Below are positions 1 through 64,000 of a stretch of DNA of 64,000 bases, piece by piece. The stretch is from contig CACSIL010000023.1 in NCBI GenBank assembly GCA_902705825.1, positions 15,757 through 79,756 on the forward strand. The letters run 5' to 3'. The notes under the pieces were generated by a model. The model was not told the DNA's origin, made no database searches, and saw nothing but the letters and a program-made list of their open reading frames with translations. Both the position numbers and the translations under genes were made by a program. Positions within the stretch are counted from its first letter, which is position 1. Each line of letters begins with the position of its first letter. This DNA comes from Halioglobus japonicus. GTDB lineage: Bacteria > Pseudomonadota > Gammaproteobacteria > Pseudomonadales > Halieaceae.

Positions 1-1245
1 ATTGGTTGCACCAACAAAACCACGACTCGCCAGCAGTGCAGCGGAAATGCCTGCCATACAGCCGATACATACACCGCTGTTGAGACGTGCCATGAAGACT
101 GCGCCACGGGCCTGTTCACTGCTGCGCCGCCTACGTCGTGATTCGATCCACAGCAAGTTGCCCGAGTAGAATAGGAATGCCCCCGCGAGTCCGAGCACGA
201 AATACAGCCAGCGTGTGACGTAACCGCCAAAGGAAGCATAGTGCAGGGAAATCAGTCCCTTATAGAATGTGGACCCCATCGATGCACGGACGGGGTCGTT
301 GACCGCGAGCACCTGCCCCGTACTCGCATTCAGAGACACCGATGCAAATGGAGCCAGAGTGCCCACCTCAGACATGCCACTCACCCTGACGACTGCATTA
401 GCATCGCCCACATGCTCGTATCGGAGTTGTTGGGGCTCGAGGGAAGGAATTTCGCTCTGGGCAATCTCGACAATTTCGGCAACTGCGAGCGGCGGCATCG
501 ACTCACCCGCCGGCTCAAGGTGTTCAATAATTCCCAGCTCCGGCCCAATCAAGGTTTGCAGCTTTCCCCCGTAGACAAGATACTCGAAGGGTGCCAACAC
601 CAGAAAACCGACGGCCAGTAGCGCGCTGCTCCACGCGAACATGACATGCCAGGGTAACGACAGCACACCGATGACATTGTGCGTATCCAGCCAGAACCGT
701 TTTTTGTTACTACCGGTTCGCACGATGAACAGGTCACGAAGAAAATTGGGCAGAAAGATAAGCAATCCGGTGACCAGGGCCAGACCGTAAATCACGCAGA
801 CCAGTCCCAGTACGTAAAGTCCGAAGCTGGCCGGCAACCCCGCCGTGTAATGAAGCCGGTAGATGAAGTCTGCGAGAAGCGCCTGGTCGCGCTCCTTGCT
901 AAGCGCACCGTCAGCGTCGATACGGAATTCATGCCCCTCGAAGGTACCGTCCTCGATGCGTTCGAACCAGCGTACCAGATGCGCAGACTGAGTCGGGCCC
1001 GACAAGTCCAGCCGCATAGTCTCAGCGGCATGAGGTTGCGCGTCTAGCGTCATATCAATGAGTTGTTGTGCCTGCTGGTAGTCCTGATACTCGCCAGGCA
1101 TGTCCAGGTAGTGATCCCAGACATCCAATTCTTCCCAGAATACAGTCAGTGCACCGGCGTAAAAAGCGATGAACAGCAAAAGGCCAGTGCCCAACCCCGC
1201 CCATGTGTGCACATCGAGGAAGCTTTTGAGCGTTACAGTTTTCAT
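1..1245 (-). CDS. PepSY-associated transmembrane protein (C-terminus beyond window)
   Basis: The minus-strand frame opens with ATG at 1245 and stays open for 415 codons to the window edge, so the C-terminus is missing. The protein begins MKTVTLKSFLDVHTWAGLG followed by a hydrophobic helix; this N-terminal helix with an early His and Trp is typical of PepSY-TM proteins. More membrane segments follow around residues 150-230 and 350-415, with a periplasmic domain between. Such inner-membrane proteins usually sit beside TonB-dependent receptors and are thought to help ferric-siderophore reduction or uptake; that role is family knowledge. The start overlaps the stop of the upstream gene (ATGA), indicating translational coupling, and a Fur-like site precedes the operon. 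Confidence 0.85.
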   Translation of the reverse strand, partial: MKTVTLKSFLDVHTWAGLGTGLLLFIAFYAGALTVFWEELDVWDHYLDMPGEYQDYQQAQQLIDMTLDAQPHAAETMRLDLSGPTQSAHLVRWFERIEDGTFEGHEFRIDADGALSKERDQALLADFIYRLHYTAGLPASFGLYVLGLVCVIYGLALVTGLLIFLPNFLRDLFIVRTGSNKKRFWLDTHNVIGVLSLPWHVMFAWSSALLAVGFLVLAPFEYLVYGGKLQTLIGPELGIIEHLEPAGESMPPLAVAEIVEIAQSEIPSLEPQQLRYEHVGDANAVVRVSGMSEVGTLAPFASVSLNASTGQVLAVNDPVRASMGSTFYKGLISLHYASFGGYVTRWLYFVLGLAGAFLFYSGNLLWIESRRRRRSSEQARGAVFMARLNSGVCIGCMAGISAALLASRGFVGATN

Positions 1246-1523
1246 ACGCTGGCGAGGCCAAAAAATTTTAACAAGGCGATCAACCCAAATCCCAGTCCCG
1301 TGAGGCCGCACAAAGCTAAGGATGCTGCACGCGCCGTTGGCAATACGTAGCTGGCAGTAGCAAGACCGACCCAAACAGGAAACACCATCAGCAAAGCGGG
1401 CATGGTCAAGTTGCTGGCCTCAGGGAGCAGTGCCAAACACAGCCCCACTAGCGCCACTGTGGCGGGGAACGACAAGAGAACGGCTGCCAGTGACCTAGCC
1501 AGCACGGAGCTTACCCTCGACAT
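1242..1523 (-). CDS. small membrane protein, probably DUF3649
   Basis: A 93-residue protein starting MSRVSSVLARSLAAVLLSF, with about three hydrophobic helices and little else. Size, Arg-containing first turn and position immediately before a PepSY-TM gene fit the DUF3649 family of iron-transport operons. The open frame extends upstream to 1733, but that part overlaps the preceding gene and is non-membrane in character, so the ATG at 1523 is preferred. The gene overlaps its upstream neighbour by 29 bases and the PepSY start by four. No catalytic residues are visible. The family assignment is by resemblance and context only. Confidence 0.6.
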   Translation of the reverse strand: MSRVSSVLARSLAAVLLSFPATVALVGLCLALLPEASNLTMPALLMVFPVWVGLATASYVLPTARAASLALCGLTGLGFGLIALLKFFGLASV

Positions 1524-1785
1524 GGCGGACAGCGAGGTCGAGCCAAGGCATAACCATACAGGCCAGAAAAAAGGCACAGAGCAGCGCATAAAACCCAGGC
1601 CAGAACCCACCCAAAGCGGGGCCGAGATAGAGTGCCCAACTGAAAAAACCCACGGCGATGCCTGACACCACCATCGTGTACACACCGTGTGTGTAACGTA
1701 TAGCCAGGTGACAGAATCCCGCAGATGCTGCAATCAGCAACAGGCTTGTGAATATTCCGTTGATAGCTTGTCCAGTCTCCGACAA
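1495..1785 (-). CDS. small membrane protein, possibly DUF3325
   Basis: An approximately 80-96-residue, three-helix hydrophobic protein, first gene of the leftward PepSY operon. The longest frame starts at a TTG at 1785, only six bases from the Fur-like palindrome, which leaves no room for a leader. A TTG at 1740 (Leu16), directly before the first membrane helix, may be the true start. DUF3325 proteins have this size and neighbourhood, but I see no diagnostic motif. Function is unknown; a helper role in iron or siderophore uptake is inferred from context. Confidence 0.5.
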   Translation of the reverse strand: MSETGQAINGIFTSLLLIAASAGFCHLAIRYTHGVYTMVVSGIAVGFFSWALYLGPALGGFWPGFYALLCAFFLACMVMPWLDLAVRHVEGKLRAG

Positions 1786-1790
1786 TAAAC

Positions 1791-1807
1791 ATGAGAAGCA
1801 TTCTCAT
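1791..1807. promoter_or_regulatory. Fur-box-like palindrome
   Basis: ATGAGAA-GCA-TTCTCAT is a perfect inverted repeat with 7-base arms and a 3-base spacer. It matches the common form of the Fur site (ATGAGAATNATTCTCAT) except in the centre. It lies just upstream of the leftward small-membrane-protein/PepSY operon, as expected for iron repression of that operon. Binding is inferred. Confidence 0.6.
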
Positions 1808-2125
1808 TTGTAATGTTAGACGATTAGTCAGTGAAAGGCCAGTAATTAGGCAGCATTCAATGTGTTGAGTCGCAGGTACACACCTGTCCCAGTGAGCAAG
1901 AATCGAATCTAATGAGCATCTAAGCTGCGACCTCCTTACAGCGTCCCACAGCCAGCCAGTCTTGACTGTGATTCGCCACCATACGTAGAACTAAAAAACC
2001 CACTGATGAATCAAATGTTGTGTCGGGTCTTCTCTGGGCGCTAGAGAGGGTGGGCAATTTGCAAAAAAATACGCCACCTTTTTGTCTTCTGGCATTGATG
2101 GCGTCGGCAAGGCTACTCGGGGATA
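1808..2125. other. intergenic stretch, no gene seen
   Basis: Divergent intergenic region between the leftward PepSY operon and the rightward MFS gene. No RNA gene, strong hairpin or convincing open frame was found here. It must hold the MFS promoter, but I cannot place it with confidence. Confidence 0.5.
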
Positions 2126-3394
2126 ATGCGGCGCATGATTTCTACCCCCTCTCCCTGGACCGGTCGCACTCTGGTCCTTACCGGCATTCTGTTGTCGGCT
2201 TTCAATTTGCGTACTGCAGTAACATCCTTGACGCCGTTACTGGACACACTGGCCGATACCTTTGGGTTTGGGGCTACTATGATCGGTGTGTTTGGCATGG
2301 TGCCTACGGCGGCTTTTGCCTTGTTCGGCGTGCTTACGCCGCGCATCACACGGCGTATTGGCCTGGAAAACACTGCCTTGTTATCGATGCTATTAGCAGC
2401 AGCCGGTTTGTTAGGGCGTGGTTTTTCCGCTGATACCTGGCAACTGCTGGCCTCATCAGCTGTGGCGCTGGCGGGGATGGGCATCGGCAACGTTGTCTTG
2501 CCGCCGTTGGTAAAACGCTATTTCCCATTGCGGATCGGGACGGTCAGTACGGCCTATATCACCATGTTACAAATGGGTACCATGTTGCCAGCTCTGGTTG
2601 CCGTACCTTTAGCGCAAGTCGCCGGATGGCAAGTTGCGCTTGGAGCGTGGTCTCTGCTAGCCGTCGTCGCGGCCTTCGGTTGGGTGGCGGTGCTGATACA
2701 ACAGCACCGACGCGGATCAGTGGTGGCAGCGCTACACGATCAATCCGTGTTGCGCCACGATGAAGCCCTTGAATTGACTCCGACTGAGCCGCTGCAACAC
2801 TTGATAGTATGGCGCTCGCCGTTAGCTTGGGGCATGGTGTTTATGTTTGGCATGACCTCTCTGATCACCTATTCCATGTTCACCTGGCTGCCGGTGCTGA
2901 TGGTGGACGCGGGTGCCAATCAGGCGTTTGGTGGGCTTATGGTTGCTGTATTTTCATCTTGCAGTTTGCTAAGCGCACTCTGCGTTCCCTTTGCTGCAGT
3001 GCGCATGCGTAATCCTTATCCATTGGTAGTGCTTTGCGTAGTAGCCTATGCCATTGCCTTTCCCGGCTTGGTGCTGGCACCCATGTCCATGCCGCTACTC
3101 TGGGTAATACTGTTAGGCATCGGACCTGCGACTTTCCCGTTGGCATTGACCATGATTAACCTGCGCACCCGAACACATACAGGTGCCACCGCGTTATCAG
3201 GTTTTGCACAGGGGATCGGTTATACCCTGAGTTGTGTTGGACCTGTGTTGTTCGGTGTGTTGCATGACGTTAGTCAGGGTTGGGGGTTGCCGTTCGCATT
3301 CCTGTCGGTATGTGTTGTGCTGATGGCAATAGGTGGCTGGCAGGTGTGTAAGCCGCTCATGCTGGAAGATGATGTTCGTGTAGTTGGCGGCTGA
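2126..3394 (+). CDS. CynX/NimT-type MFS transporter
   Basis: A 422-residue integral membrane protein with about twelve predicted helices. The N-terminal part, with helix 1 reading LVLTGILLSAFNLRTAVTSL, resembles the CynX/NimT (YeaN, cyanate/2-nitroimidazole) branch of the major facilitator superfamily. The loop between helices 2 and 3 carries the basic MFS signature region (TPRITRRIG). A cytoplasmic loop of about 40 residues near residue 210 separates the two six-helix halves. Substrate cannot be read from the sequence; relatives act on cyanate, nitroimidazoles or other small organic compounds. ATG at 2126 is used; an ATG three codons later is possible. The gene stands alone. Confidence 0.82.
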   Translation: MRRMISTPSPWTGRTLVLTGILLSAFNLRTAVTSLTPLLDTLADTFGFGATMIGVFGMVPTAAFALFGVLTPRITRRIGLENTALLSMLLAAAGLLGRGFSADTWQLLASSAVALAGMGIGNVVLPPLVKRYFPLRIGTVSTAYITMLQMGTMLPALVAVPLAQVAGWQVALGAWSLLAVVAAFGWVAVLIQQHRRGSVVAALHDQSVLRHDEALELTPTEPLQHLIVWRSPLAWGMVFMFGMTSLITYSMFTWLPVLMVDAGANQAFGGLMVAVFSSCSLLSALCVPFAAVRMRNPYPLVVLCVVAYAIAFPGLVLAPMSMPLLWVILLGIGPATFPLALTMINLRTRTHTGATALSGFAQGIGYTLSCVGPVLFGVLHDVSQGWGLPFAFLSVCVVLMAIGGWQVCKPLMLEDDVRVVGG

Positions 3395-3463
3395 AAAAAG
3401 CGCGGCCCGGCCCCGCCATCCACAGGTGGAAAAAACACATTTTCTTTTAAAATTGAATGAATG

Positions 3464-3481
3464 TATGGCGGAGAGCGAGGG
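3464..3481 (-). repeat. 18-base copy of tRNA-Ser 3' end (possible att scar)
   Basis: TATGGCGGAGAGCGAGGG is identical to the acceptor-stem/CCA end of tRNA-Ser(GCU) at 16487-16504, in the same orientation. There is no tRNA body around it. It is the outermost and shortest of three copies in the window, which suggests a remnant of site-specific integration into the tRNA gene. A decayed gene fragment follows immediately. Confidence 0.55.
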
Positions 3482-3569
3482 TATGGTGAGCGCTTGAGTC
3501 TTTCCCTTTAAGTGAACCAGTTCAGCGGATTTTGGCATCACACGCGAGGGATTGATCACAACACCCTGA

Positions 3570-3722
3570 GGGGTCAGTAACCCCTGCGGTGCGCCGGGAA
3601 GCACAACCAGTTTCGTGACAGCCCTATCCGCCAGCGGCCGCTATGTGGCGTTCGAATCGAGCGCACCCAATCTGGTGGTGTTTCACCGGCCAAGTTTGAA
3701 GAAGCCTATTTTGCGAGGCTAG
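3570..3722 (+). pseudogene. fragment of a TolB/WD40-like beta-propeller protein
   Basis: An open frame without a start codon reads through ...ALSASGRYVAFESSAPNLV... and stops at TAG 3720. The S-x-G-R-Y-V-A-F-x-S-x-A-x-N-L-V pattern is the repeat signature of TolB/PD40-type propeller proteins (usually S-x-D-G-R-Y-V-A-F). Only about one repeat is left, so this is a remnant. It lies just inside the 3464 tRNA-derived repeat, consistent with a decayed insertion. Based on pattern resemblance alone. Confidence 0.4.
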
Positions 3723-3924
3723 AAGGCGTCTAGCAAAATCCGGGAAGTCCATCGGCCGATTTGTTTTTCGCTGAACCTTGAAGTTTATTGGGGCGCTGGA
3801 TAGTTGGCTGATCGAGGGCTGATAACGGTATGTTTGCATTGTCTCGCGCACAACGCATGCCGTTTATAAGCCTTCCAGATACAATTGTGCCCAGAATTAT
3901 CCCTGCCTTGAGGCAAAGCAAGCA

Positions 3925-5142
3925 ATGATACAGTTACTGAAATCCCAGAAATTGAATGGCGTTCTCTATGATATTCGCGGCCCCGTGCTGGAGTATGCCA
4001 ATCGACTGGAGGACGAGGGGCAAAAAATCATCAAGCTGAATATCGGCAACCCCGGTGCGTTCGGCTTCGACGCACCCGACGAGATTATTCGGGATGTCAT
4101 CCAGAATATCCGGGAAGGCCAGGGCTACTGCGATTCCAAAGGCCTGTTCGCGGCACGCAAGGCCATCATGCAACGCTATCAGATCGAGGGCGTCATGGAC
4201 GTCGAGGTTGAGGACATCATCCTCGGCAACGGTGTCAGCGAACTTATTGTCATGGCCATGCAGGCACTGCTGAACGCCGGCGATGAGATGCTAATACCGT
4301 CTCCCGATTACCCCCTGTGGACTGCAGCCGTTTCCCTGAGCGGGGGCAAACCCGTGCATTACCATTGCGACGAGGACAATGATTGGCAGCCGAACCTCGA
4401 TGACATCCAGCAAAAAATTACCGCCAATACCCGTGGCATTGTGGTGATCAATCCCAACAACCCCACTGGCGCGGTTTACAGTGAAGAGACCCTGGTGAAA
4501 ATTGTCGAGCTGGCCCGCGAGCACAACCTTGTGATCTTTGCCGATGAAATTTACGACCGCATTCTCTACGATGACGCGCAGCACACCCCCCTGGCCAGAT
4601 TGGCCCGCGACGTACTTTGTGTCACCTTTAATGGCCTGTCCAAAACCTATCGTATGTCGGGTTTTCGTTCTGGTTGGATGATGCTCAGTGGCGCCAAGGA
4701 GCAGGCCCGAAGTTATATCGAGGGCTTGGAGATGCTCGCGTCCATGCGCCTGTGCGCCAATGTACCGGCGATGCTCGCGGTGCAGACTGCACTGGGGGGA
4801 TATCAGAGTATCAACGACTTGATTCTGCCCGGCGGGAGACTCAAAGAACAACGCGACCTGGCCTACGACCTCATCACCGCGATTCCCGGCGTGAGCTGCG
4901 TGAAGCCCAAGGCCGCTATGTATCTGTTTCCAAAGCTCGACCCCAATATCTACCCGATAGAGGATGACCAGAACATGGTGCTACAGCTACTTAAGGATGA
5001 GCATCTGCTGCTGGTTCAGGGAACCGCCTTCAATTGGGCCGACAAGCAGCACTTCAGGATCGTGTTTCTTCCCGGCCGTGACCAGCTTATCGAAGCGATC
5101 GGTCGGTTGAGCCGATTCCTGCAGCGATTGAGTGCCCAATAG
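3925..5142 (+). CDS. alaA: glutamate-pyruvate (alanine) aminotransferase, AlaA-like
   Basis: A 405-residue fold-type I PLP aminotransferase, the normal length for AlaA. It begins MIQLLKSQKLNGVLYDIRGP and carries NIGNP near the N-terminus, the INPNNPTGA motif (about residue 173), a D-x-x-Y-D segment (ADEIYDRI), and the PLP-binding lysine in SKTYR (Lys240). AlaA converts pyruvate and glutamate to alanine and 2-oxoglutarate in the cytoplasm. The gene stands alone, with a purine-rich stretch (GAGGCAAAGC) before the ATG. It lies between two tRNA-Ser repeats, but nothing in the gene itself marks it as foreign. Related aminotransferases of slightly different specificity cannot be excluded. Confidence 0.85.
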   Translation: MIQLLKSQKLNGVLYDIRGPVLEYANRLEDEGQKIIKLNIGNPGAFGFDAPDEIIRDVIQNIREGQGYCDSKGLFAARKAIMQRYQIEGVMDVEVEDIILGNGVSELIVMAMQALLNAGDEMLIPSPDYPLWTAAVSLSGGKPVHYHCDEDNDWQPNLDDIQQKITANTRGIVVINPNNPTGAVYSEETLVKIVELAREHNLVIFADEIYDRILYDDAQHTPLARLARDVLCVTFNGLSKTYRMSGFRSGWMMLSGAKEQARSYIEGLEMLASMRLCANVPAMLAVQTALGGYQSINDLILPGGRLKEQRDLAYDLITAIPGVSCVKPKAAMYLFPKLDPNIYPIEDDQNMVLQLLKDEHLLLVQGTAFNWADKQHFRIVFLPGRDQLIEAIGRLSRFLQRLSAQ

Positions 5143-5165
5143 CCTGTTACCGGTACTTGAGATCG

Positions 5166-5303
5166 CGATTTTTGGAGGAGCAGATCATCGGTGCTCTACG
5201 TGAAGCAGATGGAGGGATGCCGGTTAAGGAGCTTTGCAATTGCCCCGGAGCGGGCCTTGCTGAACGGGAGTCATGGGCAAGAGGACGTCGCGCAGACAGC
5301 TAA
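5166..5303 (+). pseudogene. IS3-family transposase OrfA N-terminal fragment
   Basis: The frame reads RFLEEQIIGALREADGGMPV then KELC, which matches the start of IS3-family OrfA proteins (F-x-E-E-Q-I-I-x-x-L-R-E-A-x-x-G-x-P-V-x-E-L-C). After codon 24 the resemblance stops and the frame ends at TAA 5301. No OrfB or full OrfA follows, so this is a remnant. There is no clear start codon. Confidence 0.6.
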
Positions 5304-5696
5304 CAGGCGGCTGTGATGCCACAGTCAACCTCTAGCAGAACAATTGACGCCATACGCCACTCCTGATTGCCACGCACCATGGCATTAAGGATCGACTTAT
5401 TCACAGCAGTAACTGCGTGTCGTTCGTTGATTCCAATGTTTGCCTTGGTAATCGTATTCGTATCTCACCGTTGGGAGATTCGAACTCGAGGCGCTTTCGA
5501 CTGTTCGAGTTAGCAACAGAATCGGTATAACGCTCAGGTTTGTTAACGGGTTCGATTCATCGATACCGGTACGGCATTGAGCTGTTGTACCGAAAGCCTG
5601 CTGCTAAAGGCTTGGCCTCTCTTTATCGCCTGGAGTTATGAGGAAAAATCGAACGTCAGCCACCGACCCATCGCGGATGTAAATAAGCTATTTGCC
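5304..5696. other. non-coding stretch after IS remnant
   Basis: No open frame with family resemblance was found on either strand. Around 5470-5485 the minus strand reads GAGTTCGAATCTC, which looks like a tRNA T-arm, but the stem is not five pairs and no cloverleaf can be built. Probably degraded mobile-element or intergenic DNA. Confidence 0.4.
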
Positions 5697-6398
5697 TTAA
5701 TGACCGTAACCAGCATATTTTTTACGGGAAAAAAACAGGATGTTTATTATCCAAAACAAAATTAGTAGTAGCATCAGTATTGTTGGTATCCCAACAATGT
5801 ATAGCAGTTGTTCTTCTGGCAATTCCTTAACGTTAGAACCTAGAGTTTTTACAATCTTGTCGGTGAGCGCTAATACAGTCCAGATTAAAGAGAAACCGAG
5901 ACGCCATACATGCCTGATAACGCGTTGAATTCCGGAAAGGCCTGCTCGATACAAATTGCGGAGATCCCCAAGAGCACAAAACACTGCAAAGCCTACCCAA
6001 AAAAGATAGATATTCTGAGTGCCCGCTTCACGCCAGACAGCGTTTAGAAAAAATGCCGCCATTGCAACGGCGACTATCCATGCTAAAGCCACCTGTTCCA
6101 GAAAACCAGTTCCATTCACTTTGTGGTGAACTGTGAGCCATGCGGTAAACACGGTATACATCACCACTGCACTCAATAACATATCTCCAGGAGACCCTAT
6201 TAGTAATCCAGCCACGAGACCGGCTATCAGCATAACCAGCATTGAAACCGTAAAGTAGGTGCCCGCCTTTCGATGAAGCGCAGCTCCCTTTTTGCTAAAC
6301 AATGCGACAGCGGCAGCAATCAGTCCAACAGTTCCCGCAGGCGTATGTACTAACCAGACTATTATCTCTTTCATAAAAATCCAGAACACCAGTAACAA
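5697..6398 (-). CDS. multi-pass membrane protein of unknown function
   Basis: Up to 233 residues with about six hydrophobic helices. A basic loop (SKKGAALHRKAG) between helices 1 and 2 and the HHKV segment before helix 4 resemble DUF2306-like proteins. The C-terminus ends in a strong helix followed by SRKKYAGYGH. The longest frame begins at TTG 6398; ATG at 6374 (MKEIIVWLVHTP) is a good alternative. It is followed on the same strand, in reverse order of transcription, by the lipoprotein gene at 6429-6755, from which it is separated by only about 30 bases, so the two are probably co-transcribed. I do not recognise a function. Confidence 0.55.
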   Translation of the reverse strand: MLLVFWIFMKEIIVWLVHTPAGTVGLIAAAVALFSKKGAALHRKAGTYFTVSMLVMLIAGLVAGLLIGSPGDMLLSAVVMYTVFTAWLTVHHKVNGTGFLEQVALAWIVAVAMAAFFLNAVWREAGTQNIYLFWVGFAVFCALGDLRNLYRAGLSGIQRVIRHVWRLGFSLIWTVLALTDKIVKTLGSNVKELPEEQLLYIVGIPTILMLLLILFWIINILFFSRKKYAGYGH

Positions 6399-6428
6399 GA
6401 GGCCGAAGAAAAACGCGATTACAGAGGT

Positions 6429-6755
6429 CTATAATTTTGTGTTCAATTTTCTGCTTGCCAGATAGCCGTATTGAGAATCTTTGTGCTGTTCGGCAAGATA
6501 GTCGTATAGCGTTTCGGCTATTTCTTGTTGCCCTAAGCTTTCATGCGTCTGTGCCTTTAAATAAGTCAGCTCGGCTTTCATTTCAGGCGTTGTCATTTTG
6601 GCATTTTCCGCCCTGGTGATAAGTTCTAACGTCCGTTCAAATTCCTGAAGCTCGTACTTTTTGTAAGCGTCTGTGACGGATGTGCTTTGAACCAGGCTCG
6701 CACAGGCCCCCATAGAAAGAGTGAGCACCAGTAAAAGTACTTTATAAATAGCCAT
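6429..6755 (-). CDS. small TPR-like lipoprotein
   Basis: A 108-residue protein with a lipoprotein signal (MAIYKVLLLVLTLSMGAC, lipobox S-M-G-A-C with the modified cysteine at 18). The mature part is about 90 residues of predicted helix with alternating acidic and basic residues, resembling two tetratricopeptide-like helical pairs (for example residues 66-100). It should be anchored in the cell envelope. It is divergent from the LysR gene at 6862 and upstream of the membrane protein at 5697-6398, and may form a two-gene LysR-controlled unit. No specific function is recognised. Confidence 0.6.
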   Translation of the reverse strand: MAIYKVLLLVLTLSMGACASLVQSTSVTDAYKKYELQEFERTLELITRAENAKMTTPEMKAELTYLKAQTHESLGQQEIAETLYDYLAEQHKDSQYGYLASRKLNTKL

Positions 6756-6849
6756 GTCATAGTTGTCCGTGAGTTAGTTGAGGGTATGACCAATGCCCAG
6801 CCTATCAATGCGAAAATGAACACGCTAGACTGCAATTCGGACAGCAGAT

Positions 6850-6863
6850 ATACATATATGTAT
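6850..6863. promoter_or_regulatory. 14-base perfect palindrome at the LysR start
   Basis: ATACATATATGTAT is a perfect palindrome that overlaps the first two bases of the ATG of the LysR gene. It lies in the divergent region between that gene and the leftward lipoprotein gene. An autoregulatory role is possible, but it does not fit the LysR T-N11-A pattern especially well and the DNA is AT-rich, so it may be fortuitous. Confidence 0.3.
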
Positions 6864-7764
6864 GGATTGGCGATCAGTAAAATTTGACTGGAATCGTGCG
6901 AGAGCCTTTTTGGTGACTGCTGAAGAGGGCTCTCTTGCGGCTGCCGCACGCGCTCTTGATATGACGCAACCTACGTTAGGGCGCCAGGTTGCGGCTCTGG
7001 AAAAAGAACTTGGGGTCGATCTTTTCCATCGCAGAGGCCGTGGACTGGAGCTCACCCCGAATGGGATGAACCTGGTTGAACATGTGCGTGCGATGGGAGA
7101 TGCAGCGAATCGCTTTTCGTTATCAGCAACAGGGAAGTCGGAGGTCGTTGAAGGAAGTATCTGCATCACTTCGACTGAACTCCTTGCGGCATTTGTCTTA
7201 CCGCCCATGGTTCAGAAGTTACGGCAAGCGGAACCAGGCATCGAAGTTGAAATAATTTCGACGAATGATGAAAGCAATTTGAACCGCAGAGAGGCTGATA
7301 TTGCTATACGCAGCTTTCGACCAACACAGCCAGAACTGATCGCTAAAAAACTTCATGACGTTAGAGGTCACCTCTACGCTGCAACTAGCTATCTCGAGCG
7401 TCTGGGTAACCCCAGGTCTATCGCTGAGCTTAACAATGCCAACTTTATTGATTTCGAGAAGTCTGGACGTCTGCTTTCTTTACTCAATTCCCGGGGCTTT
7501 GAATTAGGTGTTCACAATTTCCCCGTTGTGACCAGAAACCATATTGTTCAGTGGGAACTAGTCAAGTTGGGCGTTGCAATTAGCGGCATGCCTGAGACTA
7601 TCGGTGATCCCGAGCCCCTAGTTGAACGACTCGTTATTCCCGGGTTTGCTCCCATTGAAGCGGAGCTCTGGATCGTGACACATCAGGAATTAAGAACCAG
7701 CCGACGGGTGCGAACGGTATTCGATTTTTTTGTTTCTGAATTCACTCACTATCTGCATCAATGA
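6862..7764 (+). CDS. LysR-family transcriptional regulator
   Basis: 300 residues, the normal LysR length. A winged helix-turn-helix spans about residues 9-68 (RAFLVTAEEGSLAAAARALD, then MTQPTLGRQVAALEKELG and LFHRRGRGLELT). A type-2 periplasmic-binding-like effector domain follows from about residue 92. The ligand cannot be read from the sequence. The gene is divergent from a lipoprotein/membrane-protein pair, the arrangement in which LysR proteins usually control their neighbours. There is a two-codon-early ATG in another frame at 6858; ATG 6862 gives the correct domain start. Confidence 0.85.
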   Translation: MDWRSVKFDWNRARAFLVTAEEGSLAAAARALDMTQPTLGRQVAALEKELGVDLFHRRGRGLELTPNGMNLVEHVRAMGDAANRFSLSATGKSEVVEGSICITSTELLAAFVLPPMVQKLRQAEPGIEVEIISTNDESNLNRREADIAIRSFRPTQPELIAKKLHDVRGHLYAATSYLERLGNPRSIAELNNANFIDFEKSGRLLSLLNSRGFELGVHNFPVVTRNHIVQWELVKLGVAISGMPETIGDPEPLVERLVIPGFAPIEAELWIVTHQELRTSRRVRTVFDFFVSEFTHYLHQ

Positions 7765-8168
7765 AGAATGACCACATTGGGCAGAAAGCGAACTCAAATG
7801 GTGGACTGGCAAGAGGCAGCAACCTGGTAACCATGTGAAAGCATTGAATTGAGCCAGCGACTAATCGTGCATATTTTAAAGGCTAGTAAGCAATCTGCCA
7901 TTTATCGCTGCACTAAAACGTCAATCTGCCGGATGCCGCTCAACAATCCGGATTTGATGATCAAGCCCATATGACAAGGGAATTACGCACTATTGCCCGC
8001 ATTACACCAGGACAAGTATGACAGATCATTCGCTTCCAGATTTTAGTACCATCAATAAATGTTCTAGCATCAGCCCAGTAAACGTAAGTCCGTGCCAAGG
8101 CTCATTTGACACGTGCGTCAAACAGATTAACCGCCTACGCAGCGTTATGCATACCCAGGGATTATGCA
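7765..8168. other. intergenic stretch, nothing recognised
   Basis: About 400 bases between the LysR gene and the thioesterase gene. The open frame of the latter extends back to 8106, but no family similarity is seen before 8169. No terminator or RNA gene was seen. Confidence 0.4.
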
Positions 8169-8576
8169 ATGAGTGAAGTTCCGGAAGATTTCGAACCCAT
8201 ATTCAGGACGAGCCCTTACCTCGATTTGATAGGTCCTATCTACAATAAGAAAACCGAACGAGAACTCATTATCGGATTACGTGCGGAGCAGAAACACTGC
8301 AATGCGAGAAACCTGGTGCATGGAGGCGTGTTCAGCAGCCTTGCTGACATCGCACTTGGTTACAATGCTGCATTTCAAGGTGAAAAGCCCACTCCTATGG
8401 TAACGGCTAGTCTTACTATAGATTATGCGGGGTCTGCCAAGCTGGGGGATTGGATCGAAGTAGTTACTGATATTCAAAAAGTCGGCAAAAATATGGCGTT
8501 CGCGAATTGCTATTTTACAGTCGGTACAAAACGTATTGTCAGAGCTAGTGGTATCTTCAGTGTTATGAGTGCATAA
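8169..8576 (+). CDS. PaaI-type hotdog-fold thioesterase
   Basis: 135 residues with the single hotdog domain of the PaaI/YigI acyl-CoA thioesterase group. The signature HGGVFSSLADIALGYNA (about residue 50) holds the HGG loop and the catalytic acidic residue (Asp) of the family. The second half (TASLTIDYAGSAKLGDWIEV) is the typical central strand. It probably hydrolyses medium-chain or aromatic acyl-CoAs in the cytoplasm. ATG 8169 is preferred over the earlier ATG-like start at 8106 because AGGGA lies just upstream and similarity begins there. It stands alone in the accessory region. Confidence 0.8.
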   Translation: MSEVPEDFEPIFRTSPYLDLIGPIYNKKTERELIIGLRAEQKHCNARNLVHGGVFSSLADIALGYNAAFQGEKPTPMVTASLTIDYAGSAKLGDWIEVVTDIQKVGKNMAFANCYFTVGTKRIVRASGIFSVMSA

Positions 8577-8685
8577 CCAGTCAGGGTTTGGGGCTGTATC
8601 AATCTAACTAGTCTCACATTAGCTTAAACTGACTGAGCGACGATATACCTCCAGTGTTTTCACGCTACCCGGGCGCGGATCATAT

Positions 8686-9108
8686 CTAGATGCCTTGCTT
8701 CTGCGAGAGATTGAAGACCTTTATTTTCCAAAGGCTCGCTAACAGCAGGGCTGTTAGCGCGATCACCACGATCACCGCGACATTGATTCCTCCAACCGCC
8801 ATTTGTGTGCCGTCCGTGTGCAGCATTGAGCCTCCATAGATCGATCCCAGTGCCCATGCCGTCAGGAAGGACACACCAATCATAAGCGCGAGGCTAATCC
8901 CAATTCGCGGCGCTCGGTTCGTCCAAACACACCCCAGCGCGAGCACCGAAATGGCTGCATTCGTCAGAAGTTGCCACGCTTCATGTAACCGCGCGTGAGA
9001 CGGCCACTCGGGATTTGTTAAGTGTGTGGAATTGAGTTCCAACACCGGGATTAGCACAGCGAATACGATGGCACTGAGGCCGACTGATAAGGTGACAAAT
9101 TTAGGCAT
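8686..9108 (-). CDS. four-helix membrane protein controlled by a divergent TetR
   Basis: 140 residues with four predicted membrane helices (about 4-26, 47-62, 70-92, 105-128) and a periplasmic-looking loop after helix 1 (LNSTHLTNPEWPSHARLHEAW). The H-x-R-x-H-E-x-W motif in that loop is notable and recalls small DUF membrane proteins found beside TetR genes. ATG 9108 follows GGAAAG and is preferred to a TTG two codons earlier. The gene is divergent from the TetR gene at 9180, and the 71 bases between hold two operator-like repeats. Transport or modification function is unknown. Confidence 0.6.
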   Translation of the reverse strand: MPKFVTLSVGLSAIVFAVLIPVLELNSTHLTNPEWPSHARLHEAWQLLTNAAISVLALGCVWTNRAPRIGISLALMIGVSFLTAWALGSIYGGSMLHTDGTQMAVGGINVAVIVVIALTALLLASLWKIKVFNLSQKQGI

Positions 9109-9124
9109 GAGCAACTTTCCTTAC

Positions 9125-9143
9125 ATATAGACGATGTCTATAT
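9125..9143. promoter_or_regulatory. TetR operator-like palindrome, copy 1
   Basis: ATATAGAC-GAT-GTCTATAT is a perfect inverted repeat with 8-base arms, between the divergent membrane-protein and TetR genes. A second, slightly imperfect copy lies 29 bases downstream. The pair is the likely binding site of the neighbouring TetR protein; this is inference from position and symmetry. Confidence 0.65.
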
Positions 9144-9153
9144 TGACATTCGC

Positions 9154-9172
9154 ATATAGACACTGTCAATAT
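9154..9172. promoter_or_regulatory. TetR operator-like palindrome, copy 2
   Basis: ATATAGAC-ACT-GTCAATAT repeats copy 1 with one arm mismatch. Its centre is 29 bases from that of copy 1, close to three helical turns, so two regulator dimers could bind on the same face. It ends eight bases before the TetR ATG, consistent with autorepression. Confidence 0.6.
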
Positions 9173-9179
9173 AATTGCT

Positions 9180-9773
9180 ATGACTCAATTGAAATCCTTT
9201 CATCACGGTGATCTAAAACGTGTTTTGTTCGATGTCGCCCTGGCACGACTGGACGAACACGGCGCTAGCGGCGTAACGATCCGAGCAGTAGCCAAAGACG
9301 CCGGTGTTTCCCATGGCGCACCCGTCAATCACTATAAGGACCGACGCGCTTTACTAACCGCCCTTGCCAAAGCGCAGTTTGATGCCCTCCTTACAGGGAT
9401 CGATACGCGACTCGCCGAGCTTGACGATGATCCCGGCCCCAGAATTGAAATAATCGCCAGCGCCATGATGGATTTTGGATTTCGTTATCCGCACAGATAC
9501 AGACTTCTTTGGAGTGCCGACCTTATCGATCATAGTGACGCTGAAATACTCTCGGTCATGGACAGCATATACGACCGACTCTGCGCAGAGTTTTCAAAAG
9601 CCGTACCAGGACGCGACTTTGACAAGGACACTTATGCCGTTGCGCTTTGGTCAATGCTGCATGGTTATGTAGATATGCGCCTTTCCGGCATGTTCGAGCC
9701 TTTGAATGACAGCATTAGTGGCGCGCCGCGTGGCAAAGCGATAATTGACTTGTTCAAAATATTTTTTGAGTGA
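9180..9773 (+). CDS. TetR-family regulator
   Basis: 197 residues. The N-terminal helix-turn-helix (about residues 30-50, VTIRAVAKDAGVSHGAPVNH) is of the TetR type in which H-x-x-P-x-N-H-Y-x replaces the more common T-x-Y-x-H-F, as in AcrR-like proteins with a WHG/TetR_C_33-like effector domain. The C-terminal ligand domain contains the hydrophobic HGYVDMRLSGMF segment. It very probably represses itself and the divergent membrane protein through the two palindromes just upstream. The inducer is unknown. Confidence 0.82.
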   Translation: MTQLKSFHHGDLKRVLFDVALARLDEHGASGVTIRAVAKDAGVSHGAPVNHYKDRRALLTALAKAQFDALLTGIDTRLAELDDDPGPRIEIIASAMMDFGFRYPHRYRLLWSADLIDHSDAEILSVMDSIYDRLCAEFSKAVPGRDFDKDTYAVALWSMLHGYVDMRLSGMFEPLNDSISGAPRGKAIIDLFKIFFE

Positions 9774-9999
9774 TGATGGCCTAATCGTGTCGCTACAAGA
9801 GAGCTTCGCTCCTGGAATTGGCACGAAGCTTATTGATTGGTTGATGCAGCATGGTGACACTCTAAAGCCACCAGGTTGAACGGTGGCTATCACCGCAGCC
9901 TGGCGAAAGACTCCAAATATCGACTGTGTGAGTCGACAGCAACGTTGATCATCATATCGTCTGAGGAAGCAGACCAGAGTAAATACTCTTGGGAGCAAT

Positions 10000-10401
10000 A
10001 TGGAAAAAGTCAGCATACTTGGGCACTGCCTATGCGAAGCAGTAAATTATGAAGTGAACGCTCCCCCCCTATGGGCAGCTCACTGCCACTGCGGTTCGTG
10101 CCGGAGGCACACTGGTAGCTCGGTGGCCACGTTCATCGCCTTCCGTAGTGAAGCATTTCAAATAACAAAGGGGCGGCTCTGCGTTTACGAGTCTTCAGCT
10201 GGCGTACGGCGTTTTTTTTGCGGTAATTGCGGGACACCAATGGCCTATGAAAGCGATCGCCGACCCGGGGAGATACACCTTTATATGGGTACTCTCGACA
10301 CGCCAGAAATTCATCCTGTGAATTTTCATGTCTGCTACAAAGAACGACTTCCTTGGCTCGAGATTTCAGACGACACCAAAAAGTATCCTGAATTCCCTTA
10401 G
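10000..10401 (+). CDS. GFA-family zinc protein (CENP-V/GFA domain)
   Basis: 133 residues forming one GFA domain. Zinc ligands are visible: C10-x-C12, C29-x-C31-x2-C34, and the C-x2-C in FFCGNCGTP, which match the family's seven-cysteine pattern. The founding member was described as glutathione-dependent formaldehyde activating, but most members have no proven reaction and may bind glutathione adducts. ATG at 10000 follows GGGAGCAAT, a good ribosome-binding site. The gene stands alone. Confidence 0.85.
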   Translation: MEKVSILGHCLCEAVNYEVNAPPLWAAHCHCGSCRRHTGSSVATFIAFRSEAFQITKGRLCVYESSAGVRRFFCGNCGTPMAYESDRRPGEIHLYMGTLDTPEIHPVNFHVCYKERLPWLEISDDTKKYPEFP

Positions 10402-10530
10402 ACTGCAGCAATGGAAATAGGAAAAGCCACTGAAGACGGCATGGACAGTCCGGTGTTACGTTAATAGCTGTTGTGCCGGGGAGCCTGCTGCATTAACGTC
10501 GGAGTCTTTCCAATTGTAAAAGAGAATTCT

Positions 10531-12147
10531 GTGCTAATTGCTTCTTATTCACGACTTGTTCGCTTCCCTGCTCCCCTGATATCGCTCGTAATGTGTGCGG
10601 GGGCTTTGGTTGCTTGTAGCGATTCCAACAATACCCGCGCGCCAACCACGGCCGTGAATGCGGCGTCCATGCTGGAAGATAATGTCACGAAAAATGTTTC
10701 CCAAATTCGTGTCGTCGCAAGTGATGTAGCCGGAAACACGACGTCCACGACCCTGCTGACCAGGCAACAGGCCGCCAATTTTGATGTGCTGACGAGCGCT
10801 GACAAGGTCGAGCTTGGCCTCCTGACTTCGTCGAATGAACAGGTTGGTGTCATCATCTTCCAACCCGAGGGAGATGAGATGACACTCTCTCTACCTGGCG
10901 ACGGCTTATCGCCCAATGACGTTCTCAACCTGGATATCGTGATTAACGCCGACCTGTGGGACAACGAACCAAGAATGATGGCGGCGGGCCTCGGTTTTTC
11001 CAATATCATCGGCGTCCCCGGTGTTACTGGAACCGACGCAACGAGCGAGCAACTAGCCATCGAAGCGGGGGCTTCCTGGAACACGGTGACGGGTTGTGGA
11101 GACGTAACTCCAACGACGGCTAACTACACCTCGGCCGTTTCAACGAGCACCATACTGGTGACGTCCGGGCCGCCGGCTGTCGAATATGCCGGCGGAATGC
11201 CCGTCGAGTTTTCCTGGCCAGCAGTGTCCAGCACCGTACAAGGTACGGATTTTCTTGTAACCCTCAACGACAACAATCAAGTCTACGCGGATGTGGCCAC
11301 CGCCACGCCTAACTTCGACTACAACGAGCGTGCTGTTGTGGTGCTCTTCGGTCAGTTCGGCAACCGATTGGAACTGGATGATGCGAATGTTCTCTATCCG
11401 GTCAGGATCGAAGTCGTGGACGATGGTACCCCCATGATGTTGATCGCGCCGAATGGGTCGCTGGTGTCGGCAGTTGGCATGTTTGCTATGGCACCGGGTT
11501 CTCCGTATCACTCCCCCGGAGTCGGACCGAAACTCACGGGTGCCAAACTGAACATTATGTCCGCGATCGGGGACGAAGGTCCTCCGGGCTTCACCGGGAA
11601 CACTCCCAATGACGGCATTGCGCTTTATGGCGCCGACGCCCAATATCGTCTTCGGGTTTACACTACGGGCGGTTACACGCCAGACGGAGTGGTCGGGCTC
11701 AAACCCAATCAATATGACAACTTCTTTCAGGTGCAGGTAACGACAGATGCAGGAGAGCTTGTACCACTTCTCAAAGCGGGCAAGGAGTACCTGATAGATG
11801 GCAAGAAAATTGAGGTGGTGGGTCTCGCCGAGCTAGGCGCTCCCGGGCAGGTGGTGGACGGCAACGACTGCTATGCCGAGGACAAGGACAACCAGATTGA
11901 CATCGTCTTGAAGGGTGATGTTGAAGCGATGCGAAAAATTTCCAGCGTGCGTGTCCCCTCGCAGGAGCCAGCTGGCGAGCACACCGCTGACGGCTACTGG
12001 CAGCTCTACAATCCCGGCGGCCCGGGCAACAACCCCACCGAGGGCACAACCTATACGCAGGGCAGCCCGGATCACACCGTGGAGGTTACCATTGCTATCG
12101 ACGACCCCATGACAGTGACCTACATCGATCTGCGGGTAGCAGACTGA
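10531..12147 (+). CDS. large secreted lipoprotein of unknown function
   Basis: A 538-residue protein starting at GTG 10531, preceded by AAAGAG. The signal peptide ends in a lipobox (G-A-L-V-A-C followed by SDSNN), so it should be lipid-anchored. The mature protein is rich in Thr, Asp, Gly and Asn, acidic, and predicted to be mostly beta-strand. Two lone cysteines (in TGCGDVT and GNDCYAED) could form a disulfide. No catalytic motif or known family is recognised. Low-complexity linker follows the lipid anchor. It lies next to the 12235 tRNA-derived repeat, at the inner edge of an accessory block. An earlier open start at 10471 would break the signal peptide and is rejected. Confidence 0.7.
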   Translation: MLIASYSRLVRFPAPLISLVMCAGALVACSDSNNTRAPTTAVNAASMLEDNVTKNVSQIRVVASDVAGNTTSTTLLTRQQAANFDVLTSADKVELGLLTSSNEQVGVIIFQPEGDEMTLSLPGDGLSPNDVLNLDIVINADLWDNEPRMMAAGLGFSNIIGVPGVTGTDATSEQLAIEAGASWNTVTGCGDVTPTTANYTSAVSTSTILVTSGPPAVEYAGGMPVEFSWPAVSSTVQGTDFLVTLNDNNQVYADVATATPNFDYNERAVVVLFGQFGNRLELDDANVLYPVRIEVVDDGTPMMLIAPNGSLVSAVGMFAMAPGSPYHSPGVGPKLTGAKLNIMSAIGDEGPPGFTGNTPNDGIALYGADAQYRLRVYTTGGYTPDGVVGLKPNQYDNFFQVQVTTDAGELVPLLKAGKEYLIDGKKIEVVGLAELGAPGQVVDGNDCYAEDKDNQIDIVLKGDVEAMRKISSVRVPSQEPAGEHTADGYWQLYNPGGPGNNPTEGTTYTQGSPDHTVEVTIAIDDPMTVTYIDLRVAD

Positions 12148-12234
12148 ATTAAGACTGAGGTCAAAACGCTCGAAGGCGTGTTTTAGGTGGGGAGATTCAA
12201 TTGTTTTCGCGCCAGGCCAAGCAGTTACTAGATA

Positions 12235-12263
12235 TATGGCGGAGAGCGAGGGATTCGAACCCT
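12235..12263 (-). repeat. 29-base direct repeat of tRNA-Ser 3' end (att-like)
   Basis: The 29 bases are identical to 16487-16515: the 3' half of the T-arm, the acceptor stem and the CCA of tRNA-Ser(GCU), plus two bases beyond. Outside this stretch the sequences diverge. A direct repeat of a tRNA 3' end is the classic product of tyrosine-recombinase integration, so this is the likely distal attachment site of a roughly 4.25 kb element reaching to the tRNA gene. Confidence 0.75.
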
Positions 12264-12510
12264 GAGCCATGCTATTTTCCGCCTAGCCATGCCTCCTAAT
12301 GCCCTGCAAATCAGAGAGTTAAAAATGAACGCGGCATTGGAGGGCATCAAAAGGCGTGGAGATGGTCCCATGGTGGTCCCAAAAAATCGGCAGATAGTCC
12401 CTGCACAGTCATTTACAAATCAAGGTGGGATGAGTTTGCTTCGCTGCAACTTGCGATAGTAAAACGAATAGAAAATCTGGCAACTAATTGCCATCCGCTG
12501 CAATCTGGAC
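12264..12510. other. att-adjacent non-coding region
   Basis: No gene is visible. Two direct copies of TGGTCCCA (12363-12370 and 12374-12381) lie about 100 bases inside the att-like repeat, where integrase arm-type sites are usually found. No integrase gene is present, so the element could no longer mobilise itself. The remaining sequence leads to the parDE promoter. Confidence 0.4.
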
Positions 12511-12539
12511 TATATTCATATGTGTTATTTATGAATATA
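12511..12539. promoter_or_regulatory. parDE operator-like inverted repeat
   Basis: TATATTCAT and ATGAATATA form a perfect 9-base inverted repeat with an 11-base spacer, ending 11 bases before the ParD start codon. ParD-type antitoxins bind palindromes in their own promoter, and this is the only candidate here. An ATG at 12531 inside the repeat is not the ParD start. Confidence 0.6.
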
Positions 12540-12550
12540 CAAGGTGAGTT

Positions 12551-12799
12551 ATGGCCACTACAAGTCTTAGCTTGGGAGAGCACTGGGAACTTTATATCAA
12601 GAACGAGATTTCAAGTGGCCGGTACGGGTCTGCCAGTGAAGTTGTCCGTGAAGCTCTGCGCGCAATGGAAGAACGCAAAACCAAACTTGAGGCTCTGCGA
12701 TCCCACCTGGCACAAGGCGCAGCACAAGCCACAGCCGGAAACTTCATCGATAATTTCTCCATGGATTCGCTAATTAGTGATTTAGACAATGAAGCCTGA
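12551..12799 (+). CDS. parD: ParD-type antitoxin
   Basis: 82 residues. The N-terminal ribbon-helix-helix (about residues 3-45, with SLGEHWELYIKNEISSGRYG then SASEVVREALR) is the ParD/CC2985 pattern that binds DNA and dimerises. The acidic, extended C-terminus (about 50-82) would wrap the toxin. It neutralises ParE encoded immediately downstream and should autorepress through the inverted repeat at 12511-12539. ATG follows GGTGAGTT. Its stop overlaps the toxin start by one base. The pair lies inside the tRNA-Ser-flanked element, where it would stabilise retention. Confidence 0.9.
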   Translation: MATTSLSLGEHWELYIKNEISSGRYGSASEVVREALRAMEERKTKLEALRSHLAQGAAQATAGNFIDNFSMDSLISDLDNEA

Positions 12800-13098
12800 T
12801 GCACAGTTTCAGAATCACGCCGAGGGCAAGAGATGACATCAAGAGTATTGGCCGTTACACGGAGCAACATTGGGGCAAAACGCAACGTAACATCTACCTG
12901 AAAGATCTCGAAAGCAGATTCGCCTGGTTAGCTGAAAACCCTCTGCTGGGTAAGAAACGTTCTGATATCACCGAAGGGTATTTCAGTTTCCCGCAGGGAG
13001 AACACGTCGTCTTCTATCTAATTGGCCAGCAAGGAATTGAGATCATCGGCATTCCCCACAAAGAGATGGACATAATTTCATACTTTCAGCCTCAATGA
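12799..13098 (+). CDS. parE: ParE-type toxin
   Basis: 99 residues of the RelE/ParE fold. Characteristic segments are ITPRARDDIKSIGRYTEQHWG at the N-terminus, the central helix with R-x-x-Y-L-K-D-L, the NPLLGKKR-D turn, and the C-terminal strand EHVVFYLIGQQGIEIIGI. ParE toxins poison DNA gyrase when free; that target is family knowledge. The start is coupled to parD (TGATG). The frame is complete and shows no obvious inactivation. Confidence 0.9.
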   Translation: MHSFRITPRARDDIKSIGRYTEQHWGKTQRNIYLKDLESRFAWLAENPLLGKKRSDITEGYFSFPQGEHVVFYLIGQQGIEIIGIPHKEMDIISYFQPQ

Positions 13099-13171
13099 GA
13101 GGAATCTGATGATTTGTACCGGTATTGGCAACTTAACTCTCTCAGGCCTCAGGAATCCAGTACGCACGTTC

Positions 13172-14413
13172 AAGCAACCTGTCCCTGCCGAATTGCAATT
13201 TCATCAATGATATCAGAGAGTTGATGGCTGCGGTTTTAGGAGAGCAAGATTACTCTCGGAACGCATGTGATACGTCTTTTTCCTATTTTTTGACCTACTG
13301 ACCACGCTGGCGAAACTGATATGGCCCGGTGGCGCTCGCTCCGTTGTTGCCGAAAACCTGCTGCTCAAACAACAGCTGATCATCCATAGCAGATCCCGGC
13401 AGCGGGCACCCAATCTAACCACCCTGGATCGCACCGTCCTAGGCTTCCTATCACTGTTCCTGAGGCCTCGACGCCTAGTCAGATCGGCGGTCATCATCAG
13501 GCCTTCTACACTGCTGGCATTTCACAATACCTTGAAGAAACGGAAGTACCGGCTGCTGTACTCAAATCGTGGCGGCAGAAAACCCGGCCCCAAAGGACCG
13601 ACAAAGAAAGTCATACCCGATAAAGCGGGGCAGGCACTCCGCGCCATTGTAGAGATGAAAAAACGCAACCCAAGGTACGGCTGCCCCCGCATCGCTCAAC
13701 AGGTCAACCTGGCTTTCGGGCTCGATATCGACAAGGACGTTATCAGACGCATACTTGCCGTCCACTACAAACCAGAACCCGGTAATTCTGGGCCATCCTG
13801 GCTGACTACTCTCGGACATGCGAAGGACAGTTTGTGGAGCCGGGACGCCGGAACGATCGACCTGTTCCGTACCGAATCCATTACAATGAAGACGCACTGG
13901 ATCATGGTCGTCATGGATCAATACACGCGCAGAATTATTGGCCTTAGTGTGTATGCTGGGAACGTAGATAGCCCTGCGATCTGCCGTATGTTCAGTCACG
14001 CAACTTCTGGGCAAGACTGGCCTGAACGGATCAGTTCCGATAACGACCCGCTATTTCAATATCATCGATGGAAAGCCAATCTATGCGTACTTGATACTGA
14101 AGAAATCAAATCAGTTCCACATGTACCGATGTCGCATCCATTTGTAGAGCGACTGATTGGTAGTATTCGACGGGAACTACTGGATCACACGCTTTTTTGG
14201 ACTGCGACAGATTTGGAAAACAAGCTCTGTGAATATCAGTACTATTACAACGAGAGCAGGACTCATTCGGGGCGGGGTGGCTCTACTCCAAAAGAAACCG
14301 CCGGAAGCAAGAGCGTGGATATCAACCAGTACCACTGGAAAAAGCATTGTCGCGGGTTATTTCAATTGCCGATGGTTGCTTGAGTTACGATTTCGCCAGG
14401 GACAGGCTGGCTT
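13172..14413 (+). mobile_element. IS element with imperfect terminal inverted repeats
   Basis: The left end (13172-13192) and right end (14392-14413) are imperfect inverted repeats sharing the core CAGGGACAGG and flanking TTCG and GCTT. They bracket one rve-type transposase. The element is about 1.24 kb. The right end stops one base before the stop codon of the dacB-like gene, so the insertion is directly against that gene. A target duplication could not be recognised. Confidence 0.6.
13271..14383 (+). pseudogene. integrase-core (rve) transposase, 5' end damaged
   Basis: The frame is open from 13271 to the stop at 14381-14383. It gives a near full-length protein of the family that starts ...LAKLIWPGGARSVVAENLLL, followed by the DNA-binding region, the RNPRYGCPRIAQQ segment, and an rve core with aspartates in RDAGTIDLF and SSDNDPLF and a glutamate in HPFVERLIGSIRRE. 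No ATG, GTG or TTG occurs in frame before 13532, and a TGA sits at 13268, so the native start has been lost. A TTG start at 13532 would delete the N-terminal domain. Classed as probably inactive; a non-standard start is possible. The C-terminus (HWKKHCRGLFQLPMVA) is the normal one. Confidence 0.65.
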
Positions 14414-14414
14414 A

Positions 14415-15668
14415 TCAGCGGAACTCATCGCCTGTGAAGCCAGGCATGTTGTCAATCATGACCTCGGCACGCATGAATGCCGGTTCGTCGATGCGCTGAT
14501 AGTCCCAGGGAAGTGCGCCCAGTTCCGCCATCAGTACACGGACATATGCATCCTGACGCCGGCGCGCCTCCGCAATGGCCACACCACGGTTGAGTATTGC
14601 AAAGTAAACGATACCGTTCCTCGTGCGCAGTGCCCCGGCGAGTGCACAAGCGCCATAGTCGCCGTAGGTTCCCGTTTTCGCCACGACAAAGCCCTCCCCT
14701 TGAGGGTCAACGAAGCGCTCCTTCAGTGTGCCTTCATCGATTCCGGCGACAGGCATCACACTGGTGAGGTCCAGGCCGTGTTTCCCCAATTCCGTCTCTA
14801 GAGCCCGAAGTATCGCAACAGTAACACGCGGACTCATACGGTTTGCCACATGGGCTCCTGCACCATCACCCAATACCAATTCCTCGCTGTAGCCAGGTGG
14901 CAGATTTACGCGCACTTGCTCCTGCACGCTCGCAATGCCACCGGCGGCATCGGCAAAAGGGGCGAATATATTGTTGGAGTAGCCATTCAGTGCTTTCAGT
15001 GTATATCGCAGTGGCTGGGACAGGTGGGTAACCAGGGTTGTCTTGAAGCCAGCCGCGCTGGTCGGGAGTTGGTCGAACTGCAGGCGAGGGACTTCAGTGT
15101 TCGCGGCGGTTTTAGTCACCCGCACGGCCGCCCAAGCGGCAGCGGGGGTATTGCCTTCCAGGGCGTGGCGAAGCCGCGCGGCACTATCGTCAGCCTTCCA
15201 GTTAAAGAGCAGATGGCCCTCTACGACAAGCCCACCTGACACATTGTGCAGGCCTATTCGGCGCAGGGCCTCGGCGACCAGAAGCGCATTCTCGTCGACG
15301 AAGTACGGATCGCCGTTCGCCCGCACCACCAGCGGCCCATCGATAGTATCCGTTTGCATTGGCCCGCCCGCAAGGAACGCTGTCGCGAAGCGATAATCAG
15401 GTCCCAGCTCACGCAGTAATGCCAGCGTAGTGGGGAGCTTCGAGACCGAGGCCGGATGAACGGCGCGCGCTCCCGCCTCTGAAACCAGAATTCGCCCCGT
15501 CTGTGTCTCCACCTGTACTCCCTGGCCCGCGCCAACGATACGGCGCGCTTCCAACGCCAAGTCTGCGGCAGATACCGGGGTGACCGTCTGAAGAAGGCAG
15601 CCAGCGATGCAGGCCGAGCCTCCAGCCAGCTTGCGCCAGTGTGACAGTAGTGCCATGTAATCCAACAC
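14415..15668 (-). CDS. D-alanyl-D-alanine carboxypeptidase/endopeptidase, PBP4 (DacB)-like
   Basis: 417 residues of the S13 peptidase family. All three active-site motifs are present: SVSK (nucleophile Ser74, Lys77), SNN (231-233) and KTG (331-333). A signal peptide of about 34 residues ends at VSAAD, placing the enzyme in the periplasm, where it trims peptidoglycan peptides. The stretch between SxxK and SxN is about 155 residues, well short of the approximately 240 of E. coli PBP4, so the inserted domains are reduced. The stop codon lies directly against the right end of an IS element, which may have replaced the original C-terminus. The gene lies within the tRNA-Ser-flanked segment. Confidence 0.82.
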   Translation of the reverse strand: MLDYMALLSHWRKLAGGSACIAGCLLQTVTPVSAADLALEARRIVGAGQGVQVETQTGRILVSEAGARAVHPASVSKLPTTLALLRELGPDYRFATAFLAGGPMQTDTIDGPLVVRANGDPYFVDENALLVAEALRRIGLHNVSGGLVVEGHLLFNWKADDSAARLRHALEGNTPAAAWAAVRVTKTAANTEVPRLQFDQLPTSAAGFKTTLVTHLSQPLRYTLKALNGYSNNIFAPFADAAGGIASVQEQVRVNLPPGYSEELVLGDGAGAHVANRMSPRVTVAILRALETELGKHGLDLTSVMPVAGIDEGTLKERFVDPQGEGFVVAKTGTYGDYGACALAGALRTRNGIVYFAILNRGVAIAEARRRQDAYVRVLMAELGALPWDYQRIDEPAFMRAEVMIDNMPGFTGDEFR

Positions 15669-15939
15669 CTCGGAAAAAAGGGGGAAGGGGCACTTTCAAG
15701 TGCTAGCATCAAATATGCAAGCTTTTCGCAGGGCATATCACTGTGCAGATAAGCGCCTCTACGCTTCAACCTGCAACTCATTGTGATCATCGACAATGCG
15801 CAACCCGAGGCAGCGCCGACGGCCTGAAGCGCTGTGCTACGGTATCACCTCCCACTCCGGGGCCTCGAATTCACCGATCGGTTTAATATCGACAAAGGGC
15901 GCCTGCTCCGCAACCCCCTGGGTAGATCCTCCGCATGGT

Positions 15940-16065
15940 TTTCTTGGTACGATTGCATGGCAGTTACACGTTACCTTTACACTGAGACGCCGAGGGACAC
16001 TAATCCGGGTAATCTCGGCGCGAGATATGCACCGGAAGGAGAGAAAATTTTGTGCGCAAAGTTAA
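15940..16065 (+). pseudogene. brnT toxin remnant (C-terminal part)
   Basis: The frame reads ...LHVTFTLRRRGTLIRVISARD, then MHRKERKF, which is the conserved C-terminal half of BrnT toxins (R-V-I-S-A-R-D-M-x-R-K-E-R). The upstream part of the open frame (from 15796) has no BrnT-like N-terminus in any frame, so the first half appears lost or scrambled. It overlaps the brnA start by 14 bases as in intact pairs. The toxin, a RelE-like ribonuclease in the family, should be inactive. Confidence 0.6.
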
Positions 16066-16324
16066 GAAAGTGCCAAAATTTTATACCGAGCAAGAAGAGC
16101 GAGAGTTTTGGGAAACACACGGTTCGAGTGATCACGTTGATTGGACGAAGGCTGAATCTGTATCACTGTCAAATATGAAGCCGTCGACGAAGACGATTTC
16201 GCTGAGACTACCTGAAGGCTTGCTCGACAGCATTAAAATCGAAGCAAACAAGCGGGACATGCCGTATCAGTCATTGATAAAGGTTTGGCTGGCGGAAGAT
16301 GTTAAGGAAACTCGTCGGCAGTGA
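16052..16324 (+). CDS. brnA: BrnA-type (CopG/RHH) antitoxin
   Basis: 90 residues from a GTG start preceded by GGAGAG. The N-terminal part (KVPKFYTEQEEREFWETHGS) and the C-terminal ribbon-helix-helix (about residues 50-85, KTISLRLPEGLLDSIKIEAN followed by KRDMPYQSLIKVWL) are typical of BrnA-family antitoxins. It would bind BrnT and its own promoter. With the upstream toxin broken, it is an orphan antitoxin, which might still protect against a related toxin elsewhere or act as a plain repressor. It is the last gene before the tRNA-Ser boundary. Confidence 0.82.
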   Translation: MRKVKKVPKFYTEQEEREFWETHGSSDHVDWTKAESVSLSNMKPSTKTISLRLPEGLLDSIKIEANKRDMPYQSLIKVWLAEDVKETRRQ

Positions 16325-16450
16325 AGAATGGTGCTGACCACCATTGACCTTCCCCCCAAATTTCAGGCCATCGCAATGGTGAAAAATCTCCTAAAATTGA
16401 TAGACAGGAGCCTTCGGCTCCTCGTCCAATCCCACTCACCTCTATAAACA

Positions 16451-16482
16451 AAAAAGGGCCACCCTAGCGGGCAGCCCTTTTT
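16451..16482 (-). terminator. Rho-independent terminator of tRNA-Ser
   Basis: AAAAAGGGC and GCCCTTTTT form a 9-base stem around a 14-base loop. On the minus strand the stem is followed by a T-run, so it would stop transcription coming out of the tRNA-Ser gene seven bases away. It could also terminate rightward transcription after brnA. Confidence 0.85.
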
Positions 16483-16488
16483 CATTTA

Positions 16489-16579
16489 TGGCGGAGAGCG
16501 AGGGATTCGAACCCTCGATAGGGTATAAGCCTATACACCCTTAGCAGGGGTGCGCCTTCAGCCACTCGGCCAGCTCTCC
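16489..16579 (-). tRNA. serX: tRNA-Ser (GCU)
   Basis: 91 bases with acceptor stem GGAGAGC/GCTCTCC, discriminator G and encoded CCA. The D-arm, anticodon stem CACCC/GGGTG with loop CTGCTAA (anticodon GCT), a long variable arm (TATAGGCTTATACCCTATC region) and the T-loop TTCGAAT are all visible, as expected for a class II tRNA. It decodes AGC/AGU. It lies downstream of csrA as in many gammaproteobacteria, and its 3' end is repeated at 12235 and 3464, marking it as an integration target. Confidence 0.97.
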
Positions 16580-16678
16580 GTAGGTGTTGTGAGACAGACT
16601 ATTTGGTCATATCCACAGGCGCGGCATAATACCACAATTCCAGCGGAATCAAAGTCATAGCGATTTTTTGTGCGGGGT

Positions 16679-16870
16679 TTACTCGTTACCTTCTGCAGGA
16701 GGTTCTTCGCCGTCGTGGATACGACTGTAGATTTCCTCTCGATGCACTGCGACTTCTTTTGGTGCATTGACACCAATGCGTACCTGGTTGCCCTTGACAC
16801 CCAGTACAGTCACGGTGACGTTATCGCCTATCATCAGCGACTCGCCTACTCTGCGGGTTAAAATCAACAT
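16679..16870 (-). CDS. csrA: carbon storage regulator CsrA
   Basis: 63 residues, the family length, beginning [16 protein letters not shown] and containing [20 protein letters not shown] with the RNA-binding Arg44-region. CsrA is a dimeric RNA-binding protein that blocks or stabilises mRNAs carrying GGA in hairpin loops. The frame is open upstream to 16954, but similarity begins exactly at ATG 16870, preceded by ACAGGACGT. It lies between lysC and tRNA-Ser, the conserved gammaproteobacterial position. Confidence 0.97.
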
Positions 16871-17053
16871 ACGTCCTGTTCTCCAGTCCAGTGCCTGCAG
16901 CGCGCCTTCAACGACACAGGTATGTGCTTTCTGATACGCCCTCGGGGCCGACATTCAACCACGTCTGCGCCTTTAATTACTAGCTGATATTGCCACAATA
17001 TCAACATTACAAGTTTCTATTTCATATTACCGGGGCCGCATCGCGTACTCTGG

Positions 17054-18295
17054 TTAGTCTGCGTTTTCGTCAGTTGGTTCCTTTTCCAGGCCAAATGACG
17101 AATGCAGCCCGCGTACAGCCAACTCCAGAAACTTCTCCTCAATAATCACCGATATCTTGATTTCAGAGGTCGTGATCATCAGGATATTGATGCCTAACTC
17201 AGAAAGTGCCGCAAACATCTGGCTGGCCACGCCCGCATGCGAGCGCATGCCAACACCCACAACCGATACCTTGGCTATTTTGCTGTCACTGGTGACCTTC
17301 TCAGCCTTGATCTCAGCAGCGACCTGATTCAGCACCTCTTCAGCGCGCTCCAGATCATTGCGGCCCACGGTGAAAGTAAAATCTGCCGTCTTGTCGTGAC
17401 TGATGTTCTGCACGATGACATCTACTTCTATATTAGCATCACCGATTGGCCCCAATATACGGTAGGCCACACCAGGCATATCGGGTACACCTTCAATGGT
17501 CAGTTTTGCCTCATCGCGATTGAACGCGATACCCGAAATTGTCGGCATTTCCATTTCGCTGTCTTCCTCCATCGTGATCAGGGTGCCGGGGCCATCCTTA
17601 AAGCTGTGCAAAACCCGCAGTGGCACATTGTATTTACCCGCAAACTCGACAGAGCGGATCTGTAACACCTTGGAACCCATACTGGCCATTTCCAGCATTT
17701 CTTCAAAGGTGATGCGCGACAGGCGACGGGCCTCACTCACAACGCGAGGGTCCGTCGTGTAAACGCCGTCGACGTCGGTATAAATCTGGCATTCATCGGC
17801 TTTCAGGGCGGCGGCAAGTGCGACGGCCGTGGTATCGGAACCACCGCGACCAAGCGTGGTGATATTACCGTTCTCGTCGACACCCTGAAAGCCAGCAACG
17901 ACTATCACGTAGCCATCGTCGAGATCCCTGCGCATTCGCTCGTCGTCGATCTCCCGAATACGGGCCTTGGTGTGTGCGTTATCGGTGAGAATACGTACTT
18001 GCGTACCCGTATAGGATTTCGCCTTTACGCCGCGACTGGTCAGCGCCATGCTCAGCAGTGCTGTGGTTACCTGCTCACCGGTTGATAGCAGTACATCAAG
18101 TTCGCGCAGCACGGGGCGTTCCTGCACCGCGTGAGCCAGCTCGATCAAGCGGTTAGTCTCGCCACTCATGGCCGACACAACCACCACCACGGAATGGCCC
18201 TCAGCGCGGAATCCCGCTACCTTGTCTGCCACCATGCCTATGCGATCGGTATCGCCGACCGAAGTGCCACCAAATTTTTGAACTATGAGACTCAT
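17054..18295 (-). CDS. lysC: aspartate kinase (LysC)
   Basis: 413 residues, the length of monofunctional LysC-alpha enzymes. The kinase domain (1-240) starts MSLIVQKFGGTSVGD and carries GRGGSDTTAVALAAAL (about 150) and DVDGVYTTDPR. Two ACT domains follow (about 265-335 and 345-400), which bind lysine and threonine for feedback control. It makes aspartyl phosphate for the Lys, Thr, Met and diaminopimelate routes. It sits between alaS and csrA. A second, unrelated-branch aspartokinase lies in the ectoine operon at 30006. Confidence 0.97.
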   Translation of the reverse strand: MSLIVQKFGGTSVGDTDRIGMVADKVAGFRAEGHSVVVVVSAMSGETNRLIELAHAVQERPVLRELDVLLSTGEQVTTALLSMALTSRGVKAKSYTGTQVRILTDNAHTKARIREIDDERMRRDLDDGYVIVVAGFQGVDENGNITTLGRGGSDTTAVALAAALKADECQIYTDVDGVYTTDPRVVSEARRLSRITFEEMLEMASMGSKVLQIRSVEFAGKYNVPLRVLHSFKDGPGTLITMEEDSEMEMPTISGIAFNRDEAKLTIEGVPDMPGVAYRILGPIGDANIEVDVIVQNISHDKTADFTFTVGRNDLERAEEVLNQVAAEIKAEKVTSDSKIAKVSVVGVGMRSHAGVASQMFAALSELGINILMITTSEIKISVIIEEKFLELAVRGLHSSFGLEKEPTDENAD

Positions 18296-18399
18296 GTATT
18301 CTCGCGTGCACTACCCGACGATAAAAAGGGCGCCATTAAACAACAAAGCGCACAAAAATTAAACAGCTTGGGACGCAGAAATGTCCGCAATAGTGAGTA

Positions 18400-21000
18400 T
18401 CAATCGAGCTGCAAAGACACCCAGTCCGGCACGGTCTTCAATACCTCTGGCAACGCCTGCACATCGGTACCGCCGCCCTGGGCCATATCGGGCTTACCGC
18501 CGCCTTTGCCACCTAATCGCTGGGCGTATTCCCGCATTAAATCACCGGCCTTTATGCGCCCGGTAAGATCCTTGGTGACACCGGCCGCCAGCGCGATCTT
18601 ATCGCCGGTTACGGCCGACAACAGGATGACTGCACTACCGAGCTTGTTCTTGCACTGATCGAGAGTATCGCGCAGCGATTTGGCATCGGCTCCATCGACA
18701 TTTGCGGCCAGCACCTTGATACCCTGTACCTCCACCGCTTCGGCGGTAAGATCAGCGCCTGCGGACGTGGCCAGTTTCTGTTTCAACCGTGCGATTTCTT
18801 TTTCGAGATCGCGGTTTTCGCTGCGCAGGGCAACGACTTTTGCCGCGACATTATCTGTGGTGCCCTTAACCACATCGCAGATGGCCGCCAGTTGTTGTTC
18901 GTTCTGATCGACCAATGCCAGCGCGGCACTGCCCGTCACGCCCTCGATGCGACGCACACCTGAGGCCACGCCGGATTCAGACACAATGCGCAAAAGGCCG
19001 ATATCGCCGGTGCGCTCGACGTGTGTGCCGCCGCATAACTCTACGGAGAAATCGTCTGCCCCCATAGACAGCACTCGCACCTCGTCGCCGTATTTCTCAC
19101 CAAACAATGCCATTGCGCCGGAGGATACGGCATCCTCCATCGACATCAGGCGGGTCTGAACAGCGGTGTTAGAGCGTATCTGCTCGTTTACGATTGTCTC
19201 GATGGTTTTCAGCTGCTGTGCGCTCACCCCTTCCGGGTGGGAGAAATCAAAGCGCAGACGCTGTGAATCGACCAGAGAGCCCTTTTGCTGCACATGATCG
19301 CCCAGTTCACGGCGCAGCGCAGCATGCAGAAGGTGGGTGGCGCTGTGATTGAGACGGGTGCGTTGCCGCACATCGGCATCTACTTCAGCATTGAGTTTGT
19401 CACCGCATTTCACACGACCGCTCAGTACTTTGACGTGGTGCAGGTGATGCTCCGACGACTTTGTGGTGTTTGACACTTCCAGGCGCACATTGTCGCTGCT
19501 GAGGTAGCCGGTATCCCCCACCTGCCCGCCAGACTCACCGTAAAACGGCGTGCAATCGAGCACCAGTACCCCGGATTCATCCGCGCCCAGCTCGGCCACT
19601 TCCTCACCGTCGCGCAGCAATGCAGTGACTCTGCCTTCGCCCGCCAGACTGTCGTAGCCGGTGAATTGAGTGCTGCCTTCAAGTTTCAGCACGTCGTTGT
19701 AATCCACTTTAAAACTGCCGCTCTCCTGAGAGCGATTGCGCTGCTCGGCCATCGCAGCGTCATAGCCTGCGATATCCAGAGTGAGGTTGCGCTCGCGGGC
19801 AATATCGTTGGTGAGATCGAGCGGAAAGCCATAGGTATCGTACAGCTTGAACACTACATCGCCTGGAATTTCTGTACCCTCAAGGCCAGCCAGCGCCTCT
19901 TCCAGAATTTGCATGCCGTTATCCAGCGTGCGCGCAAACTGTTCCTCTTCAGCCAGCAGTGCCTTTTCGGCCTGCTCCTGTCGCTCTTTCAGCTCGGGGT
20001 AGGCATCGCCCATCTGCTCGACCAGCGTTGCGACCAGCTTGTGGAAAAAGGGTTTATCCGCACCGAGCTTGTTGCCGTGGCGAATCGCGCGACGAATGAT
20101 ACGGCGCAGCACGTAGGCCCGCCCCTCGTTGCCGGGCATTACGCCATCGACTATCAGGAACGCGCAGGAGCGAATGTGGTCGGCGATGACGCGCAGCGAA
20201 GTGTGTGTAAGGTCAGTTACCTGTAACAGTTGCGCAACAGATTTGATCAGCGCCTGAAACAGGTCAATCTCGTAGTTGCTGTTGACCTTCTGCATCACCG
20301 CAGCGATACGCTCCAACCCCATACCGGTATCCACAGAGGGATGCGGCAACGGGTGCAGTTCTCCGCTCTGATCGCGGTTGTACTGCATAAAGACCAGGTT
20401 CCAGATTTCGATATAACGATCCAGATCATCATCCGGGCTACCGGGCGGGCCACCAGGCAGGTGCTCGCCGTGATCGTAGAATATTTCGCTACAGGGACCG
20501 CAGGGACCGGTGTCGCCCATCTGCCAGAAATTGTCTTCGTCGAGCCGCGATATTCGCGCCTTGGGGAAACCTATTTCCTCAATCCAGATTTGCTCGGCTT
20601 CATCGTCGGATATATGTACCGTAACCCACAGCTTTTCCGGCGGCAGACCCAGAGTGCCAGTGAGGAATTCCCAGGCATAACGGATCGCTTCGCGTTTGAA
20701 ATAATCGCCAAAACTGAAGTTGCCCAGCATCTCAAAGAAGGTGTGATGCCGCGCTGTGTAGCCGACATTTTCCAGATCATTGTGCTTGCCCCCGGCCCGC
20801 ACACAACGTTGACTGCTGGTAGCGCGCACATAGGAACGAGGCTCTGTACCCAGAAAGGTGTCCTTGAACTGATTCATGCCCGCATTGGTGAACAGCAGGG
20901 TCGGATCATTGCCCGGCACCAGAGAACTGCTGGCCACACGCGTGTGGTCATGCTGTTCGAAATAGGCCAGAAAGGCCTCACGTACTTCTACGGTCTTCAT
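18400..21000 (-). CDS. alaS: alanyl-tRNA synthetase
   Basis: 866 residues, complete. Class II catalytic domain at the N-terminus ([20 protein letters not shown], then [12 protein letters not shown] and [16 protein letters not shown]). The editing domain has the zinc motif [12 protein letters not shown] with the distal [13 protein letters not shown]. The C-terminal oligomerisation/C-Ala domain follows a coiled coil (about 720-760). It charges tRNA-Ala. Gene order with lysC, csrA and tRNA-Ser is conserved in gammaproteobacteria. The lysC gene begins about 100 bases downstream. Confidence 0.98.
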
Positions 21001-21036
21001 ATTCAGTCTCGGTTAAACGCGGCGCAGGCGGCTTGT

Positions 21037-21384
21037 TCAGCCCGCCATATGGCCTTCAGAAAATGGTTTGCCACCAAGGATGTGCAGGTGCAGGTGAAAG
21101 ACAGTCTGGCCGGCGTTGGCGCCATTGTTGACCAACAGGCGGAAAGCGTCCCCTACTCCCTGCTGCTCTGCCACCTTGGCAGCGGCCAGCATCAGGTGCC
21201 CCAACAGGGCCTGATCCTCTGCCTGTGCATCTACCAAACGCGGAATACCACGCTTGGGTATGATCAACACATGGACCGGGGCCTGCGGATTGATATCGTT
21301 GATGGCGATACAGTGCTCGTCCTCATAGAGGAAGTCACTGGGAATCTCACCACGAATAATTTTGCCGAAAATAGTGTCTGACAT
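21037..21384 (-). CDS. hinT: HIT-family purine nucleoside phosphoramidase (HinT)
   Basis: 115 residues beginning MSDTIFGKIIRGEIPSDFLY, with the catalytic histidine triad in TVFHLHLHILGG. HinT hydrolyses nucleoside phosphoramidates and aminoacyl-adenylates in the cytoplasm, which suits a place directly upstream of alaS. All neighbours here are on the same strand with short gaps (20 bases to the Trm112-like gene, 36 to alaS), so they may be one transcript. Confidence 0.95.
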   Translation of the reverse strand: MSDTIFGKIIRGEIPSDFLYEDEHCIAINDINPQAPVHVLIIPKRGIPRLVDAQAEDQALLGHLMLAAAKVAEQQGVGDAFRLLVNNGANAGQTVFHLHLHILGGKPFSEGHMAG

Positions 21385-21404
21385 GCGAAGACCTACCTTT
21401 TTAT

Positions 21405-21590
21405 CTACCCCAATTTCTCGTCGGCGGTGAGTTGTCTGGCTTCGCTTTCCAGCATCACCGGGATTCCGTCGCGCACCGGATATGCCAGGCCGGAGGCCTT
21501 GCAGATCAATTCATCTTTGTCCTTGTCGTACTCCACAGGTGCCTTGCTGACAGGGCACACCAGAATACTGAGCAGCTTTTTGTCGATCAT
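21405..21590 (-). CDS. Trm112/YcaR-like small protein (UPF0434)
   Basis: 61 residues starting [20 protein letters not shown]. The single CP motif (L-V-C-P) and the later [20 protein letters not shown] segment are the Trm112/YcaR signature, including the I-R-D-G-I-P-x-M-L core. Family members assist methyltransferases in eukaryotes; the bacterial role is unsettled. The open frame reaches 21608, but ATG 21590, preceded by GGGATTGTA, is where similarity begins. Confidence 0.9.
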
Positions 21591-21635
21591 TACAATCCCA
21601 CAACACAAATAAGGGCTGGCATTATACGGACTTTT

Positions 21636-22490
21636 TCAGGGCTTGGGCATGGGGGGTGCCAGCAATTGTGGGTCGATGCGGTGGTTTCTCCAATTCATGC
21701 GCCAGTCCAGGTGTGCACCGGTGGCTCGGCCAGTGGCTCCCACCTCACCAATCAAGTCACCCGGCTGAACCTCCTGACCCACTTCCACCAGCACCTTGCT
21801 CATGTGTAAAAAGGCCGAGGAGAGGCGATAACCGTGGTCGAGAATCACTGTGCCGCCGGAAAAAAACAGATCCGGCTCGGCCAGTGTCACTACACCGGCG
21901 GCTGGCGCTACCACTGGTGTACCGGCGGGAACGGCTACATCTACCCCGTAATGCGGATTCCCGGCCTTGCCATTGTAGTATCGCTGACTGCCATACACGC
22001 CTGAAATGGGGCCCAGCGCTGGCCACTGAAACCCGGCCAAGGCCCCTTGCACCAGTTCGGGGCGTGTCAGTAACTGTTCTTTCGCCGCATTTACCAGCGC
22101 CTGCTCCCGCAGGATGCGATCCACGTGCTCTTTGGAGGGCGTGACAGTTTGTTGCGGCACCCCCTCCACGCGTTGAATATTGTATTCACGCCCGGCGATA
22201 TGCAGCGTCTGGCGGCAGAGTTCATCGCCCTCTACCAGCAACTGTGCCGTGGCGGGGGCATCGCGACTGAAACCGACAAAGGTGGTGCCATCGGGCAGTA
22301 CATCCAGCGCCTCGCCATCGAGGCTGACGCGGGAGCCGGGCGCAACCGTCCCCCACACGAACCCGCCCTGCGTCAAACTCCCCTGCAGTTGCAGGCAACT
22401 GGCAGTCGCCGTGTCGTCGGCGCTGGCCAGACCGGCAACCCCGGCCAGGCTTAACCCCAGCACTATACCTGCGCCCCATCGTCCGATCAT
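21636..22490 (-). CDS. M23-family peptidase (LytM domain), periplasmic
   Basis: 284 residues from ATG 22490, preceded by GGGAGCAGTT; a longer open frame to 22631 lacks a signal peptide and is rejected. A signal peptide ends near SADDTA. The C-terminal LytM domain has the zinc ligands in NPHYGVDVAVPAGTPV (H and D) and in TGRATGAHLDWRMNW (H-x-D/H-type motif, with HLDW). It should cut peptidoglycan cross-bridges or activate amidases. The central domain (about 30-110) is of the immunoglobulin-like type often seen with periplasmic M23 enzymes. Divergent from greB. Confidence 0.9.
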   Translation of the reverse strand: MIGRWGAGIVLGLSLAGVAGLASADDTATASCLQLQGSLTQGGFVWGTVAPGSRVSLDGEALDVLPDGTTFVGFSRDAPATAQLLVEGDELCRQTLHIAGREYNIQRVEGVPQQTVTPSKEHVDRILREQALVNAAKEQLLTRPELVQGALAGFQWPALGPISGVYGSQRYYNGKAGNPHYGVDVAVPAGTPVVAPAAGVVTLAEPDLFFSGGTVILDHGYRLSSAFLHMSKVLVEVGQEVQPGDLIGEVGATGRATGAHLDWRMNWRNHRIDPQLLAPPMPKP

Positions 22491-22594
22491 AACTGCTCCC
22501 GTTTCGCACTTTATTGAGCGGGCATTTCTAACAGCGCAGCTAAACAGAGTCCAGCGGCATTTTGTTCTGCGACAACAGCGGCTAAGATAACGCC

Positions 22595-23098
22595 ATGGGA
22601 CGCTACCGACCACCGCGACAGCGCGGATCAAAATATATCACTCTCGAGGGCGAACAAGCGCTGCGGGATGAGTTGCATCAACTGTGGAAAGTCGAACGCC
22701 CCACGGTGGCTGACGCCGTGCACGAAGCGGCGAAAAATGGCGATCGCTCTGAGAATGGCGATTACATCTACGGCAAAAAGCGCCTGCGCGAGATCGATTC
22801 CCGTGTGCGGTTTCTCAACAAACGGCTGGACGAGGTTGAAGTCGTGGAGCGCGCTCCCGCCGACACCGGCAAGGTTTTCTTTGGCGCCTGGGTCACGCTG
22901 GAAAACGAAGCTGGGGAAGAGTCGCGCTGGCGCATCGTGGGCCCCGACGAGTTCGATCTGGCAAAAGGTAAACTCAGCATGGATTCACCCATGGCCCGCG
23001 CTCTTCTGGGCAAGCGCCTGGACGATGAAGTGCAGGTAAACAGCCCCTCTGGCGCGCAGCTGTATTACATCACCGATATCAGCTACCAGATCGAGTGA
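22595..23098 (+). CDS. greB: transcription elongation factor GreB
   Basis: 167 residues. An N-terminal coiled coil (about 1-80) holds the tip acidic residues in NGDRSENGDYIYGKKRLREID, and the C-terminal FKBP-like domain follows (RIVGPDEFDLAKGKLSMDSPMARALLGK). The basic N-terminus RYRPPRQRGSKYIT and KRLREID distinguish GreB from GreA. It stimulates transcript cleavage by backtracked RNA polymerase. Divergently transcribed from the M23 peptidase gene with about 100 bases between. Confidence 0.95.
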   Translation: MGRYRPPRQRGSKYITLEGEQALRDELHQLWKVERPTVADAVHEAAKNGDRSENGDYIYGKKRLREIDSRVRFLNKRLDEVEVVERAPADTGKVFFGAWVTLENEAGEESRWRIVGPDEFDLAKGKLSMDSPMARALLGKRLDDEVQVNSPSGAQLYYITDISYQIE

Positions 23099-23172
23099 AG
23101 TAATCATGCCAACGGTGGCTGCCTTAAGCTATTGAGTAAACACCGCCGGAATCTCGCCGATACCCCGCCTTG

Positions 23173-24393
23173 TCAGGTCAGGGCACCGTAAATAATGTTC
23201 TCCAACTGCCCCCTGAAATTGAAGGTACTGGACGGCATCAACTGCGTCATAAACACCACCACCAGATCCTCCGCCGGGTCTACCCAGAACAGCGTACTGG
23301 CCAGCCCTCCCCAAAAATAGCTACCCACTGAACCCGGATAACCGTTGCGCACCGGATCCAGCTTGGTGGCAAAGCCCAGACCGAAACCCACGCCCTCGTA
23401 TGCGGACTCACTGAAGCCACCGGTGGCGAATGCCGACATATCAGCACCTCCAGGGAGGTGATTGCGGGCCATGAACGCCAGTGTGCGCGAGCCGATAATA
23501 CGGGTACCGTCTACAGTTCCACCGCCGAGTAACATCTGGCAGAAGCGGTAGTAATCGCCAATCGTCGAGACCAGGCCGCCGCCGCCGGAATAAAAGCTGC
23601 GATTGGCATAGGCGCTGTCCTGGCCATCATCGTTCATCTCCATCTCTTTGTGGAGGTTGCGCTGATAGCAGGAGGCAAAGCGTTCCACTTTGTCAGGTTC
23701 GATCTCAAAGTGGGTGTCATCCATGCCCAGCGGGTCAAAAATCACCGCTTTCAGGTATTCCGGCAGGCTCTGCCCACTGATGACTTCTATCAGATGGCCC
23801 AGCACGTCGGTCGCCAGTGAATAGTTCCAGCGCTCTCCGGGCGAGAATTCCAGCGGCAGTTGCGCCAGTTCATCGACCATGTTCTGCAATGTATAGCCCG
23901 GTCTCACCAGCCCCACCTGCAGTTTACGGTAGGCGTAATCGATATTGGTGGCGCGCAGGAAATCGTAGGTCAGCCCACTGGTATGCATGAAAAGATCACG
24001 AATAGTCATAGCGCGGGCGGGGCGCTCGGTTTCAAACAGTGGGAGTGAGCCGGCGCGCCACACGCGCAGGTCTTTCCAATTGGGGATGTAGCGGTGCACC
24101 GGGTCATCCAGTGAGAACAGCCCGCGCTCGTGCAGTGTCATCATCGCCACTGAGGTGATCGGCTTGGACATGGAGTAGATGCGCATGATGGTGTCTTCGG
24201 TCATCGGCGTGCCGCGCGCGACATCCCGCTGGCCCTGAATATCGAGGAAACACGCCTGGCCACGACGCGCCACCAGCGTAATACTGCCGGGTATCTTACC
24301 CGGGCCCACATACCGCTGCCCCAGGTGTTCACTGACCCGGGACAACTGCCCGCTATCGAGCCCAACGGATTCCGGCGCAACAAGTTCCAACAT
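23173..24393 (-). CDS. serine hydrolase of the beta-lactamase/esterase VIII family
   Basis: 406 residues. The nucleophile motif is SMSK (S-x-x-K, about residues 74-77 from this start), followed by Y-S-x in WNYSLATDVLGHL, and a C-terminal HLPGG/WGG segment instead of the classic KTG. These are features of family VIII carboxylesterases (EstB-like) and class C-type hydrolases. No signal peptide is seen, so it should be cytoplasmic. ATG 24393 is preferred to ATG 24405 because GGAG lies at the right distance. It acts on small esters; a true beta-lactamase role is unlikely without secretion. Confidence 0.85.
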   Translation of the reverse strand: MLELVAPESVGLDSGQLSRVSEHLGQRYVGPGKIPGSITLVARRGQACFLDIQGQRDVARGTPMTEDTIMRIYSMSKPITSVAMMTLHERGLFSLDDPVHRYIPNWKDLRVWRAGSLPLFETERPARAMTIRDLFMHTSGLTYDFLRATNIDYAYRKLQVGLVRPGYTLQNMVDELAQLPLEFSPGERWNYSLATDVLGHLIEVISGQSLPEYLKAVIFDPLGMDDTHFEIEPDKVERFASCYQRNLHKEMEMNDDGQDSAYANRSFYSGGGGLVSTIGDYYRFCQMLLGGGTVDGTRIIGSRTLAFMARNHLPGGADMSAFATGGFSESAYEGVGFGLGFATKLDPVRNGYPGSVGSYFWGGLASTLFWVDPAEDLVVVFMTQLMPSSTFNFRGQLENIIYGALT

Positions 24394-24614
24394 CAAAAAC
24401 TCCATAACCCTGACAAAAAACCTGCCTAGTGATACCTGCGCGGGCAGGAAAAGGCAAGCGCGCCGGCGATTCTACTCGCTTGCTGACGGGCGCTGCAGCG
24501 GTCTGGGCGATCCAGAAATTATTGCCCGAAGATGCCCTATCTTGATACCATCGCGGCTTCCTGTTACGCCCAAATCATCATCAACCCCTTTTTTTGGTCA
24601 ACCACGGAGCAACC

Positions 24615-27509
24615 ATGAGCCGCCCGTCCCTCTTTGAATTGGAAAACCATAGCGACTTTATCCAACGCCATATCGGGCCGACGGTTAAGCAGCAGACGGC
24701 GATGGCCAGGGCCATTGGTTATGACTCTCTGGATGCTCTGATAGACGATACCGTGCCCGGCTCTATCCGCCGGCAAGAGCCGATGCAACTGGGCGGCGCA
24801 CAGACTGAACAGCAGGTTATCGCGCGCCTGCGCGAACTGGCCGGTCGCAATACGATCAATCGCTCCTTTATCGGCACCGGCTACCACGACACCTTCACAC
24901 CGCAGGTCATTCAGCGCAACGTACTGGAGAATCCAGGCTGGTACACGGCATACACGCCCTATCAACCCGAGATATCCCAGGGGCGACTGGAAGCGCTACT
25001 GACATTCCAGCAGATGATCCTCGACCTCACCGGCATGGATCTGGCAAACGCCTCCATGCTCGATGAAGCCACCGCTGCTGCTGAGGCAATGACACTGCTA
25101 CAGCGGGTCAACAAGAAGAACCGCAGCACCACCTTTTTGGTCGCTGAAGATTGTCACCCGCAAACCATCGCCGTCATCAAGACCCGCGCCGAGGCACTGG
25201 ATATCGACGTGGTCGTTGGCGACCCGGCGACAATGCTGGAAAACCACGAGGCCTTCGGTCTGCTGCTGCAATACCCCGGCACCTACGGCCACCTGAACGA
25301 TATATCTCCGCTGGTGGAACAATCCCACGCGGCCAATACGCTGGTGGCCGTGGCCGCCGACATCATGGCTCTGCTGCTGGTGAAATCTCCGGGCTCACTC
25401 GGTGCGGATGTGGTATTGGGCAATACGCAGCGCTTTGGCGTTCCTATGGGTTTTGGCGGCCCACATGCTGCCTACTTTGCAACCCGGGATGCATTCAAGC
25501 GCTCCACGCCCGGACGTATCATCGGTGTTTCGGTAGACCGGCGCGGCAATCAGGCATTGCGTATGGCGATGCAAACGCGTGAACAGCATATACGTCGCGA
25601 GAAGGCCACCAGCAACATCTGCACCGCTCAAGCGCTGCTTGCCATCATGGCGGTGTTTTATGCGATGTATCATGGGCCGAAAGGTCTGCGGCTAATCGCG
25701 ACCCGCATCCAGCGCCTTACCGGCATTCTGGCCAAAGGGCTGGAGGATGCCGGTTTTGTTGCCGACAACAGCACCTACTTTGACACCCTCTGCTACACCG
25801 TGGGGGACAAACAGCAGGCCATCATCAAGCGCGCGCTGAACAGCGGCCTGAACCTGCGCATTATCGGTAGTGATCGACTGGGCATTGCGCTGGATGAAAC
25901 CACTACCGCGCAAGATATCGCAGCACTCTGGGCGGCATTTACCGATGACAGCACGTTGCCAGCCGTCGAGCATGTCGATGAAAAGGTGCGCGAAAATGCC
26001 GGCATCCCCGATCAATTACTGCGCCCGATTGATTATCTGCAGCACCCGCTGTTTAACAACTATCACTCGGAAACAGAGATGCTGCGCTACATGCGCTACC
26101 TGGAAGACAAGGACATCGCCCTCAATCGCTCGATGATCCCACTGGGCAGTTGCACCATGAAGCTCAATGCCACCACTGAAATGCTGCCGGTGACCTGGCC
26201 CGAGTTTGCCGGGCTGCACCCGTTCGCACCCGCAGATCAGAGCGCCGGCTACCACGCCATGCTGGCCGATCTGGAGCATATGTTGGTCGAGTGCACCGGC
26301 TACGATGCGATATCGCTGCAACCCAATGCCGGGTCGCAGGGCGAATACGCCGGGCTGCTGGCCATTCGGCGCTACCACGAAAGCCGTGGCGACTCGCAGC
26401 GAAACGTCTGCCTGATTCCGGCATCTGCGCACGGCACCAACCCCGCCAGTGCAGCACTCGCTGGAATGCGTGTGGTCATTGTCGATTGCGACGCACTGGG
26501 CAATGTCGACATCACCGACCTGCGCGCCAAAGCCGAGCGCCACACGCAGGACCTCGCTTGCATCATGGTGACCTACCCCTCCACGCACGGCGTATTCGAA
26601 GAATCCATTATTGAGTTGTGCGAAATCGTGCACCAGCACGGCGGCCAGGTCTATGTGGACGGCGCCAACCTGAATGCGCTTGTGGGCATTGCAGCGCCAG
26701 GCAAGTTTGGCGCAGATGTATCGCACCTCAACCTGCACAAAACATTCTGTATCCCCCACGGTGGCGGTGGCCCGGGTATGGGCCCTATCGGCGTGGGCGC
26801 ACACCTGCAACCGTTTCTGCCCAGTCACCCGGTGGCGCCAGTCAAAGGGTTGAACGCAGACAATGACGTTGTCGCCGCAGCGCCTTATGGCAGCGCCTCC
26901 ATACTACCCATCTCCTGGGCCTACATCGCACTGATGGGAGCTGAGGGTCTGGCGCAGGCGACCAAGGTCGCTATTCTCAACGCCAACTACATCGCGCACC
27001 GACTGAAGGAGCACTACCCGGTCCTCTACACCGGCAGCAGCGGCAACGTGGCGCACGAATGCATACTTGATATTCGCCCCATCAAGGAAGAGAGCGGCAT
27101 TTCCGAAGAGGATATTGCCAAGCGAATGATCGACTACGGCTTTCATGCGCCAACCATGTCTTTCCCCGTGGCAGGCACCCTGATGGTAGAGCCTACGGAG
27201 TCGGAATCACTGGCCGAACTGGACAGATTCTGTGATGCCCTGATTGCCATACGCGCCGAGATACGCGCTGTGCAGGACGGTGTACTTGATGCTACTGACA
27301 ACCCTCTGAGCAATGCACCGCACACGTTGGCTGATATCGCAGCCAATACATGGGATCATGCGTATGAACGCGAACAGGCCGCCTACCCGGTGGAATCACT
27401 GCGCCGCTATAAATACTGGGCACCTGTGAACCGTGTGGACAACGTGTACGGTGACCGCAACCTGTTTTGCGCCTGCCCGGCGATTGATTCGTACCGCGAC
27501 ACGGAATAG
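24615..27509 (+). CDS. gcvP: glycine decarboxylase (P-protein), GcvP
   Basis: 964 residues, the usual single-chain size, with both the N-terminal half and the C-terminal PLP half fused. It starts [20 protein letters not shown], with [20 protein letters not shown] following. The PLP lysine is in [18 protein letters not shown] (Lys709). It releases CO2 from glycine and passes the methylamine to lipoyl-GcvH. No gcvT or gcvH lies in the window. ATG 24615 follows ACGGAGCAACC; an earlier TTG at 24594 has no support. Confidence 0.97.
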
Positions 27510-27520
27510 GAAATGCAACA

Positions 27521-28540
27521 GTGGCCCAGAGCAGAGCACAGCTAGACCAGGTCCAGTTCCTGCGTGGGATCGCCGCGTTCTCAATATTGATAGCCCACAC
27601 GCCCTACCTGCAGGGTGGGCATTTTGGTGTTGACCTGTTCTTTGTCATCAGCGGCTTCATCATGATGTATGTGACTGAACGCTCGCATGAAAACTTCCTT
27701 CTCAAGCGTGCAGTTCGTATTATTCCGCTCTACTGGCTGGGCACGCTGGGTCTTTATTCATTGACCTGGATCGCGCCCGGCCTGCTGAATACAGCGTCAA
27801 CAGATATCACTCACCTGCTTAAATCACTGTTCTTCATCCCCTATTTCAATGGCACCACGATCGAGCCATTACTGCGGCTTGGATGGACACTGAACTACGA
27901 AGTTTTTTTCTATCTGGTGTTCTTCATCTCAATGTCCTTCAACCATCGATACCGGGCGGCGGTTACCACTGCCCTGCTACTGAGTTTTGTATTAGTGGGG
28001 CAACTGATTCAACCTGAACACCTTGTCGCACAATTCTATTCCAATCCTATCCTGTTGGAATTTGTTTACGGGATGCTGGCGTTCTATGTGTTCAGGGCGA
28101 CGCAAAGCCGCAGGGAGAGCATGGGGCATGGCGGTGCCAGAGTGTGTGCTGTGCTTGGCACAGGCCTCTACATTGCGATGTTTTTCATTCCCTGGCCGGA
28201 GGATTACTCGATACGATACCTGATGTGGGGGCTGCCAAGCCTGCTGGTTTTTATGCTGGTGGCTATCGGCGGATCAAATGTAAAAACGCTGGGATTTTTT
28301 GTCCTGCTGGGCAATGTGAGCTACTCGCTTTACCTGCTTCACCCTTATGTAATCCACCTGATAGACCGCAAAATACACTCCATCAGCGAACCGGGTGCCA
28401 TGACATTCCTGGCCACGTTCGCAGCTTATGCGCTCAGCATTGTCGTCGCCTACATCAGTTGGCGCCTCATTGAGCAGCAATCGCAGCGCTATCTTATGAG
28501 CAAGTGGTACAGATACCAGGGGAAACCCTCCGCACCGTAA
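27521..28540 (+). CDS. acyltransferase 3 (OafA/YrhL) family membrane protein
   Basis: 339 residues with about ten membrane helices. The signature R-G-I-A-A-F-x-x-L-I-A-H with the catalytic histidine is at residues 15-26 (FLRGIAAFSILIAHTPYL), followed by GGHFGVDLFFVISGFIM and an RAVRIIPLYWLG segment. Members acetylate or acylate sugars of surface polysaccharides and other glycans. It starts with GTG 11 bases after the gcvP stop, so it may be transcribed with gcvP, though no functional link is apparent. Acceptor and donor are unknown. Confidence 0.87.
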   Translation: MAQSRAQLDQVQFLRGIAAFSILIAHTPYLQGGHFGVDLFFVISGFIMMYVTERSHENFLLKRAVRIIPLYWLGTLGLYSLTWIAPGLLNTASTDITHLLKSLFFIPYFNGTTIEPLLRLGWTLNYEVFFYLVFFISMSFNHRYRAAVTTALLLSFVLVGQLIQPEHLVAQFYSNPILLEFVYGMLAFYVFRATQSRRESMGHGGARVCAVLGTGLYIAMFFIPWPEDYSIRYLMWGLPSLLVFMLVAIGGSNVKTLGFFVLLGNVSYSLYLLHPYVIHLIDRKIHSISEPGAMTFLATFAAYALSIVVAYISWRLIEQQSQRYLMSKWYRYQGKPSAP

Positions 28541-28579
28541 GCGGCGTTCAGAGCGGGCGGTTGACCACCTGTGCGGGCA

Positions 28580-29989
28580 CTAGTTGTGCGACTTGTTGTG
28601 CGACCCGGAACCCGTGTTTAGCAACAGGATAACCAGCCCCGTCAGCATTCCGGCCAGCCCCTCATAGATAAACTGCTCCCAGCCCAACCAACGCCATACA
28701 AATACCACGATCAGGCCTGCGGCAATCGCAAACAAGCTGGTGCTTTGCGTCGGGTTTCTGCCAAGACAGAGGACAATCAGCAGCGGCGCAAAGGCGCTCG
28801 CCAATGCCGACCACGCCATAATCACCAGACTGAACACACTTTGATTATTCGCCAGCGCCAGCGACAGCGCCGCCGCTGTGATGGCTACGGTGGTGAGCTT
28901 GATAGCGGTGGAAGACACCTTTTTATGCGGCAGGAGATCGTGTGTCACAGAGGCGGAACAGCTCAACACCAGAGAATCTGCTGTCGACATTGTGGCGGCA
29001 AAAACGCCGGCCAGTATAAGCCCTACCAGCGGGGCAGGCAGCAGTTCCAGTGCCATGGTCGGCAGCGCCAGTTCCGCATCGAATGAAGATGTATCAGTAA
29101 GGTAAACGCGTGCGAGCAGCCCGACGATTACGGCCATCGCATGAAACGCTGCAAACCACAGGTAATACCAGATTTTTGCGCGGCGCATACTTGCCACATT
29201 ATCGAGCGCCATGAAACGCACCATCACATGCGGCTGACCAATCACCGACATACCGGCGAATACCCAGCCCACAACAAAAAGCACAGCACCGGCCATTCCC
29301 GGCAGGAACAGGTCAGTGGGAAACCAGTTGGTGAAGTCAGGTATTTCCTGCATCTGGGCATGTGCTGCAGAGACACCTCCCAGCGCATCCACGGCCACCA
29401 CAAGCAGCAATGCCATAGCAACAATCATGACCAGTGATTGCGCCGCATCAGTCCAGATTGAAGCCCGGATTCCACCGGCCATACAGTAGGTAACTACCAG
29501 CACCGCACCCAGAATAGCACCGGCGGATTCGGGCCAACCAAACAGCACATACAAAGCCTTGGAGCCGGCGACCAGTTGCGCACTGGCATAGGCCAGAAGA
29601 AACAGAATCGAAATTGCGCCAATCACGCGTTGCAGACGGGGGTTGCTAACACCGTGCCAGTTACTCAATACCCCGGCGTAGCTCACTTCACCGGTTTTCT
29701 CGGTAGCGGCGCGCAGCCGCGCATGCACAAACAATGAACCCAGAAAATCGCCGGTTATCCAACCAACCATCAACCACATCGCAGGGAAACCAGTGACGTA
29801 ACTGTAGCCGATAACCCCGATAAACATGTAGCCGCTATTGTTAGTCGCGACCGCGGACAAGCCGGTCAACCAGGGTTTGACAGAACTTCCCGCCAGATAG
29901 TAATCGGCACTGGTACCCCGGCTCAGCTTAACCGAGGAGACACCGATAAGTGTGAACAGCAGCAGAAAACCGACAAATGATGCAATCAT
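28580..29989 (-). CDS. sodium:solute symporter (SSS family), ectoine-operon associated
   Basis: 469 residues with about 13 helices, LeuT fold. The N-terminal FLLLFTLIGVSSVKLSRG with SADYYLAGSSVKPWLTGLSA, and the ATNNSGYMFIGVIGYSYVTG segment, are typical of the SSS/PutP group, which couples uptake to sodium. The gene starts 16 bases after the stop of ask, in the same direction, so it is very probably the last gene of the ectoine operon. Uptake of ectoine, proline or another osmolyte, or of an amino acid precursor, is inferred from context; specificity is not visible. Confidence 0.85.
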   Translation of the reverse strand: MIASFVGFLLLFTLIGVSSVKLSRGTSADYYLAGSSVKPWLTGLSAVATNNSGYMFIGVIGYSYVTGFPAMWLMVGWITGDFLGSLFVHARLRAATEKTGEVSYAGVLSNWHGVSNPRLQRVIGAISILFLLAYASAQLVAGSKALYVLFGWPESAGAILGAVLVVTYCMAGGIRASIWTDAAQSLVMIVAMALLLVVAVDALGGVSAAHAQMQEIPDFTNWFPTDLFLPGMAGAVLFVVGWVFAGMSVIGQPHVMVRFMALDNVASMRRAKIWYYLWFAAFHAMAVIVGLLARVYLTDTSSFDAELALPTMALELLPAPLVGLILAGVFAATMSTADSLVLSCSASVTHDLLPHKKVSSTAIKLTTVAITAAALSLALANNQSVFSLVIMAWSALASAFAPLLIVLCLGRNPTQSTSLFAIAAGLIVVFVWRWLGWEQFIYEGLAGMLTGLVILLLNTGSGSHNKSHN

Positions 29990-30005
29990 CTGCTGCGGCC
30001 GCTAG

Positions 30006-31475
30006 CTAGACAGTCGCGGCGCAAATCGCCAACCCGTGGTCATGAACCTCAACCAGGGCCTTGTGCATGCGTCGAATAGCCTCTTCGTAATCGGACTCTT
30101 CCACCACAAACTGCATATCCACCTGCCGCATGGACTGGTGCATCGCCTGGACACCTATATCACCGTCGGCAAGAGTCGTCACCGCCTTGGCCAGAATGCC
30201 ATTAACGCGCAGATCACTGCCGATTGCGGAAACAATCGCAACCTGCTTCTGATCGATTTCGGCTTCCGGATAAAGCGCTTCGAGCTCACGCCGGATTCGC
30301 CTGATGGTTTTCAGGTTGCAGGACAGAAAATGCGTGATGGTATTGGCATTGATATCCTTGGCGACAACCTGCGCCTTGAAGCGCCCTATCACCGCAAGAA
30401 TATTCTGGTCGTGCTGGTTATTCTGACCCGCCATATTCTGGTCGAACACCTCCAAAGAAAAAATACCTTTGCTGCCGGCGATAATTTCCACGCACGGTGT
30501 TTTGCTGACGTAATCAGCCGTGATCAGGGTGCCATTATGTTCCGGCTCAAAGGTGTTCTTAACGCGCAGCGGAATTTCATTCTGGCGCAGGCCCTTCGCC
30601 GCCCGCGGATGAATAGCTTCCATGCCGAGGTTCGCCAACTGATCGGCGACATCGTAATTCGTCCTGCCAATAGGCACTGCATTCGCCTCACCGACCAGTA
30701 CCGGGTCCGCGCTGCTCAGGTGAAACTCCTTGTGAATAACCGCTTCACTGGCCCCCGTCAGAACAGCAATACGACTGAAGGTCATTTCCGTATAGCCTCG
30801 ATCGAAGCGCGACATAAGGCCCTCTTCCGTGTGGGCATAACCCGTTACAACGGGGAGTGACGTTGTGATATCGATATCTTTAAAGGCACTCTCAATACGA
30901 TTATCCAGAGAGGTATGTTCCTCTGACTGCCAGCCGGTGAGATCGACAAACCTGGCGTTGACACCATCGCGCTGCAGCAGTTGCACTGTATTCCACGCGC
31001 TCTGCGCCTCACCGATACTGGCGAGCATTTCTCGCACAGTTGACAGGTGCATATCGAGAGCAAAGTGTCCGTGCCGACACAGTTGCGCCAGATTATCCAG
31101 ACATGCCGCTGCCGAATCCAGGCGCTCACCAACAAACCGGTTGGCGCGCTCTACATCCAGAGGGTCAGAAAATAACTCCCTGTTAAGCGTGTACAACTCG
31201 GTCCGCAACAGGGCCATTTCGTCCCGCCAGCTACCTTCCAGTTGGCTACCCGCAAACAGTGCAAAGACACCCGGATGGCCAGTCTTTTTGTGCTCAAGCA
31301 GACGATTGGTGATACCGGCATAGGCCGACACTACAATGATGCGATTATAGGGATCATCCACACGGCCGCCACCGAGAATGATATTGTCGCGAACAGTGGC
31401 GTAGTCGAGCATCGAGGTACCGCCGATTTTCTCAACGGTATGCGAGTGTGCGACTGTCTTGATCTCCGCTGTCAT
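30006..31475 (-). CDS. ask: ectoine-pathway aspartokinase Ask_Ect
   Basis: 489 residues, longer than LysC, of the branch found in ect operons. It has [10 protein letters not shown] at the N-terminus instead of KFGGTS, the [21 protein letters not shown] segment, and C-terminal ACT domains (about residues 345-480). It phosphorylates aspartate to feed aspartate semialdehyde into ectoine. Known members are less feedback-sensitive than LysC, which fits high-flux osmolyte synthesis; that is family knowledge. It overlaps ectC by four bases (ATGA). Confidence 0.95.
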
Positions 31476-31876
31476 GCGTCTACCTCCTCTGCCTCCAATT
31501 CATAGGCGCCCTGCTCGTTGTGCACTTCCTTACCACTCAACGGGGGATTGAACACACAGGCCATTTTCATCTCGCTGTGGGCACGCAGTATGTGCTCGTC
31601 GTGCTTGTCGAGTATGTAAATGGTACCGGGTGCAATCGGGTAACAGCGATCGTCCGCGAGGGTCTGAACCTCTCCCTCGCCGGAAATACAATACACGGAC
31701 TCCAGGTGATTCTGGTAATGCATGCGAAAGTCTGCGCCGGCGTAGATGGTCGTAATATGAAAAGAGAAACCCACGTTGTCACCCTTGAGCAACAAACGCG
31801 TGCTTTCCCAGTTACCGTCTGGCGAAACGATTCGACGTGAGGTGTTTTCAGCTTCGCTCAATTGTCTGACGATCAT
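31472..31876 (-). CDS. ectC: L-ectoine synthase EctC
   Basis: 134 residues, normal length, starting [21 protein letters not shown] cupin domain with [20 protein letters not shown] (HYQNHLE iron/substrate site) and [16 protein letters not shown] is the EctC signature. It cyclises N-gamma-acetyl-diaminobutyrate to ectoine. The open frame extends to 32020, into the ectB end region, but ATG 31876 fits the family N-terminus. The ectB stop is about 50 bases upstream. Confidence 0.96.
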
Positions 31877-31928
31877 GGTAGGGATACTCCCGTGTAGATT
31901 TGCAAGTGGGTTCGTGGCGTATGAAATA

Positions 31929-33781
<1,853 letters not shown>

Positions 33782-33920
33782 TTATGATATCTACCCTAAT
33801 ATTTAGTTCACTATGTAAAAATCACAGCGAATTATAATGAAAATGAGCAATATTTCAACCAAATGGCGCTATAACCCAAAATTATGCACAATAAAATACT
33901 TATAGTACTAATGACTTTTT
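33782..33920. promoter_or_regulatory. ect operon / ectR divergent promoter region
   Basis: 139 bases, strikingly AT-rich compared with the surrounding genes, between ectA and ectR. It contains the perfect palindrome TAGTACTA at 33903-33910, close to the ectR start. In known systems, EctR binds next to the -10 region of the ect promoter and osmotic stress relieves it. Exact promoter elements cannot be assigned. Confidence 0.6.
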
Positions 33921-34586
33921 GTGACATTCGGCGTTAAACTGCCCACAAATACTTTGTATGAATTAGAAAATGTCGTCCACACATCAGTGCGCCACACCAT
34001 TTCTCACGAGACTATTCCCGAAGTGAAAGCGTATAATTTTTCTGCAGATGAATCGGCAGATCGAGGGCAAGCCCCATTGGATAGAATACTGGAAGTGTTG
34101 ACCTCGCTGAGGCGGGTGATACGCGCGACAGACCTGCATTCCCGACACCTGTCCAAGACAACAGGAGTGACAGCGCCGCAAATACTGATCATGCAGGCCA
34201 TCCTGAATACTGAAGGCGTCACGCTAGGCGAGATCGCCAGCACGGTGAGTCTCAGCCAGGCCACCGTCAGCAGCATTCTGGATCGCCTGGAAAAGCGCGA
34301 GCTGATTATACGCAAGCGCTCCACAGTAGATAAGCGCCGGGTTCACGCCTATCTTTCCGATAAGGGACACCAGGTACTCAGAGATGCCCCCCTACCGCTG
34401 CAGGATCAGTTTGCACGGCAGTTCGCCAACCTGCAGGAATGGGAGCAGAGTATGATTATCAGTGCGCTGCAACGCGTGGCTCATATGATGGATGCTGAAC
34501 ATATTGATGCCTCACCCATCCTCGATGTGGGAACCCTGGATCGCCCGAGTGAAGTTCACCGGACCGATACTCCGAAAGAGCCATAG
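33921..34586 (+). CDS. ectR: MarR-family ectoine operon regulator, EctR
   Basis: Up to 221 residues from GTG 33921; the first 30-odd residues may be leader, as EctR homologues are nearer 180. The winged helix domain is at about 80-150: ITVSLSQATVSSILDRLEKR-like region followed by RKRSTVDKRRVHAYLSDKG, the typical MarR wing (D-K-R-R). Divergent orientation from ectA and the EctR-type LHSRHLSKTTGVTAPQ segment support the call. It is expected to repress the ectoine operon at low salt. Confidence 0.88.
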   Translation: MTFGVKLPTNTLYELENVVHTSVRHTISHETIPEVKAYNFSADESADRGQAPLDRILEVLTSLRRVIRATDLHSRHLSKTTGVTAPQILIMQAILNTEGVTLGEIASTVSLSQATVSSILDRLEKRELIIRKRSTVDKRRVHAYLSDKGHQVLRDAPLPLQDQFARQFANLQEWEQSMIISALQRVAHMMDAEHIDASPILDVGTLDRPSEVHRTDTPKEP

Positions 34587-34765
34587 CACAAGATCCTCGC
34601 GTGCCCGCTGGCAAGCATCAGTCACTGCGAGTCACCAGATACAGCAACGCACTGGGCGAGCCAGAGAACACCACCAACACCGCCGACGTAAAAACAGCAC
34701 AGTTTTTGACCGGCTAGCTGGTAAACTGCCCTTTCACGATCGCGACAACGGCATCAGGAAACACC

Positions 34766-36058
34766 ATGACTGACACTCTCGCTCAACCGCTCTCGCTACC
34801 CTGCGGCGCCCAATTAGGCAATCGGCTTGTTAAAGCCGCTATGACAGAGGGCCTCGCCGACCCCGGCGGTGTGCCGACAGCGGAGCTGGAAACGCTGTAT
34901 GGGCTGTGGAGTGACGGTGGCGCGGGGCTACTGCTATCGGGCAATATCCTGATCGACGGCGACCACCTGGAACGCCCGGGCAACGTCATTATTGATCGGG
35001 AACCCAATGAGGAAATGCATACTGCTTTATCGCGCTGGGCAACCGCTGCCACCCGCAACGGGAATCACTTCTGGGCACAGATCAGCCATGCGGGGCGGCA
35101 GACGCAGACGAATATCAACCCGCACCCCAAGGCACCCTCCCCGGTTAAAATCAATCTACCGGGCGGCCAGTTCGGAGAACCTGTCGCACTGAGCATTCCT
35201 GAAATTGAAGATATTGTAAAACGTTTCGGTGTATGTGCTGCAGCCGTCAAAGCCGCCGGCTTCACTGGCGTGCAGGTGCACGCAGCGCACGGCTACCTGC
35301 TGTCGCAGTTTCTCAGCCCGCGCAGCAATCTGCGCACCGATAAATACGGCGGCGAATTGGCCAATCGTGCCCGCGTATTAATGGATGCGGTAAAAACAGT
35401 GCGCGACGCGGTCGGCCCGGACTTCCCTGTATCGGTGAAGCTCAACAGTGCCGATTTTCAAAAGGGCGGTTTTGCGTTCGAAGACAGCCTGCAGGTAGCA
35501 CAGTGGCTGGAAAGCGCCGGTATCGATATGCTGGAAATATCCGGCGGCACCTATGAGCAACCCAAATTGCTCGGCGCCCAGGGGCTTGAAGAGGAAGAAC
35601 CTCAGCACGTTGCCAAATCCACATTGCTGCGCGAAGCTTACTTCGTGGATTTCGCATTGGCCATGCAGAAAAAGGTTTCTATCCCCCTGATGGTAACGGG
35701 TGGCTTCAGGCGGCGCGATGTGATGGAACAGGCCATCAGCGCCGGCGGTGCAAGCCTGGTCGGCCTGGGGCGACCAATGTGTGTGATGACCGATGCCCCC
35801 GCCAGACTTCTGCGCGACCTGAAAGAACTACCGCGCTACGAAGCCGAATTGGCGTTTTTTCCACCCTGGCTGGCATTTCTGAATCGGATCAAAGCCCTGC
35901 GTACGATGGCGACATTTGGAGTGCAGTACTGGTATTACGCGCAACTGGATACACTGGGGCACACCGGCAGCGCCGCACCGGATATGACGCCTTTTGCAGC
36001 GACCCGCAAGGTCATGGCGCAACAGAAGCGCTGGATCGCCGCGCGGCGACAGCGCTAG
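34766..36058 (+). CDS. NADH:flavin oxidoreductase, old yellow enzyme family
   Basis: 430 residues. TIM-barrel flavoenzyme with LVKAAMTEGLADPGG (N-terminal FMN loop), WAQISHAGRQTQ, and VHAAHGYLLSQFLSPRSN with the H-x-x-H/N-type substrate site and NLRTDKYGGELANRAR. These are the classic OYE motifs. It reduces activated C=C bonds with NAD(P)H and FMN; the physiological substrate is unknown. ATG follows CAGGAAACACC. Its TAG stop shares the bases CTAG (36055-36058) with the stop of the convergent RND gene. Confidence 0.93.
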   Translation: MTDTLAQPLSLPCGAQLGNRLVKAAMTEGLADPGGVPTAELETLYGLWSDGGAGLLLSGNILIDGDHLERPGNVIIDREPNEEMHTALSRWATAATRNGNHFWAQISHAGRQTQTNINPHPKAPSPVKINLPGGQFGEPVALSIPEIEDIVKRFGVCAAAVKAAGFTGVQVHAAHGYLLSQFLSPRSNLRTDKYGGELANRARVLMDAVKTVRDAVGPDFPVSVKLNSADFQKGGFAFEDSLQVAQWLESAGIDMLEISGGTYEQPKLLGAQGLEEEEPQHVAKSTLLREAYFVDFALAMQKKVSIPLMVTGGFRRRDVMEQAISAGGASLVGLGRPMCVMTDAPARLLRDLKELPRYEAELAFFPPWLAFLNRIKALRTMATFGVQYWYYAQLDTLGHTGSAAPDMTPFAATRKVMAQQKRWIAARRQR

Positions 36059-39000
36059 ACGCTGCGCCCCAGCTTCGCGCGCAGGTCCTGCTCCACCATA
36101 TACATCACCGGCAGCAAGACCAGCGACACCAGGCCACCGAACACCACCCCCCAGGCCATACTCATCACCATGGGGCTGATATAGCTGTTCTCTCCCATGA
36201 TGCCGTAGGCCGTGGGAAGAAGGCCCACCGCTGTTGTCACAGAAGTAATCAGGATAGGTCGGAAGCGGCGTTTGGCGACAGCGGCAACCTCTGCCGCCGA
36301 CAACAGTGTGCCGCGCTCGCGCCGCTCCTCGTTGAGTGAATGCAGCAACACCAGAGAGTCGTTAACCAGCACACCGACCAGGCCGATCACCCCGGTCATC
36401 GACATTATTCCCATCGACAGGCCCTGCACGGAGTAGCACAGCACGACACCGACCATACCGAAAGGAATGCTGAGCATAATCAGCAGCGGTTGTGACATCG
36501 AATTGAACAAAATCACCAGCGCGGCAAATATCGAAAGCAGACAGATAATCGCAGCGACACCCAAATCTCCCAGCATTTCACCCTGCTCCTCCAGCTCACC
36601 CCCCATATGTATGCGCAGCTGGGGGTAGCGCTCACTCCAGCCCTGTTGCGCTATCCACTGCGCCACCTCGTGATTGATCGATTCAACGCTGGTCAACGTC
36701 GTGTCAATTTCGCCATAGACGGTCACTGTGCGCTTGCCAAAGTAGTGCTTGATATCCGCCTCACCGGGTCGCAGAGAAAACTGCGCCAGAGATTTAAGAT
36801 AGATGGCCTCGCCGTTGCTATTGACCACCGCAAGGTTCTCCAGTGTCGCCAGTTTTCCCGCCGCAGACAGCGGCAGCTGCAAACGATAGCGAACACGCTC
36901 ATCCAGCGTCTGCAGCTCATCGACCAGCAGCCCATCGACAGCGACCCGCATGGCGCGCACCAACTGCTCCATGGTCAGCCCACGCGCTGCCAACAGCGCG
37001 TGATTCACATCCAACTCAATAACGTCTTTACCCGCATTGATACTGCTCCAACTATTGGTGACAGCGTCGTTGGCGCGCAAATAGGCCAGCAGCTCTTCAG
37101 CCACTGTATAGCGCTCGTCTGTGCTGCCAATCACCTCCACTTGCACCGGCTTGCCCATCACTGGAACATCGGTCATCGCCTGCACGACCAGCGAATCAAA
37201 GCCCTGTTGCTCGTCGGCCCACGCCTGCAGCGTTTTCACCAACTCGCGGGTATCGGTGTCACCGTTGCGTCGCCCCAGCGGTTCGAGCTGAATGGCAATC
37301 ACTGCCCACGCATGATTGCGCCCTTCGGTGGTGCCATAAAAATCGGTATCGTGATGCCCCACCTGGCTGGTAATCGCCAGCAAGTCTTCCGCCGCGACAA
37401 AATCCCGCAGTTCAGTTTCCATACGGGATACCGCTGCCACGGTCTGCTCAAAGCGACTGCCGACCGGCAGCTCCACTTTGATCTGCACGGTATCGATATC
37501 GACATCGGGGTACATACTGAAGTTGATGGTCTGGTAACCAATCATCATCACGCCGATAAAAACGACAACAAAGGTACAGAGCGTAAGGTATCGGTGTTGC
37601 AACCAGCCACTGATGCGGCGGTGATAAAATTCGCGCAGGTGTTCAAATGCTCGCGCGCGTTCCTTTACCTCTCGCACGGGGACATGGGAGAGATGGCCGG
37701 GCAACAGGCACAGGCTCTCAAACAGCGATGCCAGCAGCAGGACGACGACAGCCAACGGGAAGGGTTTCATAAACTCCCCGTTGGGACCGTCAAAAAACAT
37801 CAGTGGCGCAAAGGCCAACATGGTTGTTACAGCACTGAAAATAACGGGTTGCGCGACCTGTGTCGTTCCGAGAATACTCGCCTCGCGCAGGCCTGCTCCC
37901 TCGACCCGCATACGCTGCACATTTTCACTGACCACCACAGCATCATCCACCAGGATGCCCATCAACAGCACAATAGCGGTAAGACTCATTGCATTGATGG
38001 TGACATCGATGGCCGCCAGACCAAGGAAAGACAGGCAGACGGCAAACGGAATTCCCACCGCCACCCACAATGCAAAGCGCCACTCAAGAAAATAGCAGAG
38101 CAATAACATCACGGAAATCAGCCCCAGGATGGCATTCCCGCCAAGCACATCCAGCATATTTGCAGTGAGCCTGGATATATCGGCAACCATCACCAGTTCG
38201 ACACCCGCCGGGACAGAAAAGCCCTCGACAAACTCCCTGACATTCGCCGCGGTGTGGACCTCGTCAGCGCGCGCTTTACGGCGTGCCTGCAAGGCGATAC
38301 TCATGCGTCCATCGACGCGCGACTGCACCTCCCAGTCTTCGTAATCCAGAACCACCGTGGCGACATCCCGCAACAGGACGGTATTGCCAGGCGCACCGGA
38401 ACGCACCACCACTGTCTCCACTTCGCGTGGATCGCGGAACTGGCCGACTGCAACAATTTTCTTCTCGGCCAGAAAAGAATCAATGGCGCCGCCGCTGTCA
38501 CGCAGATTCCGTGCGCGAATCGCGGCGATGATCTCGTCGTGGCTCACGCCCAGCCGCGCCAGCTTTTCAGGTTCCAGCATGATGCGCACTTCCGGGCGTC
38601 GATAACCTAGCTTCTCGACGCTGGCGATACCCTCGACCTCACGCAGGCCATCGCCAACATTACGCGCAACGTCGCGCAGCAGGGCTTCGGGAACATCGCC
38701 GGTTACATGGACTTCCATAATCGGTGTAACCGCCGCAGACAGCGATTCAACCAGCGGCTTCTCCAGCAGATCATTGGGCAATCGCGTCGCAGCTCTATCC
38801 ACCGCCTGCTGAATATCGCGCATGATGTCCTGTTTATCCGCGGTAACAAGATCCAGATTGAGCGTAATAACAGAGAGGCTTTCCATACTGTTGGAGTACA
38901 GCTTCTTGATACCCTCGACTTCCAGCAGCTCTTCTTCCAGCGGCAAGGTAATACCCAGCTCAACTTCCTCAGGGCCGGCTCCGGCCTTGAGCGTAGTGAT

Positions 39001-39141
39001 GTTGACCACTGCCATATCAACGTTGGGATTGTACTCGTAGCGCATGTCGGCGATGGTCATATAGCCCAGCGCAAAGACCATCACCATGATCATGTTGATC
39101 ACCAATGGTCTGTCGACAAACCAGCCGATCAGGAATCTCAT
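36055..39141 (-). CDS. RND efflux transporter, AcrB/MdtBC-like inner-membrane pump
   Basis: 1028 residues with two repeats of a helix-periplasmic loop-helices plan. It begins MRFLIGWFVDRPLVINMIMV. The transmembrane proton-relay region GILVDDAVVVSENVQRMR (about residue 405) has the paired aspartates, and the LVGVLVNDSLVLLHSLNE segment (about 945) is the second-half equivalent. The pump exports hydrophobic compounds or metals using the proton gradient. It starts six bases downstream of its adaptor gene's stop, on the same strand. No outer-membrane TolC partner is in the window. Confidence 0.95.
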   Translation of the reverse strand: MRFLIGWFVDRPLVINMIMVMVFALGYMTIADMRYEYNPNVDMAVVNITTLKAGAGPEEVELGITLPLEEELLEVEGIKKLYSNSMESLSVITLNLDLVTADKQDIMRDIQQAVDRAATRLPNDLLEKPLVESLSAAVTPIMEVHVTGDVPEALLRDVARNVGDGLREVEGIASVEKLGYRRPEVRIMLEPEKLARLGVSHDEIIAAIRARNLRDSGGAIDSFLAEKKIVAVGQFRDPREVETVVVRSGAPGNTVLLRDVATVVLDYEDWEVQSRVDGRMSIALQARRKARADEVHTAANVREFVEGFSVPAGVELVMVADISRLTANMLDVLGGNAILGLISVMLLLCYFLEWRFALWVAVGIPFAVCLSFLGLAAIDVTINAMSLTAIVLLMGILVDDAVVVSENVQRMRVEGAGLREASILGTTQVAQPVIFSAVTTMLAFAPLMFFDGPNGEFMKPFPLAVVVLLLASLFESLCLLPGHLSHVPVREVKERARAFEHLREFYHRRISGWLQHRYLTLCTFVVVFIGVMMIGYQTINFSMYPDVDIDTVQIKVELPVGSRFEQTVAAVSRMETELRDFVAAEDLLAITSQVGHHDTDFYGTTEGRNHAWAVIAIQLEPLGRRNGDTDTRELVKTLQAWADEQQGFDSLVVQAMTDVPVMGKPVQVEVIGSTDERYTVAEELLAYLRANDAVTNSWSSINAGKDVIELDVNHALLAARGLTMEQLVRAMRVAVDGLLVDELQTLDERVRYRLQLPLSAAGKLATLENLAVVNSNGEAIYLKSLAQFSLRPGEADIKHYFGKRTVTVYGEIDTTLTSVESINHEVAQWIAQQGWSERYPQLRIHMGGELEEQGEMLGDLGVAAIICLLSIFAALVILFNSMSQPLLIMLSIPFGMVGVVLCYSVQGLSMGIMSMTGVIGLVGVLVNDSLVLLHSLNEERRERGTLLSAAEVAAVAKRRFRPILITSVTTAVGLLPTAYGIMGENSYISPMVMSMAWGVVFGGLVSLVLLPVMYMVEQDLRAKLGRSV

Positions 39142-39146
39142 AACAA

Positions 39147-40283
39147 CTAGTCCGCGCTGCGCACAGTGACTGCGTCACCGTCAAGCAACAGAGATTGCCC
39201 GGAGACCACAACCTTGTCACCGGCCTCAAGCCCCGCCAGGATTTGCAGCCGGTTACTGAAACCGGCAGCGAGAAGCGGCTCGCGCAGCTGTGCCACTCCG
39301 TTTTCCACCACAAACACAACCCGTCGCCGGTTGCGATCCACCAGCGCCGCTTCCGGCAGCAGCAGTGAGTCCGGCACCTTGATACCCTGTAGCTCGGCGC
39401 TGGCGGTCATACCCGGGCGCAATGCGTCGGTATCACCGGATAAGATCAGTTTCACCGGGAAATTACCGGTCGCCGGATCTGCGTTCACACCGACCCACTC
39501 AATGGTGGCAGCAAACACCCTGTCCGCAACGCCCGATACGGTAACCTGTGCCGGATCACCGGCGCGGACACGCGCTATATCGGCCTCGCTCACCCAGGTT
39601 TGCACACGTAAACCCTGCACAGCCTGCAGTGTCACCAGGCTGGCCCCCACCTGAACCGGTTCGCCCACCTCTACTGCACGGATATCTACAAAGCCCTCTG
39701 TCGGGCTAAAAATACGGGTATCAGACAACTCGCGCTCTGCCAGTTGGGCGCTGGAAAGTGCTTGCTGATAAGCCGCACTGGCCAGATCTACGGCCAGTTG
39801 CGCGCTGTCGAGCACCTCTTTGGAAATGGTTTCACGCTCTGCGAGGTTGCGCCGTCGCTGCAATTTCAACTGCGCTTCTTTCAATGCGGCCTGGGCGTGC
39901 TGCACCTGCTGCCGGGCCTGCTCCGCGGCAAACTGACGTTTTTGGGGATCCAACTCCAGCAGTAAATCGCCGGCATCGACCCGGTCACCTTCATTGACGT
40001 GTACAGCGGTGACAGTGCCGGAGAGCTCAGCCGCGACATTCACCTCCTCCAGCGCCTCCACCACACCAAATGTGCTGACTGTGGCCTGCCAGCTCTGTGG
40101 CACAAGCTCCTGCACAATGACGGCGGGAACGTGCGACGACGGCTCGTCCTCTATCGGCGGCTCAGGTGCCTCACCGCAGGCGACCAGCAATAGCACACCG
40201 ACAACACCAAGTGTTCGCAGAACGACAGTGGAAAATTCAGCACCGAATGACGTGCATCGGCTTCGGTTTCTCAACAAGAACAT
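39147..40283 (-). CDS. RND periplasmic adaptor (membrane fusion lipoprotein)
   Basis: 378 residues from ATG 40283 (an ATG at 40319 is possible). A lipoprotein signal ends with L-L-L-V-A-C. The lipoyl-type half motif is in VAAELSGTVTAVHVNEGDRV, a helical hairpin of about 60 residues follows (FAAEQARQQVQHAQAALKEA region), then beta-barrel and membrane-proximal domains. It bridges the RND pump at 36055 to an outer-membrane channel. Same operon; the substrate is unknown. Confidence 0.92.
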   Translation of the reverse strand: MFLLRNRSRCTSFGAEFSTVVLRTLGVVGVLLLVACGEAPEPPIEDEPSSHVPAVIVQELVPQSWQATVSTFGVVEALEEVNVAAELSGTVTAVHVNEGDRVDAGDLLLELDPQKRQFAAEQARQQVQHAQAALKEAQLKLQRRRNLAERETISKEVLDSAQLAVDLASAAYQQALSSAQLAERELSDTRIFSPTEGFVDIRAVEVGEPVQVGASLVTLQAVQGLRVQTWVSEADIARVRAGDPAQVTVSGVADRVFAATIEWVGVNADPATGNFPVKLILSGDTDALRPGMTASAELQGIKVPDSLLLPEAALVDRNRRRVVFVVENGVAQLREPLLAAGFSNRLQILAGLEAGDKVVVSGQSLLLDGDAVTVRSAD

Positions 40284-40458
40284 AACGCAGCGGATTCCTT
40301 TTGACGGCAATTGTGGCATACCGCCCGTATCCTAACGCCTGATAGCAAAGAATCCACACAATAAAAAAACTTGGCTGGGACGAATTACCATGATGGCGCC
40401 CCATTTGTTCAACCATAGGGAGGCATTGGATAGCCTCCGGATTACGATTGTTCGGCGT

Positions 40459-41877
40459 TTATCGAGGCGCTTTATCCAGCCGGCTCGACAACCCCTGCAG
40501 TAACGTCATTAACTGTGCCCGCTCTCTCGGCTCCTCCCGCGTAGACCCAAGCAAATGCACTGGTCGCACTTCACGGTCAAGGAAAAGCTCGCCAGTGGCC
40601 TCGTCTGCCTCGGTAGCCACGGCCAGCCACACGATAGTATCTGCCCCTTCTGCCGCCGAGCGCAGCACACGCCGCGTAAGCTTGCGAAACTGCGGCAAGG
40701 CCTCGCGTACACCGGGCGTATCGGCCCAACCGGGGTGCATGGCATTGACAGCAATACCCGCCTCAGCCCACTCTTTGGCCCACTCCTGAGTCAACACCAT
40801 CAGGGCGCGTTTTTGTCGCGCGTAAGCCACACTGCCTGAGTAGTCGCTGGTATCGGGCATTTGCAACGCCTCAACCTCCAGCTTCTGGCTATACATCCCA
40901 CCGGATACCACATTGACCACTCTGGGCGACGCGGCTTTGGCCAGCAGCGGTTTCAGCCCTTCGGTCAAACGGTAGGGGCTCAGTAACAACAGTGCGAAAC
41001 TCTGCTCGAACCCCTCGTCAGTCTCTGCGCGTGAATTGAACAGCGCGCCGGCATTATTAATCAATACATCCAATGGCTGGCCACGCTGTTTCATACGTGC
41101 AACCAATGCATCGACATCGCTCATCAGGCTTAAATCCGCAATCTCATACCGTATCTCAGAATTCCCGGTTTCACGCTGTATGTCGGCTACGGTATCCTCT
41201 GCTTTCTGCTGATTGCGCATCACCAGTGTCAGTTGCGCTCCCCGCCCCGCCAACTCCAGCGCGGCGGCATAGCCCAGTCCGGAAGACGCGCCAGTAATCA
41301 GCATATGTTTGGATTTGACGGAGGCCGACATCGGATTGAAGTGTTTGCGCCCTCTTGTGTAGCCCAGACGAGAAAACATGGTGACACCGGGTAAGACCAG
41401 TCGGTCGGCCACTCGCGTGAAGCGCGATGTTTTCTGCAACGAGTAATTGTCTTCCAGCGCTGCAGCCAGGCCCGCAACTGATTCGCGCCCCATGCTCTGA
41501 AGCCCTTTACTGGACAGCGCGGCAATGCCGGAGATCAGCGGCTTGAACTGAAACTCCGCGCGGTAATCTATCAGTGTGCCGGTCGCGGTGCTGGTCAGCG
41601 TAATGGTGTCGCGCACTTCGAAAAACGCACAGCGCCCATTGAGCACAATAAGGGCGTTCTCATCCAGTCTCTCCAGTGTGTACAGGAGAGTCACACTGCC
41701 TACCGGCAGGGCGCAGACAACCTCGAACTGCGTACCTTGTGCAATTGCGCCCGGGGATAATTTGCGCGCTGAACGGGCGGTCGAATCCCACTCCTCGGTG
41801 GTAGTGAAATCGCTGATGTAGGCAAACACTTCCTCGACAGAACGGCTAACTTCCACCACTTCATGTAAAACAGTCAT
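40459..41877 (-). CDS. SRPBCC-domain / short-chain dehydrogenase fusion
   Basis: 472 residues, two domains. Residues 1-150 form an SRPBCC/polyketide-cyclase-like fold (HEVVEVSRSVEEVFAYISDF). From about 190, a classical SDR has TGASSGLGYAAALELAGRG (T-G-x3-G-x-G), DVLINNAGA and the catalytic S...YARQK (Y-x-x-x-K). SRPBCC domains bind lipids, so the two parts could act on one hydrophobic substrate. It is the last gene of the photolyase/Cfa operon, three bases after the photolyase stop, and may act on fatty acids or aldehydes in the same stress response. Confidence 0.85.
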   Translation of the reverse strand: MTVLHEVVEVSRSVEEVFAYISDFTTTEEWDSTARSARKLSPGAIAQGTQFEVVCALPVGSVTLLYTLERLDENALIVLNGRCAFFEVRDTITLTSTATGTLIDYRAEFQFKPLISGIAALSSKGLQSMGRESVAGLAAALEDNYSLQKTSRFTRVADRLVLPGVTMFSRLGYTRGRKHFNPMSASVKSKHMLITGASSGLGYAAALELAGRGAQLTLVMRNQQKAEDTVADIQRETGNSEIRYEIADLSLMSDVDALVARMKQRGQPLDVLINNAGALFNSRAETDEGFEQSFALLLLSPYRLTEGLKPLLAKAASPRVVNVVSGGMYSQKLEVEALQMPDTSDYSGSVAYARQKRALMVLTQEWAKEWAEAGIAVNAMHPGWADTPGVREALPQFRKLTRRVLRSAAEGADTIVWLAVATEADEATGELFLDREVRPVHLLGSTREEPRERAQLMTLLQGLSSRLDKAPR

Positions 41878-41880
41878 AAA

Positions 41881-43317
41881 TCAGGCTCTCATATCAGCAT
41901 AAGCGGCCAGTGCGGACTCTCTGGCATTACGGTGGTCCACCACGGGTTGTGGATAGTGCAAACCAAGCTCAATGCCGGCCGCCTTCAATATCTTCTCCGG
42001 TGCCGCCCACGGCTGGTGTAAATAACGATCGGGCAAGGCGGCCAACTCCGGCACCCAGTGCCTGACATACTCGCCGCGCTTGTCAAACTTCTCACCCTGG
42101 GTCGTCGGGTTAAAAATACGAAAGTACGGTGACGCATCGGCGCCACTGCCGGCCACCCACTGCCAACCGCAGGCGTTGTTAGCCAGATCAGCATCAACCA
42201 ACGTATCCCAGAACCAGCGCTGGCCAGCGCGCCAGTTCACGAGCAGGTGCTTGCACAGGAAGGACGCCGCAACCATGCGCACACGGTTGTGCATATACCC
42301 GGTCTGCCACAGCTCGCGCATGCCCGCATCGACGATAGGATAGCCTGTTTTACCCTGTTGCCATGCGCGCAACGCAGCGGCACCACCCACCCAGGGAAAG
42401 GCCTCGAAATCGTCTTTGAAGGGCGCATCCGGCATTGCCTGAAAATGGAACAGCAAATGATGGGAAAATTCGCGCCAACCCAACTCACTCAAAAATTTGT
42501 CACTTTCTTCCTGCAGATCGGGGTTGGCCAATGCGGCTTGCCGGGCCATATGGAATACTCTTGCCGGTGCCAGCTCACCAAAATGCAGATGTGCAGACAA
42601 ACGGGAAGTAACACTGCGGGCAGGGTAGTTACGGCCCACATCGTAGTCACCAATGCCACCCCTCAGAAACGCTTCCAGCCTGGCGTTGGCATGGCCCTCC
42701 CCGGGGTGCCAGATGTCGTCCCAGTCCTTCGCCCAGTTGGGGCTTTCAGGCAGGAGCCCCCAGTCGCTCAATCGTTCCGGGCGCCCCGCACTGGAGGGCC
42801 ACATAGCAAAGCAGGCACGGGTATCGGGTTCGAGCACCAGCGGGAGAGTGCGGCACTTTCGCCAAAAGGGTGTGAATACCTTGAACGGCGTACCTGCCAA
42901 GGTGCTGATAGTTTCCGGCTCCCACAGCAGCGAGCCACCATAGCGCTTTAGCTCGACGCCTTGCTCTTCAAGGTCAGCATGCAAACTCGCTTCGAGTGTC
43001 TGTGCCCACGGCTCGTACTGCCGCGAACAGCAGACGAGATCGGCACCGGTCTGTTCAGCGAGGCGCGCCAGAATCGCGTTGGGCCTGCCGCTAGCCAGGT
43101 ACAACTGTCCGCCGGCTCGCTCAATATCTTCTGACAAAGCCAGCAGGCTGTGGTGCAACCACCAACGACTGGCGCCGCCCATCTGCCATTGCCCCGGACC
43201 CTCATCGTCGAGGATATAACACGCCAGTACCGGTCGCCCGGTGGCCACGGCTGCAGCAAGCCCACGCAGGTCGCGCAGACGAAGGTCCTGTCGAAACCAG
43301 TAGATAATCGGGTTCAT
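41881..43317 (-). CDS. phrB: deoxyribodipyrimidine photolyase
   Basis: 478 residues, class I CPD photolyase length. The N-terminal antenna domain (IYWFRQDLRLRDLRGL) and the C-terminal FAD domain with VDAGMRELWQTGYMHNRVRM and the DLANNACGWQWVAGSGADAS stretch are diagnostic. It repairs UV-made pyrimidine dimers with blue light. It is embedded in an operon of lipid-modifying genes facing a sigma/ChrR pair. This is the gene set of singlet-oxygen responses, so light-stress regulation is likely. Confidence 0.96.
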   Translation of the reverse strand: MNPIIYWFRQDLRLRDLRGLAAAVATGRPVLACYILDDEGPGQWQMGGASRWWLHHSLLALSEDIERAGGQLYLASGRPNAILARLAEQTGADLVCCSRQYEPWAQTLEASLHADLEEQGVELKRYGGSLLWEPETISTLAGTPFKVFTPFWRKCRTLPLVLEPDTRACFAMWPSSAGRPERLSDWGLLPESPNWAKDWDDIWHPGEGHANARLEAFLRGGIGDYDVGRNYPARSVTSRLSAHLHFGELAPARVFHMARQAALANPDLQEESDKFLSELGWREFSHHLLFHFQAMPDAPFKDDFEAFPWVGGAAALRAWQQGKTGYPIVDAGMRELWQTGYMHNRVRMVAASFLCKHLLVNWRAGQRWFWDTLVDADLANNACGWQWVAGSGADASPYFRIFNPTTQGEKFDKRGEYVRHWVPELAALPDRYLHQPWAAPEKILKAAGIELGLHYPQPVVDHRNARESALAAYADMRA

Positions 43318-43339
43318 GGGTGTCGCGCCGGGTTATCGC

Positions 43340-44596
43340 TCATGCCGCCCTGTACCCGGGCTTGGCCAATGCCACCTGTACGGTACTGATAATGCGCTCG
43401 CGAAATCCGCCCTCGCAGTAGCACAGGTAAAATTCCCACAGGCGCATAAATTCCTCGCTGAAACCCAACGCACTGACTGCATCGTGGCTGACCAGAAATC
43501 GCTTGCGCCAGTGCGCCAGCGTAGTTGCATAGTCACCGGTAATATCGCGCAGATGCACCACCTGCATATCGGTGTCGCGGGCTATGTGGTCCGCCATCAC
43601 CGCTACCGACGGCAGACAGCCTCCCGGAAAGATGTAGCGCTTGATGAAGTCCACGCTGTCGCGGGCGCTCTTGTAACGCTGATCCGCCACGGTGATGGCC
43701 TGCAATACCATCTTGCCGTCAGGCTTGAGTAAAACCGCGCACTTCTGAAAGTAGTCCTGGTAAAACTCATGACCGACCGCTTCTATCATTTCAATAGACA
43801 CCAACTTGTCGTACTCACCGGTGAGGTTGCGGTAGTCCTCACACAGCAGGGTAACTCTATCCTCCAGCCCTTCCGCCGCCACCCTGGCACAGGCGTGTTC
43901 GTACTGCTCTTTGGAAATGGTAGTGGTGGTCACACGGCACCCATAGTGCTTTGCAGCGTGTATCGCCATGCCGCCCCAACCGGTGCCGATCTCCAGCAAG
44001 TGATCCTCCGGTTTTAACTCAAGCTGGTTGCAAAGTTCGTCCAGCTTGGCTTCCGACGCAGCTTCCAGACTCATGGCAGAATCACTGAAGATAGCGGACG
44101 AATACATCATGGTGCGATCCAGAAAAAGACGAAAGAAATCGTTCCCCAGATCATAATGAGCGGCAATATTTTCCTGTGAGCCCCTGCGGGTATTCCGGTT
44201 GAGCCGATGTGCTACTTTCAGGGCAAATTTCACCAGCATCGACTGCTGCGACTCAACACCCTCTAATACATCGAGGTTGGCGCTGAACAGGCGCGTGACC
44301 GCCACCAGATCAGGCGACGACCAGTCGCCCCTGATATACGCTTCACCGGCGGCTATAGACCCGCCGGCCAGCATCTGCCCAAACAGGGCGGGATTGTGAA
44401 CATGCACCTCTGCGTGCGGTTCCGACGCCTTATCTTGTGTTCCAAAATCGTGCCGCTGCGGCCCCTCATGCAGGGTCAGCGACCCCACCTGCAGTTTCCT
44501 CAACAGTGTAAACAGCGCTTCCCTGGCAAATCTCTCACCTATTCGTGCACGCCGTACCTCTGGCACTCGCAGTGCACCTATGCTGACATCATTCAT
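43340..44596 (-). CDS. cyclopropane-fatty-acid synthase-family methyltransferase
   Basis: 418 residues. The N-terminal domain precedes a SAM-binding domain with ENIAAHYDLGNDFFRLFLD, MMYSSAIF, and LLEIGTGWGGMAIHAA (motif I), then the YDKLVSIEMIEAVGHEFY segment with the conserved glutamate. It transfers a methyl(ene) group to unsaturated acyl chains of phospholipids. In this operon type the related enzymes either form cyclopropane fatty acids or make methylated precursors of furan fatty acids. It overlaps the DUF1365 gene by eight bases. Confidence 0.92.
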   Translation of the reverse strand: MNDVSIGALRVPEVRRARIGERFAREALFTLLRKLQVGSLTLHEGPQRHDFGTQDKASEPHAEVHVHNPALFGQMLAGGSIAAGEAYIRGDWSSPDLVAVTRLFSANLDVLEGVESQQSMLVKFALKVAHRLNRNTRRGSQENIAAHYDLGNDFFRLFLDRTMMYSSAIFSDSAMSLEAASEAKLDELCNQLELKPEDHLLEIGTGWGGMAIHAAKHYGCRVTTTTISKEQYEHACARVAAEGLEDRVTLLCEDYRNLTGEYDKLVSIEMIEAVGHEFYQDYFQKCAVLLKPDGKMVLQAITVADQRYKSARDSVDFIKRYIFPGGCLPSVAVMADHIARDTDMQVVHLRDITGDYATTLAHWRKRFLVSHDAVSALGFSEEFMRLWEFYLCYCEGGFRERIISTVQVALAKPGYRAA

Positions 44597-45368
44597 TATG
44601 GGCTCCTGTAGCCGGTCTTTCGGGGGTCTTGTTTTCAGGGTGGGGATGTACCGGTACGCCCTTCAGATACAAGCGTAGCGCCTGCCAGTAAATGGCCAGA
44701 ACCACTTTTGCGGTCATGAAGGGGTATCGGATCAGTAACCAGTGCATACTGCGTGTCGTCATTGGCTGCTCTGTGAGCGACAAGGTGGCATCAAACACCC
44801 TGTCGCCCTTTACGCTGTTTTCCATATGCAGCACTAACCGTTTGGAGGGCGTATTGCTGCGCCAGTGGTAACGCATGCCCATCGGGTTGAACGGCGAAAC
44901 ATGAAATTCCTTGTCGAAAGAAGTTTTCAGCCAGCGCCCGGCCCCGGGACCCGGCAGTACGTAGCTGTAGCGTTCATCCCAGGGGGTGTTGTTGACCTCA
45001 GCTACCACATACTCCAGCTCAGTTTCGTCGTCATTGAAACAGTAGTAGCAGGCGATGGGGTTCATCACGTAGCCGAAAAAACGCAGGTTTGCGAGCAGGT
45101 AGATCGGCCCGGTTTGCCGCGCCCCGGTCTCCTCGTGGATGCGGCGACGCACCTCATCCTGCAAAGGTATGGCGGGGTCTCCAAGGAAGTCACTGCGCCT
45201 GAACTCAGCCAGTGCCGGACCGCTGGCAGACCAAAAACGTTGGTTATCCAGAAGTTCCGCCACCTCATCGAGACACAGGTACACCATGGCGACCTGATAA
45301 CGGAAGGCGTGGTGGCGTGGCGACACGCGGCGATGCCGGAGTACACCCTGGTATATCCGCGACTTCAC
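44589..45368 (-). CDS. DUF1365 family protein
   Basis: 259 residues. The conserved motifs are IYQGVLRHRRVSPRHHAFRY at the N-terminus, LANLRFFGYVMNPIACYYCF near residue 90-110 and WDERYSYVLP. The family's biochemical role is not established, but its genes constantly lie with FAD oxidoreductase and Cfa genes and in RpoE/ChrR regulons. A hydrophobic C-terminal segment may contact the membrane. Start and stop overlap both operon neighbours. Confidence 0.9.
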   Translation of the reverse strand: MKSRIYQGVLRHRRVSPRHHAFRYQVAMVYLCLDEVAELLDNQRFWSASGPALAEFRRSDFLGDPAIPLQDEVRRRIHEETGARQTGPIYLLANLRFFGYVMNPIACYYCFNDDETELEYVVAEVNNTPWDERYSYVLPGPGAGRWLKTSFDKEFHVSPFNPMGMRYHWRSNTPSKRLVLHMENSVKGDRVFDATLSLTEQPMTTRSMHWLLIRYPFMTAKVVLAIYWQALRLYLKGVPVHPHPENKTPERPATGAHNE

Positions 45369-46627
45369 GCTACAGCTCTCTCCGCAGGGGATAATGCGTT
45401 AGCAACACGCAAAGCGCTCACCACGCCGTCCTCATGAAAACCGTTGTGCCAATAGGCGCCGCAATACCAGGTACTGTCAACGCCATTTATCTCCTCCCAA
45501 CGCTGTTGCGCGCGCATCCCGCCCAGCGAAAACACCGGGTGGTCGTACTGAAACTGGCCGAGGATCATATTCGGGTTGACTGCCGCGGTATTATTGAGCG
45601 TGACGCAAAACGTTTCCGGCGCTTCGATCCCCTGCAAAATATTCATGTTGTAGGTGACTACTGCGCGATCATCACGCTGGCCGAGCGTGTAGTTCCAACT
45701 CGACCAGGCTTTGGTGTTGCGTGGCAGCATACGAACATCGGTATGCAGAACAACGTCATTCGTCTGGTAGGGAATAGCGCCCAGAATGTCCCGCTCTGCC
45801 TGGGTCGGACTTTCCAACAGCGCCAGCGCCTGATCGGAATGGGTCGCGAAAACCACCTGATCAAACATCAGCCGCTGACCGTCAGCCATGCAGAGCGTGA
45901 CACCCCGGCCCGCGTGTCTGACCACCTTTGTCACCGCGTTACCGGTGGATATCCGATCTGAAAAGCGCCCGCACAGGGGCCGCAAATACTCGCGCGAGCC
46001 ACCAGTTATGACTCGCCATTGAGGGCGATCGCTGACCGACAACAGACCGTGGTTTTTGAAGAATCGGACAAAGAAACTGACCGGAAACGCCAGGATAGTC
46101 TCGCAATCAGCAGACCAGATGGCCGACCCCATCGCCGCGAGATAATGCTGGATGAATTTCTCTCCGTAGCCCTTGCGCGCAAGATACACACCCAGTGTCT
46201 CGGCATCGTCAATGCCGCCTGCCTCGAGGTCGGCAATCGCCTCACGATTAAAGCGGAGGATATCCCGAATCATGCGGATAAAGGAAAGTGAGAACAGATT
46301 GCGCCGCTGTGAAAACAAGGTATCCAGGTTGGTGCCTGAGTATTCCATGCCGGAGATCGGATCACGTACGCTGAAGCCCATTTCTGTCGGACTGCTGGCC
46401 ACTCCCAGCTCATCCATCAAAGCGATGAAATTGGGGTAGGTCCAATCGTTGAAGACAATAAACCCGGTGTCGATTGCATACCGTTGCGCGCCCAGTTGTA
46501 CATCCACTGTGGCGGTGTGACCGCCAATTCTGTTACTGGATTCATAGACCCAGACTTCGTTATCCGCACTCAGATAATGCGCGCATGCCAGGCCAGAGAT
46601 ACCAGACCCGATTACAGCAATTTTCAT
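45365..46627 (-). CDS. FAD-dependent amine-oxidase-like oxidoreductase
   Basis: 420 residues. The Rossmann motif G-S-G-I-S-G (MKIAVIGSGISGLACAHYL) at the N-terminus is followed by YESSNRIGGHTATVDV. It belongs to the flavin oxidoreductases found beside DUF1365 and Cfa, and resembles proposed fatty-acid desaturases or dehydrogenases of furan-lipid synthesis. First gene of the leftward operon, behind the TGATCC/GTATAA promoter at 46697-46725. Its stop overlaps the DUF1365 start by four bases. Confidence 0.88.
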   Translation of the reverse strand: MKIAVIGSGISGLACAHYLSADNEVWVYESSNRIGGHTATVDVQLGAQRYAIDTGFIVFNDWTYPNFIALMDELGVASSPTEMGFSVRDPISGMEYSGTNLDTLFSQRRNLFSLSFIRMIRDILRFNREAIADLEAGGIDDAETLGVYLARKGYGEKFIQHYLAAMGSAIWSADCETILAFPVSFFVRFFKNHGLLSVSDRPQWRVITGGSREYLRPLCGRFSDRISTGNAVTKVVRHAGRGVTLCMADGQRLMFDQVVFATHSDQALALLESPTQAERDILGAIPYQTNDVVLHTDVRMLPRNTKAWSSWNYTLGQRDDRAVVTYNMNILQGIEAPETFCVTLNNTAAVNPNMILGQFQYDHPVFSLGGMRAQQRWEEINGVDSTWYCGAYWHNGFHEDGVVSALRVANALSPAERAVA

Positions 46628-46696
46628 TCCACTAGCCCTCGATCCACAGCCCTCTGCCTGCAGAGGTGTGACGGATCACTTTGTCCTGTTTGTTGC

Positions 46697-46725
46697 TTAT
46701 ACGATGCGGCACTGCTTCTGGATCA
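46697..46725 (-). promoter_or_regulatory. RpoE/ChrR-type promoter of the FAD-DUF1365-Cfa-photolyase operon
   Basis: On the minus strand, TGATCC (46725-46720), a 17-base spacer and GTATAA (46702-46697). It matches the TGATCC-type -35 known for RpoE of the ChrR group and is nearly the same as the promoter before the sigma gene at 46884. It sits about 70 bases before the FAD oxidoreductase ATG. Confidence 0.7.
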
Positions 46726-46883
46726 TTTATTAGGGTCTCCCACCCTTAATATAGTGTATCGGGCCACATCCCACACTTCTGGTGCCAGAGGTGACGATAC
46801 GGTATTTTCACTGTCTGGGCTCTGCCCCGGGGGAGCACCGTCACCAACGAGTGGCATACACGTGTTTTTTTGATCGAATCGAG

Positions 46884-46911
46884 TGATCCAATATCGAAAT
46901 CCTGCGTATAC
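46884..46911 (+). promoter_or_regulatory. RpoE/ChrR-type autoregulatory promoter of the sigma gene
   Basis: TGATCC (46884-46889), a 16-base spacer and GTATAC (46906-46911), followed 25 bases later by the sigma-factor ATG. It mirrors the leftward promoter at 46697-46725. ECF sigma factors of this group usually drive their own operon. Confidence 0.7.
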
Positions 46912-46936
46912 TCTCAAAACATACGCGGAAAAGAGC

Positions 46937-47545
46937 ATGTTAACTGTGGCAGACACCACCGACGATGAAGGCAAACCGCTGGTCGATGCGGACGGAAGGC
47001 GCATTGACGAATGGAGCGAATGCCTGACCCTGATGGCGAAAAATCAGGACAGAGCTGCGTTTACGCGCCTGTTCCGGCACTTTGCACCCCTGATGAAAGC
47101 TTTCGCCCTGTCCGGCTCCACATTATCGGCGAATCATGCCGATGAGCTGGTACAGGAAGTAATGCTGAAGGTTTGGCAGAAAGCGGGAGCGTTCAACGCC
47201 GAAAAAGCGGCCGCCAGTACCTGGATTTACACCATTGCGCGCAACTGCCGGACAGATCTCTACCGCAGGCTGCAAAAGTTTGACACTCCGCTGTCTGCCG
47301 AGGACGTTTCCGATACACAGGAGAGCGAAGAGGCATTCGTCGTGCTGCATCAAAAGCGCAGCAGAGACCGCATCAGGAGCTTGATCAAGGAGCTTCCCAA
47401 CGACCAGGCACAAATACTCGGAAAAGTGTACATGGAGGGTAAAACACACTCCGAGGTATCCGGAGAGCTGAATGTTCCGCTTGGAACAGTCAAATCCCGT
47501 GTGCGCCTGGCCCTTCAGAAACTGCAAATCCAACTTGAAAGATAA
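46937..47545 (+). CDS. rpoE: ECF sigma factor, RpoE of the ChrR-regulated group
   Basis: 202 residues from ATG 46937 (preceded by GGAAAAGAG). Region 2 spans about residues 40-105 (FTRLFRHFAPLMKAFALSGS, then ADELVQEVMLKVWQKAGAF, STWIYTIARN). Region 4 spans about 145-200 (LPNDQAQILGKVYMEGKTHS, GTVKSRVRLALQKLQIQL). It directs RNA polymerase to stress promoters and is paired with a zinc anti-sigma factor directly downstream. The open frame extends to 46883 within the promoter, so that start is rejected. Confidence 0.92.
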   Translation: MLTVADTTDDEGKPLVDADGRRIDEWSECLTLMAKNQDRAAFTRLFRHFAPLMKAFALSGSTLSANHADELVQEVMLKVWQKAGAFNAEKAAASTWIYTIARNCRTDLYRRLQKFDTPLSAEDVSDTQESEEAFVVLHQKRSRDRIRSLIKELPNDQAQILGKVYMEGKTHSEVSGELNVPLGTVKSRVRLALQKLQIQLER

Positions 47546-47549
47546 CGCC

Positions 47550-48200
47550 ATGACTGATTTTCATCCAGACCTCGACCTTATCACCGAATACACTGCAGGC
47601 TCGCTCCCGCTGGCGCAGGCAGCGTGTGTCTCTGTCCATGTGAACCAATGCCATCGCTGCCAGCGCACGGCCGGACAGCTCTCCGATCTCGGCGCAAGCC
47701 TGTTCGAAGCGCAGGAACCCGTGCCGGTCGGCGATGACCTGCTGAACCTTGTTCTGGAGAAACTGGACGATGAAAAACCGCTTGAATACGCCAAGCCACA
47801 GAACAGTAGCGGCACGCCGGCACTACTGCAGCGGCTGATGCGCGGTGATTTCAGCGATCTGAACTGGCGTAATATCGGCTCGACCCTGCGTATCAGCCAC
47901 CTCAAAACCGGTGACCCGGACCACGAGTTCGCGCTCTACCACATCCGGGCCGGTGGCCGTATTCCGGAGCACACCCACCGGGGCACAGAAATGACCCTGA
48001 TTCTGGAAGGCGGCTTCTCCGACGCCAACGGCAGCTACCACAAAGGGGATTTCCTGATCCGCAGGCCAGGTGATGTACACGCGCCCACCGCTCTGCAATC
48101 TGAGGACTGTATCTGCCTGGCTGTACTCGATGCGCCGCTCAAATTTACGGATTGGAAATTCCGCTGGATGAACCCCTTCCTGAAACTGCACTCCGCCTGA
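47550..48200 (+). CDS. chrR: ChrR-type zinc anti-sigma factor
   Basis: 216 residues from ATG 47550. The N-terminal anti-sigma domain has the zinc ligands His5, His30, Cys34 and Cys37, one position from the H6, H31, C35, C38 reported for the Rhodobacter sphaeroides protein. A C-terminal cupin (about 100-200) contains EHTHRGTEMTLILEGGFSD and GDVHAP. It binds RpoE until singlet oxygen triggers release. It starts five bases after the sigma stop. An earlier open start at 47472 overlaps the sigma gene and is rejected. Confidence 0.92.
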   Translation: MTDFHPDLDLITEYTAGSLPLAQAACVSVHVNQCHRCQRTAGQLSDLGASLFEAQEPVPVGDDLLNLVLEKLDDEKPLEYAKPQNSSGTPALLQRLMRGDFSDLNWRNIGSTLRISHLKTGDPDHEFALYHIRAGGRIPEHTHRGTEMTLILEGGFSDANGSYHKGDFLIRRPGDVHAPTALQSEDCICLAVLDAPLKFTDWKFRWMNPFLKLHSA

Positions 48201-48209
48201 TTTGCGCGC

Positions 48210-48986
48210 TCAGCTGCCGAAGACCGTGCCGCCATCCACCTTGATAATGGCACCGTTGGTGTAGCGCGAGGCATCGGAGGCCAGGTAGAGCGCGGCGCCG
48301 ACAATTTCTTCCGGCTCGCCAGCGCGCCCCATAGGCACCCGGGCGAGAAGCTCAGCGCGCAGCTCCTCGGGCCAGGCCTGGGAAATATCCGTCAGAAACG
48401 GCCCCGGCATGATGCAATTACAGCGCACATTGGGCCCCAACGAGTGCGCCAAACCCTCCGTCAGATTGTTCAAGCCCGCCTTGGCCGCCGCATAGGGTAG
48501 TTCAGAGGCAGTGGGCGCAACGGCAGCAATACTGCTAACGTTGATAATTGCACCGCCATCACCGCGCGCCATCTGCTCCCCCACAACAGCCGAGAGCCGG
48601 AACGGCCCCGCAAGATTGACCCCGATAACCTTATCAAACAACTCGCGACTGACCGTCGACGGCGACTCGTACAGCGGCGACATACCGGCATTATTCACCA
48701 GCACATCGATGCGACCATACTTCTCATTGACGGCCTTAACCAATGCGTCACAGGCATCCCAATTTCCCACATGGCAGGGCACTGCCAGACAGGGCCGGCC
48801 GGTCTCACGTTCAATGCGTTGCGCGGCACTGTCGCAGCCATCGGCTTTGCGTGAGCTGATAACCACGTGAGCGCCCGCCTGGGCAAACGCAAGTGACATC
48901 GCGTAGCCCAGGCCACGACTGCCCCCGGTGACGATAATCACTTTGTCAGTGAGATCAAAGTATCCGGCAATTTTTTCTGCTTTCAT
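48210..48986 (-). CDS. short-chain dehydrogenase/reductase
   Basis: 258 residues starting MKAEKIAGYFDLTDKVIIVT. NAD(P) motif TGGSRGLG, NNAG motif and the Ser...Tyr-x-x-x-Lys site (YAAAK after SSIAAVAPTASELP). The C-terminal LASDASRYTNGAIIKVDGGT is typical of FabG-like SDRs. Substrate is unknown. ATG 48986 lies behind GGAGTGGATGTT; the frame is open further to 49043. It is convergent with chrR. Confidence 0.9.
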   Translation of the reverse strand: MKAEKIAGYFDLTDKVIIVTGGSRGLGYAMSLAFAQAGAHVVISSRKADGCDSAAQRIERETGRPCLAVPCHVGNWDACDALVKAVNEKYGRIDVLVNNAGMSPLYESPSTVSRELFDKVIGVNLAGPFRLSAVVGEQMARGDGGAIINVSSIAAVAPTASELPYAAAKAGLNNLTEGLAHSLGPNVRCNCIMPGPFLTDISQAWPEELRAELLARVPMGRAGEPEEIVGAALYLASDASRYTNGAIIKVDGGTVFGS

Positions 48987-49077
48987 AACATCCACTCCAA
49001 TAAGGCCCACAGAGTACAAAATATATGATGCGGTGTCAGGCAAACAGAAATAGCACTATGCGAGGCACATTCTGGAC

Positions 49078-49899
49078 TTGTTCCACAGGCCTAATATAAG
49101 CTGGCGCCATTACATCGAGGTCGAACAGGTTAGCACCATCAAATTGAATACACGTTTTGTGATTGTCGGAGCGCCGCGCACCGGCAGTACGCTGCTGGTC
49201 AAGACGCTGAATACGCTGGACGGTGTCTGCTGTCACGGTGAGCTATTGGGCGAGGATCAGGTACGCGGCTATGAAGATGGGGTCGACCTGATCAATATCA
49301 CCCAACAAGAGCGCAAGAGTCGTGTACAACGGCTGTTGCAGGAGCGCAATGCGGACCCGGTAGGTTTCATCAACAAGGCCCTGAGCACCGGCGGCACAGC
49401 GGCAGGGTTCAAGGCGCTTTACAGCGCCTTTCTCAACCCGAGGTGGAGCGAGATCATGAGCTGGCTGCAGAGCCTGGAGGACATCCGGTTCATTCACCTG
49501 ACACGCGCCAACAGTTTAAGGCGCTTTATTTCAGAACAGATTCTATTGCAGGGCGGCCCCAATCATTCCGGTGCAGGCGGCAGGAGTGACGTGCCGATTA
49601 AAATACACTGCGATATAGAGCTTTTCCTGAGCAGGTCCCTGGAACTTGACACACAGGCCAATGAAATCAGCGCGTTGCTGTCGCAGCAACGGGTGCTGGA
49701 GGTTCAGTATGAGGCGCTAGCTGCAGATACCAGCGCCGCCGTTAAGGACGTGTGTCTCTTTCTGGGACTGAATAATGTGGCATCGACCATCGAACCGGCG
49801 CTGAGGAAAGTAGGCGCGGCAGACTTGCAAGATTCCGTCACTAATTACCAGGAATTGCTGGATCACCCCGCCACTCGAGAATTGGCACTTTCGGATTAA
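49078..49899 (+). CDS. sulfotransferase-family protein
   Basis: Up to 273 residues. The 5'-phosphosulfate loop [10 protein letters not shown] (in [19 protein letters not shown]) and the later [20 protein letters not shown] (PAPS 3'-phosphate region, R-x-N-x-L-R-R) place it in the Stf0/Sulfotransfer families. It probably transfers sulfate from PAPS to a small molecule or glycan. No ATG precedes the loop: TTG 49078 or TTG 49144 must serve, so the start is uncertain. It is followed 14 bases later by a pterin dehydratase. Confidence 0.75.
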
Positions 49900-49913
49900 T
49901 TGAGGAATGGAAC

Positions 49914-50204
49914 GTGAATAGTGAAAAATTGTCGCCGGCCAACATCAATAAAAAGTTGCTGGAGCTAGAACACTGGTGCCTGAGTGACAACAAACTGCAA
50001 CGAGCATTTGTATTCGCAGATTTCGTTGAGGCTTTTGGGTTTATGAGCCGCGTAGCCCTGTTGGCAGAAGCTATGGACCACCACCCGGAATGGTCAAACG
50101 TGTACAACCGAGTGGAAATCTATCTCACTACGCACGATGCGGCGGGTATTACTGAACTGGATTTTACGCTGGCGGGGAAAATAAACAGGCTGCTAGCGGA
50201 ATAG
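49914..50204 (+). CDS. phhB: pterin-4a-carbinolamine dehydratase (PhhB/PCD)
   Basis: 96 residues. The motif [16 protein letters not shown] (around residue 52-67) holds the catalytic histidines and [12 protein letters not shown] follows. It recycles 4a-hydroxytetrahydrobiopterin made by aromatic amino acid hydroxylases. No phenylalanine hydroxylase is present in the window, so it may be part of a wider operon with the preceding sulfotransferase only by position. A hairpin overlaps its stop. Confidence 0.93.
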
Positions 50205-50216
50205 AGCTTCCGCTAA
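50195..50216 (+). terminator. hairpin at the end of the pterin dehydratase gene
   Basis: TAGCGGAA and TTCCGCTA form a perfect 8-base stem with a 6-base loop, overlapping the last codons and stop. It is followed by AAAAGG rather than a T-run, so it is a weak terminator at best for the + strand. Confidence 0.4.
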
Positions 50217-50470
50217 AAGGAAAAATCACGTCCTTGTGAATTCATATCCCTATGAATGGGTTTCCCGTTCTTCCGTGCGAACCTGGATATCTCTTTCTGT
50301 GAGCCGCTACCTGCAGCAGCGCTCTCAGATGTCCTAATATTGACAGGTTTGACGATTTCCACAATAGAACTGAAGACTAGACCAAAAGTTTAGGTGGGTG
50401 GCTCATAGCTAACCCCCGGCAACCATAGGGCGGCCATCGAGCAGGCGCCAACAATGTTGCTGCCGCGTTG

Positions 50471-53400
50471 TCAGAGCTGAATATTCTGCTCCGCGACCTT
50501 GATATTGTTGTGATCCCGGCACGTCACACGCACGGCGCTAGCGCTGGCGTCGACCTCCACAAACTGGGAGTAGACGTCGGACAGTAGCGTATTGGTACAA
50601 GTGATTGTCAGACTTTTTTCCACGTGTACCGGCACCCGATGGGAAACATCCCACAGGTAATCCTCTACATGCGAATTGGCAAATGGCATGGGCGCGTAAA
50701 GCCCTGAGCTGACAATTTGCCAGACGTCTACCGCCGCATACCCCGGTGATTGTATTTGCAGCTTGGCCACCGCCGACAAGTGCGCGTCGCCACCGACAAA
50801 AAACACGTTTCTAATGCCATGTTCTACAATATAGGCGAGCACAGCTTCCAGTGTCTCGGGATACCCCGCCCAACCGTCCAACCGTCGCCAGGTCGAGCTT
50901 TCACTGCAGTAGGCTGCAGGTAATGGCACCACAATACTACCGGACACAATAAACTTGGGTGAATCCGCGGCATTGTCAGCCGCCTGCTGCAGCCAGCGGG
51001 TCAACGCCTTGAATTGCGGGTCATCGATAAGCGTATAGCCCCCTGCCCTGTTGTGGCAGCGCAGCTGTCGCTGCGACCGCGTGTCCATCACAAACACCGG
51101 AAAGTCGCATTCCTGAGGGTGCGCCAGAGGGTAGTAAAATGGCCCGTTGGCCAATGCAGCACCCGTTGTTCCCACGGGTAACTGGTTGCGCACAGAACTC
51201 ATATAACAAGCGGCCATTTCCCGGGCGTATTGCCAACGCTGGCTTTCACTGTCCGATGCCTCACCGTGCACGCCCGAAAAGTTATCGGCAAACTCGTGGT
51301 CATCCAGTGCAAAATGCGTCGGAATCTGCCGCACCAATGCGTTGAAATTTGGCGAATCCACAGCTCCGAAGGCGCGCCGGTAACGGTCTGTGAAACGCGA
51401 ATTCAGCGAGTTCACTTCAAACAACTGATCGGTGGCATCGGCATAAATCTGGTCGCCCACAAGAAACAGCAACTGCGCACCAGTAGGCCCTGTTATGTGT
51501 TCAAGAATAGCGCTATAAACCCCGTCGGATAGGCCGTTGTCAATCACTGAGCCCGGGAACCGGCATGAGCCAACTATAAAACACAAACGCTTGCGGTCAT
51601 CCGACTGACCCTCTCGCAGCCGCTTAAGCCACGCTTCATCATGGTAGTGAACCGCTGCGCCGCTACGCACATCGAAGTCTGGAAACTCGGAGCAGATTTG
51701 CAGCGCTATATTGCGCTGCGCATCCTTGATCTCGACATCGACAAACTGATACTGGGGCCGCGATTCCACATGGGGAAAAGGCAACACGATGCCACCGTGT
51801 GCCACCCCCTGGACATTGTCACCGCTGGCAACCAAGCCCACGGGAGGATCGATGGTATCGCCGCGCAGCTCCGCATTGTAGCGTAAATGGATTCGGTCAT
51901 TCTCGACCCAGGCGGCCCGCAATATGGGGCCGATCAGTGGTTTTTCCCGGCAGGCTTCAGGCCAGTCGTCCGCGTTAATCGGATCATTGATGGCGCTCGG
52001 TTTACGCAAAAACTCCAGATAATCAGGAAAACACGTACGATAGGCGTCTTTCCCGAAAACAACATCCATGTGGCCATAACCATCGAAAATCTGATAGCCG
52101 ATGACCGGTTTATCATGAGCTGAGCGCTGCTGCAGGAGCTCACTGAGTCGCTTCGCCGACCGCCTCGCAGAATGCGGATTGAAAACAAGGCTGTCACCGC
52201 CGTGGACGAACAGAATATCAATGTTCCAGTTACGCTCTATATTACTGCGCTGAAGATAAATATTTTCACCCTCTTCACTGGTGATGCGCCGCAGCTGTGT
52301 GAAGTAGTACAGGTGTTGATAAACCCGCACTGGTGACGGCCCAAGCATTTTCTCGAAGGCATCATGGGTTGTGTGGTGTAGATTTTCATGGTTCCACATA
52401 CGGCCATACAGGAACGTCATGCGATCACAGATACCATTGACAAGCGCGCTCCCACCGTAGGATGTGTGGTCGTCGTGCACCTCTCGCATCCGCGCCAGGC
52501 TGAACGCCACCCGGTCGATCAAACGGTGCACAGCACTGTCGCTTTTACGCGGCACCGGATGCAGCAGATCGTCTGTAATCCAGTCTCGAGAGACATTGCC
52601 AAGCTTCGCCCGGAAGCGGTTGCCGGGAGAGGGCATCACCCAGGGATGGATCGCATTGGTTACTGCTGCGTGTATTTTTGCGCTGAGGCTGTGATCACGG
52701 AGCACAGCCATTGCCAGCGAACAGGCGCCCACGCAATGCGCGAAAATGGCGACTTTCTGTTCGCCGGTTGCGCTATAGACTGCCTCGATGGCCAACGGAA
52801 TATCGAAACGTGCTATTTCATCGATACTCCATTCTTGATCTTCCAGGTGCGGCAATACGAGATTACTGAGCCTGTAATCCAGCAGCCACACATCGAAATT
52901 CCGTTCGTAAAAATAGCGGGCCATATTGGTAATGCCCTGCGTCCAGAAAATTTCTGACCCCTGAGCAAGACCGTGCAACAACAAAATCGGCTGTGCGCCT
53001 TTTCGTCGATAGTTGCTCAACAGAAGGTTGATATGCTGTTCCGGTTTACAGCCCGGCCGGATTGGTACAGACAGCGTGCGGGTGTACACAGGAATATCAC
53101 CCTCGTCAGTTTCCAGCGGAGGGAGTAGATTCTCCTCTGGCGCGCTACCAACAACAGACGGCTCCTCCTGCCCGGAGTACTCCAGCCCACCGAACTCCCA
53201 GAAATTGGTCATCACCAATGAGCGCAAAGCGTATGCCGTCAACCCACCGGCAAACAGCAGGCTTTGTGGCAAGTTGGGCGATTGATCCACCGCAACCAGA
53301 CCCGGCTCAAGCAGCGCCTCAGTATTAACCTTCAGCCTCGCACTAGCAGCATGCGTATCCCCAGCTTGTATTTTCAGGTCAAGATTGAACAATCCATCCC

Positions 53401-55873
53401 ACAGTCTGGGCAACTCGCAGCTGTAGCCCAGTACTTTCTCTCCACTGATCAATATGGCTTTGTCCGCAGACTCAAATTCGTAACGCAGCCGTCTGCGCCG
53501 GTTCTGCAACGCTCCGATATTGCAAAAGGTGCGTATTTGATTCCATAGATCCCGCCATGAACGGCTGCCCGAGTCATCTTTTACCAGCCCTACCAGGTCG
53601 CCGAATCCGCGCCTTTTTACGTAGGTCAACACCGCCTTCGCGCCGCCCCATATATCGCTGAAAACGTTATGGTTATCTTCTGCAAAGAGAGTGAAGGTTC
53701 CACGCAGCGACAAGAAAGCACCTTCCGGATACGATTCTTTGAGTTGTTGTGCTGAAACACCGACCGGACGAAACGTCTCAACCTCGGCAGCGTCAAATGG
53801 ATTGACGTATAAATCCATCTCGGCTTGCAGCGGCGCCTTTGCCGGGTTGTCCAGCCAGCCAAGCCCATCGGGGCAGACGGCGCGCACCTCTACCACCAAA
53901 CCGGCGGCTTGTTTGAGACGGTGCTGCTGCTCCGGCTTAAGCCTCTCAAGCTTTGAGAACCCGCTGGGCACACTATTCAGCTCGCCGGTCAGTTGCTCGC
54001 GGATAACAAAATCCGTGGTGCCAGGACGTAGGCGCTGGCGCACCGGAACCTCACCGACAGCGTTGTATTGCGGGCTCACCAGGTTGCGGGATGACTCGGT
54101 ACTGCGCTGTTCCTGCAGGATCAGATTCGCATTGCGCCACGCCAGAGCCGAAATGGTGAGAAAAGGGTTAACTTCCAGCGCCGCAGGAATGATGGCCCCA
54201 TCAAATACATACAGACCTTCATGCACGCCGCCGGCGCGGTCAAACACCTGGCCGGCATCGTTGACGACACCGCTGGCCACATCATCGCCCATTGCGCACC
54301 CGCCCAGCGGGTGAACGGTCAATACGCGGCCATCGGGCAATTCCCCAAGAATGCTGCTGGCCTGGGGTGGAAGCAGCTGCCACAGTGGATTGGGCACATA
54401 CTGACCACCGTCCAGGCCCGCTGCCCGATCCTGCGTTTTGAGCATGGAATCTACCCTCAGCAGTGCATCATTTTCCTTGCTCGACGGGAAAGAAACCGTG
54501 ATTCTGTCAGTCAGCGCGGACAGACCCAGTTCGCCCGCAGCGCCGTCATCGCCCATCACCAGCAATGCCTGACAGTGGTCGGCCACCGCCATGGACGCCG
54601 CCAGTGGATCCTGCCCGCCATCCTCCAGACTGCCCGGCAACTTACGATTGGAGAGTCGCTGCAGCATGGCGCCCGTAGTCACCAGTTCAGAGAAAACCCT
54701 GGATAACGAGGCGGGAATACCCGCCTCCTCAATAGTGAGCCGCTGCGTCTGTAGAATGCCGGTAATGGTTGGCCCGATCCGTTGCTGCGGCTGCCGTTGC
54801 TCTCCTTCCGCGATGGCCTTCACGGGGCTCTCCTGAGCGTAGCTCATCGCAATGCCATCACCGTTGGTGGAAAAACGTTGGCCCAGCTTACTGGAGAATA
54901 GCGGTGCCTCCTTCGATTCAGAGCGCAGTAGTATTTCGGTGCTGCCGAGAGTCCCCGCTGCAAGAATCACATGGTGGGCCAAAATCTGGTAGGTATTGGG
55001 CTTGATTCCCTTCGATGGCTGCACTGTGGCATGCACATTGACCAACCAGCGAAAGCCACTGTTTTTCAGAGGCTCAACCGTATGCACTGTGGCACCGGTA
55101 TAAAAACTCGCGCCGCGGGACTTTGCCAGCGGCAGAAGATTCCGGTCCAGCGTATTCTTCGCTCCGACATTGCAACCCGTTACACAGTTGCCACAATCCG
55201 TGCAGGGATTCTGTTGTACGCCGACCTTATTGGCTTCCAGCCCGGTGGTAATGGCCAGACTCGCTGGCCGCGCCTCTGCGCCCAGCGACTGACCCAACCG
55301 GCGCAGTGCGGTGAACTTGGGGAACTCGCCGCCACGGCCCCCGGTATGCCTGGTGACCCCGAGATGTTCACGCACGGCATCGAACTCGGCGGCCAGCGGG
55401 GCCGGGGTGTTGCGAAAGAATTCCGGCCAGGCCGGCTTTTTGAACACATGCTCCTGCGGCTCCTCGGCCACATTGGCATTGATCAGGGAAGTGCCTCCCA
55501 GGCCACTCCCCACCAATACATCCGTCGCGGCGGGCTGACCGCGCTCTACCTCGCTGTCAACGCTGCCGACATGGATATTGAACAGAGCATCGGCATAGCC
55601 GCTGACGCCGCTGTCGTCCCCGCTGCGCAATATGCGCACATGGGAGGGGATATCCTCGATATCGTAGGGGAAGTCGCCCAGCCCGTATTCCCGACCGCGT
55701 TCCAGTACCGCGACCCTGCGCACGGGCCCCTCGGTACCATCGCTCGCCAGCCGCATCGCAGCCACCGCACCGCCGTAACCCGACCCCACAACCAGATAAT
55801 CGACCTCCAGTAGTGTACTGCCTGCCGGCTTATCCTTAATGAGTGATTCAATGGGGGATGAAATCCGTTTCAT
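50471..55873 (-). CDS. giant multidomain enzyme: GMC oxidoreductase + alpha/beta hydrolase + PhoD-like phosphoesterase
   Basis: One uninterrupted 1800-residue frame. (1) About 1-590: a GMC/cholesterol-oxidase-like FAD domain with VVGSGYGG at 28-35, HPLGGCAMGD at 521 and the C-terminal AALEVNPFLTISALAWRNA. It also carries C224-x2-C227-x2-C230-x3-C234, an Fe-S-type motif. (2) About 600-950: a linker region without recognised motifs. (3) About 960-1290: an alpha/beta hydrolase with LLLHGLAQGS, FAHCVGA at 1045 (cysteine at the nucleophile place) and GYGHMDV at 1266. (4) About 1430-1710: a PhoD-like metallophosphoesterase with VGSCRFPG, LVGDQIYAD at 1471, DDHEF at 1524 and VGGDAHLS at 1693. No signal peptide is seen. 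Each domain looks complete. The combined function is unknown; lipid or sterol-type substrates are a guess from the GMC part. Confidence 0.9.
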   Translation of the reverse strand: MKRISSPIESLIKDKPAGSTLLEVDYLVVGSGYGGAVAAMRLASDGTEGPVRRVAVLERGREYGLGDFPYDIEDIPSHVRILRSGDDSGVSGYADALFNIHVGSVDSEVERGQPAATDVLVGSGLGGTSLINANVAEEPQEHVFKKPAWPEFFRNTPAPLAAEFDAVREHLGVTRHTGGRGGEFPKFTALRRLGQSLGAEARPASLAITTGLEANKVGVQQNPCTDCGNCVTGCNVGAKNTLDRNLLPLAKSRGASFYTGATVHTVEPLKNSGFRWLVNVHATVQPSKGIKPNTYQILAHHVILAAGTLGSTEILLRSESKEAPLFSSKLGQRFSTNGDGIAMSYAQESPVKAIAEGEQRQPQQRIGPTITGILQTQRLTIEEAGIPASLSRVFSELVTTGAMLQRLSNRKLPGSLEDGGQDPLAASMAVADHCQALLVMGDDGAAGELGLSALTDRITVSFPSSKENDALLRVDSMLKTQDRAAGLDGGQYVPNPLWQLLPPQASSILGELPDGRVLTVHPLGGCAMGDDVASGVVNDAGQVFDRAGGVHEGLYVFDGAIIPAALEVNPFLTISALAWRNANLILQEQRSTESSRNLVSPQYNAVGEVPVRQRLRPGTTDFVIREQLTGELNSVPSGFSKLERLKPEQQHRLKQAAGLVVEVRAVCPDGLGWLDNPAKAPLQAEMDLYVNPFDAAEVETFRPVGVSAQQLKESYPEGAFLSLRGTFTLFAEDNHNVFSDIWGGAKAVLTYVKRRGFGDLVGLVKDDSGSRSWRDLWNQIRTFCNIGALQNRRRRLRYEFESADKAILISGEKVLGYSCELPRLWDGLFNLDLKIQAGDTHAASARLKVNTEALLEPGLVAVDQSPNLPQSLLFAGGLTAYALRSLVMTNFWEFGGLEYSGQEEPSVVGSAPEENLLPPLETDEGDIPVYTRTLSVPIRPGCKPEQHINLLLSNYRRKGAQPILLLHGLAQGSEIFWTQGITNMARYFYERNFDVWLLDYRLSNLVLPHLEDQEWSIDEIARFDIPLAIEAVYSATGEQKVAIFAHCVGACSLAMAVLRDHSLSAKIHAAVTNAIHPWVMPSPGNRFRAKLGNVSRDWITDDLLHPVPRKSDSAVHRLIDRVAFSLARMREVHDDHTSYGGSALVNGICDRMTFLYGRMWNHENLHHTTHDAFEKMLGPSPVRVYQHLYYFTQLRRITSEEGENIYLQRSNIERNWNIDILFVHGGDSLVFNPHSARRSAKRLSELLQQRSAHDKPVIGYQIFDGYGHMDVVFGKDAYRTCFPDYLEFLRKPSAINDPINADDWPEACREKPLIGPILRAAWVENDRIHLRYNAELRGDTIDPPVGLVASGDNVQGVAHGGIVLPFPHVESRPQYQFVDVEIKDAQRNIALQICSEFPDFDVRSGAAVHYHDEAWLKRLREGQSDDRKRLCFIVGSCRFPGSVIDNGLSDGVYSAILEHITGPTGAQLLFLVGDQIYADATDQLFEVNSLNSRFTDRYRRAFGAVDSPNFNALVRQIPTHFALDDHEFADNFSGVHGEASDSESQRWQYAREMAACYMSSVRNQLPVGTTGAALANGPFYYPLAHPQECDFPVFVMDTRSQRQLRCHNRAGGYTLIDDPQFKALTRWLQQAADNAADSPKFIVSGSIVVPLPAAYCSESSTWRRLDGWAGYPETLEAVLAYIVEHGIRNVFFVGGDAHLSAVAKLQIQSPGYAAVDVWQIVSSGLYAPMPFANSHVEDYLWDVSHRVPVHVEKSLTITCTNTLLSDVYSQFVEVDASASAVRVTCRDHNNIKVAEQNIQL

Positions 55874-56002
55874 GCGATGCCTCTTCGTTGTACCATTTAG
55901 CGAGCATGTTCAGCGCAGTTGTGACGGTCCAATCAGGCCGTCGACACCTTTCGAATGTAGCAGAAAAAACAACTCTTTGCGGAGATACCGGCGAATATAC
56001 CT

Positions 56003-57373
56003 ATGCTACAAACAGTGAATCATGGCGAAATGATTGTATTGCGCGAATCCATACGCGCGCGCATCACTGTTGCCCCTGTTTCAATCCTTTCAACGGCTCT
56101 CGCAATATTCCTGTTCATACCCTTCCTTGTCGCCCATGGTGCGACATATGGCGCTATTTCACTTTGGGCTGTCCCTATTCTCTTGCTGGTAGCGGCGCGA
56201 AGCTATTTTTCCAGGCGGATCAAACAACAGCTGGATACCCTCTCTTCTGCGGCGTTGAAGAATACAGATCTCACGCTACGAATCAGTAGCATCGTCAACC
56301 AGTCCATGGTGGGGCTGGGTATCTGGATTATGCGGCCGACTGCAGAAGATCCGTTTATCCTGCCGTTGTTCATGACGCTGATCGTCGTTATCTGGTCAAT
56401 TGGCGTGATGTCCAACCTGTTTTCCGACTTTCTCAGTTTCGTGCTTTCCATCACCGCTATGATTGGCGAGGTCGCACTATTCTGGTTAGTTCAGGGCGGT
56501 ATCGGTATCTCGATAGGTATCAGTATGTTGCTCGCGATGTCATTGATGGTGTTACTGGTGCTGCAAGGTTCACGCATTTTTCGCGACAGTGTACTGATGC
56601 GCTTTGAAAAAGATCAGTTGCTGGAAAAACTGGAAGTTGAGCAGGGCAATACCCGCCAGGCGTTACTTGACGCACAAGCTGCAAACGATTCCAAGGCCTA
56701 CTTCATGGCCGCCGCCAGCCATGACATAAAACAGCCACTGTATGCACTGGGTATTCTCACCGACACATTGTTGATGTCAGACCCGCCGCAATCTATCGCC
56801 TCGATCTTGCAGAACCAACGGGACAACATTAACCAGATGTCGGACCATTTCGATGCATTGATGGACATGGACAAGTATCAGAACGGCCGATTTGAACTCA
56901 ATTTGACCACATTCTGTCTGGCCGAATTCGCCCGGCGGATTGATATCGAATTTTCCGAGCAATGCAAAAGCCGGGGACTTGACTGGCAACTTGCAGTGGA
57001 GGCCATCACTGTCACGACCGATGCAGATCTGCTGCTGCGATTACTGCGCAACCTGCTGGCAAATGCGGTGCGCTATACCGATCACGGCGCGGTCTGTTGC
57101 AGCGCGTCCATGGTAGATGACTGCGTTGAATTTAAAATCTCGGATACTGGCAAGGGCATTGCGCCGGAACATCAAAAGGCCGTATTTGAGCAAAATGTAC
57201 GCCTTGAGAATAATGACGCCGACGACGCAGGTCGCGGCATGGGGCTGTCGATTGTCGATAAAATTAATACTGCGCTGGCGCTTGACCTACAGATGACATC
57301 GACCGTTGGCAAGGGCACAGTGTTCATCTTTCATTTACCGGTGGTGCCAGCTGACGCTCAGGCGCTCACTTGA
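56003..57373 (+). CDS. sensor histidine kinase, multi-pass membrane
   Basis: 456 residues. About six membrane helices in the first 200 residues, a coiled-coil linker, then the dimerisation domain with the phosphoacceptor His240 in AAASHDIKQPLYALGILTD. ATP-binding domain: N-box NLLANAVRYTDHGAV, G1 DTGKGIAPEH, G2 GRGMGLSIV. The kinase core resembles the hybrid-type HK subgroup that pairs with LuxR-type regulators. The 3' end overlaps the convergent response-regulator gene by eight bases. ATG 56003 is the chosen start; an ATG nine codons later is possible. Confidence 0.9.
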   Translation: MLQTVNHGEMIVLRESIRARITVAPVSILSTALAIFLFIPFLVAHGATYGAISLWAVPILLLVAARSYFSRRIKQQLDTLSSAALKNTDLTLRISSIVNQSMVGLGIWIMRPTAEDPFILPLFMTLIVVIWSIGVMSNLFSDFLSFVLSITAMIGEVALFWLVQGGIGISIGISMLLAMSLMVLLVLQGSRIFRDSVLMRFEKDQLLEKLEVEQGNTRQALLDAQAANDSKAYFMAAASHDIKQPLYALGILTDTLLMSDPPQSIASILQNQRDNINQMSDHFDALMDMDKYQNGRFELNLTTFCLAEFARRIDIEFSEQCKSRGLDWQLAVEAITVTTDADLLLRLLRNLLANAVRYTDHGAVCCSASMVDDCVEFKISDTGKGIAPEHQKAVFEQNVRLENNDADDAGRGMGLSIVDKINTALALDLQMTSTVGKGTVFIFHLPVVPADAQALT

Positions 57374-58022
57374 TAATCTGGAGCTGTTGCGAACGCAGTA
57401 TTGCCTGTGCGCGATTGCCGACACGCAATAATTGGTAGATCCCGTGCAAATGCGTTTTAACCGTTCCCTCCGCCATATTCAGGCGCCTGGCGATAACCTT
57501 ATTGGGAACACCCTGTATCAATTGCTCAAAGACCTCCTGTTGCTTCGGGGTAAAGCGTATCTGTTCCTGTGCAGGGAGTAGTTCGGCCTCGATCACCGGG
57601 TTTGATTCAAACCCCATCAAGCTTGCGGCCGAAGGCGGTATATAGGTGCTGCCGGCCAAAACGATACGAATGGCACTGACAAATACCTGCATAGAGGAGT
57701 TTTTGGAAACAAATCCGTGCACACCATTCTCGAAGCATTGCGCGACGATATCGACACTGTCGTTCCCGGAGAAAATAACAACCGGAAGTGCCGGGTAGTG
57801 CTCGCGGATATACAGCATACCATCGGCACCGGAAACATCGGTAAGACTGAGGTCGAGTACCAGTAGCTGATACTCGCCATCGCGCTCCAGTTTTTCCAGC
57901 AGTTCCTGAAAGGAGGCTGCCGTTTCCACGTCCTCGAAAACACCCAGAGAAATAAGCGACGTCACGAGGGCATCGCGTATGATCGGGTGGTCATCGACAA
58001 TAAGTACTCTGCTGGACATCAC
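57366..58022 (-). CDS. NarL/LuxR-type response regulator
   Basis: 218 residues. The receiver domain has the acidic pair D10-D11 and phosphoacceptor Asp57 (LVLDLSL), a Thr/Ser (FSGN) and Lys in FVSKNS. The LuxR HTH spans about 150-215 (FTPKQQEVFEQLIQGVPNKV, GTVKTHLHGIYQLL). It should be the partner of the convergent histidine kinase, although the pair faces each other instead of sharing an operon. Targets are unknown; the giant multidomain gene next to the kinase is a candidate. Confidence 0.93.
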   Translation of the reverse strand: MMSSRVLIVDDHPIIRDALVTSLISLGVFEDVETAASFQELLEKLERDGEYQLLVLDLSLTDVSGADGMLYIREHYPALPVVIFSGNDSVDIVAQCFENGVHGFVSKNSSMQVFVSAIRIVLAGSTYIPPSAASLMGFESNPVIEAELLPAQEQIRFTPKQQEVFEQLIQGVPNKVIARRLNMAEGTVKTHLHGIYQLLRVGNRAQAILRSQQLQIIK

Positions 58023-58127
58023 TGCTTACCTGTACGCTCGAATCACCAAATGGTCCGACGCCATGATAGTAGCAAAGAAACGCCCCGCATTCGCTGACGA
58101 GCGTCAACTATCGCACCCCCCACCTCA

Positions 58128-59066
58128 TCAGGGCTCCAACACGACCTTGATCGCTCCCGCCTCCCGGTTCGCAGCGATGGCAAATGCTTCGGCGGCCGCT
58201 TCGAGCGGCAGGCGATGGGTGATCATAATGTCTGGCAATTCGGGACGTTGCGCGAGTAGCTGTGCCGCAATATCGACATCGCGGACCAACCCCTGACGGT
58301 CGTACATAAATGAGGCAAATATCTTCAATGCCTTCATGGACACCTCAAATGCGGGGAGCGTTACACCGTCCCAGTAGGTAGCCAACAGCAAAATGGTAGC
58401 GCCTGGCTTGCACAAACGCGCAGCCTGTTGCAGGGCGGCAGAATTGCCCGCGCACTCCACGACAAAGTCATACTCGCCTGTGGGCCCGAGCCCCGCGCCT
58501 ATGCGCTCGGCCGCCGCCATTTGCGCCGGGTGGCGGGCAGCGATATCCACCGTGGTGACGTGCGGGGTCAGACAGGCAGCAGCAGCCAGGCCCACCGCAC
58601 CCGCGCCGATGATCGCAACCCTGCTGCCGGGGCTGATGTTCAGCATTCGCAAGCCATGTGCCGCCACCGCCAATGGCTCCACCAGACAGGCATCGGACGC
58701 GCTGACATTCGCGGGCAGTGGCACAATACAGCGCGAGGGCACAATAATCTGCTCAGCCATCCCCCCGTCCCGGCCAATCCCGTACACCATACCTGCGCTG
58801 AGTCGGCACAGACTGTAATCGCCCTGCATACACATATCACAGTGACCACAGGGCGCCACCGGTTCCAGCGCTACAGCGCGACCATCGCGCAGCGTGCCCG
58901 CCACTTCATGCCCCAGCGTGGAAGGCAGATCGAAGCCCGCATTCACCATATGCAGATCTGAGCCACAAATACCTGCAGAGCCCACGTTGACGACGACACC
59001 ATCGCCATCGGGCGCAGGCACGTCCACCACATGAATTTGCTTGTCGCAACAACGTACCGCTTTCAC
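58128..59066 (-). CDS. zinc-dependent alcohol dehydrogenase (MDR family)
   Basis: 312 residues. Catalytic zinc ligands are Cys in GICGSDLH and GHE in LGHEVAGTL; the structural zinc loop is C-G-H-C-x2-C-x7-C. The NAD(P) motif VAIIGAGAVGLAAAA follows at about 155. It is short for the family but complete. It oxidises an alcohol or polyol of unknown identity. It is separated by about 105 bases from the response regulator on the same strand. Confidence 0.9.
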   Translation of the reverse strand: MKAVRCCDKQIHVVDVPAPDGDGVVVNVGSAGICGSDLHMVNAGFDLPSTLGHEVAGTLRDGRAVALEPVAPCGHCDMCMQGDYSLCRLSAGMVYGIGRDGGMAEQIIVPSRCIVPLPANVSASDACLVEPLAVAAHGLRMLNISPGSRVAIIGAGAVGLAAAACLTPHVTTVDIAARHPAQMAAAERIGAGLGPTGEYDFVVECAGNSAALQQAARLCKPGATILLLATYWDGVTLPAFEVSMKALKIFASFMYDRQGLVRDVDIAAQLLAQRPELPDIMITHRLPLEAAAEAFAIAANREAGAIKVVLEP

Positions 59067-59194
59067 TAACTGGAATCCCCGCCTTTTTTATTCTGTAACC
59101 GCCAGACAACAGCGGCATCGCACTGCCGACAATTTAACCAAAAACCCGTCGGCAACGCACGCCAGCGTAGCAGAGCCTGCCAGCGCGGACGAAT

Positions 59195-60412
59195 TCAGCG
59201 CTTCCCGCCATCGAGGTAATCGTCCAGCCAGCCCGCGTAATCTACCCGCTGCACCGCAGCCACAGTGCGCCTCAGGACTTCGGCCATCAATTGATCCTGC
59301 TCAGAGTTAAGTGCGCCAAAGCCGATGGAGACGGCAATCGTCATCAGGGAGTGAAAGGAGAAACTGCGGTATTCCTGCCAGGTCTGCTCAAGGTCTATCG
59401 CCTCGCCGTAGTGCGCCCGGCGCTCCACATAGTAGGCCACCAGCTCCCGCTCGTTTGCGGCCAGCGTCTCGGCGGGCATTGAATCTATCAGGAAGTACTG
59501 TACGTCGCGAATACCCTTGCCCCAGTGGGCAGCCTGCCAATCCAGCATGCCCATTTCATCGCCACTGACAAAGAAATTGCCGAGGTGGCTGTCGCCGTGC
59601 AGCAGCGAAAGCGGGCCGGAAAACCAATACTGCAGCAGTGCATCCCAATTGGCCATCGAGCGCGTATAGGCCTGCTCCACAAGTGGCGGAATCATGCCCG
59701 GTAGTTTTTTCATGGTTGGCTGTAGTGCCAGCCGATTCAACATGCGCGCAGCCAGCCCCATGCGGGGCGAGAGAAACAGGTGGTAGCGCAGGGGCAGCAA
59801 CTTATCACGCTCTGCCGCATTCAGTCCGTAGTGACAGGCATGCAGCCGCGCGAACGCGTCGAGACAGCGATAGGCCAGATCCAGCGAGACACCGGCCATC
59901 ATATCGGGATTGGTAAATAGTTCGACGTCCGGGTCTTCGTGCAGGTTTTCCTGTACCAGAAAAAAGCGGGTCCCCTGGCAGCGGGTGGCATATGTGACAG
60001 GGGTTCGCAGTGGCTGGGTGGACGCAACATGGCGAAAGAAGTGAGATTCCAGTTGCCAGGCGTTAATGACCGTGAAGAACCAGCGGGTTAGCAGTGACTC
60101 CATAGGTATTTTGACAAACAGGCTGCGTGGCAAGGTCGGTTCGCCCTCCTGCTCGATGGTGAGCACCAGGTTTTCGCAATTACTGCTCACCGAGGGGATA
60201 GGCTGGCGCTGCACATGGCTAATATGCACAGGCCTCCTATCAGGCTGCAGTGCACCGCTGTTGATCAACTGCGTCAATACGGCAGGCTCCGCTACCTGCT
60301 GCGCCCGGTAGGGCATGCTTGTACCCGCCATGTCACCCAGCGTGTCCCGCAATAGCCGCAACCCACCCGCAGTGACTATCCCGGCCATCCTCGCTCCATC
60401 TACTACACTCAT
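59195..60412 (-). CDS. phosphotransferase (APH/EcKinase-like)
   Basis: 405 residues. The kinase-like C-lobe has the Brenner motif LLHGDSHLGNFF and the metal-binding aspartate in MGMLDWQAAHWG. The ATP lobe is at about 90-170. It resembles DUF1679/ecdysteroid-kinase-like enzymes that phosphorylate small hydroxylated metabolites. It is divergent from the FAD oxidoreductase at 60536, with a palindromic operator between. Substrate is unknown, though hydroxylated lipids or terpenoids are plausible. Confidence 0.85.
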   Translation of the reverse strand: MSVVDGARMAGIVTAGGLRLLRDTLGDMAGTSMPYRAQQVAEPAVLTQLINSGALQPDRRPVHISHVQRQPIPSVSSNCENLVLTIEQEGEPTLPRSLFVKIPMESLLTRWFFTVINAWQLESHFFRHVASTQPLRTPVTYATRCQGTRFFLVQENLHEDPDVELFTNPDMMAGVSLDLAYRCLDAFARLHACHYGLNAAERDKLLPLRYHLFLSPRMGLAARMLNRLALQPTMKKLPGMIPPLVEQAYTRSMANWDALLQYWFSGPLSLLHGDSHLGNFFVSGDEMGMLDWQAAHWGKGIRDVQYFLIDSMPAETLAANERELVAYYVERRAHYGEAIDLEQTWQEYRSFSFHSLMTIAVSIGFGALNSEQDQLMAEVLRRTVAAVQRVDYAGWLDDYLDGGKR

Positions 60413-60466
60413 ACCAACCCCTTGCGAACAGACTGACTAAGCGAACCAGGCACGCTTGCCCGAATC

Positions 60467-60488
60467 GGACATTTTCAATATTATGTCC
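60467..60488. promoter_or_regulatory. TetR operator-like palindrome, copy A
   Basis: TCGGACAT-N10-ATGTCCGA (60465-60490) is a perfect 8-base inverted repeat midway between the divergent phosphotransferase and FAD oxidoreductase genes. The 22-base core matches a site at 62770 at 16 positions. It is probably bound by the TetR protein encoded at 62154-62732. Confidence 0.65.
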
Positions 60489-60535
60489 GATAACGCGGCT
60501 GTACAAGTCACCGCTTTCATTGTGGAGCGTACGGT

Positions 60536-62194
60536 ATGACCAAGCACACTGAACCGTTCAACAACGCCGGGGGCTCATCCGAGAAGTTTGATTGTATAGT
60601 CGTGGGCGCGGGCCACAATGGCCTGGCAACAGCACTGGTACTGGCTCGCGAGGGGCGGCGCGTACTGGTACTGGAAAAGAACAACTTTGTCGGCGGCATG
60701 GGGGGTACCCGCGAAATACTCAAAGGCTGCCGCAATGAAGTGGGCGCCAGCTGCCTGTTTCCGCTGTCGGCGGAGATCAAACACTATTTCGATTTCGAAT
60801 CACACGGCGTGGAACTGATACCGCTGCCGGTGATGGCCGTGAACCTTGTCGGCGCAGACGGGCGCCCCTTTGTTATTTACAAAAATCCTCTGCGCCTGTC
60901 ATTCAACCTGCTTAAGACATTCGGCCTGAGCGGCATGCTGGGCTTCATCCGTATGCTGAAGTTCTGTCAGTATCCAGCACGCGTGCTGGATCGCTTCACC
61001 GCGCGCAAAGCGCCGCGCAAACTCGAGGATCTGATCGCCGAGGCGGAAACGCCTGAACAGCGCAAACACCTGGAGTTAGCGTTCAATGGCTCTGCGATGG
61101 ACATACTCGACAAGTTTTTCCCGGACCCGGTCAAACACCGGGAACTGCGCGCCAGCATGGCCTTTGCCGCTGTACAAGCAACCTACAAGGGCCCTTACTC
61201 GCCCGGTTCCGGACTGTGCCTGATCTACACCATGGCACAGGAGGGCTCCGAGGGACTGATGCAGCGTGTGAAGGGCGGTATTGGGCGCCTGTCAGACTGT
61301 CTGGCACAGCAGATAGACGCACTGGGCAGCGAGGTGCGGCTTAAACAGAATGTGGTGAAGATTCTGGTGGAGAACAATTGTGCCGTGGGCGTAGAGCTCA
61401 AAAATGGCCATCGAATCTATGCCGACACAGTGATATCCAACCTCGATAAACAGGCGACGTTCAACCGGCTACTCGAAGATCATAGCCTGGCAACAGCCGA
61501 GCAACAGAAAGTGGACGCGTTTTCCCACCGCGGTGCGTTTGTGCACATGCTGTTCAAGTTAAAGGGGCTCCCGACCTACTCCGCTCACCTCGACAAGCTC
61601 AACAGCATTACCGGCGCACATTTCGGCGGGGCTATGGTGCTGGACCCGGAACAACTGCAACAGAGCTATGAAAGCTGCCTGCGCGGCGAGTTGCCAGATC
61701 ACATTCCACTGGCGTTCCAGATACCGACGGTGGTTGACAGCAGCCTGGCTCCAGCGGGGCAGCACATCGCCAGCGCCTATGGATTCTACTTTCCCTGCGA
61801 AGCGGAAAAGGCCAAACGGGGCAAACTACGCGACCAGATGGCGGAGAAAATTATCGATCACATCTGTGTGCATATGCCCGACTTCAGATCCCTGATCGTC
61901 GATCAGGCAATTTTTTCCTCCGACCACTTCGCGGTGATGCAGGGCGTAACCAACGGCGACTGGACCCACGGCCTGCTGCACCCGGACCAGATGATTGGCG
62001 AGCGCTGTCTGATCGATGGTACCGGGCACACCACGCCCGTAGCTGGCCTGTACCTGTGCGGCGCATCCTGCCACCCCGGTCCTGGCGTAACGTTTCTACC
62101 CGGCTACAACTGTGCGCATGAAATCATCGCGGCTGCGGCAATTGCGGATGCGACTACTTCAACAGTACCGGTACCAGCAGCGCGTGCAGCGTAG
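60536..62194 (+). CDS. phytoene-desaturase-like NAD(P)/FAD oxidoreductase
   Basis: 552 residues. N-terminal FAD motif VVGAGHNGLATALVLAREGR followed by VLEKNNFVGGMGGTREILKG, the CrtI/phytoene dehydrogenase pattern. The C-terminal FAD-contact segment is GLYLCGASCHPGPGVTFLPG then YNCAHEI. It probably removes hydrogens from an isoprenoid-like or other lipid substrate. No carotenoid synthase genes lie nearby, so carotenoid synthesis is not indicated. Its last 41 bases overlap the convergent TetR gene. Confidence 0.88.
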   Translation: MTKHTEPFNNAGGSSEKFDCIVVGAGHNGLATALVLAREGRRVLVLEKNNFVGGMGGTREILKGCRNEVGASCLFPLSAEIKHYFDFESHGVELIPLPVMAVNLVGADGRPFVIYKNPLRLSFNLLKTFGLSGMLGFIRMLKFCQYPARVLDRFTARKAPRKLEDLIAEAETPEQRKHLELAFNGSAMDILDKFFPDPVKHRELRASMAFAAVQATYKGPYSPGSGLCLIYTMAQEGSEGLMQRVKGGIGRLSDCLAQQIDALGSEVRLKQNVVKILVENNCAVGVELKNGHRIYADTVISNLDKQATFNRLLEDHSLATAEQQKVDAFSHRGAFVHMLFKLKGLPTYSAHLDKLNSITGAHFGGAMVLDPEQLQQSYESCLRGELPDHIPLAFQIPTVVDSSLAPAGQHIASAYGFYFPCEAEKAKRGKLRDQMAEKIIDHICVHMPDFRSLIVDQAIFSSDHFAVMQGVTNGDWTHGLLHPDQMIGERCLIDGTGHTTPVAGLYLCGASCHPGPGVTFLPGYNCAHEIIAAAAIADATTSTVPVPAARAA

Positions 62195-62732
62195 CGCGCA
62201 GTTGCGCGTCAGTGCGCACCCAGTTACTGGGCAGTGTGAGGAATGACAACAGCAAACGGTATACCCACTCAACCAACACTTCAGGACGCACCGCATCCTG
62301 CAGCAGACCGGCGTCTCTGGCCGGCGTGATCACGTGGTCCATCAGTTCTTCACCAAAACGGACGATAACATCGGAGTGCCAAATGGCACGCCGCGCGCGA
62401 CTATCCTCATCGGAGGCAAATACCGCGCGCAGCAGCGGCCGCCTGGGCACTTCCTTGATCGCGACGATCATCCCTTCGACTACCTGGTCGGCCGGATCAG
62501 AGTACTTTGCCAGCCGCTTGCGCAGCCGGACGTTCAACTGCTCCATTTCGGCCTTTATGGTGGACACCAGCAGGTCGTCGCGGCCCGGGAAATAGCGGTA
62601 GACTGTGGAACGTGCAACACCTGCACACTCCGCCACCTCTTTCATGCCTGTGGCAGAAATACCCCTGGCGAGGTAGCAGCGCCGGGCGGCATCGATAATT
62701 AATTGAACGGGATCTGGCCGGGGTTCAGTCAT
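62154..62732 (-). CDS. TetR-family regulator of the phosphotransferase/oxidoreductase group
   Basis: 192 residues from ATG 62732 (MTEPRPDP). HTH at about residues 25-50 (ISATGMKEVAECAGVARSTV then YRYFPGRDD). The C-terminal ligand domain has no recognisable pocket motif. The frame is open to 62810, but similarity starts at the ATG used. Palindromes of shared sequence lie in its own promoter and in the 60.4-60.5 kb divergent promoter, indicating it controls four genes. Confidence 0.88.
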   Translation of the reverse strand: MTEPRPDPVQLIIDAARRCYLARGISATGMKEVAECAGVARSTVYRYFPGRDDLLVSTIKAEMEQLNVRLRKRLAKYSDPADQVVEGMIVAIKEVPRRPLLRAVFASDEDSRARRAIWHSDVIVRFGEELMDHVITPARDAGLLQDAVRPEVLVEWVYRLLLSFLTLPSNWVRTDAQLRATLHALLVPVLLK

Positions 62733-62769
62733 TTGACCTGACAAGCCTTGAGTACTCAGCGGAAGAATG

Positions 62770-62791
62770 AGACATTTTCGACTATATGCCC
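62770..62791. promoter_or_regulatory. TetR operator-like site, copy B
   Basis: AGACATTTTC then GACTATATGCCC aligns with copy A at 16 of 22 positions, with conserved GACATTTTC and ATATG-x-CC. It is less symmetric than copy A. It lies between the TetR gene and the divergent sulfotransferase gene, allowing control of both. Confidence 0.55.
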
Positions 62792-62842
62792 AATAGCGTA
62801 AAGCATCCATCCAAAGCAGGACAATAACAGGAACACACTATT

Positions 62843-64000
62843 TTGAGCAGTTCGACACATCTGAAAGCAACCGACTACCATCGCAAGCCTATCCGCGTGC
62901 TAAATACGGCGCTGCGTGGTGCCAGAAAACTGGGGCTGGCGAGAATTTCGCTTGATCGGGATACCTTGATAGCCGCCGCACGCAAGGCCACCGGCCTGCG
63001 TGATTTCGGCGACGAAAGTTTCCTCGAGCCCATGCAGCTGCTGATCAACGCGCTGGAGAGTGAGGCCGACCTGAACCCACTCGGCCGTTATATGAACCGC
63101 ACCAATATTCTGCGGCTACTGAAACATCGACTGTACGCACACGAATTGCTCATACGTCACCCCGAGATACTCGAACGCCGTATTGTCGATCCGGTAGTGA
63201 TCGTCGGTCTCGGCCGTTCCGGCACGACCCGCCTGCACCGGTTACTGGCGTCCGACCCACATTTCCTGCACCTTGAGTCGTGGGAATCTGTATTTCCTGT
63301 GCCCTACCCCGAGTGTTTCACCGCCCGCGCTGCAGGCCGCACCGACCCGCGCATCACCTCGCTGGACCAGGGCCTGAAGGCGGTGCTGTATATGAGCCCA
63401 CAGGTAGCCGCGACGCACCCGCTGGGCACATTCGAGGTGGAGGAGGAAGTCGGACTGATACAGCATGGCTTTTCCAGCCAGATTTTCGAGATTCAGGCAA
63501 AGATTCCCTCTTTCGCCGAATGGCTGATGACACACGACCAGCACGCGGCTTACGAATACATGGTGGTGATGATGAAAATCATCTCCTGGTTTCGCGACGA
63601 TCCGCACGATAAGCCCTGGGTGCTTAAAACGCCGCAGCACATGCAGGACCTGGATGCTCTGCTGCACGTATTCCCGGACGCCAGACTGGTGTGCTCTCAC
63701 CGCGACCCGATCAAGTGTGTCGGCTCAATTTGCTCCACCGCCTGGAATGCAATGGTGCGCGACAGTGACAGCATCACGCCCGACTGGCTGGGGCCCGAGT
63801 GGCTCAGCAAGACAGAGCGAATGCTGCACAAGACACTGCGGGTGCGCGACGAAATGGTGGCACCGCAGAACCAGTACGATATTCAGTACGCCGACATCAC
63901 TGCCGATTGGCAGACCGCAATAAAAGGCGTCTACGATTTCCTCGACATGCCCTTGAGCGACGAGGCCCATAGCGGCATGCAAGCGTGGCTGGATCGCAAC
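62843..64000 (+). CDS. sulfotransferase-family protein (3' end beyond window)
   Basis: The frame is open for 386 codons from TTG 62843 to the window edge, so the C-terminus is missing. The start is poorly defined; AACAGGAACAC upstream gives a usable ribosome-binding site. The PAPS loop is VVIVGLGRSGTTRLHRLLAS (about residue 119), and KPWVLKTPQHMQDLDALLHV and LVCSHRDPIKCVGSIC give the 3'-phosphate-binding segment. It belongs to the large bacterial Sulfotransfer_3-like group, often annotated only as sulfotransferase. Divergent from the TetR gene and probably under its control. Confidence 0.85.
   Translation, partial: MSSSTHLKATDYHRKPIRVLNTALRGARKLGLARISLDRDTLIAAARKATGLRDFGDESFLEPMQLLINALESEADLNPLGRYMNRTNILRLLKHRLYAHELLIRHPEILERRIVDPVVIVGLGRSGTTRLHRLLASDPHFLHLESWESVFPVPYPECFTARAAGRTDPRITSLDQGLKAVLYMSPQVAATHPLGTFEVEEEVGLIQHGFSSQIFEIQAKIPSFAEWLMTHDQHAAYEYMVVMMKIISWFRDDPHDKPWVLKTPQHMQDLDALLHVFPDARLVCSHRDPIKCVGSICSTAWNAMVRDSDSITPDWLGPEWLSKTERMLHKTLRVRDEMVAPQNQYDIQYADITADWQTAIKGVYDFLDMPLSDEAHSGMQAWLDRN

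Follow-up and report, generated by a model that had tools for sequence, protein, structure and literature searches.

Results

Organization of the fusion locus

The window, the whole 64,000-nucleotide stretch of Halioglobus japonicus DNA analysed here, carries a gene of 1800 codons beside a two-component system (Table 1). A sequence-only reading of the window had described this gene as three enzyme classes, normally acting separately, in a single uninterrupted frame, and domain search bore this out. All domains scored above their Pfam gathering cut-offs: GMC_oxred_N (residues 25-319, 51 bits against 23), GMC_oxred_C (residues 519-578, 45 bits against 24.6), Abhydrolase_1 (residues 962-1087, 31.5 bits against 25.8), and PhoD (residues 1458-1728, 66.4 bits against 27). 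The databases label the protein merely 'alpha/beta fold hydrolase'. The sequence-only reading had left room for an architecture that was already characterised; among the literature matches listed, no characterised protein with this architecture was found.

Table 1. Features of the fusion gene and of the adjacent two-component genes in the window.
Feature	Position	Strand	Basis
Three-enzyme fusion gene, 1800 aa	50471..55873	(-)	ATG to stop, one uninterrupted frame
GMC (FAD) oxidoreductase unit, residues 15-590	54104..55831	(-)	Pfam; PDB profile; conserved FAD glycines, H521, N569
C224-x2-C227-x2-C230-x3-C234, candidate Fe-S site	55172..55204	(-)	Conserved cysteines, BcGDH-like spacing
Middle domain, residues ~591-945	53039..54103	(-)	AF2 model of 582-954
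Alpha/beta hydrolase unit, residues 946-1300, acid/gastric-lipase-like	51974..53038	(-)	Pfam, profile, fold
C1047, putative nucleophile elbow, in A-H-C-V-G	52733..52735	(-)	Conservation, model
D1227-S1228, canonical acid position after strand 7	52190..52195	(-)	Model, alignments
H1268, putative catalytic histidine after strand 8, in G-H-M-D	52070..52072	(-)	Conservation, model position 331
Beta-rich stretch before PhoD, residues 1301-1425	51599..51973	(-)	Model secondary structure
PhoD-type phosphodiesterase unit, residues 1426-1775	50549..51598	(-)	Pfam, fold
Sensor histidine kinase, divergent, hydrophobic N-terminal part, HisKA + HATPase	56003..57373	(+)	Pfam
LuxR-type response regulator	57366..58022	(-)	Pfam; beside kinase in both same-genus relatives

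The window's genome holds a single full copy of the fusion, and only partial GMC matches occur elsewhere in it. Two same-genus genomes carry full-length one-frame homologues, with 75% (G001) and 58% (G008) identity. Against the 75% homologue, pN/pS was 0.23 for the GMC unit, 0.32 for the middle domain, 0.14 for the hydrolase, 0.45 for the linker, and 0.24 for PhoD; in the comparison with the 58% homologue, silent sites were near saturation. Judged by these ratios, all five segments of the fusion, the linker included, are under purifying selection. No export signal was apparent by eye. Because no signal-like stretch lies ahead of the GxGxxG that starts at residue 30, we read the fusion as cytoplasmic.

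Distribution and history of the three-domain architecture

The scan of genome contigs confirmed 531 relatives, and the census below covers the 80 best of them. This set is biased towards the window type and holds close kin, for example four Pseudacidovorax; some of its loci belong to genomes that also occur in the other samples (L122 = G008, L148 = G001, L163 = G215, L165 = G056). Other proteins with the same three-domain order were found, the architecture being present in 44 of the best 80 of the 531 relatives; of these 44, one has its frame broken inside the GMC part (L173) and two run off contigs (L175, L183). The remainder comprised a GMC-hydrolase gene with an adjacent PhoD gene (14/80), a GMC-hydrolase gene without PhoD (12/80), separate GMC and hydrolase genes (7/80), a broken locus with all parts (L178, 1/80), and GMC only (2/80). 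Two of the 12 loci counted as PhoD-less (L131, L154) are cut by contig ends, yet branch inside the PhoD clade.

In wider draws from the class and the phylum, the three-domain architecture was sporadic. Among 274 genomes of the class, it occupied one frame in the window's own genome, G199, and G215, with a break within PhoD in G094; among 398 genomes of the phylum, it was met in the window's own genome and in G374, where PhoD follows as its own gene after 35 nt. Of the 57 relatives' genomes that were searched, the window's own included, five had the three domains in one frame. Representatives of the fusion are spread over alpha-, beta-, and gammaproteobacteria. Of the 74 matching plasmid records, seven, all from Ensifer, reached a query coverage of 80% or more; one of the seven (L053) has a frame break near the N-terminus. 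The Ensifer protein WP_205239617.1 ('alpha/beta fold hydrolase') has the same three enzymes in one frame of 1908-1918 aa and is about 28% identical to the fusion, but a cyclase stands next door instead of a kinase. Plasmid proteins of the WP_149201188.1 type ('alpha/beta fold hydrolase' or 'GMC oxidoreductase') share the GMC and hydrolase units in the same order, whereas they lack PhoD and have other neighbours.

A phylogeny built with FastTree from 99 rows placed all loci with PhoD, whether fused or split, on one side of a single branch when the contig-cut pair was left out; PhoD presence needed one change without these two loci and three with them. The split forms were nested among the fused forms, which requires six changes, and six Sphaerotilaceae and kin formed one clade with a common split. 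Given this nesting and the single PhoD branch, the tree fits a single acquisition of PhoD followed by several breaks of the chain, after which the genes stayed neighbours. Some of the two-frame loci could be hidden sequencing frameshifts. In L063 (11075-12556), a two-domain GMC-hydrolase gene that falls outside the PhoD clade is immediately followed by a PhoD-like gene (494 aa, E 2e-14), a pairing of possibly independent origin. On a Leptospira borgpetersenii plasmid (L116, 5504-10520), a two-domain GMC-hydrolase gene is followed by another GMC-like frame.

An artefact of assembly or frameshift was weighed against these data. Some relatives are indeed split or frame-broken (L053, L061, L173, L178), but the single frame is intact in independent isolates and on plasmids, and purifying selection extends across the linker. 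A sequencing fusion, for which homologues should always be three separate genes, is excluded by the 44 fused loci among the best 80; with this census, the same-genus one-frame homologues, the Ensifer plasmids, and the pN/pS values, we rejected it and regard an artefact as having virtually no chance. That the gene encodes a genuine protein of three enzymes, linked to a regulator, is nearly certain.

GMC oxidoreductase unit and its cysteine motif

The closest solved structures of the GMC unit are cholesterol oxidases (PDB profile E 5e-43), with the class I enzymes of the GMC family (1b4v, 1coy) as the best solved relatives. The FAD-binding GxGxxG and the active-site residues were invariant in the aligned relatives (G30 81/81, G32 82/82, H521 80/80, N569 81/81). 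H521 lies in HPLGGC and N569 in NP-x-x-TI, which we take to be the active-site motifs of cholesterol oxidase. Unlike cholesterol oxidase, the unit is joined to three further domains, and its cysteine cluster has no counterpart at the corresponding place of the aligned cholesterol oxidases. Membership in the cholesterol oxidase family (NF058674) was rejected at 141.3 bits against an equivalog cut-off of 850 bits.

The sequence-only reading had suggested that the cysteine cluster holds an Fe-S cluster for electron transfer. Among the aligned residues, cysteine was found at C224 in 82/82, C227 in 80/82, C230 in 82/82, and C234 in 82/82. The spacing C224-x5-C230-x3-C234 is that of Cys212, Cys218, and Cys222, the ligands of the 3Fe-4S cluster in the Burkholderia cepacia FAD glucose dehydrogenase (BcGDH; PMC6719666). 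The alpha subunit of this Fe-S GMC enzyme (6A2U) matched the GMC unit with a profile E of 8.8e-14; the likeness is one of spacing, not of residue-level alignment, and the fusion has the extra cysteine C227 in between. No partner subunits such as those of BcGDH were found at the fusion locus. C227 makes the motif ferredoxin-like, and the Pfam Fer4 and ferredoxin models match it weakly, below cut-off. With its BcGDH-like ligand spacing, an Fe-S site is plausible, but the motif is not peculiar to the fusion: it occurs in 6 of 18 stand-alone GMC-like frames (loose filter) and, by this comparison, is ancient and independent of the fusion.

Cysteine-type alpha/beta hydrolase unit

The hydrolase unit best matched 1hlg by profile (E 1e-13) and 6v7n by fold (E 1e-12). 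Its assignment to the alpha/beta hydrolase fold rests on the Pfam score, the nucleophile at the elbow, and, in the model, the histidine after the last strand. Lysosomal acid and gastric lipases (6v7n, 1hlg, 1k8q) are the nearest folds, and a Y-G-H-x-D-like histidine motif occurs in both them and the fusion; however, acid lipases have a serine nucleophile and an aspartate acid, whereas the fusion family has a cysteine nucleophile and serine or asparagine at the acid position. The replacement of serine by cysteine, noted by the sequence-only reading, proved to be a family trait: the nucleophile column was Cys in 79/79 aligned pieces from the best-80 loci. In an earlier, partly overlapping set, it was Cys in 31/32, and the stand-alone hydrolase of L101 had Gly. 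C1047 corresponds to model position 110, between strand 104-109 (strand 5) and helix 111-122, and H1268 was conserved in 76/76 aligned relatives.

At the acid column 1228, the 79 relatives have Asn (75), Ser (3), or Thr (1); the window has Ser1228, and Asp never occurs. In a PDB alignment, the Asp of another hydrolase falls on this column, and column 1227, occupied by Asp1227 in the window, is not conserved among relatives. The proposed triad of Cys1047, an acid, and His1268 therefore held for the cysteine at the elbow and the histidine after strand 8, but not for the acid. For the family, the centre resembles Cys-His-Asn; the window's own branch has Ser instead, and Asp1227 may take over the role of the acid there. 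To our knowledge, alpha/beta hydrolases seldom have such a triad. With an acid not conserved as Asp, the unit may be weak, different, or dead. Two family memberships were rejected: that of acid lipases (AB_lipase; Cys in 79/79, no Asp at the acid column, Abhydro_lipase 11.9 bits against 27) and that of PHA synthases (10.2 bits against a family cut-off of 622.65).

PhoD-type unit, middle domain and linker

PhoD (2yeq) was the best fold match of the C-terminal enzyme (E 2e-16). The candidate metal residues are conserved (C1437 56/56, D1474 58/59, Y1477 59/59, D1525 59/59, H1698 56/56), as are D1524 and an Asp-Asp-His-Glu box. In PMC4223295, Bacillus subtilis PhoD is described with a tyrosinate-ligated Fe3+ that has a Cys ligand and with two Ca2+, the phospholipase D of Streptomyces chromofuscus is placed in the PhoD family, and PhoD-type enzymes are called extra-cytoplasmic. 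The Cys and Tyr positions of the fusion fit this Fe site when mapped by motif, not by alignment. In contrast to those enzymes, the PhoD unit has no signal-like N-terminus by eye and would be part of a cytoplasmic fusion.

The middle domain, which the sequence-only reading had passed over, was modelled by AF2 (residues 582-954) as a strand-rich fold with a pLDDT of 82 and a pTM of 0.75. A Pfam search of it gave no common family (each in at most 1 of 43 members), a PDB sequence search gave no match, and a PDB fold search gave no match at E<=0.001 (best 0.022). The domain accompanies the GMC unit, and a shorter form of it is present in stand-alone GMC proteins of about 780 aa. A transmembrane anchor was rejected, the helix at about 868-890 being only moderately hydrophobic with Arg in most rows. 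The stretch ahead of PhoD is the least conserved segment of the fusion.

Two-component and cyclase neighbours

The two-component neighbour noted in the sequence-only reading is not only present but meaningful, an adjacent kinase occurring in 44/57 PhoD-type loci and 0/16 PhoD-less loci. Counts were made on the 57 PhoD-type loci for which 1.5 kb or more of upstream DNA was available (L183, with less, was dropped), and 'histidine kinase' here denotes relatedness of the kinase core to two kinases at E <= 1e-10. Of the 44 directly adjacent kinases, 41 were upstream and 3 downstream; the upstream ones, of which 36 share the strand of the enzyme gene and 5 are divergent as in the window, lay at -31 to 230 nt. 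A cyclase was directly upstream in 9/57, and neither kinase nor cyclase in 4/57 (L121, L151, L160, L174). Among the 19 other loci, from which L179, L181, and L186 were dropped for short upstream DNA, two had a kinase, both contig-cut members of the PhoD clade, one was the broken L178, and 16 had none. The contrast is strong, not absolute: outside the best 80, PhoD-less plasmids carry a hybrid kinase two genes away (Leptospira, L116) or a two-component regulator propeller gene upstream (Bernardetia, L117). In L186, a regulator lies 10 nt downstream.

The cyclase, of about 1350 aa with a TOMM kinase/cyclase-like ATPase part (117 bits), stands divergently upstream and replaces the kinase in alphaproteobacteria (L129, L138, L143, L145, L146, L147, L149, L152, L167). 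Since Mesorhizobium L167 has the cyclase although its enzyme branches among Burkholderiales, the cyclase tracks the host and not the enzyme alone.

Profile scores relate the kinase of the window to NahK/ErcS and its regulator to ErdR, both well below the cut-offs; membership in MxtR/ErdR (CrbS/R) was rejected (ErdR 125 bits against 390, NahK/ErcS core 173 bits against 400). MxtR/ErdR is reported to govern acetate use in Pseudomonas, and by analogy a link to acetate use is at most a hint.

The 58% relative in G008 shares with the window only kinase, regulator, and fusion, plus a generic transporter-like match. Genes for a ChrR-like cupin, an SDR, a sulfotransferase, a zinc alcohol dehydrogenase, an ecdysteroid-kinase-like protein, and others occupy 47472-50201 and 58131-62810 of the window; they stand beside the fusion in G001 and were not found near it in G008. 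Between fusion and kinase, two TGCTACAWW elements lie back to back (55954-55962, minus strand; 56004-56012, plus strand) and resemble extended -10 boxes. TGCTACATT is also found ahead of the gene in L148 and L122. The window has three TGCTACAWW against 1.6 expected, which is not significant by itself. The second element overlaps the first ATG of the kinase, and therefore translation may in fact begin at the ATG of position 56030.

Relatives encoded as separate genes

In five Bacteroidota loci and the cyanobacterium Desmonostoc, separate hydrolase and GMC genes lie near patatin-like and acetoacetate-decarboxylase-like (ADC-like) genes and genes for small membrane proteins. The conserved cluster, seen at 3421-12331 of L188 and also in L184, L185, L193, L197, and L191, is made up of hydrolase, ADC-like protein, small membrane proteins (DUF4345-like), patatin, metallophosphoesterase, and GMC in the L188 type; the Pfam names of the Bacteroidota genes come from L188 only, and the metallophosphoesterase was not found in the L191 cluster. 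A calcineurin-like metallophosphoesterase was near GMC in 8 of the 80 best loci, none of them with PhoD, and in Azospirillum it adjoins the two-domain GMC-hydrolase gene. Common ancestry of the Bacteroidota metallophosphoesterase and the PhoD unit was rejected on a weak profile comparison (probability 32%), and the former was treated as an analogue. The separate-gene clusters point to a lipid or acyl compound and suggest that cleaving a phosphoester belongs to the same task.

Discussion

Considering the three units together, we give about an even chance to a cytoplasmic, sensor-regulated, trifunctional enzyme for a lipid-like molecule. For this enzyme, we infer the activity of each unit, Fe-S binding, a lipid substrate common to the units, the cofactors, the direction of regulation, and the order of reactions. 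The GMC unit would oxidise an alcohol group with FAD and pass the electrons through the Fe-S cluster to an acceptor. In the acid-lipase-like unit, Cys1047 would attack an ester via an acyl-thioester, followed by hydrolysis or acyl transfer, and the PhoD unit, through an Fe/Ca-type site, would cut a phosphodiester, for example that of a lipid head group. Expression of the gene would be turned on by the histidine kinase and regulator upon a cue.

A lipid-like substrate is suggested because the solved relatives are cholesterol oxidase, lysosomal acid/gastric lipase, and PhoD, whose family includes a phospholipase D (PMC4223295), and because the six separate-gene loci hold patatin-like and ADC-like genes. 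The sequence-only reading had seen one processing line in the order oxidation, hydrolysis, dephosphorylation. Indirect support for one line comes from parts that also occur as adjacent or separate genes and from the patatin neighbour in Bacteroidota, but domain order is not reaction order. Several observations speak against the lipid-line reading: a PhoD-less two-domain type exists (10/80, the two contig-cut loci left out); most genes of the Bacteroidota cluster are absent at the window; PhoD-type enzymes are described as extra-cytoplasmic (PMC4223295) and the fusion is not obviously exported; the hydrolase acid is not Asp; and the cholesterol oxidase model reached 141 of 850 bits.

The units might instead act on separate substrates, the fusion merely equalising their amounts under one regulator. 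The occurrence of the two-domain form alone would suit this, as would the 14 of 80 loci, several closely related, that are broken into adjacent genes with the neighbourhood kept; such splits also indicate that covalent linkage is dispensable. Yet PhoD was still adjacent after every split seen, and a sequence-unrelated metallophosphoesterase family near GMC, in loci none of which has PhoD, fits one pathway better. Because the units stay together (44/80 fused, 14/80 with PhoD as the next gene), a single pathway is favoured; the units likely share one substrate, and we consider separate substrates unlikely. A hydrolase unit that works as an acyltransferase, using Cys1047 as PHA synthases do in a protein that builds a lipid or polymer, is rather unlikely. 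Cysteine nucleophiles favour transfer, and the cysteine is invariant in the 79 aligned pieces; PHA synthase profiles matched weakly (E 0.009; NCBIfam models 0.0078-0.18), and PhaC was among many fold matches (E 2e-7). On the other hand, lipase structures were far better fold matches, and the PHA synthase scores of about 10-15 bits stand against cut-offs of 365-623.

The kinase adjacency could also mean that the enzyme makes or destroys a signal read by the kinase, which would make the locus a signalling and not a catabolic module. The position of the kinase, on the same strand in 36 of the 41 upstream cases and at -31 to 230 nt over all 41, agrees with this, and so does the cyclase that takes its place in nine alphaproteobacterial loci. 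Co-regulation by a substrate sensor explains the adjacency equally well, however, and we hold a signalling module to be quite unlikely. Most speculative, and distinctly improbable as a whole, is a self-contained sensing module in which the kinase-regulator pair and the trifunctional enzyme would serve one membrane lipid through oxidation, Cys-His-Asn(Ser) de-esterification, and phospho head-group removal; the middle domain would then be a lipid-handling fold not yet described, moving the substrate from one site to the next, and the oxidised lipid would be the cue of the kinase.

The fusion is a variant built from known families. Under the label 'alpha/beta fold hydrolase', its oxidase and phosphodiesterase parts are overlooked. 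The fusion combines a lipase fold whose cysteine-type centre lacks the usual acid with a folded domain without detected relatives in Pfam and PDB searches, and its natural splits are ready separable parts for biochemistry. Should all three units act on the same molecule, the fusion would amount to a compact line for lipid processing that brings its own regulator.
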